Below are positions 1 to 54,869 of a stretch of DNA of 54,869 bases, piece by piece; the first letter of the stretch is position 1; each line of letters starts with the position of its first letter. The position numbers and the translations under genes are program-made. A model generated the notes under the pieces. The model did not search any database. It was given only the letters and a program-made list of their open reading frames with translations, and had not been told where the DNA came from. The stretch comes from Prevotella sp. (GTDB lineage Bacteria > Bacteroidota > Bacteroidia > Bacteroidales > Bacteroidaceae), in NCBI GenBank assembly GCA_017428055.1, contig JAFRRN010000060.1, forward strand, positions 1 to 54,869. Direction: 5' to 3'.

Positions 1-869
1 CTGTCCTTATCGAGGTTGATGACCTTGGCATAGCAGCCACCCTCGAAGTTGAACACGCCCTCATCGTCCCATCCGTGCTCGTCGTCGCCAATGAGCAGAC
101 GCTTGGGGTCGGTTGACAAGGTGGTCTTTCCAGTTCCAGAGAGTCCGAAGAAGATAGCGGTGTTCTTGCCTTCCATGTCGGTATTGGCAGAGCAGTGCAT
201 CGAGGCGATGCCTTGCAAGGGGAGGAAATAGTTCATCATCGAGAACATTCCCTTCTTCATCTCACCACCATACCAGGTATTGATAATGACCTGCTCACGG
301 CTCGTGGTGTTGAAAGCGGCACAAGTCTCGCTGCGCAGACCCAGCTCCTTGTAGTTCTCCACCTTTGCCTTTGAGGCATTGAAGATGACGAAATTCGGCT
401 CAAAAGTCTCCAACTCCTCGGCGGTGGGCTGAATGAACATGTTTTTCACAAAGTGTGCTTGCCAAGCCACTTCCACGATGAAACGAACACGCAGACGGGT
501 AGCCTCGTTGGCTCCGCAATAGGCATCCATCACATAGAGGTCTTTGTTTGACAGCTCCTTGATGGCGATTTCCTTCACCTTGGCCCAGACTTCCTCGCTC
601 ATGGGGTGGTTGTCATTGGGATAATCCTCGGTTGGCCACCATACCTTGTCCTCGCTCTGTGCATCCTTAACGATGTATTTGTCCTTGGGGGAACGACCTG
701 TGAAGATACCAGTCATCACATTCACGGCGTCCAACTCAGTGAGTTGGCCTTTGTCGAAACCTGTCAGACCAGCCTTTGTCTCCTCTTCAAAGAGGTACTC
801 ATACGACGGATTGTGGGCTATCACGGTGGAATCTGTGATGCCATACTGTGTCAAATCTAACTTTGCCAT
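1..869 (-). CDS. pckA: ATP-dependent phosphoenolpyruvate carboxykinase (partial, C-terminus off left edge)
   Basis: Interconverts oxaloacetate and PEP with ATP/ADP in the cytosol. In saccharolytic Bacteroidota it usually runs in the CO2-fixing direction, on the route to succinate. The visible 289 N-terminal residues (about half of the usual ~535) begin [10 protein letters not shown] and contain [12 protein letters not shown], the region [13 protein letters not shown], and the P-loop [11 protein letters not shown] followed by [17 protein letters not shown], all characteristic of the ATP-type family. The ATG at 867-869 is preceded by a 5' leader of about 45 bases from a -7 box at 920-927. The gene diverges from upp. 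The reading frame is open to the window edge. Identity is secure; the missing half cannot be assessed. Confidence 0.96.
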
Positions 870-919
870 TTTAATGTATTTAATTGTGAGTTACTTGTTT
901 ATCCTTATTAAATCGAGTG

Positions 920-927
920 CAAAGGTA
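920..927 (-). promoter_or_regulatory. Promoter -7 box for pckA
   Basis: On the minus strand this reads TACCTTTG, an exact match to the Bacteroidota -7 consensus TAnnTTTG. It lies about 50 bases upstream of the pckA ATG. No clear -33 TTTG was found. Confidence 0.6.
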
Positions 928-1066
928 CGAATTTTTCCGCCATTAACCGTCCATAATCGGCATTTATTTGTTTTTGGGATTATGTTTTTTGGTTAAAGTA
1001 TTGAAAAAAAGCGACATCTAAAACATTTTTGTCAAGTCTGCATGACAAATTCATCGGGATTTATCG

Positions 1067-1074
1067 TACTTTTG
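1067..1074 (+). promoter_or_regulatory. Promoter -7 box for upp
   Basis: TACTTTTG matches TAnnTTTG and lies 26 bases before the upp start codon. No TTTG was seen at the usual 19-21 base distance, so the -33 element is weak or absent. Confidence 0.6.
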
Positions 1075-1100
1075 CATGACTATCAATCAATTAAACAATT

Positions 1101-1760
1101 ATGACAATCATCAACCTCAGCGAGCAACAGACCATCGTGAACCAATACATGGCAGAACTGCGTGACAAGAAATACCAACAGAACAGGATGCTCTTCCGCA
1201 ACAACATCGAGCGTATCGGACAATGTATGGCTTACGAAATCTCCAAGAAGTTAGAGTACAAGACCAAGACCATCACCACCCCCCTCGGCACCATTGACAT
1301 CCCCTTGCCCAAGAGCGACATCATCGTTGCCACCGTCCTGCGGGCGGGATTGCCGTTCCATCACGGGTTCCTGCATGTGTTCGACCATGCCGACAATGCC
1401 TTCGTGTCAGCCTATCGGATGTACACCAACCGCGAACACACGGAAGTCGGCATCCATACGGAGTACTTGGCAACGCCATCGGTGAAAGGCAAGACCCTCA
1501 TCATCGCTGACCCCATGCTGGCAACGGGTGGCTCCATGGCAGCCGCATACGAAGCACTGCTCAAGACTGGCACACCCAAACAGATACACATCGCCAGCGT
1601 CATCGCCACGCAGGAGGGTATCGATGTTGTCTGTGAGGCCATTGGCGACAAGGATGCCACTATCTGGTGCGCCGCCATTGACCCCGGCATGAACGAGCAT
1701 AAATACATCGTCCCCGGCTTTGGCGATGCCGGGGACTTATGCTATGGCGAAAAACTTTGA
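1101..1760 (+). CDS. upp: Uracil phosphoribosyltransferase
   Basis: Pyrimidine salvage enzyme making UMP from uracil and PRPP. The 219-residue protein has the PRPP-binding loop ADPMLATGGS (about residues 137-146) and the C-terminal uracil-binding segment YIVPGFGDAGDLCYG, both diagnostic of the UPRT family. Length is close to the family norm (about 210). The start follows a -7 box at 1067-1074. It is a single gene facing a convergent glycoside hydrolase, with 46 bases between the stop codons. The C-terminal codons contain a perfect 9-base inverted repeat that is explained by the conserved protein motif. Confidence 0.96.
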   Translation: MTIINLSEQQTIVNQYMAELRDKKYQQNRMLFRNNIERIGQCMAYEISKKLEYKTKTITTPLGTIDIPLPKSDIIVATVLRAGLPFHHGFLHVFDHADNAFVSAYRMYTNREHTEVGIHTEYLATPSVKGKTLIIADPMLATGGSMAAAYEALLKTGTPKQIHIASVIATQEGIDVVCEAIGDKDATIWCAAIDPGMNEHKYIVPGFGDAGDLCYGEKL

Positions 1761-1806
1761 GGGCTGACGTCTCAACTTTGGTCCCTTATCTTTCGTCCTC
1801 CATTGA

Positions 1807-3858
1807 TTAATTGAGGAGATAAACCTTTTCTTTTCCTTGATATGTCATCTTCACCGTCGCCCTGCCAGCCACAATTGGGCTTACCTCAACCTTCACGGCA
1901 GGGTCGGATGCGGTGGCGGTGATGACGGAATGGTCCGTTAAAGGCGCATATACTTGGTAGCGAGTGGCATCGGTATAGCCATTGGCGTTGGTACAACGGA
2001 TGGGCGTTGCGGGCAAGTTGAGCGACTTGCCATCTACCAAGATGCTCGCCTTGGGTACGACGGGGGCTACAAACGGTATGGTGGAATTTGAGAAACCGAT
2101 GCCATGGAAGTCAAACAAACCAATGGGGCGTTGCGGTTGCCGCTGCATACCTCCAAACCTTGGCTGCTCCCTTTGGGGCTGTGGCACCTCGGGGCCTTCC
2201 ACGACAAGATAAATGGCATGTTTCCCCTTTAACCCTTCCACGGCAGGAACGGGCAGTTGGTAATCCCTTGCCTCTTGCGCCGCATCGGCGGGTATGTCTA
2301 ACACACCTATCTCACGACCTTTCCACGTGTCATTGGCGTATGGGCCGTCAAGCATCACACGAATCTTGAACGCCCCCTTCCCACTTGGGGTAAGGCGCAG
2401 ATTCAGCATCGTGCCATCGCCTTTCTTTGCACCAACAAACGCATTGATACCTTTCGTGTTTTTGGAAAGCCCCCCGAATCCAAAATACTTGAACCCAATG
2501 ATGCCCCCATTGGTGATACCGGCCAAGTCCATATTATTATCCCAGTTGTCAAACGAATCCTGCAACCATTCATTGCCCGTGACATAGCAGGCGATACCCG
2601 CTGAATAATATTGATAAGGTGGAAGCCCATAAATCTGGAATCCCTCGGAAGTCACTTCCGCCCCCCTATACTCCGTGCCGTCAGAGGCTGCTGCCGTCCA
2701 TTCATTGTTCTTGCTATACGGGTCGTATGCGGTAATCTTGACGACTCCACCGTCAGCCACCGACTTCTTATCCCATACAATCTTGACAGGAGCCACCATC
2801 GCCTGGCGAGCATTGCCAAATCCCCGAGGCGGACGATGATAGAACACATACCATTGTCCGTTGATCTCCTGGATGGAGCCATGCGTGTTATGGGCGAAAT
2901 TCGTTGTGGTAAGATGGGTTCCATCCTCATTGGGGACAACACCGCGAGAGTCCACCAACACGCCTCCCGACCGCCAAGGACCCAATGGGGAGTCGCCGAA
3001 AGCATAACGAAGAGCAGAATTGGTGGATCCCAACCCATAGTCAGGTCCCGAATAACCAGAGAACACCATGACGTATTTGTTTCCTACTTGACGGATGGAG
3101 GATGCCTCAAAGAAATTGAAGTCGCCGGGATTCTGTCCTTGATAGAGTGAAGGATATTGGGTTCCTTCCGGGTCGCGCACCACACCATAGCGTTCGCTCG
3201 CCGGAATGAAATAGTCATGTATCTCTGTACCGGGGCGCACGGCATACATGTTGTCGGGATCCAACTCGTATGCCGTGGAATGACGGAAACCGTAATAGAC
3301 GTATGCACGGTAGCCCCTTGCGTAGTCGGGGTCGTTTTTGTCCGTGACTTGCTCGACGAAAACCGATGGGTCGAAGTCTATCAACGAGCCGTCCACGCAC
3401 CTCCGCCCATCCTCTGTGAGGTTGACGGGCGTAAATGGGCCATTGGGACGGTCGCCCTTGCAGACCATCGCCACGCGCCCCCACCCCCTTGAATGCGGAT
3501 AGAGATAGTATGTCTTCTTGCCCGTCGTCTTGTCTCTCACCTCCACGAGGTCGGGTGCATACATCGTGTCCCACTGCCCATTGACGAAATAACTGAAGAT
3601 AGGGCCTTCGTCGCGCCATTGGGATAAGTCCTCCACAGGTGCCGACCACATCCTGATGTCGTTTCCACAATAGGCTGAATAGGTTATATCGTGCGAACCT
3701 ATTATATAAGCACGGTACTTCCCTGGGTTGTCAGGGTCTTCAAACACGCGGGGTTCCCCGTCTGGCAGATGTTCCCACAAAGGCAAATAGGGATTTTGCG
3801 CCCATACGGCGGAAAAGGCAAACAGCAACAATGCCTGTAACAATAGATTCTTTTTCAT
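1807..3858 (-). CDS. Secreted GH43-family glycoside hydrolase with C-terminal CBM6-like domain
   Basis: Predicted exo- or endo-acting arabinosidase/xylosidase-type hydrolase; exact substrate not resolvable here. The signal peptide is MKKNLLLQALLLFAFSAVWA, cleaved before Q21. A five-bladed propeller domain (about 25-400) carries three candidate carboxylates typical of GH43: D41 in FEDPD (base), D161 or D163 in LIDFDPSVFVE (pKa modulator), and E251 in FFEASSIRQV (acid). About 410-570 looks like a CBM6-type jelly roll (YYSAGIACYVTGNEW, GGIIGFKYFGFGG). The last ~100 residues form a further beta domain. It is a single gene with its own promoter (3915-3922) and no SusC/D pair beside it. Family call is good; specificity is unknown. 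Confidence 0.85.
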   Translation of the reverse strand: MKKNLLLQALLLFAFSAVWAQNPYLPLWEHLPDGEPRVFEDPDNPGKYRAYIIGSHDITYSAYCGNDIRMWSAPVEDLSQWRDEGPIFSYFVNGQWDTMYAPDLVEVRDKTTGKKTYYLYPHSRGWGRVAMVCKGDRPNGPFTPVNLTEDGRRCVDGSLIDFDPSVFVEQVTDKNDPDYARGYRAYVYYGFRHSTAYELDPDNMYAVRPGTEIHDYFIPASERYGVVRDPEGTQYPSLYQGQNPGDFNFFEASSIRQVGNKYVMVFSGYSGPDYGLGSTNSALRYAFGDSPLGPWRSGGVLVDSRGVVPNEDGTHLTTTNFAHNTHGSIQEINGQWYVFYHRPPRGFGNARQAMVAPVKIVWDKKSVADGGVVKITAYDPYSKNNEWTAAASDGTEYRGAEVTSEGFQIYGLPPYQYYSAGIACYVTGNEWLQDSFDNWDNNMDLAGITNGGIIGFKYFGFGGLSKNTKGINAFVGAKKGDGTMLNLRLTPSGKGAFKIRVMLDGPYANDTWKGREIGVLDIPADAAQEARDYQLPVPAVEGLKGKHAIYLVVEGPEVPQPQREQPRFGGMQRQPQRPIGLFDFHGIGFSNSTIPFVAPVVPKASILVDGKSLNLPATPIRCTNANGYTDATRYQVYAPLTDHSVITATASDPAVKVEVSPIVAGRATVKMTYQGKEKVYLLN

Positions 3859-3914
3859 GACTCAATATATGTATAAAATTATATTCACGCCACCAAAAGC
3901 ATAGTGTTTGGATG

Positions 3915-3922
3915 CAAATATA
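3915..3922 (-). promoter_or_regulatory. Promoter -7 box for the GH43 gene
   Basis: Reads TATATTTG on the minus strand, an exact TAnnTTTG match, about 57 bases upstream of the ATG at 3858. No convincing -33 TTTG. Confidence 0.55.
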
Positions 3923-4038
3923 ACAAATAATCAACACATGCCGAAATGGGAAACATGCTCTCTAATACCATGTTTTTTACGGGAAACTTGGTATAATGAA
4001 TATGATACACCTTAAAAACAGGAAAGCAATGGGATGGT

Positions 4039-5028
4039 TTACTGCCCACCAAGCCTATCGAAGAACGTAATGACCTCCTCCCAAGTCTTCATCTCGTCGC
4101 TGCCAAAGCCGATATTTGTACCCATGAAGCCAGCATCGGGAGCGGCATCTATCATATAATCACCGTAAAGCAACGCCTTTTGGTTGGTAAACACCACACG
4201 GTCATGAGCGGGGGTGCTTAGATATTTTTCTATCCATGATTGCATGTTGGCAAGACTTCCGTGGTCATTAGTAGGTGCGGGAGCCACAACATACACATTA
4301 TATCGTTCTATCAACATCTCGTATGCCTTGTTCAAACAAGACATAGGCTTGCCATAATGGTCAATCATCGCGTTGGCATGGATATAGACGATGGGTCGCT
4401 CACGCCCCTCCTGCCTATCATCTATCCACCTCATCACAGGCACTATGCCATGGAAAAAGGAATGGTCGGTCATGCGATGCTCGCCATGGAAATGTAGGGC
4501 TTGCGGATAATGTTGCCGAAAGAGGTCAAATGTATGCACCAAGGGGTCTTCGTCACCAAACAATCCCCACACCTTTTGCCGCTCCTCCTCTGTGACATGG
4601 GAGAAACAATGGGTGGTCATATCCCTATATTCCTTCACCAAAGCCTTGGTGACAATGAACTCCTGGACACCATCTTGACGTGGGTTTTGGAACGTTTGCT
4701 TGCCCGTCAACCCATGCTCATGCATGGTCTCGCCCATCTGGAAGGCAGGATTCACCAAGATGCGGTCATAGCCATACAACATCTCCGCATACATGCCGCC
4801 CATCGAGGTGCCAATGATCAAGTCGGGCTTTTGCTCCTCGCACACCCGTCGCAACAATGCCATCGCCTCCTCGGGATGGATGGGGAGGTCGAATGATACG
4901 ACCTCCGCTTTGGGGAATGTGTCCCTGATACGCTTTACTGTTCCCGATTGGGCAGATGAGGCAAAGCCATGCACATACATGATTCTCTTGTTAATCCAGA
5001 GGTCGGGGTATTGCTTTGATAATGGCAT
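4039..5028 (-). CDS. Fusion of YqiA/UPF0227-type esterase with a degenerate NT5C-like HAD domain
   Basis: Residues ~14-205 resemble the YqiA/YcfP (UPF0227) alpha/beta hydrolases: MYVHGFASS, nucleophile elbow GTSMGG (S75), GDEDPLV (D161), and MTDHSF with the candidate catalytic H189. Residues ~210-329 resemble the 5'(3')-deoxyribonucleotidase (NT5C) HAD fold, with YIHANAMIDHYG where the family has a DMDGVLxDF motif, and GDYMIDAAP where the family has a GDxLIDD-like motif. The nucleophile Asp and acid/base Asp are therefore replaced by His217 and Asn219, so the second domain is probably not a phosphatase. It is the third gene of a minus-strand cluster after the GTPase and its membrane partner. 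The gap of 39 bases holds a 9-base word array. The start could instead be Met17. Function unknown. Confidence 0.7.
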   Translation of the reverse strand: MPLSKQYPDLWINKRIMYVHGFASSAQSGTVKRIRDTFPKAEVVSFDLPIHPEEAMALLRRVCEEQKPDLIIGTSMGGMYAEMLYGYDRILVNPAFQMGETMHEHGLTGKQTFQNPRQDGVQEFIVTKALVKEYRDMTTHCFSHVTEEERQKVWGLFGDEDPLVHTFDLFRQHYPQALHFHGEHRMTDHSFFHGIVPVMRWIDDRQEGRERPIVYIHANAMIDHYGKPMSCLNKAYEMLIERYNVYVVAPAPTNDHGSLANMQSWIEKYLSTPAHDRVVFTNQKALLYGDYMIDAAPDAGFMGTNIGFGSDEMKTWEEVITFFDRLGGQ

Positions 5029-5036
5029 AGATAGAT

Positions 5037-5081
5037 GGGGTGAATGAGGTTATTGGGTTTAATGGGGTTAATGGGCTGTTG
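5037..5081. repeat. Five 9-base words in tandem
   Basis: Plus-strand words GGGGTGAAT, GAGGTTATT, GGGTTTAAT, GGGGTTAAT, GGGCTGTTG follow one another at an exact 9-base period. The array spans the stop codon of the upstream gene (5068-5070) and most of the gap to the next gene in the cluster. Confidence 0.6.
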
Positions 5082-6102
5082 GGGAGACCGTGGAGGGCTT
5101 GGATCCCGTGAGCAACTCGGTAATCTTCGTCCCGAGGAACTGGACACTCGACACGGTGGAGTCCTTGGCTATCTCTCCCAACGCCTTGGCAGAGTCGAGC
5201 ATGGCATATCTCCGCACACGCACACCCGACTTCCCTTTCAGGGCCTCACTGCCCTTCTTCAAGTAGGAAAGCGTGACATAGCCTATTCGCAGGGTGATGA
5301 GCGTGTTCAATGCACCATCAATAATCGATGCGGGGATGACACCTGAGATTTTCAAGTTAGATACGCTGCCGAGGAACTCCGTCTCCGAGAACGCATCCAC
5401 ATCGGCATTGTTGACCGCATCACCCAAGGGAATGGTGATGTCCTCAAAGTTAGAAAGCGAGTTAGAGATATAATAACTGAAAAGCGATGTCACCAAGATA
5501 CGCGCGTATTGGTTGAACAACTGCTTATGGGTGGGCTTGAAGCCCGAGCAACGGATGAGGTCGCCTATCATGCGGAAATTGATTACCATCGATGTGAGTG
5601 CGTCAATCTTGCCGCTCTGGCACAGGGCGGTAATCATGAAGACGGTCTTCGACCACTCATGGATATGCGACTTGATGGTCTTATACCGATGTTCCAACTC
5701 CTCTTGCACGATTCTCACCAAGTCCTCATCGTCGTGGTAACACTCCAACGACTGCGCCAATTGCCGTTGGTATTCCTTGCGTTCCTCGGCAGGGATATAG
5801 TCGCAATGGCGCACCAGTCGGTTTCCGAAACTCACCAACTTCTGCCTCGACTCATCCGTCATGTTGTTGGTGTCCACGTCTATCGTCAGTTTGGGGAATG
5901 CCGGGGCATGGTGAAGCTTGTAGATTGGGAGGATGATGACGTATGCAAACGCCAAAAGAATCACCGCATAAAATATATATTCCGCGTATGCGAAATGTGT
6001 CAGGCGCGTCAATTTCTCGCCAATGGTGATGACATCACTGGCGAGCATGATGGCGAAAACGCCAATGAAGATGGACACGATGATGAAGAGGTTGCGTTTC
6101 AT
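5068..6102 (-). CDS. Two-helix membrane protein partnered with the dynamin-like GTPase (DUF697/YcjF-like)
   Basis: 344 residues. Two N-terminal transmembrane helices (about 5-24 and 41-62) are followed by a large soluble part. A helical segment around 75-180 includes a basic/acidic stretch (ERKEYQRQLAQSLECYHDDE). A glycine- and serine-rich segment around 240-285 (SGVIPASIIDGALNTLITLRIGY) recalls the C-terminal membrane-associating part of DUF697/YcjF proteins. The start is 2 bases after the stop of the GTPase gene, so the two are almost certainly co-translated. Pairing of a dynamin-like GTPase with a small membrane protein suggests a joint role at the inner membrane. The family assignment is tentative and the function unknown. 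Confidence 0.6.
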   Translation of the reverse strand: MKRNLFIIVSIFIGVFAIMLASDVITIGEKLTRLTHFAYAEYIFYAVILLAFAYVIILPIYKLHHAPAFPKLTIDVDTNNMTDESRQKLVSFGNRLVRHCDYIPAEERKEYQRQLAQSLECYHDDEDLVRIVQEELEHRYKTIKSHIHEWSKTVFMITALCQSGKIDALTSMVINFRMIGDLIRCSGFKPTHKQLFNQYARILVTSLFSYYISNSLSNFEDITIPLGDAVNNADVDAFSETEFLGSVSNLKISGVIPASIIDGALNTLITLRIGYVTLSYLKKGSEALKGKSGVRVRRYAMLDSAKALGEIAKDSTVSSVQFLGTKITELLTGSKPSTVSPTAH

Positions 6103-6104
6103 GG

Positions 6105-7877
6105 CTACATGATGATGTTTGAAAGACGGGCACTAAGGTTGTCGAGAGTATCGAGAGAGTCAAGGTCCTCACGGCTGATGAGGCTTTCCCTGATGCCTTG
6201 GAAAGAGGCGGCTATCCGTTCTATATAGACCTTCTCCGTGGCATGTACCTCGTCCTTGATGAGGTTTTTCATGGTGTTGTGGCTCGTGAGGTCTTTCTTC
6301 ATCTTGCGAACGGCATCGCGCACCACCTCCACGCTCAATGGCATGGCGAACATCTGCTTCCACCAGGCGTTGCGTTTCACGTATTGCCTGAGCTCATCGC
6401 GTGTCAGCCTTTCCTCGATGGCAATCGACACCTTATCCATATCAGGCGACTCTATGTCAGAAGTAAGCCGCTCGTCGATGCGACGGGTAAACTCTGATGT
6501 CTTGGTCTTGTATCGCTGAAAGAGGTTTTCCGAAAGGAACGTATTGACATCAGAGAAATACTTGTTGGCAAGCCGCTCCAACCGCTCAAGGCATTGTCCC
6601 ATGCCCTCGGAACTGTTGATGCGGCTGTCTATCTCTGAGTCGAAGACCGACACGGGCGCTTGCGAGGTCGTGGCACTCACGATGTCGTCCAATTCCGCAT
6701 CGGTAATCGCCAGCTCCTGCCCGATATGCTCCAGCCATTGACCCAAGAGGTCATAGTCATCTTTCTTCACACGCAGCCCTTTTCCCTTTTCCTTGAGCAA
6801 CGAAAGCAGGCTCTCGCGGAATTGGGCGGTGCGGTCGAGGCATCTCTTCAACCGCAATTCCGTGATGTTGGTCGTGATCTTGTCGTAGAGTTTCTGCTCT
6901 ATCTTGGCAAATTCCACCTGTTCGGCATTCAGCTCCTCGTTGAAATCTGTCTTGAACTTGCCCATTCCATCGGTGAAATCCGTTACCTTTCCCAAGTTCA
7001 CACAACTGATGAAATCGGGCTCGATGTTGAATCCCTTGCGCCTAATCTCGTCATATTCCTTCTGCGCCTGCCGCTCCACATCCTGTTGCCTCTCATTCTC
7101 ATCGCGCCAATAAGACGAGTCAAACACGTTGTGGATAAGATACACGGGTACGCTCTCGTTGTATTCCCTCAACTTGTCGAGGTATTTGGCGGAGGTGACG
7201 TTGAATGCCGACACCGAACTATGCACAAACAAAATCAAGTCAACACGCTTGGAGATGGCCTCATAGAGCGGGTCGTTCTCGATGTTCACATTATTCCCGT
7301 CAAACCCAGGCATGTCTACAAGGAATATCTTGCCCTCGCCCGCCGCGTCGTCATTATGCAACAGCTTGCTCCCCGTGGTGGTGATGGACGTGATGACGGT
7401 ACGGTCGCCCTTGTTATACGACGGGAAAATCACCTCCTTGATATTGTCCTCCGTCAACGCGAAGGTCTCTTTCTCCAAGAAACGCTCCACCTCCGCGTCA
7501 TCAGGCATGATGCCCCGGAGCTTGTCAACGATAAGGTCGAGGTCTTCCGCCTTCCTTCCATCCACCTTCGAGCGGTACACATCAATCCGGCAGTCACGCT
7601 CATCGTCCACATTGGAGATGATGGAGGGCCTGACGGTGCATTCCAACTTGTCCGTGGGACTCACAAACCGATGCGCCAACAAGTTGACCAACGTCGACTT
7701 ACCCGACTTCACCGGTCCCACCACCAGCATGATGAACGACCCGTTCTTGTATTCCATCGAGCGGCGAGCCAACCGTTGTAGGTTGGTCTTCACCTCCCCG
7801 TCAGGCAATTTGGGCGCAACATTATGCGCCAATTCTATCAGTTGTCGGGATATAGCTTCAAGTTTCTTCATGGGCAT
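6105..7877 (-). CDS. Dynamin-like GTPase
   Basis: 590 residues counted from ATG 7877. The GTPase domain has G1 VVGPVKSGKST (about 51-61), a conserved TV..S switch region, G3 VDMPGFDG and a G4-like HNVFD in place of NKxD. It is followed by long helical, charged segments (about 330-590), as in the stalk of bacterial dynamin-like proteins, which hydrolyse GTP and remodel membranes. The reading frame is open 23 codons further upstream (to 7946), but a perfect -7 box (7907-7914) lies inside that stretch, so ATG 7877 or 7871 is the likelier start. The last residues encode a D-x-L triplet run from a 9-base word array. First gene of a three-gene minus-strand unit. Confidence 0.8.
   Translation of the reverse strand: MPMKKLEAISRQLIELAHNVAPKLPDGEVKTNLQRLARRSMEYKNGSFIMLVVGPVKSGKSTLVNLLAHRFVSPTDKLECTVRPSIISNVDDERDCRIDVYRSKVDGRKAEDLDLIVDKLRGIMPDDAEVERFLEKETFALTEDNIKEVIFPSYNKGDRTVITSITTTGSKLLHNDDAAGEGKIFLVDMPGFDGNNVNIENDPLYEAISKRVDLILFVHSSVSAFNVTSAKYLDKLREYNESVPVYLIHNVFDSSYWRDENERQQDVERQAQKEYDEIRRKGFNIEPDFISCVNLGKVTDFTDGMGKFKTDFNEELNAEQVEFAKIEQKLYDKITTNITELRLKRCLDRTAQFRESLLSLLKEKGKGLRVKKDDYDLLGQWLEHIGQELAITDAELDDIVSATTSQAPVSVFDSEIDSRINSSEGMGQCLERLERLANKYFSDVNTFLSENLFQRYKTKTSEFTRRIDERLTSDIESPDMDKVSIAIEERLTRDELRQYVKRNAWWKQMFAMPLSVEVVRDAVRKMKKDLTSHNTMKNLIKDEVHATEKVYIERIAASFQGIRESLISREDLDSLDTLDNLSARLSNIIM
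6135..6170. repeat. Four 9-base words at the 3' end of the GTPase gene
   Basis: Plus-strand words AAGGTTGTC, GAGAGTATC, GAGAGAGTC, AAGGTCCTC run at an exact 9-base period. On the coding strand they give the tripeptide run LDS-LDT-LDN-L near the C-terminus. Confidence 0.45.
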
Positions 7878-7906
7878 TTTGTCTCTATTCCAAAGGATTA
7901 CAGATG

Positions 7907-7914
7907 CAAAGATA
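7907..7914 (-). promoter_or_regulatory. Promoter -7 box for the GTPase operon
   Basis: Reads TATCTTTG on the minus strand, an exact TAnnTTTG match. Transcription would start near 7901, giving a leader of about 24 bases before ATG 7877. This decides the start codon. Confidence 0.65.
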
Positions 7915-8027
7915 GGGAAAAACGGCATAAAACCATTTGTTTTCACGCATTTTTTCCTTTTGCCAGGAAAATAATTGGTGTGTGTGCATCGGTTCTCCGC
8001 CCATCATAACCCAATTTCGCCTGCTTA

Positions 8028-8091
8028 TTTTGGCTATAGCCGCAAACCCTTTTGGCTATAGCCGCAAGGTCTTTTGGCTATAGGCAAAAGG
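8028..8091. repeat. Three tandem palindromes at 22-base period
   Basis: Three units begin at 8028, 8050 and 8072. The first two share TTTTGGCTATAGCCGCAA, with a perfect core palindrome GGCTATAGCC. The third is TTTTGGCTATAGGCAAAA. An idealised unit is the 18-base palindrome TTTTGGCTATAGCCAAAA plus a 4-base spacer. The array lies between the divergent GTPase and GH105 promoters, in a stretch of more than 300 bases without a gene. I see nothing else in 7915-8175. Confidence 0.8.
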
Positions 8092-8175
8092 TGGCGGATG
8101 TGGCATTTACTCCCTCTGAAGCATACATCTAAACCAACTAAATGTATGGTTTAGCCCATAGAAATCAGCATAAAA

Positions 8176-8207
8176 TTTGGTAAATCAACATAATATATCT
8201 ATTTTTG
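8176..8207 (+). promoter_or_regulatory. Bacteroidota promoter for the GH105 gene
   Basis: TTTG (8176-8179), 20 bases, then TATTTTTG (8200-8207). Both boxes and the spacing match the Bacteroidota consensus exactly. The start would be near 8213, which rules out the in-frame TTG at 8205 as initiator. Confidence 0.8.
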
Positions 8208-8234
8208 CATACAACAATCAAAAACCATGACATC

Positions 8235-9374
8235 ATGAAACGACTATTCATCTTGGCATTCGTCAGCATCATTGGGCTTTCTCTTCATGCAAGGCAATGG
8301 ACAAAAGCCGAAGTTTCCAACATCATTTCACAAGTGAATGACACTTGGCAAAGGAACCATCCGGAGCAAGAACGCTCCTTCTGGGACCCCGCCGTGTATC
8401 ACACGGGCAACATGGAGGCTTGCCTACTGTTCAAGAACAAGGCGTGGTTTGACTACTCCAAGGCTTGGGGAGAAAAGAATCGATGGCAAGGAGCGCGTGA
8501 GACGGACAAGTCGAAATGGCTCTACAAGCAATACGGCGAGTCGATGCAGCACGTGTTGTTTGGCGACTGGCAGATCTGTTTCCAGACATACCTTGACCTC
8601 TTTGCCGCCGCGAAGGAGTTTGGCGAGGCGGGCGACGTGTCGCCATGGGTGGCTCGCGCCAAGGAGGTGATGGGATTTGAGGCTTATTCCGATGCCAATG
8701 ACTATTGGTGGTGGGCAGATGCCTTGTATATGGTCATGCCCGTGATGACGAAAATGTACAAGATGACGGGCGACACCAAGTACCTCGACAAGATGTATGA
8801 GAACTGGTCGTATGCCAATAGCATCATGTACGACGAGGAGACGGGGCTCTATTTCCGCGACGGGAAGTATGTCTATCCCAAGCACAAGACGGCAGCGGGC
8901 AAGAAAGACTTTTGGGCAAGGGGCGACGGATGGGTGCTGGCGGCTTTCGCCAAAATCCTTCAAGACCTTCCCAAGAAAGACAAACACCGCAAGGAATATA
9001 TCGCTTACTACAAGAGGCAAGCACAAGCCGTCGCCGATTGCCAACAGGCGGAAGGCTACTGGACACGCTCCATGCTCGACCCCGAACAAGCACCTGGGCG
9101 CGAGACATCGGGTACCGCCCTCTTCTGCTATGGCCTGCAATGGGGCATCAACCATGGCTTCTTAAAGAAGAAAGTGTACCAGCCCGTGGCGGATAAGGCT
9201 TGGGAATACCTTGCCACCATCGCCCTGCAACCCGACGGCACGGTGGGTTATGTGCAGCCCATCGGCGAGAAAGCCATCCCCGGACAGGTGGTCAACCAAA
9301 AGTCTGTTACTAATTTCGGCACGGGAGCGTTCCTCTTGGCGGCTTGCGAGTATTACAGGCACTTGAAGAAGTAA
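8235..9374 (+). CDS. GH105 unsaturated rhamnogalacturonyl hydrolase (YteR-like)
   Basis: Removes the 4,5-unsaturated galacturonyl residue left on rhamnogalacturonan oligosaccharides by pectic lyases. 379 residues from ATG 8235, with signal peptide MKRLFILAFVSIIGLSLHA. The (alpha/alpha)6 barrel shows YWWWADALYMVMPV, where the Asp is the expected general acid, and FWARGDGWVLAAFAKIL, the family signature. The ending TNFGTGAFLLAACEYYR is also typical. Length is usual for GH105. It fits functionally with the PL11 lyase encoded at 18.4-20.8 kb. An HAD-GtrA gene follows after 12 bases and may be transcribed from the same promoter. Confidence 0.9.
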   Translation: MKRLFILAFVSIIGLSLHARQWTKAEVSNIISQVNDTWQRNHPEQERSFWDPAVYHTGNMEACLLFKNKAWFDYSKAWGEKNRWQGARETDKSKWLYKQYGESMQHVLFGDWQICFQTYLDLFAAAKEFGEAGDVSPWVARAKEVMGFEAYSDANDYWWWADALYMVMPVMTKMYKMTGDTKYLDKMYENWSYANSIMYDEETGLYFRDGKYVYPKHKTAAGKKDFWARGDGWVLAAFAKILQDLPKKDKHRKEYIAYYKRQAQAVADCQQAEGYWTRSMLDPEQAPGRETSGTALFCYGLQWGINHGFLKKKVYQPVADKAWEYLATIALQPDGTVGYVQPIGEKAIPGQVVNQKSVTNFGTGAFLLAACEYYRHLKK

Positions 9375-9386
9375 GAAGAAGGACAG

Positions 9387-10496
9387 ATGAAGAATGACAT
9401 AGGGGCGGGCCAGCACACCCACCCGCAATCGAGAAAAGCCCCGTCACGGGCGGATGAATTGCTCCGCCCCAACGATGCCAATGGCTCTCTACCCGACGAT
9501 TCCACATCCTCTCCTCCTCTTTCTTCATCCATAAACGTTTATGACTTCGACGGAACGCTGACATCCAAGGATAGCTTGTTGGCATTCCTGCAATTTGCCA
9601 AGGGTAAGTGGTATACCTATCTCCTGTTGTTATGCTATTCCCCTATCCTCGTCATGATGAAGATGGGGCTTTATCCTAATGGCAAAGCCAAGGAACGGAT
9701 ATTCTCGCATTGTTTCAAGGGTATGCTTGAAAGAGACTTCGATGCCCTTTGCAAGCGGTTTGCCGAAAGCCATTCATCCATACTTAAAACAGACATGCTG
9801 AAAGACGTGGCACAAGCTTTAGACGAGGGGAGGGGTGTCATAGTGGTCACTGCGAGCATCCGCAATTGGGTTGCCCCGCTATTGGAACCATTCTTCGACA
9901 TTGCCCAAACGATGAAAGGGCATGGCATCATGGTGGTAGGAACGGAAATCGAGGTGGCGGACAGGCATTTGACAGGGCGGTTCAGCACTCCCAATTGCCA
10001 TGGACAAGAGAAAGTAGACCGCCTCCAGGCCATTATTCCCAACCGCCACGACTATCACATCGTGGGATATGGCGACAGCCAAGGAGACAAGGAAATGCTG
10101 GCGTGGGTTGACGAAGGGCATCTCATCACCAATGAATCCTCATTCAACGAGGCAATCCGCTTTGGGATTGTCGGCGTGTTGGCGGTCGCCATTCAATATC
10201 TCATATATCTCTTGGTGGTCAGAATCACATCGCCAGGCATTGCCAACACCGTGGCATATTTGGTCAGTTTCACCTTCAACTTCTTCGCCTCCACCTATTT
10301 CACCTTCCGTGTGAAGGCGAATGCAAGGCGCGGGGCAGGATTCGCCTTGTCACATGTCATCAACTACCTGTTGCAAATGGGGTCGCTTCACCTGTTCCTG
10401 TGGATGGGTATCAGCAAGGAATGGGCACCCCTCCCCATGTTCTGCGTCTGTGTTCCCGTAAACTTCTTGTTGGTTAGGTTTTTCTTGAAGAGATGA
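9387..10496 (+). CDS. Fusion of HAD-IB phosphatase-like domain and GtrA-type membrane domain
   Basis: Residues ~50-250 are an HAD subfamily IB hydrolase: DFDGTLT (53-59), VVTAS (153-157), HGQEK with K209, and GYGDSQGDKEM (227-237). Residues ~257-369 are a four-helix GtrA-like domain (RFGIVGVLAVAIQYLIYL, SFTFNFFASTYFTFR). GtrA proteins are thought to move polyprenyl-phosphate sugars across the membrane; a lipid-phosphate or sugar-phosphate role for the fusion is inference. About 48 residues before the first HAD strand are proline/serine-rich and look unstructured. No Met lies nearer the domain, so the start at 9387 is kept with some doubt. The stop overlaps the next start by ATGA (10493-10496). 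Confidence 0.82.
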   Translation: MKNDIGAGQHTHPQSRKAPSRADELLRPNDANGSLPDDSTSSPPLSSSINVYDFDGTLTSKDSLLAFLQFAKGKWYTYLLLLCYSPILVMMKMGLYPNGKAKERIFSHCFKGMLERDFDALCKRFAESHSSILKTDMLKDVAQALDEGRGVIVVTASIRNWVAPLLEPFFDIAQTMKGHGIMVVGTEIEVADRHLTGRFSTPNCHGQEKVDRLQAIIPNRHDYHIVGYGDSQGDKEMLAWVDEGHLITNESSFNEAIRFGIVGVLAVAIQYLIYLLVVRITSPGIANTVAYLVSFTFNFFASTYFTFRVKANARRGAGFALSHVINYLLQMGSLHLFLWMGISKEWAPLPMFCVCVPVNFLLVRFFLKR

Positions 10497-11860
10497 ATGT
10501 ATTTAAAATCAGACGGGATGAGCGATGGGTCGCCTTGTTTGCCTTTGCGCTGACAGTGGCATTGAATGCCTTGGTCGTCTATCGGTATTATGGCGACTTC
10601 ACCCCCTTGCACGACAATTACTTCAACCTCTTCGTGGGTAGGTTCCGTGTTTCCGGGTTCGACCCGTTGACTTATTATGTCGTCTCCCATTGGGAGGCAC
10701 GATACAACGTGTACCGCCATCCGCTCCTGGCTTTCATGATGTGGGTGCCTTACCTTATCAACCAAGGGCTGATGTGGCTGTTTGGCATCAATTTCGCCCA
10801 GTTCATCGTGGCAGCAATCTTGGTGTTCAGTGCTACATACTCCTTCCTTTTCCTTTATCGCATATTGAGGGACATCGTCGGGGTTGGCACGGGCGACTCC
10901 TTCCTGTTGGCTGCTTTCCTCTTCTCATTCGCCTATGTCATGCTCTCATCCATGGTGCCCGACCATTTCATCCTATCGATGTTCATGCTGCTGCTTACGC
11001 TATACGTCTCAGGGATGCTTATCAAGCAACGTCGTGAGATGGGGATTGGGCTGGGCATCCTCCTGTTTGTCATCACGGCGGGCATCTCCTTGAATAATGG
11101 ACTCAAGGTGTTTCTGTCTGGGTTGTTTACCAATGGCAAGCGGTTTTTCCATCCTGCATACCTCATGATGGCTGTCATCTTGCCCGCCGCATTGATATGG
11201 GGATTCTGCCGATGGGAATATAAACAATTTGTATGGGAGGGCGAGCAAGCCCGACACGCCGTGATTGCCAAGAAGAAAGCGGAAAAGAAAAAGCGAGAAG
11301 CGAGGATGGATTCTTTGAGGAGAAGTGGTGCAAAAGATAGTAAAGGGGGATTATCCCATCAAGCCATCCCCAAGCAAGGCCGCCCTATCGCCAAGGGTGA
11401 ATTTATGCGATGGACGGACATCTCCACCCCACGTTGGGACTCCGTCATGGAGAACCTCTTTGGCGAGGCCATCCAGTTACATAGCGACTACTTGTTGCAA
11501 GACGAGTTTCGTAGCCGTCCTGTGATTGTCCGTTACCATCATTGGTTTAATTATGCCATAGAGGCATTGGTCATCTTGCTCTTCCTCCATGGCATCATCT
11601 GTGGTTGGAGGTCACGCTTTATGTGGCTTTGTATGTCCTTTTTCTTGATTGACATGGCATTACATGTGGGCCTGGGCTTCGGCATAAACGAAATCTACAT
11701 CATGTCTGCCCATTACATCTATGTCATCCCCATCGCCATAGCCTATCTATTGAAAGCACTCGCTCCCATGCCGCGCCGTGTGCTGCGGGTCATCGTTACG
11801 CTACTCACCCTTTACCTATTCGCCTACAATGGCTATCTCATCATTTCCTACTTTGCATGA
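10493..11860 (+). CDS. Polytopic membrane protein, DUF6080-type, copy 1
   Basis: 455 residues with about nine predicted transmembrane segments and one long charged loop (about 245-350) containing a lysine/arginine-rich run and the conserved block PIAKGEF.RWTDIS. It shares with the next gene, over the full length: SGFD..TY, YN.YRHPLLA, TAGISLNNGLKVF, IAKGEF, ENLFGE..QLH, and GFG.NE.YIM. The overall layout resembles polyprenyl-phosphate sugar transferases of the GT-C type, which is inference only. It overlaps both neighbours by 4 bases, so it is translationally coupled with the HAD-GtrA gene and with copy 2. Confidence 0.7.
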   Translation: MNVFKIRRDERWVALFAFALTVALNALVVYRYYGDFTPLHDNYFNLFVGRFRVSGFDPLTYYVVSHWEARYNVYRHPLLAFMMWVPYLINQGLMWLFGINFAQFIVAAILVFSATYSFLFLYRILRDIVGVGTGDSFLLAAFLFSFAYVMLSSMVPDHFILSMFMLLLTLYVSGMLIKQRREMGIGLGILLFVITAGISLNNGLKVFLSGLFTNGKRFFHPAYLMMAVILPAALIWGFCRWEYKQFVWEGEQARHAVIAKKKAEKKKREARMDSLRRSGAKDSKGGLSHQAIPKQGRPIAKGEFMRWTDISTPRWDSVMENLFGEAIQLHSDYLLQDEFRSRPVIVRYHHWFNYAIEALVILLFLHGIICGWRSRFMWLCMSFFLIDMALHVGLGFGINEIYIMSAHYIYVIPIAIAYLLKALAPMPRRVLRVIVTLLTLYLFAYNGYLIISYFA

Positions 11861-13332
11861 AACGATTATTATACCCATTTCATATCAAAAGGGAAGAGCG
11901 CCCCTTGGCTTTCTGTTCCTTGTTGTTGGTCGCCTTCCTTAATGGCCTGCTTCTTTATCATTACCACGACACGCTGACCCTTTTCGCCGACGACTACCAC
12001 AAGATGTTTCGCGACGGGTTCAACATCTCTGGCTTCGATGCTTGGACATACACCGTCTTGTCGAAATGGTCTGCCACGCAATACAACATCTACCGCCATC
12101 CCTTGCTGGCGATATTCATGTTTGTTCCTTACCTCATCACGCAACTGCTCAACGCATTGACAGGCATCAACTGCGCCATCTACGTGGTCGCCGCCATGCA
12201 GGTGGCTGCGGGGTTTTATGCCATCATATTCCTTTATCGCATCTTTCGTGAGGTGCTATACTTACAGAGGGCAGATGCGTCATTGCTCTCTTTCCTGTTC
12301 TGCTCTTTCGCATACGTGATGCTTACCATGATGGTACCCGACCACTTCAACTTCTCCATGTGCCTATTACTTTTCATCCTATATGTCACTGGGACCTTGT
12401 TGAGGAAGGGAAAAGCCATGGGAACATGGCAAACCATCATCCTGTTTGCCCTAACCGCCGGCATTTCGCTCAACAACGGGCTCAAGGTGTTCATAGCGGC
12501 GTTTTTCGCCAATGGCAAGAAGTTCTTTCGTCCCAAGTATTTCCTCCTGGCAATCATCCTCCCCTCAGCACTCATCTGGGGCTTTGCCCGACTGGAATAC
12601 CATATTTTCGAGGCACCCGAGGCTGCCGCCCGGCAGCACCAAACGAACATCCGCAACCGTGAGTTTCGCGACTCGCTGTTCAAGGCATATAGCCAACAAT
12701 ATCCCAAAGAAGACAGCGCAAGCATCTATCGTAGGGTAAGGCACACCGTACAGGAACTGGCATACGCCAAATATATGCGCGACCATAACGACCCACGACG
12801 GGGGAAGCCCATCGCCAAAGGCGAGTTCGTGGGATGGACAGACATCTCCACCGACCGATGGGCAAGTATCGAAGAAAACCTCTTTGGCGAGTCCCTCCAA
12901 CTACATACCGACCATCTCTTGGATGACATCCTTGAGGGACATCGCCCGATGATAGTACGTTACCAATATGATGCCAACTATGTAATAGAAGGCATCATCG
13001 TCCTCTTGTTTGTCTTGGGCATTGTCTGTGGCTTCATGGTGGGATTTCGACGTGACCAGGTGGCAGGCATTTTCCTTTGCCTGACATTGTTCTGGTTTTT
13101 GATGGACATGATTATCCATGTTGCCTTAGGCTTTGGCCTCAACGAGGTATACATCATGACGGGGCATTGGGTGTTTGTCATTCCCATCGCCATGTCGTAT
13201 CTCTTCATCGTCACCCGTGGACGGGCAAAAAAAATGTTGCAAATAATCACGGGAATACTTGCAACATCTTTATTTATATATAATGTGTCACTCATCGCGA
13301 CGTATCTTCATTCCTCGCCGCCACCATTGTAA
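11857..13332 (+). CDS. Polytopic membrane protein, DUF6080-type, copy 2
   Basis: 491 residues, a tandem paralogue of the preceding gene with the same order of membrane segments and the same conserved blocks (YNIYRHPLLAIFMFVPYL, TAGISLNNGLKVF, KPIAKGEFVGWTDIS, GFGLNEVYIMTGHW). The charged loop is longer than in copy 1. The start overlaps the previous stop by ATGA. The 3' end overlaps the convergent TonB-receptor-like gene by 25 bases, leaving no room for a conventional terminator between them. Function unknown. Its context with an HAD-GtrA fusion suggests envelope glycan or lipid-linked sugar handling. Confidence 0.7.
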   Translation: MKRLLYPFHIKREERPLAFCSLLLVAFLNGLLLYHYHDTLTLFADDYHKMFRDGFNISGFDAWTYTVLSKWSATQYNIYRHPLLAIFMFVPYLITQLLNALTGINCAIYVVAAMQVAAGFYAIIFLYRIFREVLYLQRADASLLSFLFCSFAYVMLTMMVPDHFNFSMCLLLFILYVTGTLLRKGKAMGTWQTIILFALTAGISLNNGLKVFIAAFFANGKKFFRPKYFLLAIILPSALIWGFARLEYHIFEAPEAAARQHQTNIRNREFRDSLFKAYSQQYPKEDSASIYRRVRHTVQELAYAKYMRDHNDPRRGKPIAKGEFVGWTDISTDRWASIEENLFGESLQLHTDHLLDDILEGHRPMIVRYQYDANYVIEGIIVLLFVLGIVCGFMVGFRRDQVAGIFLCLTLFWFLMDMIIHVALGFGLNEVYIMTGHWVFVIPIAMSYLFIVTRGRAKKMLQIITGILATSLFIYNVSLIATYLHSSPPPL

Positions 13333-15827
13333 TTGCTCGACGGGTCATCCTCTCCTTGCTCATCGCGCTGCGGACGCTTGCGCAAGGTCTGGTTTCCGAA
13401 GTTGTACGTCAGCGTGAAATTAACCATTCGGCTATTACGGCGGTTGAGTTGATGACGTGAGAAAGTGTCGCTCTCCGTGAAATTCTCCCATCTGCGAGAG
13501 TTGAACACATCGCGGCAATTGATACTCAAAGTGATGAGCTTGTTGAAGAAGTTTTTCCGCAATCCAATGTCCATGCTATAACTCGGCTTGCGATAGCCCT
13601 GCGTGATGACCTGCCTTGCGCGATACCGACCATTCACCTGCACGGAGATGTCGTATGGCAAGGTGACGCTCGCCATCATACGGGCATTGAATGAGAAATT
13701 GTGGTTTTCCTTTCCTGTGATGGTCTGCCCGTCGATGTCGTATGAGAATCCATCTAACTTGTAATAATACGCATTGGCGGTAGTGGTGAGGTCGAGGATG
13801 CGGAAAAGGTGGTTTTTCACGACCAGTTCCAATCCCTCGCTGACGCTCTTTGCCACATTCTCGTTGGTGGAGTACATCAAGCCATCGGACGTATTCTGCC
13901 AGTTGATGCGCTGGATTACGTCGGAAGTGGGACGATAGTATGCACTAAGCATCAATGAATGCTCCGTCCATGTCTTAAGATAATTGAGTGAGAATGAGTT
14001 GGAATACTCCGGTGTCAACTCGGGATTACCAAAGGAGACGGTCGTCGCGTCGCGTGTGTCCTTGAAAGAGTTGAGCTGCCCACCCCATGGACGGCGCAAG
14101 CGGCGGGTGTAATTCAGTTGCAACTGGTCGTTGTCCGTGAATTGGTAGGAAAGGAACACGCTGGGAAACAACTGGAAATAGTCTTTCTTGAAAGGTTGGT
14201 CACGCTTGGCGGCATCATGTTCCTGCGCCCATGTGTAGCTCTCGGTGTTCACTTTCCAATACTCGCCACGCAAGCCAGCCATCACGCCAAACTTATCAAG
14301 TTTGTATGTCAAGGTACTATACAAGGCATGTAAATCCATGTCGTAGATGAATCGATTGTAATAAGCCTGGTCTTCCACGACCTGCTTGCCATCCCAACTC
14401 GTGTTGTCGATGAAAGACTCCTGCGGGGTGTTCTCATGCGAGAAACGCCCCTGGTAGCCAGCCTCCACCTTCAGATTCTCCGAGATGGGGTTCTCGTAGT
14501 CGAGTTTCACCTCCCATGAACGGTTGTTGATATGTGTGGGGCGATATTGGTAGTCATAGTCCTGCGCTGCCCCAAATGTGCCTATCACAGGGTCATAATA
14601 CATGGTGCTGTCCTGGTAGTAATTGTCATTGTCCGACTTCCATTTTCCATACGATACCATGAAGTCAAGGAAATGTCTCTCCGTGAATGAGTGGCGATAG
14701 TCAAACTCCAAATGGTTCATGTTCATGTCGCCCGCTCCCCTGGTATAACGGAGCATCTGGCGAGTGTCGATGGCGTTCTCCCAAGAGCCATTCACCAACG
14801 TCCCATAATGGTATAAGGTGCTACTCCAGTTCTTTTGCCGCCCTCTCATCAACATCCCACTCAATGTGAAATCATCCTTGGTAGTGGCATGGAGCGTGAC
14901 ACCCGCACGTGAGAAGAGATTGTTTCCCATCTGCGAGCTGGGAGCATTATACCATTGATATTGATTGGTTTGCTTATACGTCTGCTCACTCTGGCTCTTC
15001 CCCTTGTTCTCACGATGACGATAGCCAATATTAAAAAAGGCATCAAGCAGCTTGCTGCTATAGTTGATGTTGAAACTGGTGTTGGCTCCACTCCGTGTGG
15101 TTACACCCGCCTGTACCGACCCATAATAGCCTGGGGTTCGGTCTTTCTTCAAGACAATGTTGATGATACCCGCACTTCCCTCTGCCGAGAACTTGGCGGA
15201 AGGGTTGTCGATGACCTCTATACGCTCAATGCTCTCAGCGGGCAACTGTTGTAGGATTTGCGCTCGGTTATCGGAAGTAAGGCCGCTGGCCTTGCCATTG
15301 ATCCACACCTCCACACTGGTGTTGCCCCGTAACGACACGTTCCCGTCGTTGTCAACCTCCACCGACGGGATGTTCTCCAGAGCCTCAGATGCCGACTGGC
15401 CGGCGTTGCTGATGAGTTGGCTCACGTCAAACGACTTCCTGTCCACCTCTAATTTCATGGTAGACTTCTGCCCTGTCACCGTCACCTCTTTCAGGGAATG
15501 GGCATCTTCCGAGAGGAATAACGTAGCATAATGGTGGGTAGGTGTCTTGGCGGATATGGTGAATTGGCGTGTTAGCGTCTTATATCCAACGAATGTCAAG
15601 GTCAAGGTATAGTCGCCGTTTCTCAATCCCTCAATGACAAACTTCCCTTCGATATCGGTAACGCCCCCTTTCAGCAATGTTTCACTTCCTCGTTGCGATA
15701 CTTTCACGTTCACATAACTGAGAGGTTCCTCGGTATTCTTATCCACGACCTTGCCCCTGACAAGACCTTGAGCTGATGCCATTGTTATCGATAACGACAA
15801 CAAAATACAGATTACGAATCGATTCAT
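13308..15827 (-). CDS. TonB-dependent receptor-like outer membrane protein
   Basis: About 839 residues from the Met that opens the signal peptide MNRFVICILLSLSITMASA. Residues ~20-105 form a carboxypeptidase-regulatory-like domain (VRGKVVDKNTEEPLSYVNV). A plug domain (~120-225) has SASEALENIPSVEVDNDGNVSLRG and GIINIVLKK, and is followed by a large beta barrel of the OMP_b-brl_3 type. The C-terminus is an acidic, glycine-rich tail rather than a terminal aromatic residue. There is no SusD partner, so it is not a classical SusC; a ferric, peptide or small-ligand role is possible. The upstream in-frame Met at 15854 precedes the signal peptide and is less likely. Confidence 0.88.
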   Translation of the reverse strand: MNRFVICILLSLSITMASAQGLVRGKVVDKNTEEPLSYVNVKVSQRGSETLLKGGVTDIEGKFVIEGLRNGDYTLTLTFVGYKTLTRQFTISAKTPTHHYATLFLSEDAHSLKEVTVTGQKSTMKLEVDRKSFDVSQLISNAGQSASEALENIPSVEVDNDGNVSLRGNTSVEVWINGKASGLTSDNRAQILQQLPAESIERIEVIDNPSAKFSAEGSAGIINIVLKKDRTPGYYGSVQAGVTTRSGANTSFNINYSSKLLDAFFNIGYRHRENKGKSQSEQTYKQTNQYQWYNAPSSQMGNNLFSRAGVTLHATTKDDFTLSGMLMRGRQKNWSSTLYHYGTLVNGSWENAIDTRQMLRYTRGAGDMNMNHLEFDYRHSFTERHFLDFMVSYGKWKSDNDNYYQDSTMYYDPVIGTFGAAQDYDYQYRPTHINNRSWEVKLDYENPISENLKVEAGYQGRFSHENTPQESFIDNTSWDGKQVVEDQAYYNRFIYDMDLHALYSTLTYKLDKFGVMAGLRGEYWKVNTESYTWAQEHDAAKRDQPFKKDYFQLFPSVFLSYQFTDNDQLQLNYTRRLRRPWGGQLNSFKDTRDATTVSFGNPELTPEYSNSFSLNYLKTWTEHSLMLSAYYRPTSDVIQRINWQNTSDGLMYSTNENVAKSVSEGLELVVKNHLFRILDLTTTANAYYYKLDGFSYDIDGQTITGKENHNFSFNARMMASVTLPYDISVQVNGRYRARQVITQGYRKPSYSMDIGLRKNFFNKLITLSINCRDVFNSRRWENFTESDTFSRHQLNRRNSRMVNFTLTYNFGNQTLRKRPQRDEQGEDDPSSNYNGGGEE

Positions 15828-15868
15828 GATAAAATTATGACGGCATAATGGCAAAAAAGTTTAAAAGT

Positions 15869-15901
15869 GTTGCTAAAAATGTAAAAAAATACGTACATTT
15901 G
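15869..15901 (+). promoter_or_regulatory. Promoter for the duplicated membrane protein
   Basis: GTTG (15869-15872), 21 bases, then TACATTTG (15894-15901), an exact -7 match with a near-match -33. The transcript would start only a few bases before the ATGs at 15910 and 15919, implying a very short leader. Confidence 0.6.
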
Positions 15902-15909
15902 CAAAAAAT

Positions 15910-17235
15910 ATGCATATTATGTCAACCGGGACAAGAATCATTCACTATCATTCATCTAAAGACCTTGAAATAAACCACTTAATCACTCCCTGCCACAGCA
16001 TCATCATGCACTTGGCAGTATTGCTTTATTTCATCGGGGTTTTATTGTTTGTTGTTAGCTTCCCTTCTTTTGCACAAAGCCACCAAATTGACAGGACGGT
16101 GTCGCTCGGGGCAGCCCATGTGCTTACTTTCTTGGGCGAGACCACGTTGCTGGTCTGCCTCATGCAAGGCATGAAAGTATTGAAGAAACCCATGCGGACA
16201 CTTTTCCTATGGGCATTGGCAGGCATCTTCATCATCCATGCCACCATGGGAATCCTCAACATGACAGGCACGGTAGAGATTCCCACCCGTTACAGCATTC
16301 CACTCTTCTTTGTCTGTATGCTCCCCTATTTCATCTTAGGGTATAAGATCGACAATACATATTACGGCACTCTCTCTGTGGCTGGATCGTGGATGCTATT
16401 CTCTGTGGCACTCAATTTGATATACCTTCTCATTATCGAGTTTGTAGGGCATTATTGGATTTCTGACTTCATCTGCGCCACTGTAGGCATCATCTATATC
16501 ATTTACTTACGTAACCGACTCATTGGAGGGGAGAAGGCGCGTGACATCAGTCCCGTCATGAATAACGAGGACAGTGTCACCAAACCAGAATTTAAGCGCG
16601 TGGACATCCCATTGACCAAGCCCTTGAAGACAGACGAAACGGTGAATTATGTGATAGCCCCTGCCAATAAGTACCTCATGACCATCGCCATGTTACTCTT
16701 CATCATCGCCCAAATCATGTTTATATTCTGCTCCCCGAAGATGGCACGTGAATATGGGGTCAACAGGACTACATACATCATTGAGGTATATGTCATCAAG
16801 GCAATATGTGAGACATTCCTCCTCTATTGTCTCATGAGGGGAATGTCGGTGCTGAAATACCCCTTGCGCAAGCTATTTATCACCACCATTGTCTTCGTAT
16901 TTATCTTTAATGCAAGCGTGGCTATCCTTGCATACCTCTCCACCCGTGACATTCACATCATTGGGAAGGTATACCTACCCCTGTTCATCCTGCGAACCAT
17001 CCCATACGCCGCATTGGCTTTCCTCATCTACAAGAACTACAAGGGCGACCTCTCCATGCTGGGGATTTTCATGATGGTGTATCTGGCGATGAACTTCTTG
17101 ATGGAAGTTTTCAACGGAATGGGAAAGCTCCTCTATTTCGATCTCCTCATGACGATAATCGCCGCTGCTTACATCTTCATTCTCCGAAGAAGCCTTGTCA
17201 GCGAAACAACATACCAACAGCAAAAAAAACTATGA
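15910..17235 (+). CDS. Internally duplicated integral membrane protein, unknown function
   Basis: 441 residues with two halves that repeat each other, offset by about 224 residues. Residues ~22-195 align with ~246-430: N..I.P pairs with N..I.P; LLVCLMQGMKVLKKPMR with LLYCLMRGMSVLKYPLR; FIIHATMGIL with FIFNASVAIL; PYFILGY with PYAALAF. Each half has about five or six helices, joined by a charged linker (about 200-245). Because the alignment begins at residue 22, the start must lie at the first or second ATG (15910 or 15919). That fits the promoter only with an almost leaderless transcript. I do not recognise the family. tRNA-Arg follows. Confidence 0.7.
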   Translation: MHIMSTGTRIIHYHSSKDLEINHLITPCHSIIMHLAVLLYFIGVLLFVVSFPSFAQSHQIDRTVSLGAAHVLTFLGETTLLVCLMQGMKVLKKPMRTLFLWALAGIFIIHATMGILNMTGTVEIPTRYSIPLFFVCMLPYFILGYKIDNTYYGTLSVAGSWMLFSVALNLIYLLIIEFVGHYWISDFICATVGIIYIIYLRNRLIGGEKARDISPVMNNEDSVTKPEFKRVDIPLTKPLKTDETVNYVIAPANKYLMTIAMLLFIIAQIMFIFCSPKMAREYGVNRTTYIIEVYVIKAICETFLLYCLMRGMSVLKYPLRKLFITTIVFVFIFNASVAILAYLSTRDIHIIGKVYLPLFILRTIPYAALAFLIYKNYKGDLSMLGIFMMVYLAMNFLMEVFNGMGKLLYFDLLMTIIAAAYIFILRRSLVSETTYQQQKKL

Positions 17236-17241
17236 CATAAT

Positions 17242-17272
17242 TTTGGTGGTTGGTCAAATTGTGCTATCTTTG
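17242..17272 (+). promoter_or_regulatory. Promoter for tRNA-Arg
   Basis: TTTG (17242-17245), 19 bases, TATCTTTG (17265-17272): exact boxes and spacing, 16 bases before the tRNA. Confidence 0.8.
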
Positions 17273-17288
17273 CACACCCAAACGAGGC

Positions 17289-17360
17289 GGTCCCTTAGTT
17301 CAATGGATAGAATAAGTCTCTCCTAAAGATTAGATCCGGGTTCGATTCCCGGAGGGACTA
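17289..17360 (+). tRNA. tRNA-Arg (anticodon CCT)
   Basis: 72 bases. Acceptor stem GGTCCCT pairs with AGGGACT (first pair G-U). Anticodon stem AGTCT/AGATT encloses the loop CTCCTAA with anticodon CCT. T arm is CCGGG-TTCGATT-CCCGG, discriminator A. CCA is not encoded. Reads AGG codons. Confidence 0.95.
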
Positions 17361-17366
17361 CAAGTA

Positions 17367-17439
17367 AATGCTTAATGTTGAATATATAATGCTTAATGCT
17401 TAGCGGGCTTGTGTCGTATGGCATTAAGCATTAAAATTT
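17367..17439. repeat. Heptamer word palindrome between tRNA-Arg and xerD
   Basis: Five 7-base words at exact period (AATGCTT, AATGTTG, AATATAT, AATGCTT, AATGCTT; 17367-17401). A right arm of inverse words follows (AAGCATT at 17426-17432, then AAAATTT). The arms form a perfect 13-base stem: 17387-17399 pairs with 17421-17433 around a 21-base loop. It may also act as the tRNA terminator. Confidence 0.7.
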
Positions 17440-17449
17440 TATATTGTAG

Positions 17450-18346
17450 ATGGACTACGAGCAGAAATTCTTACGCTACCTGAAACTCCAACTCAATTAT
17501 TCACCCAACACCATTGAGGCATATCAACACGACTTGGGGTATCTCCTTGGATATTGCCAAGACAACCAAATCGACCCCAAGGACGTGAAGTTGGAAGACT
17601 TGCAGCATTTCGCTGCCACCATCCACGAACATGGCGTGGGGTCATCCACACAGGCGCGCATCCTCAGTGGCATCCGCACATTCTATCGATTCCTCGTCAT
17701 CGAGGGTATCATCAAAGACAATCCCACCGAACTATTAGAGTCGCCACACCTTAGCGAGCATATCCCTGAATATTTGTCCACAGAGGAGGTAGACCTATTA
17801 GAAGCCAGCATCGACCTCAGCATACGTGAAGGCCAGCGCAACAAGGCTATTATTGAAGTGCTGTTTTCTTGTGGGCTTCGGGTATCGGAGCTGGTAAACC
17901 TTAAGTTGTCCGACCTTTACTTTAACGAGGGATACATCCGTGTCATAGGTAAAGGCAACAAAGAGCGGCTCGTTCCCATCTCACCCCGTGCTATTCACGA
18001 ATTGGAACTATGGTTTATGGACCGCAACCTCATGAACATCAAGCAAGGCGAGGAGGACTATGTGTTCCTCAACAACCGAGGCGCACACCTCACACGCGTC
18101 ATGATCCTCACCATGGTGAAACGGCAAGCCGTAAAAGCGGGCATCACCAAAACCATCTCGCCACATACCTTACGTCATTCCTTTGCCACGGCCTTACTAA
18201 GGGGGGGGGCAGACCTTCGTTCTATCCAAGCGATGCTGGGGCATGAGAGCATCGCGACCACGGAGATTTACACACACATCGACATCACGACCCTGCGCGA
18301 AGAAATTGAACTTCACCACCCAAGAAACATCAAAGACAAATCGTGA
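17450..18346 (+). CDS. xerD: Site-specific tyrosine recombinase XerD
   Basis: Works with XerC at dif sites to resolve chromosome dimers. 298 residues: N-terminal SAM-like core-binding domain (about 1-85) and C-terminal catalytic domain with CGLRVSELVNL (Arg), IGKGNKERLVP (Lys), HTLRHSFATALL (His and Arg), LGHESIATTEIYTHI (His and Tyr nucleophile). Length and sequence fit the housekeeping protein rather than a mobile-element integrase, despite its position next to a tRNA. A run of nine G (18201-18209) sits between the HTLRHS and LGHES motifs, so slippage there would remove the nucleophile. The frame is intact as sequenced. Confidence 0.92.
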   Translation: MDYEQKFLRYLKLQLNYSPNTIEAYQHDLGYLLGYCQDNQIDPKDVKLEDLQHFAATIHEHGVGSSTQARILSGIRTFYRFLVIEGIIKDNPTELLESPHLSEHIPEYLSTEEVDLLEASIDLSIREGQRNKAIIEVLFSCGLRVSELVNLKLSDLYFNEGYIRVIGKGNKERLVPISPRAIHELELWFMDRNLMNIKQGEEDYVFLNNRGAHLTRVMILTMVKRQAVKAGITKTISPHTLRHSFATALLRGGADLRSIQAMLGHESIATTEIYTHIDITTLREEIELHHPRNIKDKS

Positions 18347-18360
18347 TGCAATACAACAAA

Positions 18361-18397
18361 AAGTCAATTGACTTCATTATCTGATAGTCAATTGACT
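18361..18397. terminator. Two copies of a palindrome between convergent genes
   Basis: AGTCAATTGACT occurs at 18362-18373 and again at 18386-18397, exactly 24 bases apart. Each copy is a perfect palindrome, and the two can also pair with each other as a hairpin. Placed between the convergent xerD and PL11 genes, a bidirectional terminator role is plausible, though there is no long T-run. Confidence 0.5.
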
Positions 18398-18445
18398 TAA
18401 TGGCGTAATCAATCTACTAACTAACCATTCAAAAATAATAGACAA

Positions 18446-20848
18446 TTACTTTAGGTAAACCTTCTTGGTTCCTTCCTTGCCTTTAAGGATATAGACACCC
18501 GTAGGCAATGGGGTATTTCTTTGGGAAACTTTCATGCCTGACACCGTATATACTTCATTGATGCCACTGCCTGTTTCTGAATTGTGAATGCCCAAAGGGT
18601 CATCCTGCACATGTATCGTAATACGGTCGTAAACGTTTCCTGGACGTGCCGTGTTGCCCGAAGCCCTCAATACGATGGTGTAATCGCCGACGGCGGTAGG
18701 CTTTCCCGTAAGGGTAATTTGCTTGGCACCATAGTTGACTGTCCTCGTAAACTCTGATGAAAGCCCTTTCATCTCACCATTGGGCGTATAAGTGGAGTCA
18801 ACTAATGTTGTCGTAGTGTTGACATAGCGCAAGGTAATAGGCGTTATGCTGTCACCGAGGATGACCGTCTGTTCCTTGGAAGAGCCTTCCACAGGAACGA
18901 ATTTTGGTATAAACCTATCTGGTAGGTAATAACCCAAATGGGGTGGTTGGTTATAGGCAGTATTCTGCCAAGCGACTCCCATTCGGTACACATGGTCGTG
19001 CATTAATGTTGGCACTCGATAGGAAGTTGGCTCGATGGTGGTAAATATATTGAGCGTGGCATTGTCTGCCGTACTCCAGAGGATGATTTCCTCTCGCCAG
19101 TCGCCGAAGATGTCGGCTTGCAGGTTGGGCGTAGACTTGGTGCTATTGCAACTGCTCGACGAGTTATAGTCGTATGGGTTTTTCCCGCGGATATACAAAC
19201 GTGTCGTGCCATTGCCGTTCCATTTGTCAATCTTCGTACCGTCGAGCAACTCATCTTGCACATCACCATCCCAATAGATGCGGAAATTCAAGGAAGTACT
19301 CTTCGTGGAAGCCACATTTCCCGTCGTGGCACTGCGTTGTTGCCTGTCGTTTGAGGAACTAAAGTAGAAACCATATTCATTGGCTTGCAACTGGGCGGCG
19401 ATACCCCGTCCGTTGTCATCATCGCCTGTAGCACTCCAAATCACCTCTCCAGTGGCTGCGTCATGCACATCCCACCCGTATGGACTCTCTTCGTGAATCT
19501 GAAAGACCTCAAGTCCAGGGCGGTTTGGTATCAAGTCGGAAACGTGGATGGCATCGCCATGACCCAACCCCGTGGCATAAAGCAAAGTGCCATCGTTATC
19601 GATGGCGGCAGAGCCGTATAAGATTTCATCACAACCGTCACCATCCACATCTGCAACAGAGATATTGTGGTTGCCATTGCCATACATCGTGCAACTGCCA
19701 CCCGACTTGCCACTCGTGTTCTTCGTGTAAGCCTTACGGGGCAGTTTCTCATCGCCAACGGTCAACTCGACGTAGTTTTTCGTCGTGGAGCCATGTAGCC
19801 ATTTGGTGGTGAGATGCTCCCCATCAAAGTCTACCGCCCACAAATAGGCTTGGGTATAATATCCACGAACCATCACTGCACTCGGGTTTTTGTCGGGTCC
19901 ATCCAAGTATGCCACGGCGGCAAGGAAACGGTCACCACGGTTTCCATAGCTGTCTCCCCATGAAGAACTATAGTTTTCTGCCTTCCCCACACCAAAGTTT
20001 CGGTTAGGATTATACCAAACGGTATGGATGGCAGCACCTGTCTGTCCGTCAAACACGGTCAAGTACTCTGGTCCTTGTAGGATATATCCGTTGCTATTGC
20101 GGTAGTCGAGCCTGTTGTTGGTGGAGGAGATGGAGCTGTCGTCTGTGGCTTGGTTGGCATATTGCCCCATGCCGTCAATAGTTCCCGGTGCCGTCTTGCA
20201 AATCATCTCCGCCTTACCGTCGCCATTAAAATCGTACACCAGAAACTGCGTATAGTGGGCACCGGCACGTATATTCTTGCCTAAGTCCACCCGCCATAGC
20301 TTCGTGCCATCAAACTTATAGCAATCGATGTAGACATTTCCAGTCTTTCCCGATTGTGAATTGTCCTTGGAATTAGACGGATCCCACTTGACGAAAAGCT
20401 CATATTCACCATCACCGTCCACGTCTCCAACGCTACAATCATTGGGGCTGTAATCATAGTCTTCCCCGTTTGCGGGGCGGTCGAGTTTCAGCTTGTAAAA
20501 AACTTCAGCCCAAGGTAAGACCATTGCTGTGGTATCAACCGCTATGCCATTTACCTTCGTCACCACCTGGTATTGATTGGTGGCTTTACCCGTGGCATCG
20601 GAATAGCATGTGGCATTACTGATGTCCTTGGCAATGACTGTGCCGTCGCGCAATACGTCAAAAGTGGTATTGTCATCATCGTCCGTACCCAATAACCGCC
20701 AACTGACGAATTCACCGGAAGCAGTAGGTACGACAACCAGACCTCTTTTCAACTTTTCCATCTGTGAGGTAGGTGTCACTTGTGCAAAAGCCATCATGGG
20801 GAGCAAACAAAATGCCCCTGTAAGAAAATAAGTTTTTAGTCCTTTCAT
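18446..20848 (-). CDS. PL11 rhamnogalacturonan lyase with type IX secretion-like tail
   Basis: Cleaves the rhamnogalacturonan I backbone by beta-elimination. About 800 residues from Met at 20848, signal peptide MKGLKTYFLTGAFCLLPMMAFA. An eight-bladed propeller with PL11 features: VPTASGEFVSWRLLGTDDD, calcium-type loops DVDGDGEYELFVKWDP, DFNGDGKAEMICKTAPG, DVDGDGCDEILYG, and DIFGDWREEIILW near the end of the catalytic part. Residues ~650-740 form an Ig-like segment. The final ~50 residues (GINEVYTVSGMKV, LPTGVYILKG) look like a T9SS C-terminal signal. A start 4 codons upstream (20860) would leave almost no leader after the promoter at 20871-20878. Confidence 0.93.
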   Translation of the reverse strand: MKGLKTYFLTGAFCLLPMMAFAQVTPTSQMEKLKRGLVVVPTASGEFVSWRLLGTDDDDNTTFDVLRDGTVIAKDISNATCYSDATGKATNQYQVVTKVNGIAVDTTAMVLPWAEVFYKLKLDRPANGEDYDYSPNDCSVGDVDGDGEYELFVKWDPSNSKDNSQSGKTGNVYIDCYKFDGTKLWRVDLGKNIRAGAHYTQFLVYDFNGDGKAEMICKTAPGTIDGMGQYANQATDDSSISSTNNRLDYRNSNGYILQGPEYLTVFDGQTGAAIHTVWYNPNRNFGVGKAENYSSSWGDSYGNRGDRFLAAVAYLDGPDKNPSAVMVRGYYTQAYLWAVDFDGEHLTTKWLHGSTTKNYVELTVGDEKLPRKAYTKNTSGKSGGSCTMYGNGNHNISVADVDGDGCDEILYGSAAIDNDGTLLYATGLGHGDAIHVSDLIPNRPGLEVFQIHEESPYGWDVHDAATGEVIWSATGDDDNGRGIAAQLQANEYGFYFSSSNDRQQRSATTGNVASTKSTSLNFRIYWDGDVQDELLDGTKIDKWNGNGTTRLYIRGKNPYDYNSSSSCNSTKSTPNLQADIFGDWREEIILWSTADNATLNIFTTIEPTSYRVPTLMHDHVYRMGVAWQNTAYNQPPHLGYYLPDRFIPKFVPVEGSSKEQTVILGDSITPITLRYVNTTTTLVDSTYTPNGEMKGLSSEFTRTVNYGAKQITLTGKPTAVGDYTIVLRASGNTARPGNVYDRITIHVQDDPLGIHNSETGSGINEVYTVSGMKVSQRNTPLPTGVYILKGKEGTKKVYLK

Positions 20849-20870
20849 TGATAATTGCAATTAACATCGG

Positions 20871-20878
20871 CAAAAATA
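20871..20878 (-). promoter_or_regulatory. Promoter -7 box for the PL11 gene
   Basis: Reads TATTTTTG on the minus strand (exact TAnnTTTG), 22 bases upstream of ATG 20848. No clear -33 box. Confidence 0.6.
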
Positions 20879-21022
20879 CGCAATCTTTTATATATATCAC
20901 CATATTATTTAATAAATATACTGATTTTTTTGCCATACCGTGCCATCATGCCTTAAAACCACATTTAACATGTTTTTTGTAGTTTTTTCCTGTGATTGAG
21001 CGTCTAAATATAAAAATATATG

Positions 21023-21030
21023 TAATTTTG
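21023..21030 (+). promoter_or_regulatory. Promoter -7 box for the M16 peptidase gene
   Basis: TAATTTTG matches the -7 consensus and lies 27 bases before ATG 21058. It falls inside the longer open frame (from 20992), which supports the internal start. Confidence 0.6.
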
Positions 21031-21057
21031 CAGCAAATTATTAAACATTATTATCAA

Positions 21058-23877
21058 ATGAAAATCAAAAAAATTTTGTCTTTGGCTGTGCTAATGATAG
21101 TTGGCACCGCCTCCATGGTAGCACAAATGGAGATGCCCCCTGTGCCTGTTGACCCCGATGTACGTATAGGGAAGTTGGACAATGGGCTTACTTATTACAT
21201 TCGTTACAACAACTGGCCTGAAGACAGGGCAGAGTTCTACATCGCCCAAAAAGTGGGTTCACTTCAAGAAAACGACGACCAGCGAGGCCTGGCGCATTTC
21301 CTGGAACACATGGCATTCAATGGTTCCAAGCATTTCAAAGGCAATGAGTTGCTCCGCTGGTGTGAGTCGGTGGGCGTAAAGTTTGGCACCGACCTGAACG
21401 CTTACACCTCCATTGACCAGACAGTCTATAACATCTCCAATGTTCCTACCACCCGTGAGAGCATCATCGACTCTTGCCTTCTCATCCTCTATGACTGGGC
21501 AGACGGCTTGCTTCTCGAAAAGGAGGAAATCGAAAAGGAACGTGGTGTCATCCATGAGGAATGGCGTTTGCGCACAAGTGCCACGATGCGGATGCTTGAG
21601 CGTGACCTTCCTGCTCTCTATCCCGATTCCAAGTATGGTCATCGTATGCCTATCGGCTTGATGGAAATCATCGACAACTTCGAGCCACCATTCCTTCGTG
21701 ACTATTACGAGAAATGGTATCGCCCAGACAACCAAGGTCTCATTATTGTGGGAGATGTCGATGTGGACAAAGTGGAACAGAAAATCAAAGACCTGTTCAG
21801 CGGAATACAGTTGCCTGAGAATCGTGCAATGGTTGTCAAGGAACCCGTTCCTGACAATGCAGAGCCTATCGTCGTGATTGACAAGGACAAAGAGCAGCAA
21901 ATCAATCTTGTGGAAGTCTTCATGAAACATGAGACCTTCCCAGACACGTTGAAAGGCACCCTGGCATACTTGATGTATGACTACGTGAAAGATGCTGCCA
22001 CATCAATGCTTAACGACCGCTTGAAGGAGTATGCCCAAAAGCCTGAAAGCCCCTTCCTCCAGGCATCTGTCGGTGATGGTGCATATCTGCTTTCAAGGTC
22101 GATAGACGCATTTGAGATCAGCGTGTTGCCCAAGGACGGACAGATGGAAGCCGCTATTACCACCGCAGTGTCCGAAGCCCGCAGGGCTGCTGAGTTTGGC
22201 TTCACCGCCACTGAATACAATCGCTATAAGGCAGACTACCTAAGCCAGCTTGAGAAACAATACTCCAACAAGGACAAACGATACAATCGCCAGTTTGTCA
22301 ACCAATATGTTCAAAACTTCTTGGACAATGATCCTATCCCCAGCATCGATTTCGAATATACGACCATGAAGCAAATCGTGCCGATGCTGCCATTGGAGTC
22401 GATTAACGGAATGATGAAGGAACTGGTGTCGCAGAATGACACCAACTTGGTCATCATGAACTTCAACAACGAGAAAGAGGGTGCTGTCTATCCTACGAAA
22501 GAAGGATTGCTTGCTGCCATTACCGCCGCCCGCACCATGCCTCTTGAGGCTTACGTTGACAATGTGAAGGATGAGCCACTGATGACAACCATGCCCAAGA
22601 AAGGAAAGATCAAGAAGGAAGTGAAGAACAATCTGTTCGACTATTCCGAACTGACACTCTCCAATGGTGTGAAAGTGGTGTTGAAGAAGACCGACCTGAA
22701 GAAAGACCAAGTGTTGCTTTCCGCAGAAGGCTATGGCGGATCGTCGCTTTATGGCGAGAAAGACTATGCCAACATCAAGATGTTTGATGATGCCATTGAT
22801 GCCAGCGGTCTTGGCAACTTCTCACATACGGAATTGGAAAAGGCTCTTGCCGGCAAGATTGCCAGTGCGAACCTGACCCTCAGCAGCGACCGCCAAAACA
22901 TCAACGGTTCGTCAACACCCAATGATGTGGAGACGATGTTGCAATTGGTGTACCTCTATTTCACCCATATCAACAAGGACCAGCAGTCGTTTGACCAGAT
23001 GATGAAGACCACAGAGATCTCCCTGAAGAACCGCTTGTTGCAGCCCGAGGCCGTATTTGTTGACACGATGACATCTACCATCAACTGCCACAACCCACGT
23101 TTTGCCTCAATGGATGTCAAGGACTTGCCACAAGTGGATTACGACCGCATTCTCCAGATGGCAAAAGAGCGCACTGCAAATGCCGCCGCCTACACTTTCA
23201 CCATCATCGGCAACTATGACGAGGAGACCATCCGCCCATTGATTGAACAATACATTGCCTCTTTGCCAGCACAAAAGAAGGTACAAAAAGGCAAGGATGT
23301 GTCAACAGACTTTAAGGGCGTTGTCGTCAACAGCTTCAAGCACAAGTCGGAGACACCCAAGGCTATCGCCGTGATGATGTGGCGCTCGGAAAATATTAAG
23401 TATACCTTGGAGAATATCATCAAGGCGCAAATGGCTGGCCAGGTGCTACAGATGGTTTACTTGAAGAAGATTCGCGAGGATGCCAGTGCAGCTTATACCG
23501 TCAGTGCCAGTGCAAGCGTGGATCGCAACGACTATCGCACGGAAACCAATCTCTTTGCCTATTGCCCGATGAAACCCGAGAAGGGCGATACCGCCATCAT
23601 GATCATGCGCAATGAGGTGAATGCTCTTGCCAAGACTTGTGATGCTGACATGCTGACAAAGGTGAAGGAGTATATGTTGAAGAATCATGGTGATCGTCTG
23701 AAGACCAATGGCTATTGGAATGGCCGCATTTATGCTTGGCGTGAGTATGGCCTTGACCTCCATACCAACTATGAACAGGTGATTCAAGCCCAGACACCTG
23801 AATCCATCTCCGCTTTTGTTGCCGAATTGTTGAAAGCCGGCAATCAAGCAGAAGTTATCATGATGCCTGCAGAATAA
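21058..23877 (+). CDS. M16-family zinc metallopeptidase (insulinase/pitrilysin type), exported
   Basis: 939 residues from ATG 21058. Signal peptide MKIKKILSLAVLMIVGTASMVAQ. The N-terminal M16 domain has the inverted zinc motif HFLEH (about residues 80-84), followed by GTDLNAYTSIDQTVY and the downstream Glu region IHEEWRLR. The second half (from about residue 530, LFDYSELTLSNGVKVVLKKTDL) is the usual catalytically inactive M16C partner domain. Full-length M16B-type proteins of this size form a two-part clamshell that degrades peptides in the periplasm. metK begins 13 bases after the stop and could be read through. Confidence 0.92.
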   Translation: MKIKKILSLAVLMIVGTASMVAQMEMPPVPVDPDVRIGKLDNGLTYYIRYNNWPEDRAEFYIAQKVGSLQENDDQRGLAHFLEHMAFNGSKHFKGNELLRWCESVGVKFGTDLNAYTSIDQTVYNISNVPTTRESIIDSCLLILYDWADGLLLEKEEIEKERGVIHEEWRLRTSATMRMLERDLPALYPDSKYGHRMPIGLMEIIDNFEPPFLRDYYEKWYRPDNQGLIIVGDVDVDKVEQKIKDLFSGIQLPENRAMVVKEPVPDNAEPIVVIDKDKEQQINLVEVFMKHETFPDTLKGTLAYLMYDYVKDAATSMLNDRLKEYAQKPESPFLQASVGDGAYLLSRSIDAFEISVLPKDGQMEAAITTAVSEARRAAEFGFTATEYNRYKADYLSQLEKQYSNKDKRYNRQFVNQYVQNFLDNDPIPSIDFEYTTMKQIVPMLPLESINGMMKELVSQNDTNLVIMNFNNEKEGAVYPTKEGLLAAITAARTMPLEAYVDNVKDEPLMTTMPKKGKIKKEVKNNLFDYSELTLSNGVKVVLKKTDLKKDQVLLSAEGYGGSSLYGEKDYANIKMFDDAIDASGLGNFSHTELEKALAGKIASANLTLSSDRQNINGSSTPNDVETMLQLVYLYFTHINKDQQSFDQMMKTTEISLKNRLLQPEAVFVDTMTSTINCHNPRFASMDVKDLPQVDYDRILQMAKERTANAAAYTFTIIGNYDEETIRPLIEQYIASLPAQKKVQKGKDVSTDFKGVVVNSFKHKSETPKAIAVMMWRSENIKYTLENIIKAQMAGQVLQMVYLKKIREDASAAYTVSASASVDRNDYRTETNLFAYCPMKPEKGDTAIMIMRNEVNALAKTCDADMLTKVKEYMLKNHGDRLKTNGYWNGRIYAWREYGLDLHTNYEQVIQAQTPESISAFVAELLKAGNQAEVIMMPAE

Positions 23878-23890
23878 ATAAAACATTCAC

Positions 23891-25147
23891 ATGTCATATC
23901 TATTTTCATCAGAATCGGTATCGGAAGGACACCCCGACAAGGTGTCCGACCAGATATCCGATGCCCTGCTTGACCAATTCCTCGCATACGACGATAAGGC
24001 ACGCTGCGCCATCGAGACTTTCTGCACCACAGGACAGGTGGTCATCATGGGCGAGGTGCGCTCCGAAGCCTACATCGACCTACAGACCATCGCCCGCAAT
24101 ACCATCAACAAGATTGGCTACACCAAGTCGGAATATGAGTTCGATGGCAACTCTTGCGGTATCATGACAGCCATTCACGAGCAAAGTGCAGACATCAACC
24201 GAGGGGTTGACCGCGAAGAGGAAGAGGCGCAAGGGGCTGGCGACCAAGGCATGATGTTTGGCTATGCGACCAATGAGACGGAGAACTTCATGCCCGTTTC
24301 ATTAGACTTATCCCATCTATTGGTGAAGACCTTGGCTGACATCCGTAAGGAAGGAAAGGAAATGACGTATCTCCGACCAGATGCCAAGAGTCAAGTGACC
24401 ATCGAATATAGTGATGACGGCATTCCCCAACGCATTCATACAATCGTTGTCAGTACCCAACATGATCCTTTTGACGATGATGATGAGCGGATGTTGACAA
24501 AGATAAAAGCAGATGTCATCAATATCTTGATACCACGCGTCAAGACGCAATGCGGCGAGAAAGTGCTGGCTCTCTTCAACGACGACATCAAGTATCATGT
24601 CAACCCCACGGGCAAATTTGTCATCGGAGGTCCCCATGGCGACACGGGCTTGACGGGACGAAAGATTATCGTGGATACCTACGGAGGAAAGGGAGCGCAC
24701 GGAGGGGGTGCCTTTTCAGGGAAAGACTCATCGAAAGTGGACCGTTCCGCCGCCTATATGGCTCGCTATATCGCCAAGAACATGGTGGCCGCTGGCGTGG
24801 CAGACGAGATGTTGGTGCAATTGGCATACGCCATTGGCGTGGCAGACCCCGTGAGTGTGTATGTCAACACCTACGGTCGCAAACATGTGGATATGTCTGA
24901 TGGCAAGATTGCCGAACAAATCAAGGCGTTGTTTGGCTTACGTCCTAAACAGATAGAACGGTATCTCAAATTGCGCCAGCCGATGTATTTAGAGACGGCA
25001 TCATACGGTCACATGGGACGCAAGAACGAGATTGTCACCAAGACATTTACCAGCCATTATAACCCAGACAAGGAAATGGAAGTGGAACTCTTCACTTGGG
25101 AGAAACTCGACCGTGTGGAAGAAATCCGCAAAGTGTTTGGCTTATAA
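23891..25147 (+). CDS. metK: S-adenosylmethionine synthase
   Basis: Makes SAM from methionine and ATP in the cytosol. 418 residues: [21 protein letters not shown] (ATP/methionine region), [12 protein letters not shown] (the P-loop-like signature 1), and [16 protein letters not shown] (signature 2). It is about 30 residues longer than the E. coli enzyme, as usual in Bacteroidota, with extra residues around the insert [14 protein letters not shown]. It is the first clear gene of a tightly packed plus-strand run continuing to tyrS, 10 bases before the next start. Confidence 0.97.
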
Positions 25148-25157
25148 GCTCGAATGA

Positions 25158-26177
25158 ATGGCACAAAGCGCGGAAACATACACCATACAGGGAACAACGG
25201 GCGGCTCTCAGCAGCCCGTTGTTCATCATGGGAAATACCTCACACCGGCAGAAGCCATCAGCAGACTGCCCAAGGATGCCACCCCTGCACAACAAGACTC
25301 GGCAGTGCAAGCACATGCCAAATTCTCAGAAATCCACTGGAGCCAACAGCCCGACACTCTCCACATGCCTGGACACGGTAAGGGGAAGTCGGTAAAAGAC
25401 ATCCACATCCCACAATACTACCGCGAATCTTTTTTCTCCAAAGACACCCTGTTCCACCCCGAACTACAAGGTGGGCGACAGGGAGTAGCGGGCGAGCCAA
25501 TTCCTTATTCCATCGCCAACGACAATCTCATCACCTCCTTGCTTTTAGGATGTTTCATCATTGCTATGTTCACCATGGCTCGCACACGGGCATTCATCAC
25601 GCGCCAAATCAAGAGTTTCTACTACATCTCACACGAACAAGCCAACCAACTTACGGAAACATCGGGCGAGGTGTGGTTCCTGTTGTTCATGGGATTGCAG
25701 ACATGCCTCCTCTTCGCCATTATATATATTAATTATGTTCGCGAGAGAATGGGCGACACTTTCATCATCGAACAATACCAAATGGTGGGCATGTTCACCT
25801 TCATTGTCGCGACCTATTTTCTCATTCGCTCCATCTTATATTGGTTGACGGGATGGGTGTTTTTTTCCAAGAAAAAAAACGTACAATGGCAGAGGTCTTC
25901 GCTGTTTCTCATATCGGCAGAAGGGATGCTCTTATTCCCCATTGTCATACTGCTCACATACTTCAACATAACCATGAAAAGTGTCATGATTTATGCCTTT
26001 TTTATCGTCATTTTCATCAAAATCCTGTCCTTTTACAAGCTATATGTTATCTTTTTTAAGCGAAAAGGCATTTTTTTACAAATATTTTTGTACTTTTGTG
26101 CGCTCGAAATCGTACCTCTGTTTGTAATCGGGGGTCTATTGTTAATCATTAACAATTATTTAAAAGTAAATTTTTAG
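25158..26177 (+). CDS. DUF4271 membrane protein
   Basis: 339 residues. A soluble N-terminal part (about 1-125), rich in Gln, His and Pro, precedes about six transmembrane helices. Sequence and position directly before hemD match the DUF4271 family seen in this order in Bacteroidota. The C-terminal codons contain two overlapping -7-like boxes (26083-26098) that may serve hemD. Gap to hemD is 6 bases. Function unknown. Confidence 0.8.
   Translation: MAQSAETYTIQGTTGGSQQPVVHHGKYLTPAEAISRLPKDATPAQQDSAVQAHAKFSEIHWSQQPDTLHMPGHGKGKSVKDIHIPQYYRESFFSKDTLFHPELQGGRQGVAGEPIPYSIANDNLITSLLLGCFIIAMFTMARTRAFITRQIKSFYYISHEQANQLTETSGEVWFLLFMGLQTCLLFAIIYINYVRERMGDTFIIEQYQMVGMFTFIVATYFLIRSILYWLTGWVFFSKKKNVQWQRSSLFLISAEGMLLFPIVILLTYFNITMKSVMIYAFFIVIFIKILSFYKLYVIFFKRKGIFLQIFLYFCALEIVPLFVIGGLLLIINNYLKVNF
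26083..26098 (+). promoter_or_regulatory. Possible internal promoter for hemD-rnpA-yidD-tyrS
   Basis: TATTTTTG (26083-26090) is directly followed by TACTTTTG (26091-26098); both are exact TAnnTTTG matches within the end of the DUF4271 gene. No -33 box seen, and the tract is T-rich, so chance is possible. Confidence 0.3.
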
Positions 26178-26183
26178 GACAAA

Positions 26184-26933
26184 ATGATCAGGAAAATCTT
26201 GGTTTCCCAACCAAAACCTTCTAACGAGAAGTCTCCCTATTACGACATTGCAAAGGAATTTGGCGTTCAACTTGTTTTCCGTCCATTCATCAAGGTTGAG
26301 GGAATCACTGCGAAAGAATTTCGAAACCAAAAGGTTAACATATTAGAACACACGGCGATTGTATTCACTTCGAGACATGCCATTGACCACTTCTTCACCC
26401 TTGCCAAGGAACTTCGTCTTACCATTCCTGAAAAGATGAGGTATTTCTGTGTCACCGAGACCGTTGCCCTTTACATCCAAAAATATGTGCAATACCGCAA
26501 ACGCAAGGTGGTTTTCGGCACAACGGGCAAGATTGACGACCTCATCCCATCTATGGTGAAGCACAGGGACGAGAAATTCTTGATTCCTATGAGTGACGTA
26601 CACAATGACGACGTGAAGAACCTCCTTGACGCAAAAGGACTCCATCATACCGAGTGCGTGATGTATCGTACGGTGAGCAACGACTTCACCGAGGAAGAAA
26701 TCAAGACTTTCGATTACGACATGCTGGTATTCTTCAGCCCCACGGGAATCCATGCCTTGGCAAAAAACTTCCCAAACTTCAACCAAGGAACAACGCGCAT
26801 CGCCACCTTCGGCCCAACGACCGCCAAGACCGTGGAGCAAGAAGGACTGCGCCTGGACCTGCAGGCACCTTCTCCTCAATACCCTTCCATGACCAGCGCA
26901 CTACGCGCATACTTGAGGGAAAACCAGAAATAA
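26184..26933 (+). CDS. hemD: Uroporphyrinogen-III synthase
   Basis: Closes hydroxymethylbilane to uroporphyrinogen III in tetrapyrrole synthesis. 249 residues with the two-lobed HemD layout: MIRKILVSQPKP at the start, IVFTSRHAIDHFF ending lobe one, VMYRTV at the lobe two entry, and the C-terminal DMLVFFSPTGIHAL and IATFGPTTAKTVEQEG motifs. The family is weakly conserved, but these segments and the Bacteroidota neighbourhood (DUF4271, rnpA, yidD, tyrS) support the call. No other haem gene is in the window. Confidence 0.88.
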   Translation: MIRKILVSQPKPSNEKSPYYDIAKEFGVQLVFRPFIKVEGITAKEFRNQKVNILEHTAIVFTSRHAIDHFFTLAKELRLTIPEKMRYFCVTETVALYIQKYVQYRKRKVVFGTTGKIDDLIPSMVKHRDEKFLIPMSDVHNDDVKNLLDAKGLHHTECVMYRTVSNDFTEEEIKTFDYDMLVFFSPTGIHALAKNFPNFNQGTTRIATFGPTTAKTVEQEGLRLDLQAPSPQYPSMTSALRAYLRENQK

Positions 26934-26943
26934 CCCTTCACAG

Positions 26944-27345
26944 ATGGCTGCCCCCCGCGTTTTCACGTTTAGGAAAGAGGAACGCATTTGCAGTAAGAAG
27001 CAGATTGACCAACTCTTTGGCGGCAGTTCTTCTCACTCCGTGGTGGTATTCCCCATCCGCGCCGTATTCATGGAGACACCCCGAGAAGAGGGGGAGCCGC
27101 CAGTGAAGATGATGGTGAGCGTGTCGAAACGCCATTTCAAACGGGCGGTGAAACGCAACCGCATCAAACGGCAACTAAGGGAAGCATTCCGCAGAAACAA
27201 AACCATCTTAATGGAAAAGATGAATCCTCGCCCTGACAAGGGCTTGGTAGTGGCATTTCTCTGGATAGGCAATAAGCTGTTGGAAAGCGCACAAGTGGAG
27301 AGAAAGATGTGTGACGTGTTGAATCGCATCAAGGAGCGGATATGA
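26944..27345 (+). CDS. rnpA: Ribonuclease P protein component
   Basis: Protein subunit of RNase P, which matures tRNA 5' ends. 133 residues, basic, with [17 protein letters not shown] near the N-terminus and the family core [20 protein letters not shown] (RNR motif) at about 57-76. Length is normal. Overlaps yidD by 4 bases (ATGA), the classical rnpA-yidD coupling. Confidence 0.95.
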
Positions 27346-27593
27346 AAACCATGCAAAAAGTCCTCAAACAATTGTCACATGCCATATCGTGGCTGTTGGT
27401 GTTACCCATCAGATTTTACCAAAACTGCATCTCCCCACTCACCCCTCCCTCGTGCCGCTTCACGCCGACATGCTCGGAATACGCACGGCAAGCCATCACC
27501 AAACACGGCCCCATCAAGGGCTTGGGACTGGCAATATGGCGCATTTTGCGATGCAACCCTTGGGGAGGAAGCGGGTATGACCCCGTACCATAG
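27342..27593 (+). CDS. yidD: Membrane protein insertion efficiency factor YidD
   Basis: 83 residues. Contains an N-terminal amphipathic helix and the family motif [20 protein letters not shown] followed by [21 protein letters not shown] and [14 protein letters not shown]. Assists insertion of proteins by YidC/Sec at the inner membrane. Translationally coupled to rnpA. Confidence 0.96.
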
Positions 27594-27641
27594 TACGATT
27601 AAAAAGTGATAACAGGAAAAATAAAAACCATACAACGATTC

Positions 27642-28949
27642 ATGACAATGAGAAAAAACTTTGTTGAAGAACTCCGCTGGCGCGGAATGCTGGCACAGAT
27701 GATGCCAGGAACAGAAGAACTCCTGCAAAAGGAAATGGTCACAGCATACCTTGGAACAGACCCCACAGCCGACTCACTGCACATCGGACACCTCTGCGGC
27801 ATCATGATGCTCAGGCATCTGCAACGCTGCGGCCATAAACCCATCATCCTCGTCGGAGGCGCCACGGGCATGATTGGCGACCCCTCGGGCAAAAGCCAGG
27901 AGCGCAACCTCCTCAACAACGAGACACTCTACCACAACCAGGAGTGCATCAAGCGACAGGTTGCCAAGTTCCTCGATTTCGACTCCAATGAGGAGAATGC
28001 CGCCGAGATGGTGAACAACTACGACTGGATGAAAGACTTCACCTTCCTTGACTTCGCAAGGGAAGTGGGCAAACACATCACCGTCAACTACATGATGGCG
28101 AAAGACAGCGTACAGCAGCGGCTCAACGGCACTGCCCGCGACGGTCTCTCCTTTACTGAGTTCACCTATCAACTGCTGCAAGGCTATGACTTCCTGTACC
28201 TCTACCAGCACAAGGGCGTGAAGCTGCAACTGGGCGGCAACGACCAATGGGGCAACATGACGACCGGCACGGAACTGATCCGCCGCACATTGGGCAACGA
28301 GGTGGAGACATTCGCACTCACCTGCCCCCTCATCACCAAGAGCGACGGCAAGAAGTTTGGCAAGACCGAGAGCGGCAATATCTGGCTCGACCCCACCCGC
28401 ACCACTCCATACAAGTTCTACCAGTTCTGGCTCAACGTCAGCGACGACGATGCCGAAAGGTACATCAAGATATTCACCTCGTTAGAGAAAGACGTGATTG
28501 ACACCCTCGTGGAAGAGCATCGCCAAGACCCGGGACACCGCGTGTTGCAAAAGAGACTGGCAGAGGAGGTGACCGTCATGGTGCATTCGCAGGAGGCTCT
28601 CGACATGGCAAAGGAGGCATCGGGCATCCTCTTCGGCAAGGCAACGAAAGATGCCCTGGAGAGACTCGATGAACAGACGTTCCTCGACGTGTTCGACGGA
28701 GTACCTTATTACGAGTTGCCTAAAGACCAACTGGGGCAACCCGCCGTGGAACTCTTCACACGCGACGACGTGAAGGTGTTTGCCAGCAAGGGAGAGATGC
28801 GTAAGTTGGTGCAAGGCGGCGGCGTGTCGCTCAACAAGGAGAAACTCTCCACCTTTGACCGCATCGTCACCACAGACGACCTCATCGACGGGAAATACCT
28901 CCTCGTGCAGCGTGGCAAGAAGAATTATTACCTCGTTGCCGTCAAGTAA
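27642..28949 (+). CDS. tyrS: Tyrosyl-tRNA synthetase
   Basis: Charges tRNA-Tyr. About 435 residues from ATG 27642 (or ATG 27648). The class I signature appears as [14 protein letters not shown] (about 40-53), tyrosine-binding [13 protein letters not shown] and [12 protein letters not shown] follow, and the KMSKS loop is KFGKTESG. The C-terminal S4 RNA-binding domain has [21 protein letters not shown] further upstream (27606) opens the same frame but would add a basic segment absent from the family. Last protein gene of the metK run; tRNA-Gln follows. Confidence 0.96.
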
Positions 28950-29026
28950 ACGTGAAAGGAAATGGGCTGACAAAAGAGGCAAATCACAAGAATATCCCAC
29001 AAATGCTGAAAAAAAAAGCCTTGGAA

Positions 29027-29058
29027 TTTGTGGAATTGCAATGAATTGATTAACTTTG
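29027..29058 (+). promoter_or_regulatory. Promoter for tRNA-Gln
   Basis: TTTG (29027-29030), 20 bases, TAACTTTG (29051-29058): exact match in both boxes and spacing, 9 bases before the tRNA 5' end. Confidence 0.8.
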
Positions 29059-29067
29059 CAGCCGCAT

Positions 29068-29138
29068 TGGGTGATGGTGTAACGGTAACACTACAGGTTT
29101 TGGTTCTGTCATTCCCGGTTCGAATCCGAGTCACCCAA
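29068..29138 (+). tRNA. tRNA-Gln (anticodon TTG)
   Basis: 71 bases. Acceptor stem TGGGTGA/TCACCCA, D stem GTGT/ACAC, anticodon stem ACAGG/TCTGT with loop TTTTGGT (anticodon TTG), T loop TTCGAAT, discriminator A. CCA not encoded. The first base is U, as is common for tRNA-Gln. Confidence 0.95.
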
Positions 29139-29144
29139 CAAGAG

Positions 29145-29182
29145 AAATCGTTAAGTTATTGGTAATCAATACTTAACGATTT
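29145..29182 (+). terminator. Hairpin terminator after tRNA-Gln
   Basis: A perfect 12-base stem AAATCGTTAAGT (29145-29156) and ACTTAACGATTT (29171-29182) with a 14-base loop, 7 bases after the tRNA and followed by TTCTTATAT. Confidence 0.7.
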
Positions 29183-29194
29183 TCTTATATCTTG

Positions 29195-29220
29195 ATTTGG
29201 CGCGTTTGGGTCAGCCAAAT
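29195..29220 (-). terminator. Small hairpin downstream of the WYL gene
   Basis: ATTTGGC (29195-29201) and GCCAAAT (29214-29220) form a perfect 7-base stem 26 bases beyond the stop of the minus-strand WYL gene. A terminator role is possible but unproven. Confidence 0.35.
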
Positions 29221-29245
29221 ATTTACCTTACCTAAACAGATAATT

Positions 29246-30181
29246 TCATTCTTGATACCGTCTCATGGCATCTATAAGCATGTCTTGTATCTGTTCGGCA
29301 AGCCAAGAGGGTGAGAGTACCTTGACGAGGCTACCACGGCTTAGGATGTGGTTTGCGAAGTCGCGTGTGGGGCGTAAGGCCAGTTCAAAGTCCACATAGC
29401 CTTCTCCCTGCCCTATTTCCTTTTGGCTCTTGTGCAGGGGAAGGTCGCGGAGATAATACCTTTCCTGGGCATATGCACGGACGACAACTTTCGATACAGG
29501 CGTGTTGTCATGTACGAGGACGCCATAATTCTTATCGAAATATTCCGAGGCGTTAAAGTCGGGATCTATCTCAAACCTCGTGCTTGTCAGTTCCATCGAT
29601 GCAATCCTGTCGAAAGAGAACATGATGAAGGGGCAAGATGGCTTCTCCTCCCTTTCCGTTAGTGAATGTGGACACCCTAACATATACCAACGCTTCTTGA
29701 ATAACTTGATGCAATAAGGCTCTATGGAGTGTTCCTTGGTTGTGTCGTCGCCATATTTCTTATAAAAGATTTTCACGCACAAGTTTTGCTTCATGGCTTG
29801 GATGGCGGTTTTTAGGAGTTCGCCCTCCACAGGTACGCTCTCCAAGAGGATCCTCTCTTGCAGGGATAGGCTCTCGCTGATGATGTTATCGACAGAGAGC
29901 GTGGACAACATCCAGGTCTGAATACTGTCTTCTCGCAGCACACGCTCGTTGCCGATGTAATATTTAAAGCCATTCTTGCGGTCGCATTCAATAAAGATGC
30001 CGAAGATGTCCTGAATGGCATCCTTGTGCCTACAAAATGTAGAACGGGAAAACTTGATGCCACCACTCATGTCTGTCTCCACCCATTTTTGGTTGATTTC
30101 AGCCAGCGAAATACCCCTTTTCGCCTGTAGGATGGTGTTCACCAACCAGATGTGCTCCTTGAAAAGTGTCGCCATTGTCAT
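29246..30181 (-). CDS. WYL-domain transcriptional regulator
   Basis: 311 residues (or 309 from the second Met). The N-terminal ~70 residues form a helix-turn-helix-like region (SLAEINQKWVETDMSGGIKFSRSTFCRHKDAI). The WYL ligand-sensing domain spans about 125-220, with VKIFYKKYGDDTTKEHSIEP and the signature KKRWYMLG, and a WCX-like C-terminal extension follows. WYL proteins bind nucleic acid or nucleotide ligands and often control defence or stress genes. Here it is last in a minus-strand series after cysS and a phosphate-binding-like lipoprotein (24-base gap), so its target is not obvious. Confidence 0.88.
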   Translation of the reverse strand: MTMATLFKEHIWLVNTILQAKRGISLAEINQKWVETDMSGGIKFSRSTFCRHKDAIQDIFGIFIECDRKNGFKYYIGNERVLREDSIQTWMLSTLSVDNIISESLSLQERILLESVPVEGELLKTAIQAMKQNLCVKIFYKKYGDDTTKEHSIEPYCIKLFKKRWYMLGCPHSLTEREEKPSCPFIMFSFDRIASMELTSTRFEIDPDFNASEYFDKNYGVLVHDNTPVSKVVVRAYAQERYYLRDLPLHKSQKEIGQGEGYVDFELALRPTRDFANHILSRGSLVKVLSPSWLAEQIQDMLIDAMRRYQE

Positions 30182-30205
30182 GTGAATAGTTTGTCGTTAT
30201 GCTGA

Positions 30206-31195
30206 TTAATGGATGATATATCCACTCTCCTTCACGATGTCGTTGTGTTGCCCCGTTACCAGTTGATAGAATAATTGATAGGCAACATTTGACTTATCGA
30301 TGTCGGCACGGACGCTCGCCATTACCTCTGTCACGTATGGATAAGAATTATCTTCAATGGTTTCCTTGGTGGGCATCACACCATTCACGCCGATTAACTG
30401 CACACGGGGGTCATTGATAATGGTATCAAAATAGTAGAATGGTGTATAGGCGATGCCGTTTTCATCAAGGACGATGGAATCGTAGGGTGATACCATGAGA
30501 ATGCCCAACATTTCTGGCCAGTCAATCATCTTCAAGCCTGCCATCACAATAGTTTCCATTTTCTCTTGGCTACCAGAATTTTTGTTGCGGATGTAAGGGC
30601 TGATGGTGGCATCGTTGCCTCCCACGTCTTTCCAATTGCGGATTTCGCCCGTGTAAATTCTCTGGATTTGATCAATGGCGAGGTTACGAACGGGATTTTT
30701 AGGATTGACGATGAACACGAATGCGTCCTTTGCCACGGGGTAAGACAAAAGGGCGACACCTTTCTCATTGGCATATTGCTGTTCATCTCGGCTGATGCCG
30801 CGGGCGGTGATGATAATGTCATTGTCACCATCTATCAAACTGACAAAGGATTGATGCGTATTCCTATTTTGAAGAATGCGCGAAAGTTTGTTAATATCAT
30901 CTTGGGACAAGTCTTTATATGTGGGAAAGAATCCCTGAGAAAAAAACAAAATAGATAAAGGTGAAGCAGACCATTTACCATCTATGCCAAGCAGTCGGCA
31001 CATCAGCAAATTACGCAAAGGTTGTGTGGAATCTGACCCGTCCATTATAGGGGCATTAGAAAGCGTCATCGTGGTTGTTGCCGTTGGTTTTTCCAACTCA
31101 CCCACAATGGGGGGTTTAGATTCTTCATTGTCATCATTTCCACATGAAGCAAGCAACACAATAGCCGTAAATAATAAAGTAATGTGTTTCATCAT
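30206..31195 (-). CDS. PstS-like phosphate-binding lipoprotein
   Basis: 329 residues. The lipoprotein signal peptide ends in the lipobox LLASC, with C18 the lipidated residue, followed by an acidic linker. The periplasmic binding fold shows MDGSDSTQPLR (ligand-loop region), QIQRIYTGEIRNWKDVGG and KNSGSQEKMETI, all typical of PBP-like/PstS proteins. No pstCAB, phoU or phosphate sensor is near. It lies 27 bases after cysS and 24 bases before a WYL regulator. The DGSDSTQP loop differs from canonical PstS, so phosphate specificity is uncertain. Confidence 0.85.
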   Translation of the reverse strand: MMKHITLLFTAIVLLASCGNDDNEESKPPIVGELEKPTATTTMTLSNAPIMDGSDSTQPLRNLLMCRLLGIDGKWSASPLSILFFSQGFFPTYKDLSQDDINKLSRILQNRNTHQSFVSLIDGDNDIIITARGISRDEQQYANEKGVALLSYPVAKDAFVFIVNPKNPVRNLAIDQIQRIYTGEIRNWKDVGGNDATISPYIRNKNSGSQEKMETIVMAGLKMIDWPEMLGILMVSPYDSIVLDENGIAYTPFYYFDTIINDPRVQLIGVNGVMPTKETIEDNSYPYVTEVMASVRADIDKSNVAYQLFYQLVTGQHNDIVKESGYIIH

Positions 31196-31222
31196 CGTCT
31201 TGTCCTATCGTTTTCGTCCCTT

Positions 31223-32713
31223 TTACTTATTCAATTTCCACGTCGCCCCATCCTTGGTGTCCTTCACCTCAAAGCCTAAAGCGGCAAGTTCGTTGCGGAT
31301 GAGGTCGCTGGTCGCCCAGTCCTTGGCGGCTTTCGCCTTGGCGCGAAGGTCAAGAACCATGTCCACCACCTTACCGAATGCCTCTTCCCGTGCATCATTG
31401 TTGGCTCCCTTGTCATCTCTTAGACCCAATAAGTCTTCTGTGAAGAGGTGCATCACGTCGGAGAGTTCCTTCAAGCAATCGGCGCAGATTGTGGCTTTGC
31501 GGTCAACGAGGGCATTCACTACATGGCAAGCCTCAAAGAGATAACTGATGACGAGTTGCGTCATCAAGTCATCGTTCATGGCATCATAGCAGCGTTGGCG
31601 CAATTCCTTGACAAACTTTTCCGTGGCGGCATCACATTTGTCGCTGACTGGTACACGTTTCAAATTGGTCAATCCATCAAACAAACGTTCCAATCCCTTT
31701 TGGCTTGCCAACAAGGCATCATTGGAGAAGTCAACCGTCGAGCGATAGTGGGCCGAGAGGATGAAGAAGCGGATAGTCATAGGCGAGAACGCCTGTGTGA
31801 GGTTTTCATTCTTCCCGGTGAAGAATTGTTCGAGCGTGATGAAGTTGCCGAGACTCTTTCCCATCTTCTGTCCGTTGATGGTGATCATGTTGTTGTGCAT
31901 CCAGTATTTCACCATCTGGTTGCCTTGCGACGCTACCGCTTGCGCGATTTCGCATTCATGATGCGGAAACACAAGGTCCATGCCGCCACCATGAATGTCG
32001 AAATGGTTGCCAAGATACTTCCTTCCCATCGCCGTGCATTCACAATGCCAGCCTGGGAAGCCGTCGCTCCACGGCGATGGCCAGCGCATGATATGCTCGG
32101 CAGAGGCTTTCTTCCACAAGGCGAAGTCGGCTTGGTTGCGTTTCTCACCCACGCCGGCGAGTGTGCGGCTCTCGTCCTTGATGTTCTCCAAGGAGCGTCC
32201 GCTCAAGATTCCATACTTATGTTTCTCATTATAAGCCTCGATGTCGAAATAGATGGAGCCGTTGCTCTCGTATGCAAAGCCGTTGGCAAGGATTTCCTTC
32301 ACCAGTTCCTCCTGCTCAATGATATGCCCCGTGGCGTGTGGCTCGATGCTGGGTCGGAGACATCCGAGTGCGTCCATGGCGGCATGGTAGCGGTTGGTAT
32401 AGTATTGCGCAATCTCCATCGGCTCCAATTGTTCGAGCCTTGCCTTCTTCTCAATCTTGTCGTCGCCCTCGTCGGCATCATGCTCCAAGTGGCCTACATC
32501 TGTGATGTTGCGCACATATCTCACTTTGTAACCGAGATGCTGCAAGTAACGGAAGAGGATGTCAAACGTGATAGCGGGTCTTGCATGACCCAAGTGTGGG
32601 TCTCCATAGACAGTAGGACCACAAACATACATGCCCACATGAGGGGCGTTGATGGGTTCAAATCGCTCTTTCTGCCTACTTAGGGTATTGTAAATCAATA
32701 ATGTTTGTTTCAT
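31223..32713 (-). CDS. cysS: Cysteinyl-tRNA synthetase
   Basis: Charges tRNA-Cys. About 496 residues from [14 protein letters not shown]. Contains the zinc ligand region [19 protein letters not shown], with HLGH in place of HIGH; the second zinc segment [10 protein letters not shown] and [18 protein letters not shown]; and KMGKSLGN as the KMSKS loop. The C-terminal DALR-type domain ends GATWKLNK. In-frame ATGs at 32719 and 32746 are less consistent with the family; a -7 box at 32756-32763 leaves a leader of about 40 bases. Head of the cysS-lipoprotein-WYL cluster. Confidence 0.96.
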
Positions 32714-32755
32714 CTTCATATCGTTTATCAATTGTAAATCATACATTTATTGGTG

Positions 32756-32763
32756 CAAAGGTA
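32756..32763 (-). promoter_or_regulatory. Promoter -7 box for cysS
   Basis: Reads TACCTTTG on the minus strand. It is the mirror copy of the plus-strand box at 32786-32793 within a 12-base inverted repeat. Confidence 0.65.
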
Positions 32764-32785
32764 ATGTTTTTTTAAGAAAAAACCG

Positions 32786-32793
32786 TACCTTTG
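32786..32793 (+). promoter_or_regulatory. Promoter -7 box for the CoA-transferase gene
   Basis: TACCTTTG on the plus strand. TACCTTTGCACC (32786-32797) is the exact reverse complement of 32752-32763. The predicted leader of about 148 bases contains the octamer palindrome element. Confidence 0.65.
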
Positions 32794-32826
32794 CACCGAA
32801 ATTCAGATAACATACATAACTTTATG

Positions 32827-32934
32827 GAATTCAGGAGTTACAAGGAGTTCAAGAGTTCATGAGTTCGGACATTAGCCTTTTTCCGTTGGAGGAGTATTGT
32901 CTGAACTCCTGAACTACTAAACTCCCGAACTCCC
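32827..32934. repeat. Octamer palindrome element, copy A (5' leader)
   Basis: Left arm: five words on the theme GAGTTCAG (8 bases each, the second lengthened to 10) at 32827-32868. Core about 32869-32900, beginning ACATTAGC. Right arm: four inverse words (CTGAACTC, CTGAACTA, CTAAACTC, CCGAACTC) at exact 8-base period, 32901-32932. Homologous to the element inside miaB at 46637-46735. Ends 13 bases before the CoA-transferase ATG. Confidence 0.85.
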
Positions 32935-32947
32935 AAAAAAGAATAAT

Positions 32948-34459
32948 ATGGCTTATAGAAGAATTACGGCACTTGAGGCTGCCGAAATGATTAACGACGG
33001 CGATATGATGGCGCTGTCAGGTTTTACTCCTAACGCCAATCCCAAGGCAATCTTCCGTGAACTTTCCAAGCGGGCAATCCGCCTCCACGAACAGGGCATA
33101 CCCTTCCAGGTGGGTGTGTTGACGGGCGCATCAAGCTGCCAGAGTGTCGAGGGCGACATGGCTGCCGCCAAGGCATTGAAGTTTCGCGCACCGTTCTCCA
33201 CCAACAAAGACTTCCGTACCCATACCAATCTGGGCGAGGTAGACTATGAAGACATGCACCTCGGTCACATGGCGGAGCGTTTGCGCCGTGGCTTCTATGG
33301 CGAGGTGGACTGGGCTGTAGTCGAGGTGAGCGACATGGAAGAGGGCGAAAACGAATGCAAGGCATTCCTCACTTCCGCTGGCGGCATCGTGACAACCATT
33401 GTTCGTTTGGCAAAGAAGATCATCATTGAGCGTAATTCATTCCACAATCCCAATTCAAGATATTTGCACGACACGTGGGAACCACGCGAGGTATGGGAAG
33501 ACCGCGAGGTGATGGACATCCACTCTCCCTACGACCGCATCGGCAAGGACTATGTGTCTATCGACCCGAAAAAGATCGTCGGGGTCATCGAGAGCAATAT
33601 CCCCGAAGAGGCCCGTGCCTTCAAGGAACCCGACGAGGAGATCATGAGCATCGGTCATCACGTGGCAGAACTCCTTGCCAACGACATGAAAGTGGGGCGC
33701 ATACCCAAGCAGTTCCTTCCCATCCAGAGTGGTGTAGGCACGACGGGCAACGCCGTATTGAAAGCTTTGGGTACAAGTAAGCTCATCCCACGGTTCAACG
33801 TCTATTCAGAAGTGGTGCAAGACGCAGCAGTCAATTACATGTTGGAAGGACGTATCGGATATGCCTCGGCTACCGCCATGACCGTCACCAACGAGGCTTT
33901 ACAGATGGTCTACCAAAACATGGACTATTTCTCCAAGCACCTCACTATCCGCCAGAGTGAGATTGCCAACTCCCCAGAGGTGATCCGACGCCTTGGTGTC
34001 ATTGCCATCAACACCCCACTTGAATGCGACCTCTATGGCAACGAGAACTCATCCCACGTATGTGGGTCGGCCTTGATGAACGGCATCGGCGGCTCGTGCG
34101 ACTATGAACGCAATGGCTACATTTCCATTTTCACCACTCCATCAACGGCAAAAGGCGGTAAGATCTCCGCCATCGTCCCGATGTGTTGCCATGTAGACTC
34201 CACCGAACATGACGTGGACATCATCGTGACAGAACAAGGTGTGGCTGACCTGCGTGGTAAGGGACCCGTGCGACGTGCTTGGGAAGTGATTGAAAACTGC
34301 GCCCATCCCGACTACAAACCCCTGCTCCGCGACTATCTCAACCATATCGCCCCGATGGGACATGAGCCGCAACACATGCGGGCAGCCCTTGCCTTCCACG
34401 ACACATACCTCCGCAAGGGCGACATGCGACTGACAGACTTCAGCGAATACCTCAAATAA
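32948..34459 (+). CDS. Acetyl-CoA hydrolase/transferase family protein (succinyl-CoA:acetate CoA-transferase type)
   Basis: 503 residues, cytosolic. Moves CoA between acyl groups, probably succinyl-CoA and acetate; in Bacteroidota this connects the succinate/propionate branch to acetate release. Shows the class I CoA-transferase layout: N-terminal MMALSGFTPNANPKAIF, VGVLTGASS, mid-region QSGVGTTGNAVLKAL, FNVYSEVVQD where the Glu is the expected catalytic residue, and IIVTEQGVADLRGKGP with a C-terminal MGHEPQ segment. Length is standard. The leader carries the octamer palindrome, and a heptamer palindrome follows the stop. Confidence 0.93.
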   Translation: MAYRRITALEAAEMINDGDMMALSGFTPNANPKAIFRELSKRAIRLHEQGIPFQVGVLTGASSCQSVEGDMAAAKALKFRAPFSTNKDFRTHTNLGEVDYEDMHLGHMAERLRRGFYGEVDWAVVEVSDMEEGENECKAFLTSAGGIVTTIVRLAKKIIIERNSFHNPNSRYLHDTWEPREVWEDREVMDIHSPYDRIGKDYVSIDPKKIVGVIESNIPEEARAFKEPDEEIMSIGHHVAELLANDMKVGRIPKQFLPIQSGVGTTGNAVLKALGTSKLIPRFNVYSEVVQDAAVNYMLEGRIGYASATAMTVTNEALQMVYQNMDYFSKHLTIRQSEIANSPEVIRRLGVIAINTPLECDLYGNENSSHVCGSALMNGIGGSCDYERNGYISIFTTPSTAKGGKISAIVPMCCHVDSTEHDVDIIVTEQGVADLRGKGPVRRAWEVIENCAHPDYKPLLRDYLNHIAPMGHEPQHMRAALAFHDTYLRKGDMRLTDFSEYLK

Positions 34460-34462
34460 TAG

Positions 34463-34543
34463 TTCATCCTTCAAAATTCATAGTTCATAGTCTTCGCCAT
34501 TGGCCTGCTTCTGCGCAGCCAACTATGAACTATGGATTATGAA
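34463..34543. repeat. Heptamer word palindrome after the CoA-transferase gene
   Basis: Left arm words TTCATCC, TTCAAAA, TTCATAG, TTCATAG at exact 7-base period (34463-34490). Right arm words CTATGAA, CTATGGA, TTATGAA (34523-34543). The inner arms pair perfectly over 13 bases (CATAGTTCATAGT). The core contains CTGCGCAG. Begins 4 bases after the stop codon; may serve as a terminator. Confidence 0.75.
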
Positions 34544-34825
34544 CTTATATAACATTTGCGATAACTCAAATAGTAAAAGGGATGCGCCCAAACTTAACAC
34601 ATCCCATCGTTAATCTAAATATTATTACGGTCACAATTAACCATTACACAGCATCATATTATAATCCCTCTTTTTGATAAAGACATTTTCCTTTTCTGTA
34701 ATGATTTGGAGAAAGTCATAATACTGTCAAAAGCTAATTTGTAGTCCTATCACGTCTGGCAAAAGGCTTTTACATCAGAAAAAGATGAAGGCAAAGCGAC
34801 CTCATAACGCGATAACCAAATGGGG
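34544..34825. other. AT-rich gap between convergent genes
   Basis: About 280 bases between the heptamer palindrome and the stop of the sensor/regulator gene. I see no gene, promoter box with spacing, or clear hairpin here. Confidence 0.4.
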
Positions 34826-37066
34826 TTATTCGCCTTCAATGCCTTTTCCCTGTCTATATTCCGTAGGCGTAATGCCGAACATCTTCTTGAAATACTGGGC
34901 AAAATATCGTGGGGAGGCGAAACCACTTTGGAGGGAGATCTGACTAATAGGCTGTTCCGTCTCGCTTAACAGACGGGCAGCGTTTTTCAGACGGACGTTG
35001 CGCAGGAAATCGTTGGGGGTGATGCCGAGCATGGATTGTGTACGGCGGTAGAGGTTTGAGCGGCTCAAGGCAACATCGGAAGCCAGTTGGTCGACGGTGT
35101 AGTCGGTGTTGTCCAAGTTCTTCTCAATGGCTTTCATCAGACGGGCAACCAGCTCTTCCTCCTCCTTGTTAATGCTAATCTTGCTGGGGTCGATGTTGAC
35201 ATTCTCGGCAAATTGGTGGCGAGCTTCCTCGCGAAGTTCAAAGAGGTGGTTCACCTTTTTCTCGTTCTCTCGTTCCATCTGGGCTTTCTTCCACCTTAAA
35301 TAGAGTCTTATAAGTCCTATAAGACCCATGAATCCTATAAGACTGTAAGTCAGCTTTGCCCACCATGTTAACCACCAAGGCGGAAGAATCACTACACCAT
35401 ATCTTAACATTTCTCCCCACTCGCTATCAGCTATCGCCGCTTGTGCCTCTAATTCATACTCACCAGGCAAAAGGGCATTGTAATGAACGGTTATAACGCC
35501 TTCATAGCCCATGCCATATTGCCAATCACGATCAATGCCACGAAGCTTATATCGGTATCGAGTTTGTTCGGGCGAAGCGTAATTAAGGGCAGACATGTAA
35601 AAATCAAGGTGGTTTCTATCGTATGGCAATTGCAGGGAAGAATTGCTTTTCCTGTCGTATGAGGTTGGAATCCCATTTACATTGACAGACACAAGCCTAA
35701 CAGGCATAGACTTTCCCTTGGCGTTAAACCATTCGGGACGGAAAGCCACCGAACCGTCCTTATAATCAAATATGAGTTGTCCATCAGTTGACAAAAAAGC
35801 GGCTCGCTCTGCCATTGACGTTGACGGGACACCATCCGCTGAATTAAAATTGGTAATATACATTTGAGGAGAGATACGTGAAATGCCGGCAGCGGTTCCA
35901 ATCCACATATTTCCTTGAAAGTCTTGCACTAAACTCCTGATACAGACATTAGCAAGTCCATCCGATACAGAAAGGCGACGGACAGAATCCCCTTCCGCTA
36001 CAAACAGACCATTCTGCGTACCTATCCATAAACGATGTTCATCCAGAAACATACAATTATATTTGTCTGTGTAGCGAGAAATCACCCTACCCGGACGAAA
36101 CTCCTCTATGCGATTGTTGCGGTAGTCAAGCACCATGGCACCATTCTGGGAATAGACAACTGCCTTTTGCTCCTGAGGTAATGGACATGCACCTATCAAC
36201 AGGCGATAATTTTCCAGTTGTGGCAGTTTTTCATTCAGTGGCTGGAAAACATGTGTCTCTGGGTTGAAATAACCAAGATAGTGAGCGTGGTTGCAAAGGA
36301 GAAGGCGGCCATCTGGCAGTTCCGTGATAAAGAGCATCCGATTGTGTATGAAGCCTTTGGTATTGGCTTGGGTATATTGGGTCGGGGTGTTTGAATGGTC
36401 ATAACACAGCAATCCCTCCGGTGTACAAACCCACTTGCGTCCTTTTCGATCGGTCGTCCCCCGTGGAATGGATGTTTCTTTGTCTATACGTTGCATTTGG
36501 GGACGGGATGGTGCAACATAGTAAAGCCCGTTGGTCTGAGTACCTAACCAAATGCCACCTTGACGGTCAGTAATGGCACATGCCACTTTTGAATGTGCTC
36601 CAATGCTATCGGCTAACATCTGTATGTTATCGGCAGGATTTTCGTAGACCTCTTTGCCATTGGCCAATTGTTGCAACACATCATCTGTTTCTATCCGTTG
36701 TTTTACATCATACCGAAAAACAAGTGAATGAGCATCAAAAAGATATAGACGATAGAAGTCACGTAGCCATAACAATGAATCCCCTTGCCATCGATGAGCA
36801 TAACCTCTGTATTGGGAGAGAGGGTACGCCAGACTGTAGTCACAGGCAATCTCCGTAAAAGATTTCCCATTAAACAAGCCGAACATTCCCTCACAATTGA
36901 CGAGAATCTGTCCATTAGGCAGTTCTATTATTTGACGGACTTCATTTGTTTGCAACCCATCTTTCACTGTATAGTGACGCACTTGTTCGGAAACACCGAA
37001 AGCAAATGCATACCTATGGATGAAGAAACACAAAAACATCCACCATTTGACGTATCTGATGCCCAT
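34826..37066 (-). CDS. SusR-like membrane sensor with AraC-type DNA-binding domain
   Basis: 746 residues. N-terminal signal anchor, then a periplasmic two-propeller sensor (about 25-490) with repeated reg_prop-like blades (GGIWLGTQTNGLYYV, LWIGTQNGLFVAEGDSVRRL, GNMWIGTAAGISRI). A Y_Y_Y-type domain (about 500-570) and a single transmembrane helix (about 575-600, YSLIGFMGLIGLIRLYL) follow. A cytosolic linker leads directly to an AraC/XylS DNA-binding domain (about 645-740, SRSNLYRRTQSMLGITPNDFL and GFASPRYFAQYFKKMFGITP). No histidine kinase or receiver domain is present, unlike full hybrid two-component systems. Diverges from the polysaccharide operon at 37.3-45.9 kb, which it probably controls. 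Confidence 0.88.
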   Translation of the reverse strand: MGIRYVKWWMFLCFFIHRYAFAFGVSEQVRHYTVKDGLQTNEVRQIIELPNGQILVNCEGMFGLFNGKSFTEIACDYSLAYPLSQYRGYAHRWQGDSLLWLRDFYRLYLFDAHSLVFRYDVKQRIETDDVLQQLANGKEVYENPADNIQMLADSIGAHSKVACAITDRQGGIWLGTQTNGLYYVAPSRPQMQRIDKETSIPRGTTDRKGRKWVCTPEGLLCYDHSNTPTQYTQANTKGFIHNRMLFITELPDGRLLLCNHAHYLGYFNPETHVFQPLNEKLPQLENYRLLIGACPLPQEQKAVVYSQNGAMVLDYRNNRIEEFRPGRVISRYTDKYNCMFLDEHRLWIGTQNGLFVAEGDSVRRLSVSDGLANVCIRSLVQDFQGNMWIGTAAGISRISPQMYITNFNSADGVPSTSMAERAAFLSTDGQLIFDYKDGSVAFRPEWFNAKGKSMPVRLVSVNVNGIPTSYDRKSNSSLQLPYDRNHLDFYMSALNYASPEQTRYRYKLRGIDRDWQYGMGYEGVITVHYNALLPGEYELEAQAAIADSEWGEMLRYGVVILPPWWLTWWAKLTYSLIGFMGLIGLIRLYLRWKKAQMERENEKKVNHLFELREEARHQFAENVNIDPSKISINKEEEELVARLMKAIEKNLDNTDYTVDQLASDVALSRSNLYRRTQSMLGITPNDFLRNVRLKNAARLLSETEQPISQISLQSGFASPRYFAQYFKKMFGITPTEYRQGKGIEGE
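35306..35350. repeat. Five 9-base words encoding the transmembrane helix
   Basis: Plus-strand words TCTTATAAG, TCCTATAAG, ACCCATGAA, TCCTATAAG, ACTGTAAGT at exact 9-base period. In the minus-strand gene they encode SLI-GFM-GLI-GLI-R, the membrane helix of the sensor. Confidence 0.6.
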
Positions 37067-37087
37067 TATCTCTATCTATTTAATATG

Positions 37088-37095
37088 CAAAGATA
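37088..37095 (-). promoter_or_regulatory. Promoter -7 box for the sensor/AraC gene
   Basis: Reads TATCTTTG on the minus strand, 21 bases upstream of the ATG at 37066. Confidence 0.6.
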
Positions 37096-37232
37096 CTGAT
37101 TTTTCCCAATTCATCGACCGTATGGAGTAAAAATCGTACCAAACAAGTGATGTAATTATCCCAAAGTGCGCTTTGGACAAATATTACATATATAATGGGA
37201 TGATTGTTCATGAACTATAAATACTTTTCTTA

Positions 37233-37240
37233 TAATTTTG
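37233..37240 (+). promoter_or_regulatory. Promoter -7 box for the polysaccharide operon
   Basis: TAATTTTG (exact TAnnTTTG) lies 45 bases before ATG 37286. It overlaps the upstream in-frame start at 37238, making that start unlikely. A -33 TTTG is not evident, as expected for an activator-dependent promoter. Confidence 0.55.
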
Positions 37241-37285
37241 TCACTGAAATCAAACAACGTGGTATTAAATAGTGGTATTATATAT

Positions 37286-40141
37286 ATGAGAACAAAGAAC
37301 CTAACCTTCATGATTGTTATGCTAACCATTCTTGGAGTTCGCATACAAGCACAGAAAACTTTTAATCATCCTGGCAGTATCCTGTCGAAAAACGACTTGG
37401 AACGTATCAAACAGCATGTAAATGCTGGAGACGAGCCTTGGGCTTCATGCTGGAATGCATTTCAACAAGACAATTGCGCTAAACCTACCTATACCGCTAA
37501 AACCACAGCCGAGATTGGTGGAAGCGATGGGACACGGCAACGAGCTGCTACCGATGCATACGCTGCCATGCTGAATGCTATTGAATGGCATGTTACAGGA
37601 AATGTGACTTATGCCAATTGCGCCGCCCGTATTCTAACGGAATGGGGAAAGTCGTTGCAGACAGCCTCGGCAGAATTGTTCCAATATCCTTGTCGAGCCA
37701 TGATAGTAGCCGCAGAGTTGCTGCGCAACCATGACGGAACGTTTTATGAGGGATGGGCAGAGGCTGACCGAACGACATTCTTGGAGAAGGTGCGCACGGT
37801 GATGGTGCCAGCCTGCCGCAAGTTCTGTACGTATCAAGGGACACATCCGTCGTGGTACACGCCCTGCGCTTTGGCCGTGCTGGTTGGCGGCGTGCTATTG
37901 GATGATGAGGCGATGTATCAAGAAGGTTATGACTTGATGATGGCTACGAACCACTGGGACACGATGTATGGAGGCAGTATAGAGCCGAGCGGACAGATGC
38001 GCGAGATGGGAAGGGACAATGTACACGGCGGACTAACCCTCGGCGACATCACACAAGCTTGTCTCGTGGCATGGAACCAAGGTGATGATATGTTTAGCGA
38101 AGGTGGCAACCGTCTGCTCAAAGGCATGGAATATTGGTGCCGCTACAACACTGGGCATACGGACACACCTTTCGAGCCACTGGACTGTTCGGGACTTGAC
38201 AATGCCACAGGCTATTCCTTTTATTATATCTCTACCCACAACAATGGTTTTCGTCTGCAACCCGATGCTTGTGCCTTCGAAGCCGTCTATCACCATTATA
38301 AAGAGGTGAAGGGATTGGACGAAGCAGAGAACTTCCCTTACCTCGGCATCGCCGCCAAACTGGCACGTCCCGACAACCATGCCGACCAGATGCTGGGCTA
38401 CGGCACACTGCTATTTACCATTGATGTCGGAACATCGCCATATATGACCGAGAAGCCTGCGAAACCCGAAGAGGTGAAAGCCGAGGCGGGCGTGGGCTGC
38501 ATCTACCTCTCATGGAAGCACCCCGTACAGGAGGATGCCCGCGGCTTCAAGATTTACCGCTCCACCAACGGCACTTCGTTCTCGCTGTTGAAGACATGGG
38601 ATTACTACACCAACAACGAGTACAAGGATGAGGCTGTGGAGACTGGCAAGACTTATTATTATAAGGTGCAGTTGCTGAACCATGCTGGTTCAAGCGAACT
38701 GAGCGAGATTGTGAGCGCGACGGCTATAGAGCCTTCCGACGAGTTGCCTCTCTCGTGGAACTTCACTGCCATCGGCACCAAGTTGGGCGGCGCACGTTAT
38801 GCCGAGGCACAGGACACCTCGTTCATCGTTAGTGGAGCAGGAACGGACATTGGTGGAACTGCCGACAGCGAGGGTTTCCTCTATAAGAAGATTACTGGCG
38901 ATGCCACGCTGACCGTACGCCTCGTCTCCACCATCGAGGATTTTTACAAAGTCGGCATACAGATGCGAGGAACACTGGCAGCGGGAGCCCAGCGCATAGG
39001 CATCACCCTCGGCGAGAAGGGCTGCCGTATGTTGCGTACCTGTGTCCGTTCCTCTGCAAGCGGCAACACCTCTTGGGTGAATGGCACCAACTACGGACGA
39101 GCCCCACTGTGGATGCGCATCAGCCGCGAAGGCAACAAGTTCACCACTTACCTCAGTCGTGACAGCATCACATGGCACCAGTTGACCACTGCCACCGTCT
39201 CGATGCCCAAGACCTACTACGTCGGCATGACCTCCTGTTCAGGTAGCACCACGACGACCTATGCGGCTATCTTCGACCATGTGCGGCTCGACGGCACCGT
39301 AGCCACACCGACCTCCAAACCCTCTGCCCCCACCGACTTCACCGCTATATGGAGCGACACCGACGAGGCAACTCTGACGTGGAGTTCGGTGGCAGACGCC
39401 GATAAGTTTAATGTTTATAGGAATGAAATAATTATAGCCTCAACCCGCGCCACCCATTATGTTGACACGGAGGCCACGGCTGGCACATACTCCTACTACG
39501 TCACCGCCTCTAACGTCAAAGGCGAGAGCAAGGCCAGCACTATACGGAAAGTGACCACCGACAAAGTAGTGAAGATTATCGGCACCATCATTGGCACCAG
39601 CGGTAGCTATGGCAGCAATTCCTCCCGCACTGGCAAAGCTGCCCTCGACGGTAACCTTAATACCTTTTATGATGCTGCCAATGCCTCTGGCGACTGGGTA
39701 GGCTACAATCTCGGCACTCGCCACACGGCACAGGTGGTCTATGTCAAGTACGCTCCCCGCTCAGGCTACCCCACTCGCATGACAGGCGGTAAGTTCCAAG
39801 TGGCAAACGAGGCAGACTTCTCCGATGCCGTCACCATCGCCACCGTCCCCGAAGCACCAGCAGAAGGCATCCTCACTAAACTCACCGCTCCGAGCAGTAC
39901 AACCACGCGCTATCGTTACCTCCGCTACATCGGTCCCGACAACGGCAGTTGCAATGTCGCCGAAGTCCAGTTCTACGGGCAAAAAGTGGATGAAACGGAA
40001 ATGGGAATAGAGGAAGTGAAAAAAGAAAGAGATAAAGGTGAAAAATGGGCTGGTGCAGTGTATGATATGAGCGGACGAAGGGTGCAGCTGCCAACAAGCG
40101 GAATGTACATTGTAAACTGTCGCAAGGTAATCATAAAATAA
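37286..40141 (+). CDS. Secreted alginate-lyase-superfamily protein with FN3, DUF1349-like and discoidin-like domains
   Basis: 951 residues from ATG 37286, signal peptide MRTKNLTFMIVMLTILGVRIQA. Residues ~25-385 form an (alpha/alpha) toroid of the alginate-lyase superfamily (TYQGTHPSWYTPCALAVLVG, SGQMREMGRDNVHGGLTLGD), a probable polysaccharide lyase. An FN3 domain (about 400-480) and a concanavalin-like DUF1349-type domain (about 490-640) follow, then a second FN3 (about 650-725), a discoidin/CBM32-like domain (about 745-880) and a T9SS-like tail (GAVYDMSGRRVQL, SGMYIVNCRK). First gene of a three-gene operon, divergent from its likely regulator. The true substrate is unknown; the superfamily includes enzymes on several uronic acid polymers. 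Confidence 0.8.
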   Translation: MRTKNLTFMIVMLTILGVRIQAQKTFNHPGSILSKNDLERIKQHVNAGDEPWASCWNAFQQDNCAKPTYTAKTTAEIGGSDGTRQRAATDAYAAMLNAIEWHVTGNVTYANCAARILTEWGKSLQTASAELFQYPCRAMIVAAELLRNHDGTFYEGWAEADRTTFLEKVRTVMVPACRKFCTYQGTHPSWYTPCALAVLVGGVLLDDEAMYQEGYDLMMATNHWDTMYGGSIEPSGQMREMGRDNVHGGLTLGDITQACLVAWNQGDDMFSEGGNRLLKGMEYWCRYNTGHTDTPFEPLDCSGLDNATGYSFYYISTHNNGFRLQPDACAFEAVYHHYKEVKGLDEAENFPYLGIAAKLARPDNHADQMLGYGTLLFTIDVGTSPYMTEKPAKPEEVKAEAGVGCIYLSWKHPVQEDARGFKIYRSTNGTSFSLLKTWDYYTNNEYKDEAVETGKTYYYKVQLLNHAGSSELSEIVSATAIEPSDELPLSWNFTAIGTKLGGARYAEAQDTSFIVSGAGTDIGGTADSEGFLYKKITGDATLTVRLVSTIEDFYKVGIQMRGTLAAGAQRIGITLGEKGCRMLRTCVRSSASGNTSWVNGTNYGRAPLWMRISREGNKFTTYLSRDSITWHQLTTATVSMPKTYYVGMTSCSGSTTTTYAAIFDHVRLDGTVATPTSKPSAPTDFTAIWSDTDEATLTWSSVADADKFNVYRNEIIIASTRATHYVDTEATAGTYSYYVTASNVKGESKASTIRKVTTDKVVKIIGTIIGTSGSYGSNSSRTGKAALDGNLNTFYDAANASGDWVGYNLGTRHTAQVVYVKYAPRSGYPTRMTGGKFQVANEADFSDAVTIATVPEAPAEGILTKLTAPSSTTTRYRYLRYIGPDNGSCNVAEVQFYGQKVDETEMGIEEVKKERDKGEKWAGAVYDMSGRRVQLPTSGMYIVNCRKVIIK

Positions 40142-40151
40142 AACCGAGAAT

Positions 40152-42311
40152 ATGAAACGAATCCTATTACTACTGTTCGTACTCTGTGCAGAACAATTCT
40201 CAATTCTGAAATCGCAGACCATCTGCATCGAGACCCGTAGTACGCAACTCATTCTCAAGGTGAAGACCGACGGACGGCTCTACCAGACATGGCTCGGTTG
40301 CCGTCTGCAAACGGAGGAGGCCATTGGCGAGACCGACATGCCGCGCTCATCAAACACCAACATGCTGGGAAAAGGCTACGAGGTCTATCCCGTAATGGGT
40401 ACCGAAGACCATTACGAGCCAGCTTTCGAGATACGCCACTCCGACGGCAACCCGACGAGCGTATTGAAGTATGTCCGTCACAAACAGGAAAACAACGAAA
40501 CCACTATCGAGTTGAAAGATGACCTTTATCCCGTACACGTCGTGCTGCACTATGTCGCCTACCCCGAAGAAAACGTCATCAAACAATGGACAGACATCTA
40601 CCACGACGAGAAGGGCGAGGTAAACATTTCCCGTTACGCCTCAGGCATACTCTACTTCGAGTGCCAAGACTACTACCTCATGCAGTTCGCCGATGACTGG
40701 GCGAAGGAGATGCAGATAAAGGAGACCAAATTGGAATATGGTAAAAAGATTCTGGATACACGTCTCGGCACACGCTCGGCCATGATTACCCCACCGTACT
40801 TCATGGTGGGCATGGACGAGCCTGTGGCCGAGAATCACGGCGAGGTGCTGATGGGTACCATCGCTTGGACAGGCAACTACCGCATGACGTTCGACATAGA
40901 CCATAACAACTGCCTACGGGTCATCACCAGCATCAATCCCGACCAATCTCGCTACCTCTTGAAGCGTGGCGAGATGTTCCGCACACCTGAGTTCATTTGG
41001 ACACTCTCGCACAGCAGAACTGCACAGGGTAGTCGCGACATGCAGCAGTGGGTTATGCACCATCATCTTTATAAGGGACAGGACGACCGTTGGACGTTGC
41101 TCAACAACTGGGAGAACATCTACTTCCGCTTCGACGAGGAGAAGCTGCAAACGCTTTTCGGCGAGGCGAAAGAACTGGGCGTAGACCTATTCCTCTTGGA
41201 CGATGGCAGGTTTGGCAACAAATACCCGCGCAACAACGACCGCCAAGGACTTGGCGACTGGGAAGTCATGGAAAAGAAACTACCTAACGGCTTACCCTTT
41301 ACGGTCAAGAAGTGCGAGGAGCAGGGCATCGGTTTCGGCATCTGGATAGAGCCAGAGATGGTGAATCCCAATAGCGAACTCTACGAGAATCACCACGACT
41401 GGGTCATCGAACTGCCAAACCGCAAGACGTACTATTCCCGCCATCAGCTCGTACTTGACCTAAGCAACCCGAAGGTGCAGGACTTTGTGTTTGGGGTGGT
41501 AGATGGGCTGATGACCGAGTGTCCCAGCATCAAGTACATGAAGTGGGATTGCAACTCGCCCATGACCAACGTCTATTCTGCCTACGAGGGCATGAACCAG
41601 GGCAACCTCTTCATCGACTATACCCGAAGACTCTACAAGGTGCTTGACCGCATCCAGCAAAAGTACCCCGGCCTCGTGATGATGCTCTTCTCCAGTGGCG
41701 GCGGGCGTTCAGACCTCGGTGCCTTGAAATACTTCACAGAGTTTTGGTGCTCTGATGATACCGACCCCATCGAGCGGCTCTTCATCCAGTGGGGCTTCAG
41801 CTATTTCATGCCCGCTAAGGCGATGTGTTCGCACGTCACCGATTGGGACAAGCGAGCCAGCATCAAGTTCCGCACCGATGTCTGTTTCCCTTACAAACTC
41901 GGCTTCGACCTTGACCTACAGAAACACTCCAATGCCGACCGCGACTATTGCCGCCAAGCTGTCCGAGAGTGGAATCGCCTAAAGCCGATACTCTTCTCGC
42001 CCAACCTCTATCGCCTCGTGTCACCCTACGATGGCAATCACTGTGTCCTTATGCGCATCAGCGACGACAAGAGCCATGCCCTCGTCTTCGCCTACGACCT
42101 TCACCCCCGCTTTCGTGAGCATATTGCCACTATCCACCTACAAGGTCTCGACCCTCAAGCCCGCTATCACATCCGCGAAATTCTCTGTGTCGATCCGAAG
42201 AAGCCCTTCATCGACCACACCTTCACTGGCGAATACCTTATGGCCGTCGGTTTGCGCATACTTACCGACAAGGATATGACCAGCCACATCTTTGAAATTA
42301 CAAAAGAATAA
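40152..42311 (+). CDS. GH36 alpha-galactosidase, exported
   Basis: 719 residues. A signal peptide (MKRILLLLFVLCAEQFSILKS) includes two CAATTCT heptamers in its codons. The N-terminal beta-supersandwich domain is followed by a TIM barrel with LFLLDDGRFG, GFGIWIEPEMVNP, the nucleophile motif YMKWDCNSP (D466) and the acid/base region WCSDDTDPIERL (D535-D538), as in GH36 retaining alpha-galactosidases. SSGGGRSDLG lies between them. It would remove terminal alpha-galactose from oligosaccharides produced by its neighbours. Ten bases after the lyase-like gene and 14 bases before the fusion gene, so co-transcribed. Confidence 0.93.
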   Translation: MKRILLLLFVLCAEQFSILKSQTICIETRSTQLILKVKTDGRLYQTWLGCRLQTEEAIGETDMPRSSNTNMLGKGYEVYPVMGTEDHYEPAFEIRHSDGNPTSVLKYVRHKQENNETTIELKDDLYPVHVVLHYVAYPEENVIKQWTDIYHDEKGEVNISRYASGILYFECQDYYLMQFADDWAKEMQIKETKLEYGKKILDTRLGTRSAMITPPYFMVGMDEPVAENHGEVLMGTIAWTGNYRMTFDIDHNNCLRVITSINPDQSRYLLKRGEMFRTPEFIWTLSHSRTAQGSRDMQQWVMHHHLYKGQDDRWTLLNNWENIYFRFDEEKLQTLFGEAKELGVDLFLLDDGRFGNKYPRNNDRQGLGDWEVMEKKLPNGLPFTVKKCEEQGIGFGIWIEPEMVNPNSELYENHHDWVIELPNRKTYYSRHQLVLDLSNPKVQDFVFGVVDGLMTECPSIKYMKWDCNSPMTNVYSAYEGMNQGNLFIDYTRRLYKVLDRIQQKYPGLVMMLFSSGGGRSDLGALKYFTEFWCSDDTDPIERLFIQWGFSYFMPAKAMCSHVTDWDKRASIKFRTDVCFPYKLGFDLDLQKHSNADRDYCRQAVREWNRLKPILFSPNLYRLVSPYDGNHCVLMRISDDKSHALVFAYDLHPRFREHIATIHLQGLDPQARYHIREILCVDPKKPFIDHTFTGEYLMAVGLRILTDKDMTSHIFEITKE

Positions 42312-42325
42312 ACAGTATATTCCCT

Positions 42326-45300
42326 ATGAAACGCTTCGTCTTTACACTTGCGCTCTTTTGCGCCAATCATTTATTGTCCATTATTCATTGTTCATTAGCG
42401 GCTGCACAAGCCCAAATAGTGCAGGAATACAAGATGTCCGGCCCCTACGAGGTGGTTGCCCGTGACGGACAGTACCGTAGTTCAAAGGCGGGTAGTGAGC
42501 GCGACATGAAAGCGGCACTCGACTTTGCACTGAAAGGAGAAACGGAAAATGCCTTGAAGATTGTCAATGCTTACGCCACGACCCTGCAACGGTTTGATGG
42601 TCATGACGCACCACTCTGTACCATCCAAGCCTATTGGTTAATAAGGGCTATGACCCTTTTGAAAAATGATGAATCCGTCGGTATGAAAGCCCCTCTACAG
42701 ACAGGTTCCTCACTGTTCGATCTTCATTCCTCATTCATTAGACGCGCCATCCTTCCAACCATCGACCAGTTTGAGGCGAATAGCCCTTACGCCAACGGCA
42801 ATTGGGGAGCCATCGTGAACAGATGCCGCATGGCTTGCGCCATTTTCCTCGAAGATTCAATACTCTATCGGAAAGCCGTGGATTATTACTTGAATGGCTA
42901 CGACAACGGGGCATTGCCCTGGTACATCGGTGAGACGGGGCAATGTCAAGAGACGGGGCGCGACCAAGGACATGCGCAGTTGGGCTTGGAGGCGATGGCT
43001 GACATCTGCGAGTTGGCGTGGCAGCAAGGCGATGACCTTTGGAGCGCACTCGACAATCGACTGATGAAAGGTTTTGAATATTCCGCTCGCTACAACTTGG
43101 GGTACGATGTTCCCTTTGAGACATGGACCGACTGCACGGGACTGTATAACGACTGGAATGAGCCTGGAGAAATGGGGCGAGGAAAGCTGTGGGACATCTA
43201 CCAAAAACCCTACAATCATTATGTGAAGGTGAAAGGGCTGTCAATGCCTTACACGGAAAAGGTATTGAACTTACAAGCAAAGGCGGAGCGAAAAGGTGAG
43301 AGCCGTGAAACACAAGCACCTGGCGTGAAGGAAGGGGTGAAATTGCACCAACTATTTACCTATCCCGCTCCTGATGGTGCTCCGTTGAAACACGACTACG
43401 ATGTGTTCATCCAACCACGTGGAGGTAAGGAATGGACAAAGATTGACACCTATATGGCAAAAGTCAATGCCTCCATCGGTAATAAGAAACACGCCATCAG
43501 TGAAATCTCATACGCATTCTTCGACTTCACGGGGGATGTCTTCGTGCGAGTGGTTTGCAAAAACAAGAAGTTCAAGCAAGCCCGAATCCGTCCCGACTAT
43601 CGCGGGACGATTGCAAACATACGGAATGACTCCACGGTACAATTCCTATTGTTCCAACCCGAAAACGTGAGTGTCGAGTTTGATGGTAACATCACCAATA
43701 ACCTATTGCTTTTCACATCGAAGCCTACCGTCACGATGGAGGAAGCCAAAAAGCAAGCAAAGAAAGACAAACGGCAATTCGTTTATTATGCCCCTGGGTT
43801 CTACAGCGAAGACACGATTCGCATTGCTTCGAACACAACTGTCTATCTCGCTGGCGGTAGTTATTTCACTGGAACATTCGCCATTGAGGATGCTCATGAC
43901 GTGAGCATCCTTGGGCGAGGCATTGCTCGCCCCGTCAGAGGTTACGAGGGGTGTCATATTTACCGTAGCCGAAACGTGTTGGTTGACGGATTAATCCTCA
44001 ACACCTGCCCCGTGGGGGAATGTGATGGCGTGACCCTGCACGATGTGCGTAGCATCTCGCATCCAGGATGGGGCGACGGGCTGAATGTATTTGCATCCTC
44101 GAATGTGTTGTACGACCGCGTGTTCTGCCGTAATAGCGATGATTGCACCACCGCATACGCCACGCGCAAAGGCTTCAACGGTTCCACCCGTCATGTACGG
44201 ATGCGTAACTCCATTCTTTGGGCAGACGTTGCGCATCCCATCTTCATTGGCATTCACGGCAATCCCGAAGTGGGTGACACCATTGAACACCTTGTATATG
44301 AGAACATAGACATACTGGGACAGGCTGAGCCACAAGTAGATTATCAAGGTTGTCTCGCCATCAATTGCGGTGATGGCAACGTGGTGCGTGACGTACTCTT
44401 TGACAACATCCGCATTGAGCAGATAGAAGACGGTTGCATCACGCAAATAAAGGTGGGCTACAACCAAAAATACTGCACGACTCCAGGCAAGGGTGTAGAG
44501 AACATCACATTCCGTAATGTCCGTTATCACGGCAGCACACCAAATCTCTCTATCATCAATGGCTACGACGCCAACCACTCCGTACGCAACGTAACCTTTG
44601 AAGGACTGAAAATCAACGGACAGGTCATCAGCGACGATATGGCCGACAAGCCACGTTGGTATGCTACTGCCGACTACGTACCTATGTATGTGGGCAACCA
44701 TGCCAGCGGCGTAGTATTCAGCAAGGAAATCGGACAGTTCAATGTGAATCAACAATTGGCTTATTGTGGAACGCAGGTGGATCGTGCCTTGGAGGCTTTG
44801 CGCCCCTACGACTTCACGATGATGCCGAGGAATATATTGGAGGGACAGCAGAAATGGAATCTGCGCAAAGCCTGTGCGGAGGAATGGTGCTCGGGGTTCT
44901 GGCCAGGCATCCTATGGATGGACTACGACTACACCCGTAGCAAAGCCGTGATGAAAGCGGCAACGGGTTACACCCAAGCACTCAGTTTCCTGCCATCACA
45001 ACGCATCTTCGACCATGACTTGGGCTTCATTACCATCAATTCGTTCCTGAAAGGATATGAACAGACAAAGGATGTGCGATACAAGCAACTCGCCCTGCAA
45101 GCAGCCGATACCCTTGCCACCTTATATAATCATAAGGTAGGCACAATGCTCAGTTGGCCACGCCATGTGAAAGACTATGGTGGGCACAACACCATCATGG
45201 ATAACATGATGAACTTGGAACTGCTTTTCTGGGCGGCTCAAAATGGCGGTTCACAACGTTTGCACGACATTGCTGTCCGTCATGCTGAAACAACCATGCG

Positions 45301-45868
45301 CAACCATTTCCGTCCCGACGGCTCCTGTTATCATGTAGCGGTATATGACACGCTCGACGGGCATTTCATCAAGGGAGTCACTCACCAGGGATATGCCGAT
45401 TACTCCATGTGGAGCCGTGGGCAGTCGTGGGCCATCTACGGTTATACCATGGCGTACCGATACACTCATGACCAGCGTTTCCTCGACTTCGCCCAAAAAG
45501 TCACGGAAATCTATTTGAAACGACTTCATGAGACCAGTGACGACATGATACCTCTTTGGGATATGGACATTCCTATTGGTGACACCCCATCCCTCAACCA
45601 CAAAGACGCTTCTGCGGCTTGTGTCGTGGCGAGTGCCTTACTCGAACTATGCCAATATGTGAAAGACGGCGACTACTACCGTGAGCAAGCCGTCCAGATG
45701 CTTCGCGACCTGAGTACCGACCGTTACCAAAGCCTTAACAAAAATGTTTCCTTCCTGATGCACTCCACGGGTCATCATCCCGCAGGATCAGAGATAGATG
45801 CCAGCATCGTCTATGCCGACTACTATTATATAGAAGCATTACTCAAGTTAAAGAAATTACAACCATGA
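42326..45868 (+). CDS. Three-part enzyme: alginate-lyase-like toroid, GH28-like beta-helix, GH88-type hydrolase
   Basis: 1180 residues. Signal peptide of ~28 residues, its codons formed partly by a heptamer array. Residues ~40-330: alginate-lyase-superfamily toroid related to the first gene of the operon (ETGQCQETGRDQGHAQLGLE pairs with PSGQMREMGRDNVHGGLTLG). Residues ~335-800: beta-rich region, then a right-handed beta helix resembling GH28/GH49-type enzymes (FVYYAPGFYSEDTIRI, GDGLNVFASSNV, CRNSDDCTTAYATR). Residues ~810-1180: GH88 unsaturated glucuronyl hydrolase-like barrel (DHDLGFITINSF, DNMMNLELLFWAAQ, MWSRGQSWAIYGY). Lyase and GH88 activities are sequential on uronic polymers, so one polypeptide may combine both steps. 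Which domains are active cannot be told from sequence. Confidence 0.82.
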   Translation: MKRFVFTLALFCANHLLSIIHCSLAAAQAQIVQEYKMSGPYEVVARDGQYRSSKAGSERDMKAALDFALKGETENALKIVNAYATTLQRFDGHDAPLCTIQAYWLIRAMTLLKNDESVGMKAPLQTGSSLFDLHSSFIRRAILPTIDQFEANSPYANGNWGAIVNRCRMACAIFLEDSILYRKAVDYYLNGYDNGALPWYIGETGQCQETGRDQGHAQLGLEAMADICELAWQQGDDLWSALDNRLMKGFEYSARYNLGYDVPFETWTDCTGLYNDWNEPGEMGRGKLWDIYQKPYNHYVKVKGLSMPYTEKVLNLQAKAERKGESRETQAPGVKEGVKLHQLFTYPAPDGAPLKHDYDVFIQPRGGKEWTKIDTYMAKVNASIGNKKHAISEISYAFFDFTGDVFVRVVCKNKKFKQARIRPDYRGTIANIRNDSTVQFLLFQPENVSVEFDGNITNNLLLFTSKPTVTMEEAKKQAKKDKRQFVYYAPGFYSEDTIRIASNTTVYLAGGSYFTGTFAIEDAHDVSILGRGIARPVRGYEGCHIYRSRNVLVDGLILNTCPVGECDGVTLHDVRSISHPGWGDGLNVFASSNVLYDRVFCRNSDDCTTAYATRKGFNGSTRHVRMRNSILWADVAHPIFIGIHGNPEVGDTIEHLVYENIDILGQAEPQVDYQGCLAINCGDGNVVRDVLFDNIRIEQIEDGCITQIKVGYNQKYCTTPGKGVENITFRNVRYHGSTPNLSIINGYDANHSVRNVTFEGLKINGQVISDDMADKPRWYATADYVPMYVGNHASGVVFSKEIGQFNVNQQLAYCGTQVDRALEALRPYDFTMMPRNILEGQQKWNLRKACAEEWCSGFWPGILWMDYDYTRSKAVMKAATGYTQALSFLPSQRIFDHDLGFITINSFLKGYEQTKDVRYKQLALQAADTLATLYNHKVGTMLSWPRHVKDYGGHNTIMDNMMNLELLFWAAQNGGSQRLHDIAVRHAETTMRNHFRPDGSCYHVAVYDTLDGHFIKGVTHQGYADYSMWSRGQSWAIYGYTMAYRYTHDQRFLDFAQKVTEIYLKRLHETSDDMIPLWDMDIPIGDTPSLNHKDASAACVVASALLELCQYVKDGDYYREQAVQMLRDLSTDRYQSLNKNVSFLMHSTGHHPAGSEIDASIVYADYYYIEALLKLKKLQP
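42366..42400. repeat. Heptamer array within signal-peptide codons
   Basis: Words ATCATTT, ATTGTCC, ATTATTC, ATTGTTC, ATTAGCG follow at exact 7-base period and encode the hydrophobic core HLLSIIHCSLA of the signal peptide. Confidence 0.6.
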
Positions 45869-45940
45869 GACAAATCATACATCATTTGCCTTTTGCATAG
45901 TTGTTACTATGACTCTATAAGATAGCCTAAAGAATCCATT

Positions 45941-47353
45941 TCAATCTTCAACCTCTCCTAACAAAGTGGCTGATGTGGAGCGAGTAATCTTGACACGCAC
46001 TATTTCGCCGGCATGGTGGCAGCCCTTGTCGAACACCACCATCTTCCCTTGCTCGGTACGCCCGCAAAGCTGGGCGCGGCTGCGTTTACTATATCCCTCA
46101 ACCAACACATCAAACTCCTTCCCCTCATCACGCTTGTTGGCGATGGCAGACATCTCCGTCTGCAATTGGATGAGCTCATTAAGCCGTCTTATCTTCACCT
46201 CCTCAGGAACGTTGTCGGGGAGGTGCTTGGCAGCATACGTCCCCGGCCGCTCGCTATACTTGAACATGAACGCCGAGTCATATCCAACCTCACGCATCAA
46301 AGAAAGCGACAACTGATGGTCTTCTTCCGTTTCATCGTGGTAGCCCACGAAGACGTCAGTAGACAATCCGCAGCCCGGGATAATCCTACGGATGGCAGCC
46401 ACCCGGTCGAGATACCATTCACGGGTGTATTTGCGGTTCATCAACTTCAATATCTTGTTAGACCCACTCTGCACAGGCAGGTGTATCTGCTTACACACAT
46501 TGGGCATGTCTGCGATGACTTGCAACGTCTCGTCGCTCATATCCTTGGGGTGCGACGTGGTGAATCGCACTCGCATGTCTGGCACGGCTTCTGCCACGAG
46601 GCGCAGAAGTTGCGGGAAGGCTATGATATTGTTAGGGAGTTCAGGAGTTTCAAGGAGTTCAGGAGTACAGACATTAGCATTTTTAGTCATCTCACTATTG
46701 TCAGAACTCCTTGAACTTCTACACTCCTTAGTACCCCAAGAATAAGAGTTGACATTCTGCCCAAGGAGTGTCACCTCCTTGAATCCCTTTTCCTGTAAGT
46801 CGCGTACCTCGCGGAGGATGCTCCCCACGTCGCGGCTCCTCTCCCTTCCCCTCGTGTAAGGCACGATGCAATAATGGCAGAAATTGTTGCATCCACGCAT
46901 GATGCTCACATAACCCCCGATGCGCGACGCGCCCATCCGCTGGGGCAGCACGTCGCGATACGTCTCCGTTGTGGACAGTTCGATGTTCATGGCTTTATGC
47001 CCTAACTCCGCTTGCGCTATCAAGTCGGGGAGGCTAAGATAAGCGTCGGGGCCTGCCACAAGGTCTGCGTGGTGGTTTTCCATCAAGTCATCCTTCACCC
47101 GTTCTGCCATACAACCCAAAACGCCAATAATCAATCTCCCCTTCTTCCGGCGTAGGGCATCCAACTCTTCCAGCCGGTGGTAAATCTTGTTCTCGGCATT
47201 CTCCCTGACGGAACAGGTATTCAAGAATATCGCGTCTGCCTCCTCTTGGCTTCCGCAGGTGTCATAGCCCGCCATTTTCATGATTGAGGCGACCACTTCA
47301 GAGTCTGCCACGTTCATCTGGCAACCGTATGTCTCGATGTATAGTCTTTTCAT
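45941..47353 (-). CDS. miaB: tRNA-2-methylthio-N6-dimethylallyladenosine synthase, with repeat-derived insertion
   Basis: Radical-SAM methylthiotransferase that modifies A37 of tRNAs reading UNN codons. 470 residues. The N-terminal UPF0004 domain binds one iron-sulfur cluster (C11, C47, C81); the radical-SAM motif CNNFCHYC gives C155, C159, C162; the C-terminal TRAM domain ends the protein. Residues ~207-241, between VNSYSW and FPQLLRLV, are a serine-, glutamate- and proline-rich insert encoded by an octamer palindrome element (46637-46735). The frame is kept, and both flanks match the family without gaps. Follows PAP2 by 8 bases in a three-gene minus-strand unit. Confidence 0.95.
   Translation of the reverse strand: MKRLYIETYGCQMNVADSEVVASIMKMAGYDTCGSQEEADAIFLNTCSVRENAENKIYHRLEELDALRRKKGRLIIGVLGCMAERVKDDLMENHHADLVAGPDAYLSLPDLIAQAELGHKAMNIELSTTETYRDVLPQRMGASRIGGYVSIMRGCNNFCHYCIVPYTRGRERSRDVGSILREVRDLQEKGFKEVTLLGQNVNSYSWGTKECRSSRSSDNSEMTKNANVCTPELLETPELPNNIIAFPQLLRLVAEAVPDMRVRFTTSHPKDMSDETLQVIADMPNVCKQIHLPVQSGSNKILKLMNRKYTREWYLDRVAAIRRIIPGCGLSTDVFVGYHDETEEDHQLSLSLMREVGYDSAFMFKYSERPGTYAAKHLPDNVPEEVKIRRLNELIQLQTEMSAIANKRDEGKEFDVLVEGYSKRSRAQLCGRTEQGKMVVFDKGCHHAGEIVRVKITRSTSATLLGEVED
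46637..46735. repeat. Octamer palindrome element, copy B (inside miaB)
   Basis: Left arm on the plus strand: GAGTTCAG, a 10-base variant, GAGTTCAG, GAGTACAG (46637-46670), then ACATTAGC as in copy A. Right arm about 46700-46735, more degenerate. Relative to copy A (32827-32934) the left arm lacks exactly one octamer, while the 10-base second word and the core start are conserved. Length about 99 bases, a multiple of three. Confidence 0.85.
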
Positions 47354-47361
47354 TCGATAAG

Positions 47362-48324
47362 TTACTTAATTCTTACTTTGTCAAGGAGATACCACAACAA
47401 CAGTCCCGTGAGCAACCCCGCAATGGCATCTATGGCATAATGGGCCTGGATGTAAACCGTGGAGAAACACAACAAGACGAAGAAAGGCAACAGGAAGTAA
47501 AACAGCTTACGGCTTCCCGACTGCCAAGCAAGCATCATGCAGATGGTGGAAATGCCCACATGGGAACTGGGGAAAGCCGCCGTGGGTCGCTCCCCCGCCG
47601 CCTTGGCCCCCTCCACCAACTGGTAGAACAACCCATTGGTGTCGCCTGGCGACGGCAGACATTCGAGGTGTGTCTTGAAATAATCATGCACGTTGGGGAA
47701 TATCCCTTGCGTGATGTTATCCAGTCCCACCGCCTTGAAATAGAAGGTAGGCCCTGTGACGGGCAAGAACACGAAGATGACATAATAGATGAAAAACGAC
47801 GCGACGATGATAAACGTACATTTCTCAAACTCCTCATATCTGCCAAAGAAATAATACAAACAAACCACGGCTATCATCGGGTAATAGGAAGCATATCCCA
47901 AATCCATCAGTTCACTGAAAAACGCCGACGGGAACTCCTTACAGAAGACCAACGCTGGCTGGTAGCCGAATATCGATTGCTCCGCCGTGGCAAACATATA
48001 GTCAAGGTTCGGGAAGATGCGGTTCAAGTCGTAAGTGTCGGGGTACCACCACGACAGCAACGACATCTGCCCCACGATGCGGAACAGGAGGGTAAACCTG
48101 CACGGCACCAGGCGATAGGCAATCCACAAGCCTGCCATCACTGCCAACACACGCCCGCGCCCCTTCAACATCTCCATGGGATATTCCATCTCCGAATAGG
48201 CGAACAGTATCAACAACGAGGTGACGATGAGGTAGCCTAAAACCACCCATTCCAACGGCATCAACCCTCGCCTTGGATGCTTATCTATCGTAAATAAATC
48301 TTTGACAAACTGAATCATAACCAA
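47362..48324 (-). CDS. PAP2-superfamily membrane phosphatase/phosphotransferase
   Basis: 320 residues, about six or seven transmembrane helices. The PAP2 active-site motifs are present late in the protein: AAFPSSHVGIST (second motif, SGH-like Ser/His) and YIQAHYAIDAIAG (third motif with the nucleophile His). The early KxxxxxxRP motif is not evident, as in the PAP2_3/Aur1-like branch. Members act on lipid phosphates or transfer phospho-head groups such as phosphoinositol to sphingolipids in Bacteroidota; the latter is only a possibility here. Its start overlaps the SDR gene by 10 bases. Confidence 0.85.
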   Translation of the reverse strand: MVMIQFVKDLFTIDKHPRRGLMPLEWVVLGYLIVTSLLILFAYSEMEYPMEMLKGRGRVLAVMAGLWIAYRLVPCRFTLLFRIVGQMSLLSWWYPDTYDLNRIFPNLDYMFATAEQSIFGYQPALVFCKEFPSAFFSELMDLGYASYYPMIAVVCLYYFFGRYEEFEKCTFIIVASFFIYYVIFVFLPVTGPTFYFKAVGLDNITQGIFPNVHDYFKTHLECLPSPGDTNGLFYQLVEGAKAAGERPTAAFPSSHVGISTICMMLAWQSGSRKLFYFLLPFFVLLCFSTVYIQAHYAIDAIAGLLTGLLLWYLLDKVRIK

Positions 48325-49319
48325 TTGTTTTCCTTGTACCAGGCGATGGTCAACTTCACTCCCCTCTCCAAGTCATAATGAGGATGGTAGCCTAACTCGT
48401 CCATCGTCGGCTCGATATTGCAACGCCAGTTGCGCTGTCTTAGGATATGGAACTTATCGTTATTGAGCGCGGAAACCTTTCCCGTGAGATGCCCGACGTA
48501 CTCGCCGAGGAACGTTGCCATACGCAATACCCATATCGGCGCCTTGACGCGAACCCACCATGGTCGCCCCAACTCGTCGTGGATATAGTTGCTGAAGGCT
48601 GAAGACTGGTAAACCTTACCATCAGAGAGGAAGTACTTCCTGCCGCTCATGCCATGGTCGAAAGCGAGGAACACCACCTGCACCACGTCTTGCACATAGA
48701 CAAACGTGATGTCTTGCCGACGGAATCCCACGGAGAAGTCCACATGCCCCGCGATGCTCTTCGCCATCATGAAATAGTCTTTCTCACGGGGACCATACAC
48801 TCCCGTGGGCCTCAAGACGATATAAGGGAAATTGTTGCCGATGGAATCGAGGTATCTCTCCGCCTCCAACTTGCTCTTCCCGTATGCCGTATTGGGCTTG
48901 GGGATGTCATTCTCGGTGATCTCACGGTAAGGCTGTTTCTCGGCAATAGGGCCGAAGATGCTCAATGAGCTCAGGTAGACAAACCGCTTGATGGGCATCT
49001 GCAATTGCAGGATGGCATCCACCAGGTTCTTGGTGCCCTCGGTGTTCACCTTCTGGAAGTCCGCTGCACGAAGGCTCTTGGTGACTCCCGCCGCATGGAC
49101 GATATAGTCAAAGGAATGCCCTGCCAACTGCCCAAGGAGTTTCTCCCTCGATGAGAGGTCTAACTCCAAGAAATGGATGCGCCCGTCATGCAGATACTCC
49201 CTCGAACTACTCTTCCTGACGGCAGCCCAAGTCTCCATCCCCCGTCGCAAAGCCTCCTCTACGATATAACTCCCAATAAATCCGCTGGCTCCCGTTATGA
49301 GTATCTTTGTCTGCAACAC
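48315..49319 (-). CDS. NAD-dependent epimerase/dehydratase (extended SDR)
   Basis: 334 residues. Rossmann nucleotide-binding motif GASGFIGS (10-17), a catalytic Ser-Tyr-Lys set near YLSSLS (115-120) and YGKSK (Y146, K150), and the substrate-side RPTGVYGPRE. The fold is that of sugar-nucleotide epimerases and related reductases; the C-terminal segment (GRPWWVRVKAPIWVLRMATFLGE) resembles the 3-beta-hydroxysteroid-dehydrogenase-like group in Bacteroidota. Substrate is unknown. A promoter at 49348-49355 gives a short leader. First in the SDR-PAP2-miaB unit. Confidence 0.88.
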   Translation of the reverse strand: MLQTKILITGASGFIGSYIVEEALRRGMETWAAVRKSSSREYLHDGRIHFLELDLSSREKLLGQLAGHSFDYIVHAAGVTKSLRAADFQKVNTEGTKNLVDAILQLQMPIKRFVYLSSLSIFGPIAEKQPYREITENDIPKPNTAYGKSKLEAERYLDSIGNNFPYIVLRPTGVYGPREKDYFMMAKSIAGHVDFSVGFRRQDITFVYVQDVVQVVFLAFDHGMSGRKYFLSDGKVYQSSAFSNYIHDELGRPWWVRVKAPIWVLRMATFLGEYVGHLTGKVSALNNDKFHILRQRNWRCNIEPTMDELGYHPHYDLERGVKLTIAWYKENNWL

Positions 49320-49347
49320 TTCGTCTCTTTCCTGTTCTTTTCGTTGG

Positions 49348-49355
49348 CAAAGTTA
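49348..49355 (-). promoter_or_regulatory. Promoter -7 box for the SDR-PAP2-miaB unit
   Basis: Reads TAACTTTG on the minus strand, 28 bases upstream of the SDR ATG. Confidence 0.6.
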
Positions 49356-49466
49356 CTTCATTTTTGTTGTAATTGCAAAATAATCGTAAAGAAACGCATG
49401 TTTCTCATTTTTATTTTGTTAATTTGCACAGACCTAAACCATAACAACTCAAACAATTCAACATCC

Positions 49467-51659
49467 ATGGCAAAAGAGAAAAAAGGCGGCAAACGTTTAT
49501 CCAAAAAACAACTATCGGAGCTGCTGGTGGCGTTATTCACATCACACCCAGGGGTAGAGTTATCAACCAAAGACATTTTCAGGCTTCTCAACCTTGATAC
49601 GCACCCATTGAGGATGCTTGCCTTTGACATCATGGAAGAGATGGCATGGGATGACTTCCTTACCAAGGTTTCATACACCAAATACAAACTCAACGAGAGC
49701 GGGCAGGAACTGACTGGCACATTCGTCAGGAAGTCGAACGGGAAAAACTCATTTATCCCCGACGGCAGCGACAAGCCGATATTCGTATCAGAGCGCAATT
49801 CCATGTACGCCCTCAATGGCGACCGCGTGAAAGTGGTGATGATGGCACGGCGCATCAAGCATATTAAGGAGGCACGAGTCGTTGAGATTGTCCAACGCGC
49901 CAAGGACACGTTTGTAGGGAGGCTGCGCGTGGATAGCAACATCGCCTTCCTTGTCACGCAGGAGAACCTATTGATTCAAGACATCATCATTCCCAAGAGA
50001 AAGCTCAAGGGGGGCAAGACCGACGACAAAGCCGTCGTCAAAATCATACAATGGCCCGACGAGGACAACCGCAACATGATTGGCGAGGTGATAGACATCT
50101 TGGGACAGTCGGGCGATAACAACACCGAGATGCATGCCATCCTCGCGCAATATGGCTTGCCGTACAGATACCCCAAGGCGGTAGAGGATGCCGCCAATCA
50201 GATTTCGGGCGACATCACGGCGCAAGACCTGGCAGAACGGGAAGACTTCCGCGACGTGTGGACATGCACCATCGACCCCAAGGATGCCAAGGACTTCGAC
50301 GACGCCCTCTCCATCCGCCGCCTTCCCAACAAGCTCTGGGAGGTGGGAGTACATATCGCCGACGTGTCACATTACGTGACAGAGGGGTCCATCATCGACA
50401 AGGAGGCACAGAAACGTGCCACGAGCATCTACCTCGTAGACCGCACCATCCCCATGTTGCCTGAGAGATTGTGCAACTTTGTGTGCTCTTTGCGTCCCGA
50501 CGAGGATAAGCTCTCTTACAGCGTCATCTTCCATTTAGACGAAAATGCCATGGTGCGCCACCATCGCATCGTGCATACCGTCATCCGCAGCAACCGTCGC
50601 TATGCCTACGAGGAGGTGCAGCAACTGCTGGAGGAGAATGGCGTAGTGGAAGGCACGGGGCAACCGGCACCGCCCGCACCTACCGGCGGGTACCGGGGAG
50701 AGAATGCCGAACAGCTCATTACCCTCGACCGTCTTGCCAAATGCCTGCGCAGGGAGCGCTTCAAGAATGGCGCCATGAAGTTTGAGAGCGAGGAACTTCA
50801 TTTCGATGTAGACGACAAGGGCAAGCCCACACGCTGCTTCTTCAAGCAGTCGAAAGATGCCAATAAGCTCATCGAGGAGTTTATGCTCCTCGCCAATCGC
50901 ACCGTGGCGGAGGATGTGGGAAAGGTGAGAAAAGGGCAAAAGGCAAAGACTTTGCCGTACCGCATTCACGAGAACCCCGACCCCACCAAGCTGGAAGAGT
51001 TGCGCGCGTTTATCGTCAAGTTCGGCTATAAGCTGAAGACCGCCGGCACCAAGGGCGAGACCGCCCGCAGCCTCAATAAGTTGATGGACGATGCCGAGGG
51101 CAAGCGTGAGCAGAGGCTCATCCAGTCGGTAGCCCTCCGTGCCATGATGAAAGCCAAGTATTCCGTACATAACATTGGCCACTTCGGCCTCGCATTCGCC
51201 TACTACACACATTTCACCAGCCCCATCCGCCGCTATCCCGACACGATGGTGCATCGCTTGCTCACCCGTTACCAGCAAGGGGGGCGCAGTGCCAACGAGC
51301 GTTATTACGAAGAACAGTGCAAACACTCCAGCGACATGGAACAAATCGCCGCCAATGCCGAGCGCGACTCCATCAAGTATAAGATGGTGGAATTCATGGG
51401 CGAGCATATCGGAGAGGTGTACGATGCACACATCAGCGGCATCAAGAGCTTTGGCATCTACTGCGAGATCGATGAGAACCATTGCGAGGGGCTGGTCTCC
51501 CTGCGCGACCTGGGCAGTGACTACTATGACTTCGACGAGCGCAACTATTGTCTCGTTGGCCGCCGCCATCGCCATAAATACCAACTCGGCGACCCCATAC
51601 GCATCAAGGTCGTGGCGGCAGATGCCGAAAGGCGGAGGCTCGACTTCGTCCCGGTATAA
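49467..51659 (+). CDS. rnr: Ribonuclease R
   Basis: Processive 3'-5' exoribonuclease for structured RNA. 730 residues from MAKEKKGGKRLSKKQL at 49467; the open frame reaches back to 49173 but runs over the neighbouring promoter and SDR gene. Order: helix-turn-helix-like N-terminus (about 10-75), two cold-shock domains (to about 240), RNB domain with the catalytic Asp cluster TIDPKDAKDFDDALSI (about 268-283) and PIRRYPDTMVHRLL, and an S1 domain from about 650. A Pro/Gly-rich linker (GTGQPAPPAPTGGYRG) is inserted within the RNB domain. The Lys-rich tail of the enterobacterial enzyme is absent. Leads the operon with hemolysin III and an exonuclease. Confidence 0.95.
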   Translation: MAKEKKGGKRLSKKQLSELLVALFTSHPGVELSTKDIFRLLNLDTHPLRMLAFDIMEEMAWDDFLTKVSYTKYKLNESGQELTGTFVRKSNGKNSFIPDGSDKPIFVSERNSMYALNGDRVKVVMMARRIKHIKEARVVEIVQRAKDTFVGRLRVDSNIAFLVTQENLLIQDIIIPKRKLKGGKTDDKAVVKIIQWPDEDNRNMIGEVIDILGQSGDNNTEMHAILAQYGLPYRYPKAVEDAANQISGDITAQDLAEREDFRDVWTCTIDPKDAKDFDDALSIRRLPNKLWEVGVHIADVSHYVTEGSIIDKEAQKRATSIYLVDRTIPMLPERLCNFVCSLRPDEDKLSYSVIFHLDENAMVRHHRIVHTVIRSNRRYAYEEVQQLLEENGVVEGTGQPAPPAPTGGYRGENAEQLITLDRLAKCLRRERFKNGAMKFESEELHFDVDDKGKPTRCFFKQSKDANKLIEEFMLLANRTVAEDVGKVRKGQKAKTLPYRIHENPDPTKLEELRAFIVKFGYKLKTAGTKGETARSLNKLMDDAEGKREQRLIQSVALRAMMKAKYSVHNIGHFGLAFAYYTHFTSPIRRYPDTMVHRLLTRYQQGGRSANERYYEEQCKHSSDMEQIAANAERDSIKYKMVEFMGEHIGEVYDAHISGIKSFGIYCEIDENHCEGLVSLRDLGSDYYDFDERNYCLVGRRHRHKYQLGDPIRIKVVAADAERRRLDFVPV

Positions 51660-51685
51660 CGCTTAATAGGCATCATGGATAAACT

Positions 51686-52336
51686 ATGATACATTTCAGC
51701 CACAAGGAGGAGATATGGAATGCCTGGTCACACGCCGGGGGCATCGTGATGGGAGCCGTCTTCGGCACCATCTTCCTCGTGTGGTGCGTCAAGTCAGGGA
51801 GCGACTGGGCAACGGCAAGCGTCATCCTCTACCTCTTTGGCATGTTGATGTCGTACATCTCATCCACCGCCTACCACGCCCTGTCGGCGCGGTCTGCCTG
51901 GAAAGAAAGGTTGCGCAAATGGGACCATGCCGCCATCTACTGGCACATCGCCGGCTCATACTCGCCCATCACCCTCGTCGCTATGCGTGACCATGGGGCA
52001 TGGGGATGGGCATTGTTTGTCTTTGTCTGGACAGCCGCCATCGTGGGAACCATCATGTCGTTTGTACGCTTGAAGGACCATAGCCATTTAGAGACCGTTT
52101 GCTTCTGCCTCATGGGGCTCTCCGTGCTTGCCGCCTTCAAGCCCTTATTGGATTGCGTGAGCACGGCGGCGGTGGCATGGATCATCGCCGAGGGGGTGTG
52201 CTATATCACGGGAGCGGTGTTCTATAGCCTCAACAAGCGGCGGTACATGCACACCGTCTTCCACTTCTTCGTCCTCGCCGGCAGCCTTTGCCACATCATC
52301 GCCGTATGGGATGTTCTCATGGATTACCTCGCATGA
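51686..52336 (+). CDS. Hemolysin III / PAQR-family membrane protein
   Basis: 216 residues with seven predicted helices. Family hallmarks: the early HAGGIVMG segment, SSTAYHALS, WDHAAIYWHIAGSYSPIT and the C-terminal HTVFHFFVLAGSLCH, which together supply the metal-binding Ser/Asp/His residues of PAQR hydrolases. Despite the name, most bacterial members are not proven haemolysins. 26 bases after rnr; its stop overlaps an upstream in-frame ATG of the exonuclease gene. Confidence 0.92.
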   Translation: MIHFSHKEEIWNAWSHAGGIVMGAVFGTIFLVWCVKSGSDWATASVILYLFGMLMSYISSTAYHALSARSAWKERLRKWDHAAIYWHIAGSYSPITLVAMRDHGAWGWALFVFVWTAAIVGTIMSFVRLKDHSHLETVCFCLMGLSVLAAFKPLLDCVSTAAVAWIIAEGVCYITGAVFYSLNKRRYMHTVFHFFVLAGSLCHIIAVWDVLMDYLA

Positions 52337-52380
52337 AGACCCTAACCAACAACTCCAAGTGCTTTAAGACATATCTCCCC

Positions 52381-52872
52381 ATGAAAGACTTTGCCGCAAT
52401 AGATTTCGAGACTGCCAATTTCCAACGAAGCTCCGTCTGCTCCGTGGGGGTCGTCGTTGTACGCAACGGCGAGATAGTGGACTCCTTCTATTCACTTATC
52501 CAACCCGAGCCAAACTTCTACACCTACTGGTGCTCGCAAATCAATGGGCTTTGCAACGAAGATACCGACGATGCCCCCGTCTTCCCATACGTCTGGGAAC
52601 AGATCGAACCGCTCATTGAGGGCCTACCCCTCGTTGCCCACAACAAGGTTTTCGACGAGAATTGCCTCAAGGAAGTGTTCAAGGTCTACCAGATGGACTA
52701 TCCCGACTACGTGTTCTACGATACGCTCCGCGCCGCCCGCCGCGTATTTCCCCATTTGGAAAACCACCAATTGCACACCGTCGCCGCAGCCTGTGGCTAC
52801 CAAATGGAAAACCATCACCACGCACTCGCCGATGCCGAGGCTTGCGCCTGGATAGCAAGGGAAATCCTTTAA
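52381..52872 (+). CDS. DnaQ-like 3'-5' exonuclease (DEDDh)
   Basis: 163 residues from MKDFAAIDFETANF. Exo I motif has D8 and E10, Exo II is VAHNKVFDENCL and Exo III is HHALADAEACAW, giving the full DEDDh set. It resembles stand-alone epsilon-like exonucleases used in repair or RNA trimming; no polymerase domain. A start 16 codons upstream (52333) would overlap the hemolysin III stop as ATGA and cannot be excluded, but family members begin just before the first motif. Ends the rnr unit. Confidence 0.9.
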   Translation: MKDFAAIDFETANFQRSSVCSVGVVVVRNGEIVDSFYSLIQPEPNFYTYWCSQINGLCNEDTDDAPVFPYVWEQIEPLIEGLPLVAHNKVFDENCLKEVFKVYQMDYPDYVFYDTLRAARRVFPHLENHQLHTVAAACGYQMENHHHALADAEACAWIAREIL

Positions 52873-52986
52873 AAGGAGGAAGGATGAAGGTGGAGTTTTG
52901 AAGCGTTTCCCTCCTTCACCCATCAATACATAACAAAACTTCGTAATTCATAAGATTTACTTCAAACTTCATCATAACCATGAAAT

Positions 52987-53055
52987 GTTTTCTCATAGTG
53001 AAAACGTCGTTTTCTACGGCAGAAAACAATATTTTCAGATACGGAAAACGTTTTC
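52987..53055. repeat. Tandem palindromes at 22-base period
   Basis: Units start at 52987, 53009 and 53031. Each is GTTTTC (ATTTTC in the third), 7 variable bases, GAAAAC, then a 3-base spacer; a fourth half unit GTTTTC directly follows at 53050. Lies between the convergent exonuclease and DUF6078 genes. Confidence 0.85.
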
Positions 53056-53059
53056 AATC

Positions 53060-53548
53060 CTACTCTTCACTGCCTGCCATCGGGGCATTCCCAAACAGGA
53101 AAGACTCCACATAACGGTCGAAAGTCACCTCCCAATCGTAACCATAGCTCCTCACCAACTGGCAGATCCACTGCTGCTGTTCGGGATTGAGCGGCCTGTC
53201 ACCACGCTTGTACTCGTAGTACATCTTGGTGCCATGCAAATAGCGGGTGATGCTCTTGCGCATATCCGTGTAGTCATGCTTTAGCACCTTGTCGTATAGA
53301 TGGCTGAACCCGTATGCCAATACGACAACCTTCTCCCCGTCAAACCAACGGCACTCGCTGCCTTTCTGTGCCTTGGGCATCACGCAGGGTGCCGCCTCCA
53401 AGCTTTCGGGAGCGCATGAACCCGCAAGAAACCGCAAACAATCCTGGTGGAGAGGACACCCGCCATTGGTGCAGAGAACGTACCAAGCGGGTACGGCAGA
53501 GAAGTCAAATTCCTCGCTGAGCGGTATGATTACCTTTTCGTTTTCCAT
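53060..53548 (-). CDS. DUF6078 family protein
   Basis: 162 residues, soluble. Cysteine-rich N-terminus CTNGGCPLHQDCLRFLAG with further Cys at CAPES and CVMPK, suggesting a metal site. The conserved parts FDFSAVPAWYVLC, YGFSHLYDKV, YYEYKRGDRPLNPEQQQWI match the DUF6078 proteins common in Bacteroides and Prevotella as I remember them. Function unknown. Single gene with its own -7 box at 53594-53601; its 3' end is 5 bases from the 22-base palindrome array. Confidence 0.8.
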   Translation of the reverse strand: MENEKVIIPLSEEFDFSAVPAWYVLCTNGGCPLHQDCLRFLAGSCAPESLEAAPCVMPKAQKGSECRWFDGEKVVVLAYGFSHLYDKVLKHDYTDMRKSITRYLHGTKMYYEYKRGDRPLNPEQQQWICQLVRSYGYDWEVTFDRYVESFLFGNAPMAGSEE

Positions 53549-53593
53549 TGTATCGTAAAAGTTTTAGACCTGAAATATGCTGGATTTCGACGG

Positions 53594-53601
53594 CAAAGAT
53601 A
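53594..53601 (-). promoter_or_regulatory. Promoter -7 box for the DUF6078 gene
   Basis: Reads TATCTTTG on the minus strand, 45 bases upstream of ATG 53548. Confidence 0.6.
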
Positions 53602-53859
53602 CAATAATAAATGTGGAAAACCAAACAATAGTGTATGAATCACGTACCCAAAATGATTTTACGTCAAGAGAACCATCGCTTCTGATGACGGTTAAAATTG
53701 GTTAAAAATAAGCCTCGTTATAATTTTACAATCATTTTAATTCGTACTTTTACAAATGCATTGTGGCAACTGTCACAGTCTATACGACAAAAGATGGTAG
53801 TATGGCTGCATTGCAGGACATTGCGGGAATAAAGAATTGTATCGAAATTCTGATGAGGT
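53602..53859. other. AT-rich non-coding stretch ahead of the structured RNA
   Basis: No gene seen. A weak promoter-like TACTTTTA lies at 53745-53752. The phrase CATTG with following G-rich bases recurs three times near 53757, 53794 and 53816. A 6-base hairpin (AGAATT/AATTCT) lies at about 53833-53851. These may belong to the same transcript as the structured RNA that follows. Confidence 0.35.
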
Positions 53860-53983
53860 TTACATCCAAATAGTCGCCATCTTAAAGATGCATTACACCT
53901 CACGGGATTGGGATACGCCTGTATGGGCGTACCCTTTCCTTGTATATGTAATGCAGGCCTGTTTGGCGACGGCTCGGATGTAA
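53860..53983 (+). ncRNA. Candidate structured RNA with long interrupted hairpin
   Basis: Nested exact pairings: TTACATCC (53860-53867) with GGATGTAA (53976-53983); GTCGCCA (53873-53879) with TGGCGAC (53964-53970); TGCATTACA (53889-53897) with TGTAATGCA (53947-53955); and an inner GGGATACGCC (53910-53919) with GGGCGTACCC (53925-53934), one base bulged. The 5x5 internal loop and the 9/8 loop give a long, rod-like RNA. A T7 run follows at 54008-54014, and the PP-loop gene starts at 54055. A 6S-like RNA, a leader of the downstream gene or a system-associated RNA are all possible. Strand is inferred from the T-run and the downstream gene. Confidence 0.5.
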
Positions 53984-54054
53984 GTATGCAAGGGACGAAG
54001 GGTGCGCTTTTTTTATGCCTGATAGAGAAAATCTAACAACCGTCAGACAAAAGA

Positions 54055-54869
54055 ATGTATAAAATAACATGGGACAAAGAGACGGGCGGTGTGTTGCTAC
54101 AGACCCGAATAGTTAACGGCACTCTTGGCGTATCTCCACGTCCAGTATTCTATGAAGAGCTGGACTTGCTGGGACTTGACAAACTGGAGTGGGAATATCC
54201 ACATTGTCAAGAGCCTTTGTTATGGGCTGTTAACAAGCAATACTACTATCGTGGCGAGTTGGTGTTTGAAGCGAAGGGAGCTAACATTTACGATGCAGCC
54301 ACTATAGTCTTTGCAGAGGGAAAGGGAGTCACCAAAGTCAAGCTAAAGCCAGTGGATATGGCCACAATGCTTAAGCGTAACAGAGAGAATATGTTTACTC
54401 TGGAGAGTGAAGCCATTGAGTTTATCTATGAGACATATAACCAATATGCAAAGGCGCGAAAAAGTACACAAAAGGTTGCATCCAACCAACTTGACTATGA
54501 GGCTCTTGCAAAACGTATAGAGGCAAAGCGGAAACAGAAGATGGCTATTGTCAAAGAAGATTGTGACTCTTTTGAGATTATGCCTCTTGACGTAGCAGAA
54601 GAGCAAGGACGAAAAGTTTATCAGACTACTAAGATTGACCGCTTTTTGGCTTCATTCTCTGGTGGTAAGGATTCACAGGTCGTTCTTGACTTATGTACAA
54701 GGGCTATGCCAAGTACTGAGTTTGAGGTAATATACAGTGATACTGGTTATGAGTTACCTCCTTCTCTTGAACTATATGAAGAAGTTCAGAGACTTTATCA
54801 CGAACGTTTTCCTGACTTGCAATTCCGACTTGCAAGAAATCATGCGTCGGTATTGGAGTATTGGGACAA
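54055..54869 (+). CDS. PP-loop ATPase, PAPS-reductase/DndC-like (partial, C-terminus off right edge)
   Basis: 271 residues visible, open to the edge. Residues ~1-190 form an N-terminal region I do not recognise (ends YQTTKIDRFLAS). The PP-loop SGGKDS follows at 202-207, and then VIYSDTGYELPPSLELYEEV, typical of PAPS-reductase-fold proteins that activate or transfer sulfur. Relatives include DndC/SspD-type DNA phosphorothioation proteins and uncharacterised PAPS-reductase-family proteins of Bacteroidota. Codon use (ctt, ata, aga, gtt) is visibly AT-richer than in the flanking housekeeping genes, which suggests acquisition. The candidate structured RNA lies immediately upstream. Function cannot be settled without the missing part and the next genes. 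Confidence 0.75.
   Translation, partial: MYKITWDKETGGVLLQTRIVNGTLGVSPRPVFYEELDLLGLDKLEWEYPHCQEPLLWAVNKQYYYRGELVFEAKGANIYDAATIVFAEGKGVTKVKLKPVDMATMLKRNRENMFTLESEAIEFIYETYNQYAKARKSTQKVASNQLDYEALAKRIEAKRKQKMAIVKEDCDSFEIMPLDVAEEQGRKVYQTTKIDRFLASFSGGKDSQVVLDLCTRAMPSTEFEVIYSDTGYELPPSLELYEEVQRLYHERFPDLQFRLARNHASVLEYWD

Follow-up and report, generated by a model that had tools for sequence, protein, structure and literature searches.

A dispersed palindromic element read in frame within miaB of a Prevotella genome, and elements of similar design across the genus

The stretch of Prevotella sp. DNA analysed here, referred to below as the window, is 54,869 nucleotides long and corresponds to contig C49 of a genome of 4.22 Mb in 106 contigs (below, the home genome). 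Its miaB gene contains an in-frame palindrome built of short repeated words and their inverse, and a second copy of the same palindrome stands between genes elsewhere in the window (Table 1).

Table 1. Features of the two element copies and of the host gene in the window.
Feature	Positions	Strand	Basis
Second copy, between genes, shortly 5' of an ATG at 32948	32826..32934	+	BLAST, R1
Core of second copy	32868..32901	+	Alignment
miaB host gene, ORF of 470 aa	45941..47353	-	ORF and PDB match to MiaB (E=2.1e-214)
Palindromic element lying in frame within miaB (35 codons, residues 207-241)	46631..46735	-	Absent from 7mjv
Word array, four GGAGTTCA-type words of 8-10 nt each	46635..46669	+	
Core GACATTAG, variable loop, CTATTGTC	46670..46702	+	Alignment with 23 other home-genome copies
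Inverted word array	46703..46735	+	Inverted arm pair

When MiaB was compared by HMMER with the solved structure from B. uniformis (7mjv), the match broke at query residues 206/242, equivalent to positions 222/228 of the chain. The extra segment is therefore residues 207–241, encoded by 105 nt at 46631–46735. The first-pass annotation had described a ~99-base element of words and inverse words that adds ~35 residues to MiaB; the design and the number of residues hold, and the comparison with 7mjv corrects the length. The insert contains an exact 12-nt inverted arm pair (46649–46660 and 46704–46715), and the covariance model of the element (R1, see below) matches at 46634–46738. In an AlphaFold2 prediction of MiaB from 38 sequences (mean pLDDT 71.5), pLDDT is below 50 at residues 208–240; it is also low at 11–14 and below 50 at 125–172 and 363–377, so that the model is only fair. 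The simplest reading is that the insert would form a tolerated, disordered loop.

The intergenic copy is, as had been noted, the same element with one extra octamer, the additional word being located in the left arm. Sequences matching GGAGTTCAGGAGTT with at most two mismatches occur nine times in the window against 0.28 expected, and eight of the nine lie within the two copies. The predicted RNA folds of both copies were more stable than 200 of 200 shuffles (z −4.9 and −5.4). Since R1 was built from 24 home-genome copies including these two, their scores with the model are given by construction. A search of the window against Rfam at the gathering threshold returned two tRNAs and no other match. 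Upstream of the second copy, at 32752–32797, there is an inverted repeat (GGTGCAAAGGTA../..TACCTTTGCACC) that presumably resembles the paired promoter -7 motifs of Bacteroidales. Tandem ATTCATTGTCCATT words at 42369–42397, at the start of the ORF 42326–45868, are possibly another word array.

The element is dispersed through the home genome. A BLAST search seeded with the second copy gave 80 rows, and R1 gave 98 rows at E≤1 on both strands, which collapse to 47 places once five weak or tail places are left out; three of the 47 have E values of 0.01–0.03. Members of this family (family 1) consist of an octamer array (GGAGTTCA)n, the core GACAWTAG, a variable loop, CTAWTGTC and inverted octamers. 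The core is conserved among the home-genome copies, the loop varies, and so do the number and spacing of the words. In many copies the two core halves differ by T/A, which gives the element an orientation.

Twelve of the 47 places lie in frame within 11 long ORFs, which stay open to either side of the element, and all twelve are read from one strand and in one frame of the element, roughly GVQEFRSSDNS-x-NVCTPELLETPEL; the copy on contig C7 and the second of two copies in a GH2 protein have mainly one arm left. The hosts, named by Pfam for the ten ORFs scanned (a thirteenth case, a small ORF on C78, was not counted), are MiaB, ArgS, an acyltransferase-3 protein, a 4Fe-4S protein with the copy near its C-terminus, a PFL-like glycyl radical enzyme, a DUF4450 protein, the GH2 protein with its two copies, GH92 and GH13 proteins, a hybrid two-component protein and an FdtA-type protein. 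Pfam domains span the insert in six of them (ArgS, acyltransferase, PFL-like, GH2, GH92 and GH13). For MiaB, ArgS, the glycyl radical enzyme and GH13, the HMMER match to a solved relative is interrupted at the insert, which these relatives lack; the GH92 match passes through the insert with ~11 gapped residues, and an insert-free relative is not clear there.

The other 35 copies lie outside any spanning ORF. A TGA directly follows the core in none of 11 ORF copies versus 20 of 28 other copies (Fisher p=4.5e-5), the remaining eight places, one of them an ORF copy, having been dropped for want of a recognisable core; the contrast is partly expected, because the ORF copies were found as open frames. 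Most of the other copies would bring a stop codon, so that those in genes are a filtered or specialised minority. Some copies outside genes end the upstream ORF with a stop codon of their own: the one at C65:53623 (L121) extends the C-terminus of an ORF that we take to be MurB-like, its TGA serving as the stop. Inspection by eye of the copies outside spanning ORFs suggested that the one on C105 may truncate a gene. At C42:25621–25745 (L153) the core between the octamer arms is replaced by a palindrome of another kind, GTAGGGGCG..CGCCCCTAC, as though an element had inserted into a second one, and octamer-bearing ORFs at two loci (L150 and L160) also encode the repeat peptide SSFLIHHSSF or similar.

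We then consider the insertion site in relatives. The best 80 of 583 MiaB relatives have record titles that name Prevotellaceae or Bacteroidales, and many are titled as MAGs. In none of these 80 was the family-1 insert seen by eye, nor did R1 match inside their miaB genes. The outcome that the first-pass annotation had named as fatal to its claim, the same insert conserved in all related MiaB proteins with no further genomic copies beyond chance, did not occur: the insert is not seen in these 80 relatives, and the home genome has dozens of copies. The linker between LGQNVNSY and FPxLLR is variable: across these 80 sequences and the window's own it ranges from 4 to 74 residues. Forty-five of the 81 linkers, the window's included, were long enough for a repeat test, in which 25 contained tandem words with a period of 6–10 and seven contained an inverted repeat (p<0.01; ~0.5 expected in each case). 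The words differ from species to species. In one linker (L039) a run of four AGGAGTGC octamers leads into GACATT, which looks like half of a related element. For argS, 89 of 100 genus genomes gave matches; among the best 30 loci, one of which is the home-genome gene itself, the site in the 29 relatives holds an ordinary linker in 24 and other repeats in five (L185, L186, L187, L189 and L199), as scored by eye. The MiaB and ArgS loops are therefore hotspots, in which other species hold other repeats.

The repeat in another miaB linker (L044) has relatives in the genome from which that linker comes (G101) and in five of 11 other genomes searched, and these define family 2. Copies with both halves have the core GAGTTTGCTACCGC, a loop and GCGGTAGCAAACTC, with a word unlike that of family 1. 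All 11 distinct two-half copies of this first set lie in frame within long ORFs and are read in a single frame, VECRTENVEFATA-x-AVANSTLNTLNSKL. A follow-up with a second model (R2) and a sweep of the genus added 43 high-scoring copies from three genomes, of which 23 are in frame, always the same one (3/18 in G034; 12/14 in G041, two of the 12 being near-identical; 8/11 in G097), bringing the overall count to 34 of 54. Two of the 20 copies that are not in frame keep that frame open through both arms; in the remaining 18 there is a stop, mostly in the left arm, or the frame is lost in the loop. Hosts of family 2 include what we take, by eye, to be MurF, TopA, GuaA, PurL and ArgC-like proteins. 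In the home genome, too, R2 gave 17 rows.

For 11 in-frame sites of G041, five relatives were searched with the flanking sequence, and 30 of the matching loci were read. For nine of the sites at least one relative has a short linker of 6–20 residues; since the DNA of the relatives is only 67–88% identical, the junctions of these empty sites are not fixed to the base. One of the other sites (L306) is occupied by other repeats, of two kinds, in both relatives seen (G034 and G051), and one (L308) has no match in the relatives. At L300 a relative has a short linker, yet family 2 is found there in G097. A further word-array palindrome, with AGTGACTC octamers around GTTTATTTC .. GAAATAAAC, was found in G042 (L340:2281–2468) and has the same design with another core.

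Similarity of the two arms was also compared within and between copies. Arms were more alike within than between copies in G053 (8/8 copies, p=0.001) and in G041 (13/13, p=0.01), although the latter result could come from word sub-types alone, because G041 holds two of them in family 2. There was no excess in the home genome (38 of 47 copies usable, p=0.11), G034 (18/18, p=0.78) or G097 (10 of 11 usable, p=0.95). As the excess appears only in some genomes, we do not use the mirrored arms as proof of hairpin copying.

Among 100 genus genomes including the home genome, R1 was found in 53 and R2 in 67 at E≤1e-3; 39 genomes had both and 19 neither. In 197 of 198 genomes of the order, the home genome being excluded, R1 was found in three (best 41 bits) and R2 in 12 (best 62 bits) at E≤1e-4. 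Genus and order were thus searched at different thresholds, and the filters applied in all four sweeps were stricter ones, at which weak matches are missed. One distant-match search of phage records and one of plasmid records gave no match. A de novo hairpin scan, which covered 568 kb of sequence surrounding miaB in 80 records, found six ungapped hairpins, three with tandem words, against none in a block-shuffled control; the scan is too strict to measure abundance.

Direct signs of movement come from one relative, G045, represented by a single contig. There the family-1 core lies within elements of 162–172 nt with imperfect terminal repeats, ACTGAACTTTCGCAT and GCGAAACTTGA. Of 23 loci scanned, 15 had both element ends, and exact duplications of 6–7 nt border seven of the 15 (mean 0.5 with re-paired flanks), from which it follows that a composite containing the family-1 palindrome has transposed in G045. 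In G009 and G028, three copies have comparable ends on their flanks. The terminal motif, allowing one mismatch, accompanies five of 31 copies from other relatives and, within 120 nt, none of the 47 in the home genome, whose copies were tied to neither a transposase nor a terminal repeat. G045 also contains a 248-nt element (L245) with the terminal motif of the 171-nt composites and another interior. The description of the element as mobile is supported by dispersal and by insert-free homologues, whereas the act of transposition is seen solely for the G045 composite.

We consider it probable, at roughly 0.8, that the miaB insert represents a dispersed palindromic element, selfish and non-autonomous and ~100 nt long, whose frame-keeping copies survive in genes. 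Dispersal, the fixed frame, homologues lacking the insert and the use of the same sites by other repeats are what the analysis shows directly. The genus holds at least two families of one design, in which a 7–8 nt word, repeated in mirrored arrays, surrounds a short core that is conserved and a loop that varies. Copies would land in many places, spread presumably by transposition; in genes, only those would survive that have a length divisible by three, lie in a stop-free orientation and frame, and meet a tolerant protein loop. The host would then translate the insert as a disordered, probably near-neutral loop of 35 residues.

A purely local origin, by slippage that expands short words in place, would suit the many MiaB linkers made of plain tandem words without a core, as well as the unequal number of words in the arms; but in each genome dozens of loci have one core and one word set in common, a pattern that separate slippage events do not produce, and we regard this origin as extremely unlikely. 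A function of the extragenic copies as RNA hairpins or terminators, with the in-gene copies as accidents, is also very unlikely. The predicted folds are very stable indeed (six copies folded, z −4.9 to −18.2), and the preponderance of home-genome copies outside ORFs, some of them providing stop codons, would agree with such a function. However, covariation was found in none of 10 predicted pairs across 24 home-genome copies, the two tRNAs are the only Rfam matches in the window, presence varies widely among the genus genomes, and 20 of 25 fetched family-2 copies of G041 and G097 lie in genes.

Other alternatives concern the means of spread. The palindrome might travel as a passenger in MITEs with terminal repeats that a transposase mobilises in trans, a route compatible with the selfish element proposed above; the G045 composites with their duplications and the similar ends in G009 and G028 speak for it, but the motif is missing around all 47 home-genome copies and 26 of the 31 from other relatives, and the in-gene copies are the palindrome alone. 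We regard this route as unlikely. Equally compatible with a selfish element, and quite unlikely in our estimate, is movement as REP/REPIN-like elements by a RAYT-type Y1 (HUH) transposase. In its favour, the palindromes are short and numerous, Y1 transposase matches occur in 55 of 100 genus genomes, family-2 rows correlate weakly with Y1 counts (rho 0.20, p 0.046), and in G045 a Y1 gene lies between copies of the outer terminal motif (TTTCGCATGT) that also bounds the 171-nt composites. Against this, family 1 and Y1 counts are uncorrelated (rho 0.007, p 0.95), G009 and G079 have 35 and 33 rows without a Y1 match, and neither element was found at any of 30 fetched Y1 loci (E≤1); no link to a RAYT was found. 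The Y1-type gene of the home genome (C28:373–714, L322) sits among another palindromic repeat, GATGCCGTAGGCATC, unrelated to the octamer element. Finally, what is copied might be the word and not a fixed sequence, each lineage rewriting both arms to a new word of 7–8 nt, through a templated polymerase or through repair with the hairpin as template, and keeping the design and the protein loops that it occupies. We hold this to be unlikely; if true, the elements would spread without a classical transposase and would keep supplying essential enzymes with new disordered loops.

The in-frame copies also carry a warning for annotation: an unusual repeat in a conserved protein may be mobile DNA that is translated. 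The best-known coding palindromes are, to our knowledge, those of Rickettsia and Wolbachia. For Prevotella or Bacteroidales our searches of open-licence papers found no description of this family, in line with the first-pass annotation; CGTC repeats have been reported in Bacteroidetes (PMC3733652), and the accessible text of that paper does not describe the Prevotella elements. Inverted repeats in protein genes are also reported as coding palindromes of Nematomorpha (PMC6649704, from its accessible part), those being of animal mitochondria. As short non-autonomous repeats the Prevotella elements resemble MITEs, including BrickBuilt of Porphyromonas gingivalis, and the G045 composite, with terminal inverted repeats and target duplications at 7/15 loci, is MITE-like. 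BrickBuilt, however, is strictly intergenic according to the text available of PMC10969869, whereas Prevotella copies also lie in genes, and those of the home genome lack the G045 terminal motif. With REP/REPIN elements and their RAYTs they share small palindromes in many copies, and REPs within genes are likewise reported in the portion seen of PMC3733652, but REPs are given as 20–40 bp against ~100 nt here, and the fetched Y1 genes are not flanked by the elements.

The closest likeness is to the Rickettsia palindromic elements (RPEs), as the first-pass annotation had suggested. As presented in the accessible portions of three papers (PMC2229807, PMC3767692 and PMC10969869), RPEs are palindromes in unrelated conserved genes, read in one fixed frame; where different RPE groups share a locus, PMC3767692, in the same part, sees either a hotspot or the divergence of a single insert. 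To judge from these sources, RPEs and their Wolbachia relatives share with the Prevotella elements a palindrome of ~100–150 bp (47 places of ~100 nt in the home genome), several families, a conserved peptide, in-frame insertion in conserved genes (12/47 home-genome copies; 34/54 of family 2) and the occupation of the same loci by different groups. The likeness is one of design. The arms in Prevotella are tandem words of 7–8 nt, and the host phylum is another, the nearest MiaB records being titled Prevotellaceae and not Rickettsia or Wolbachia. By this comparison the Prevotella elements appear to work like RPEs, without being filed as such. One Bacteroidales genus thus has at least two families of coding palindromes, and the repeats in the same MiaB and ArgS loops differ between species, which makes the process known from RPEs, including movement, peptide production and new enzyme loops, testable outside obligate intracellular bacteria.
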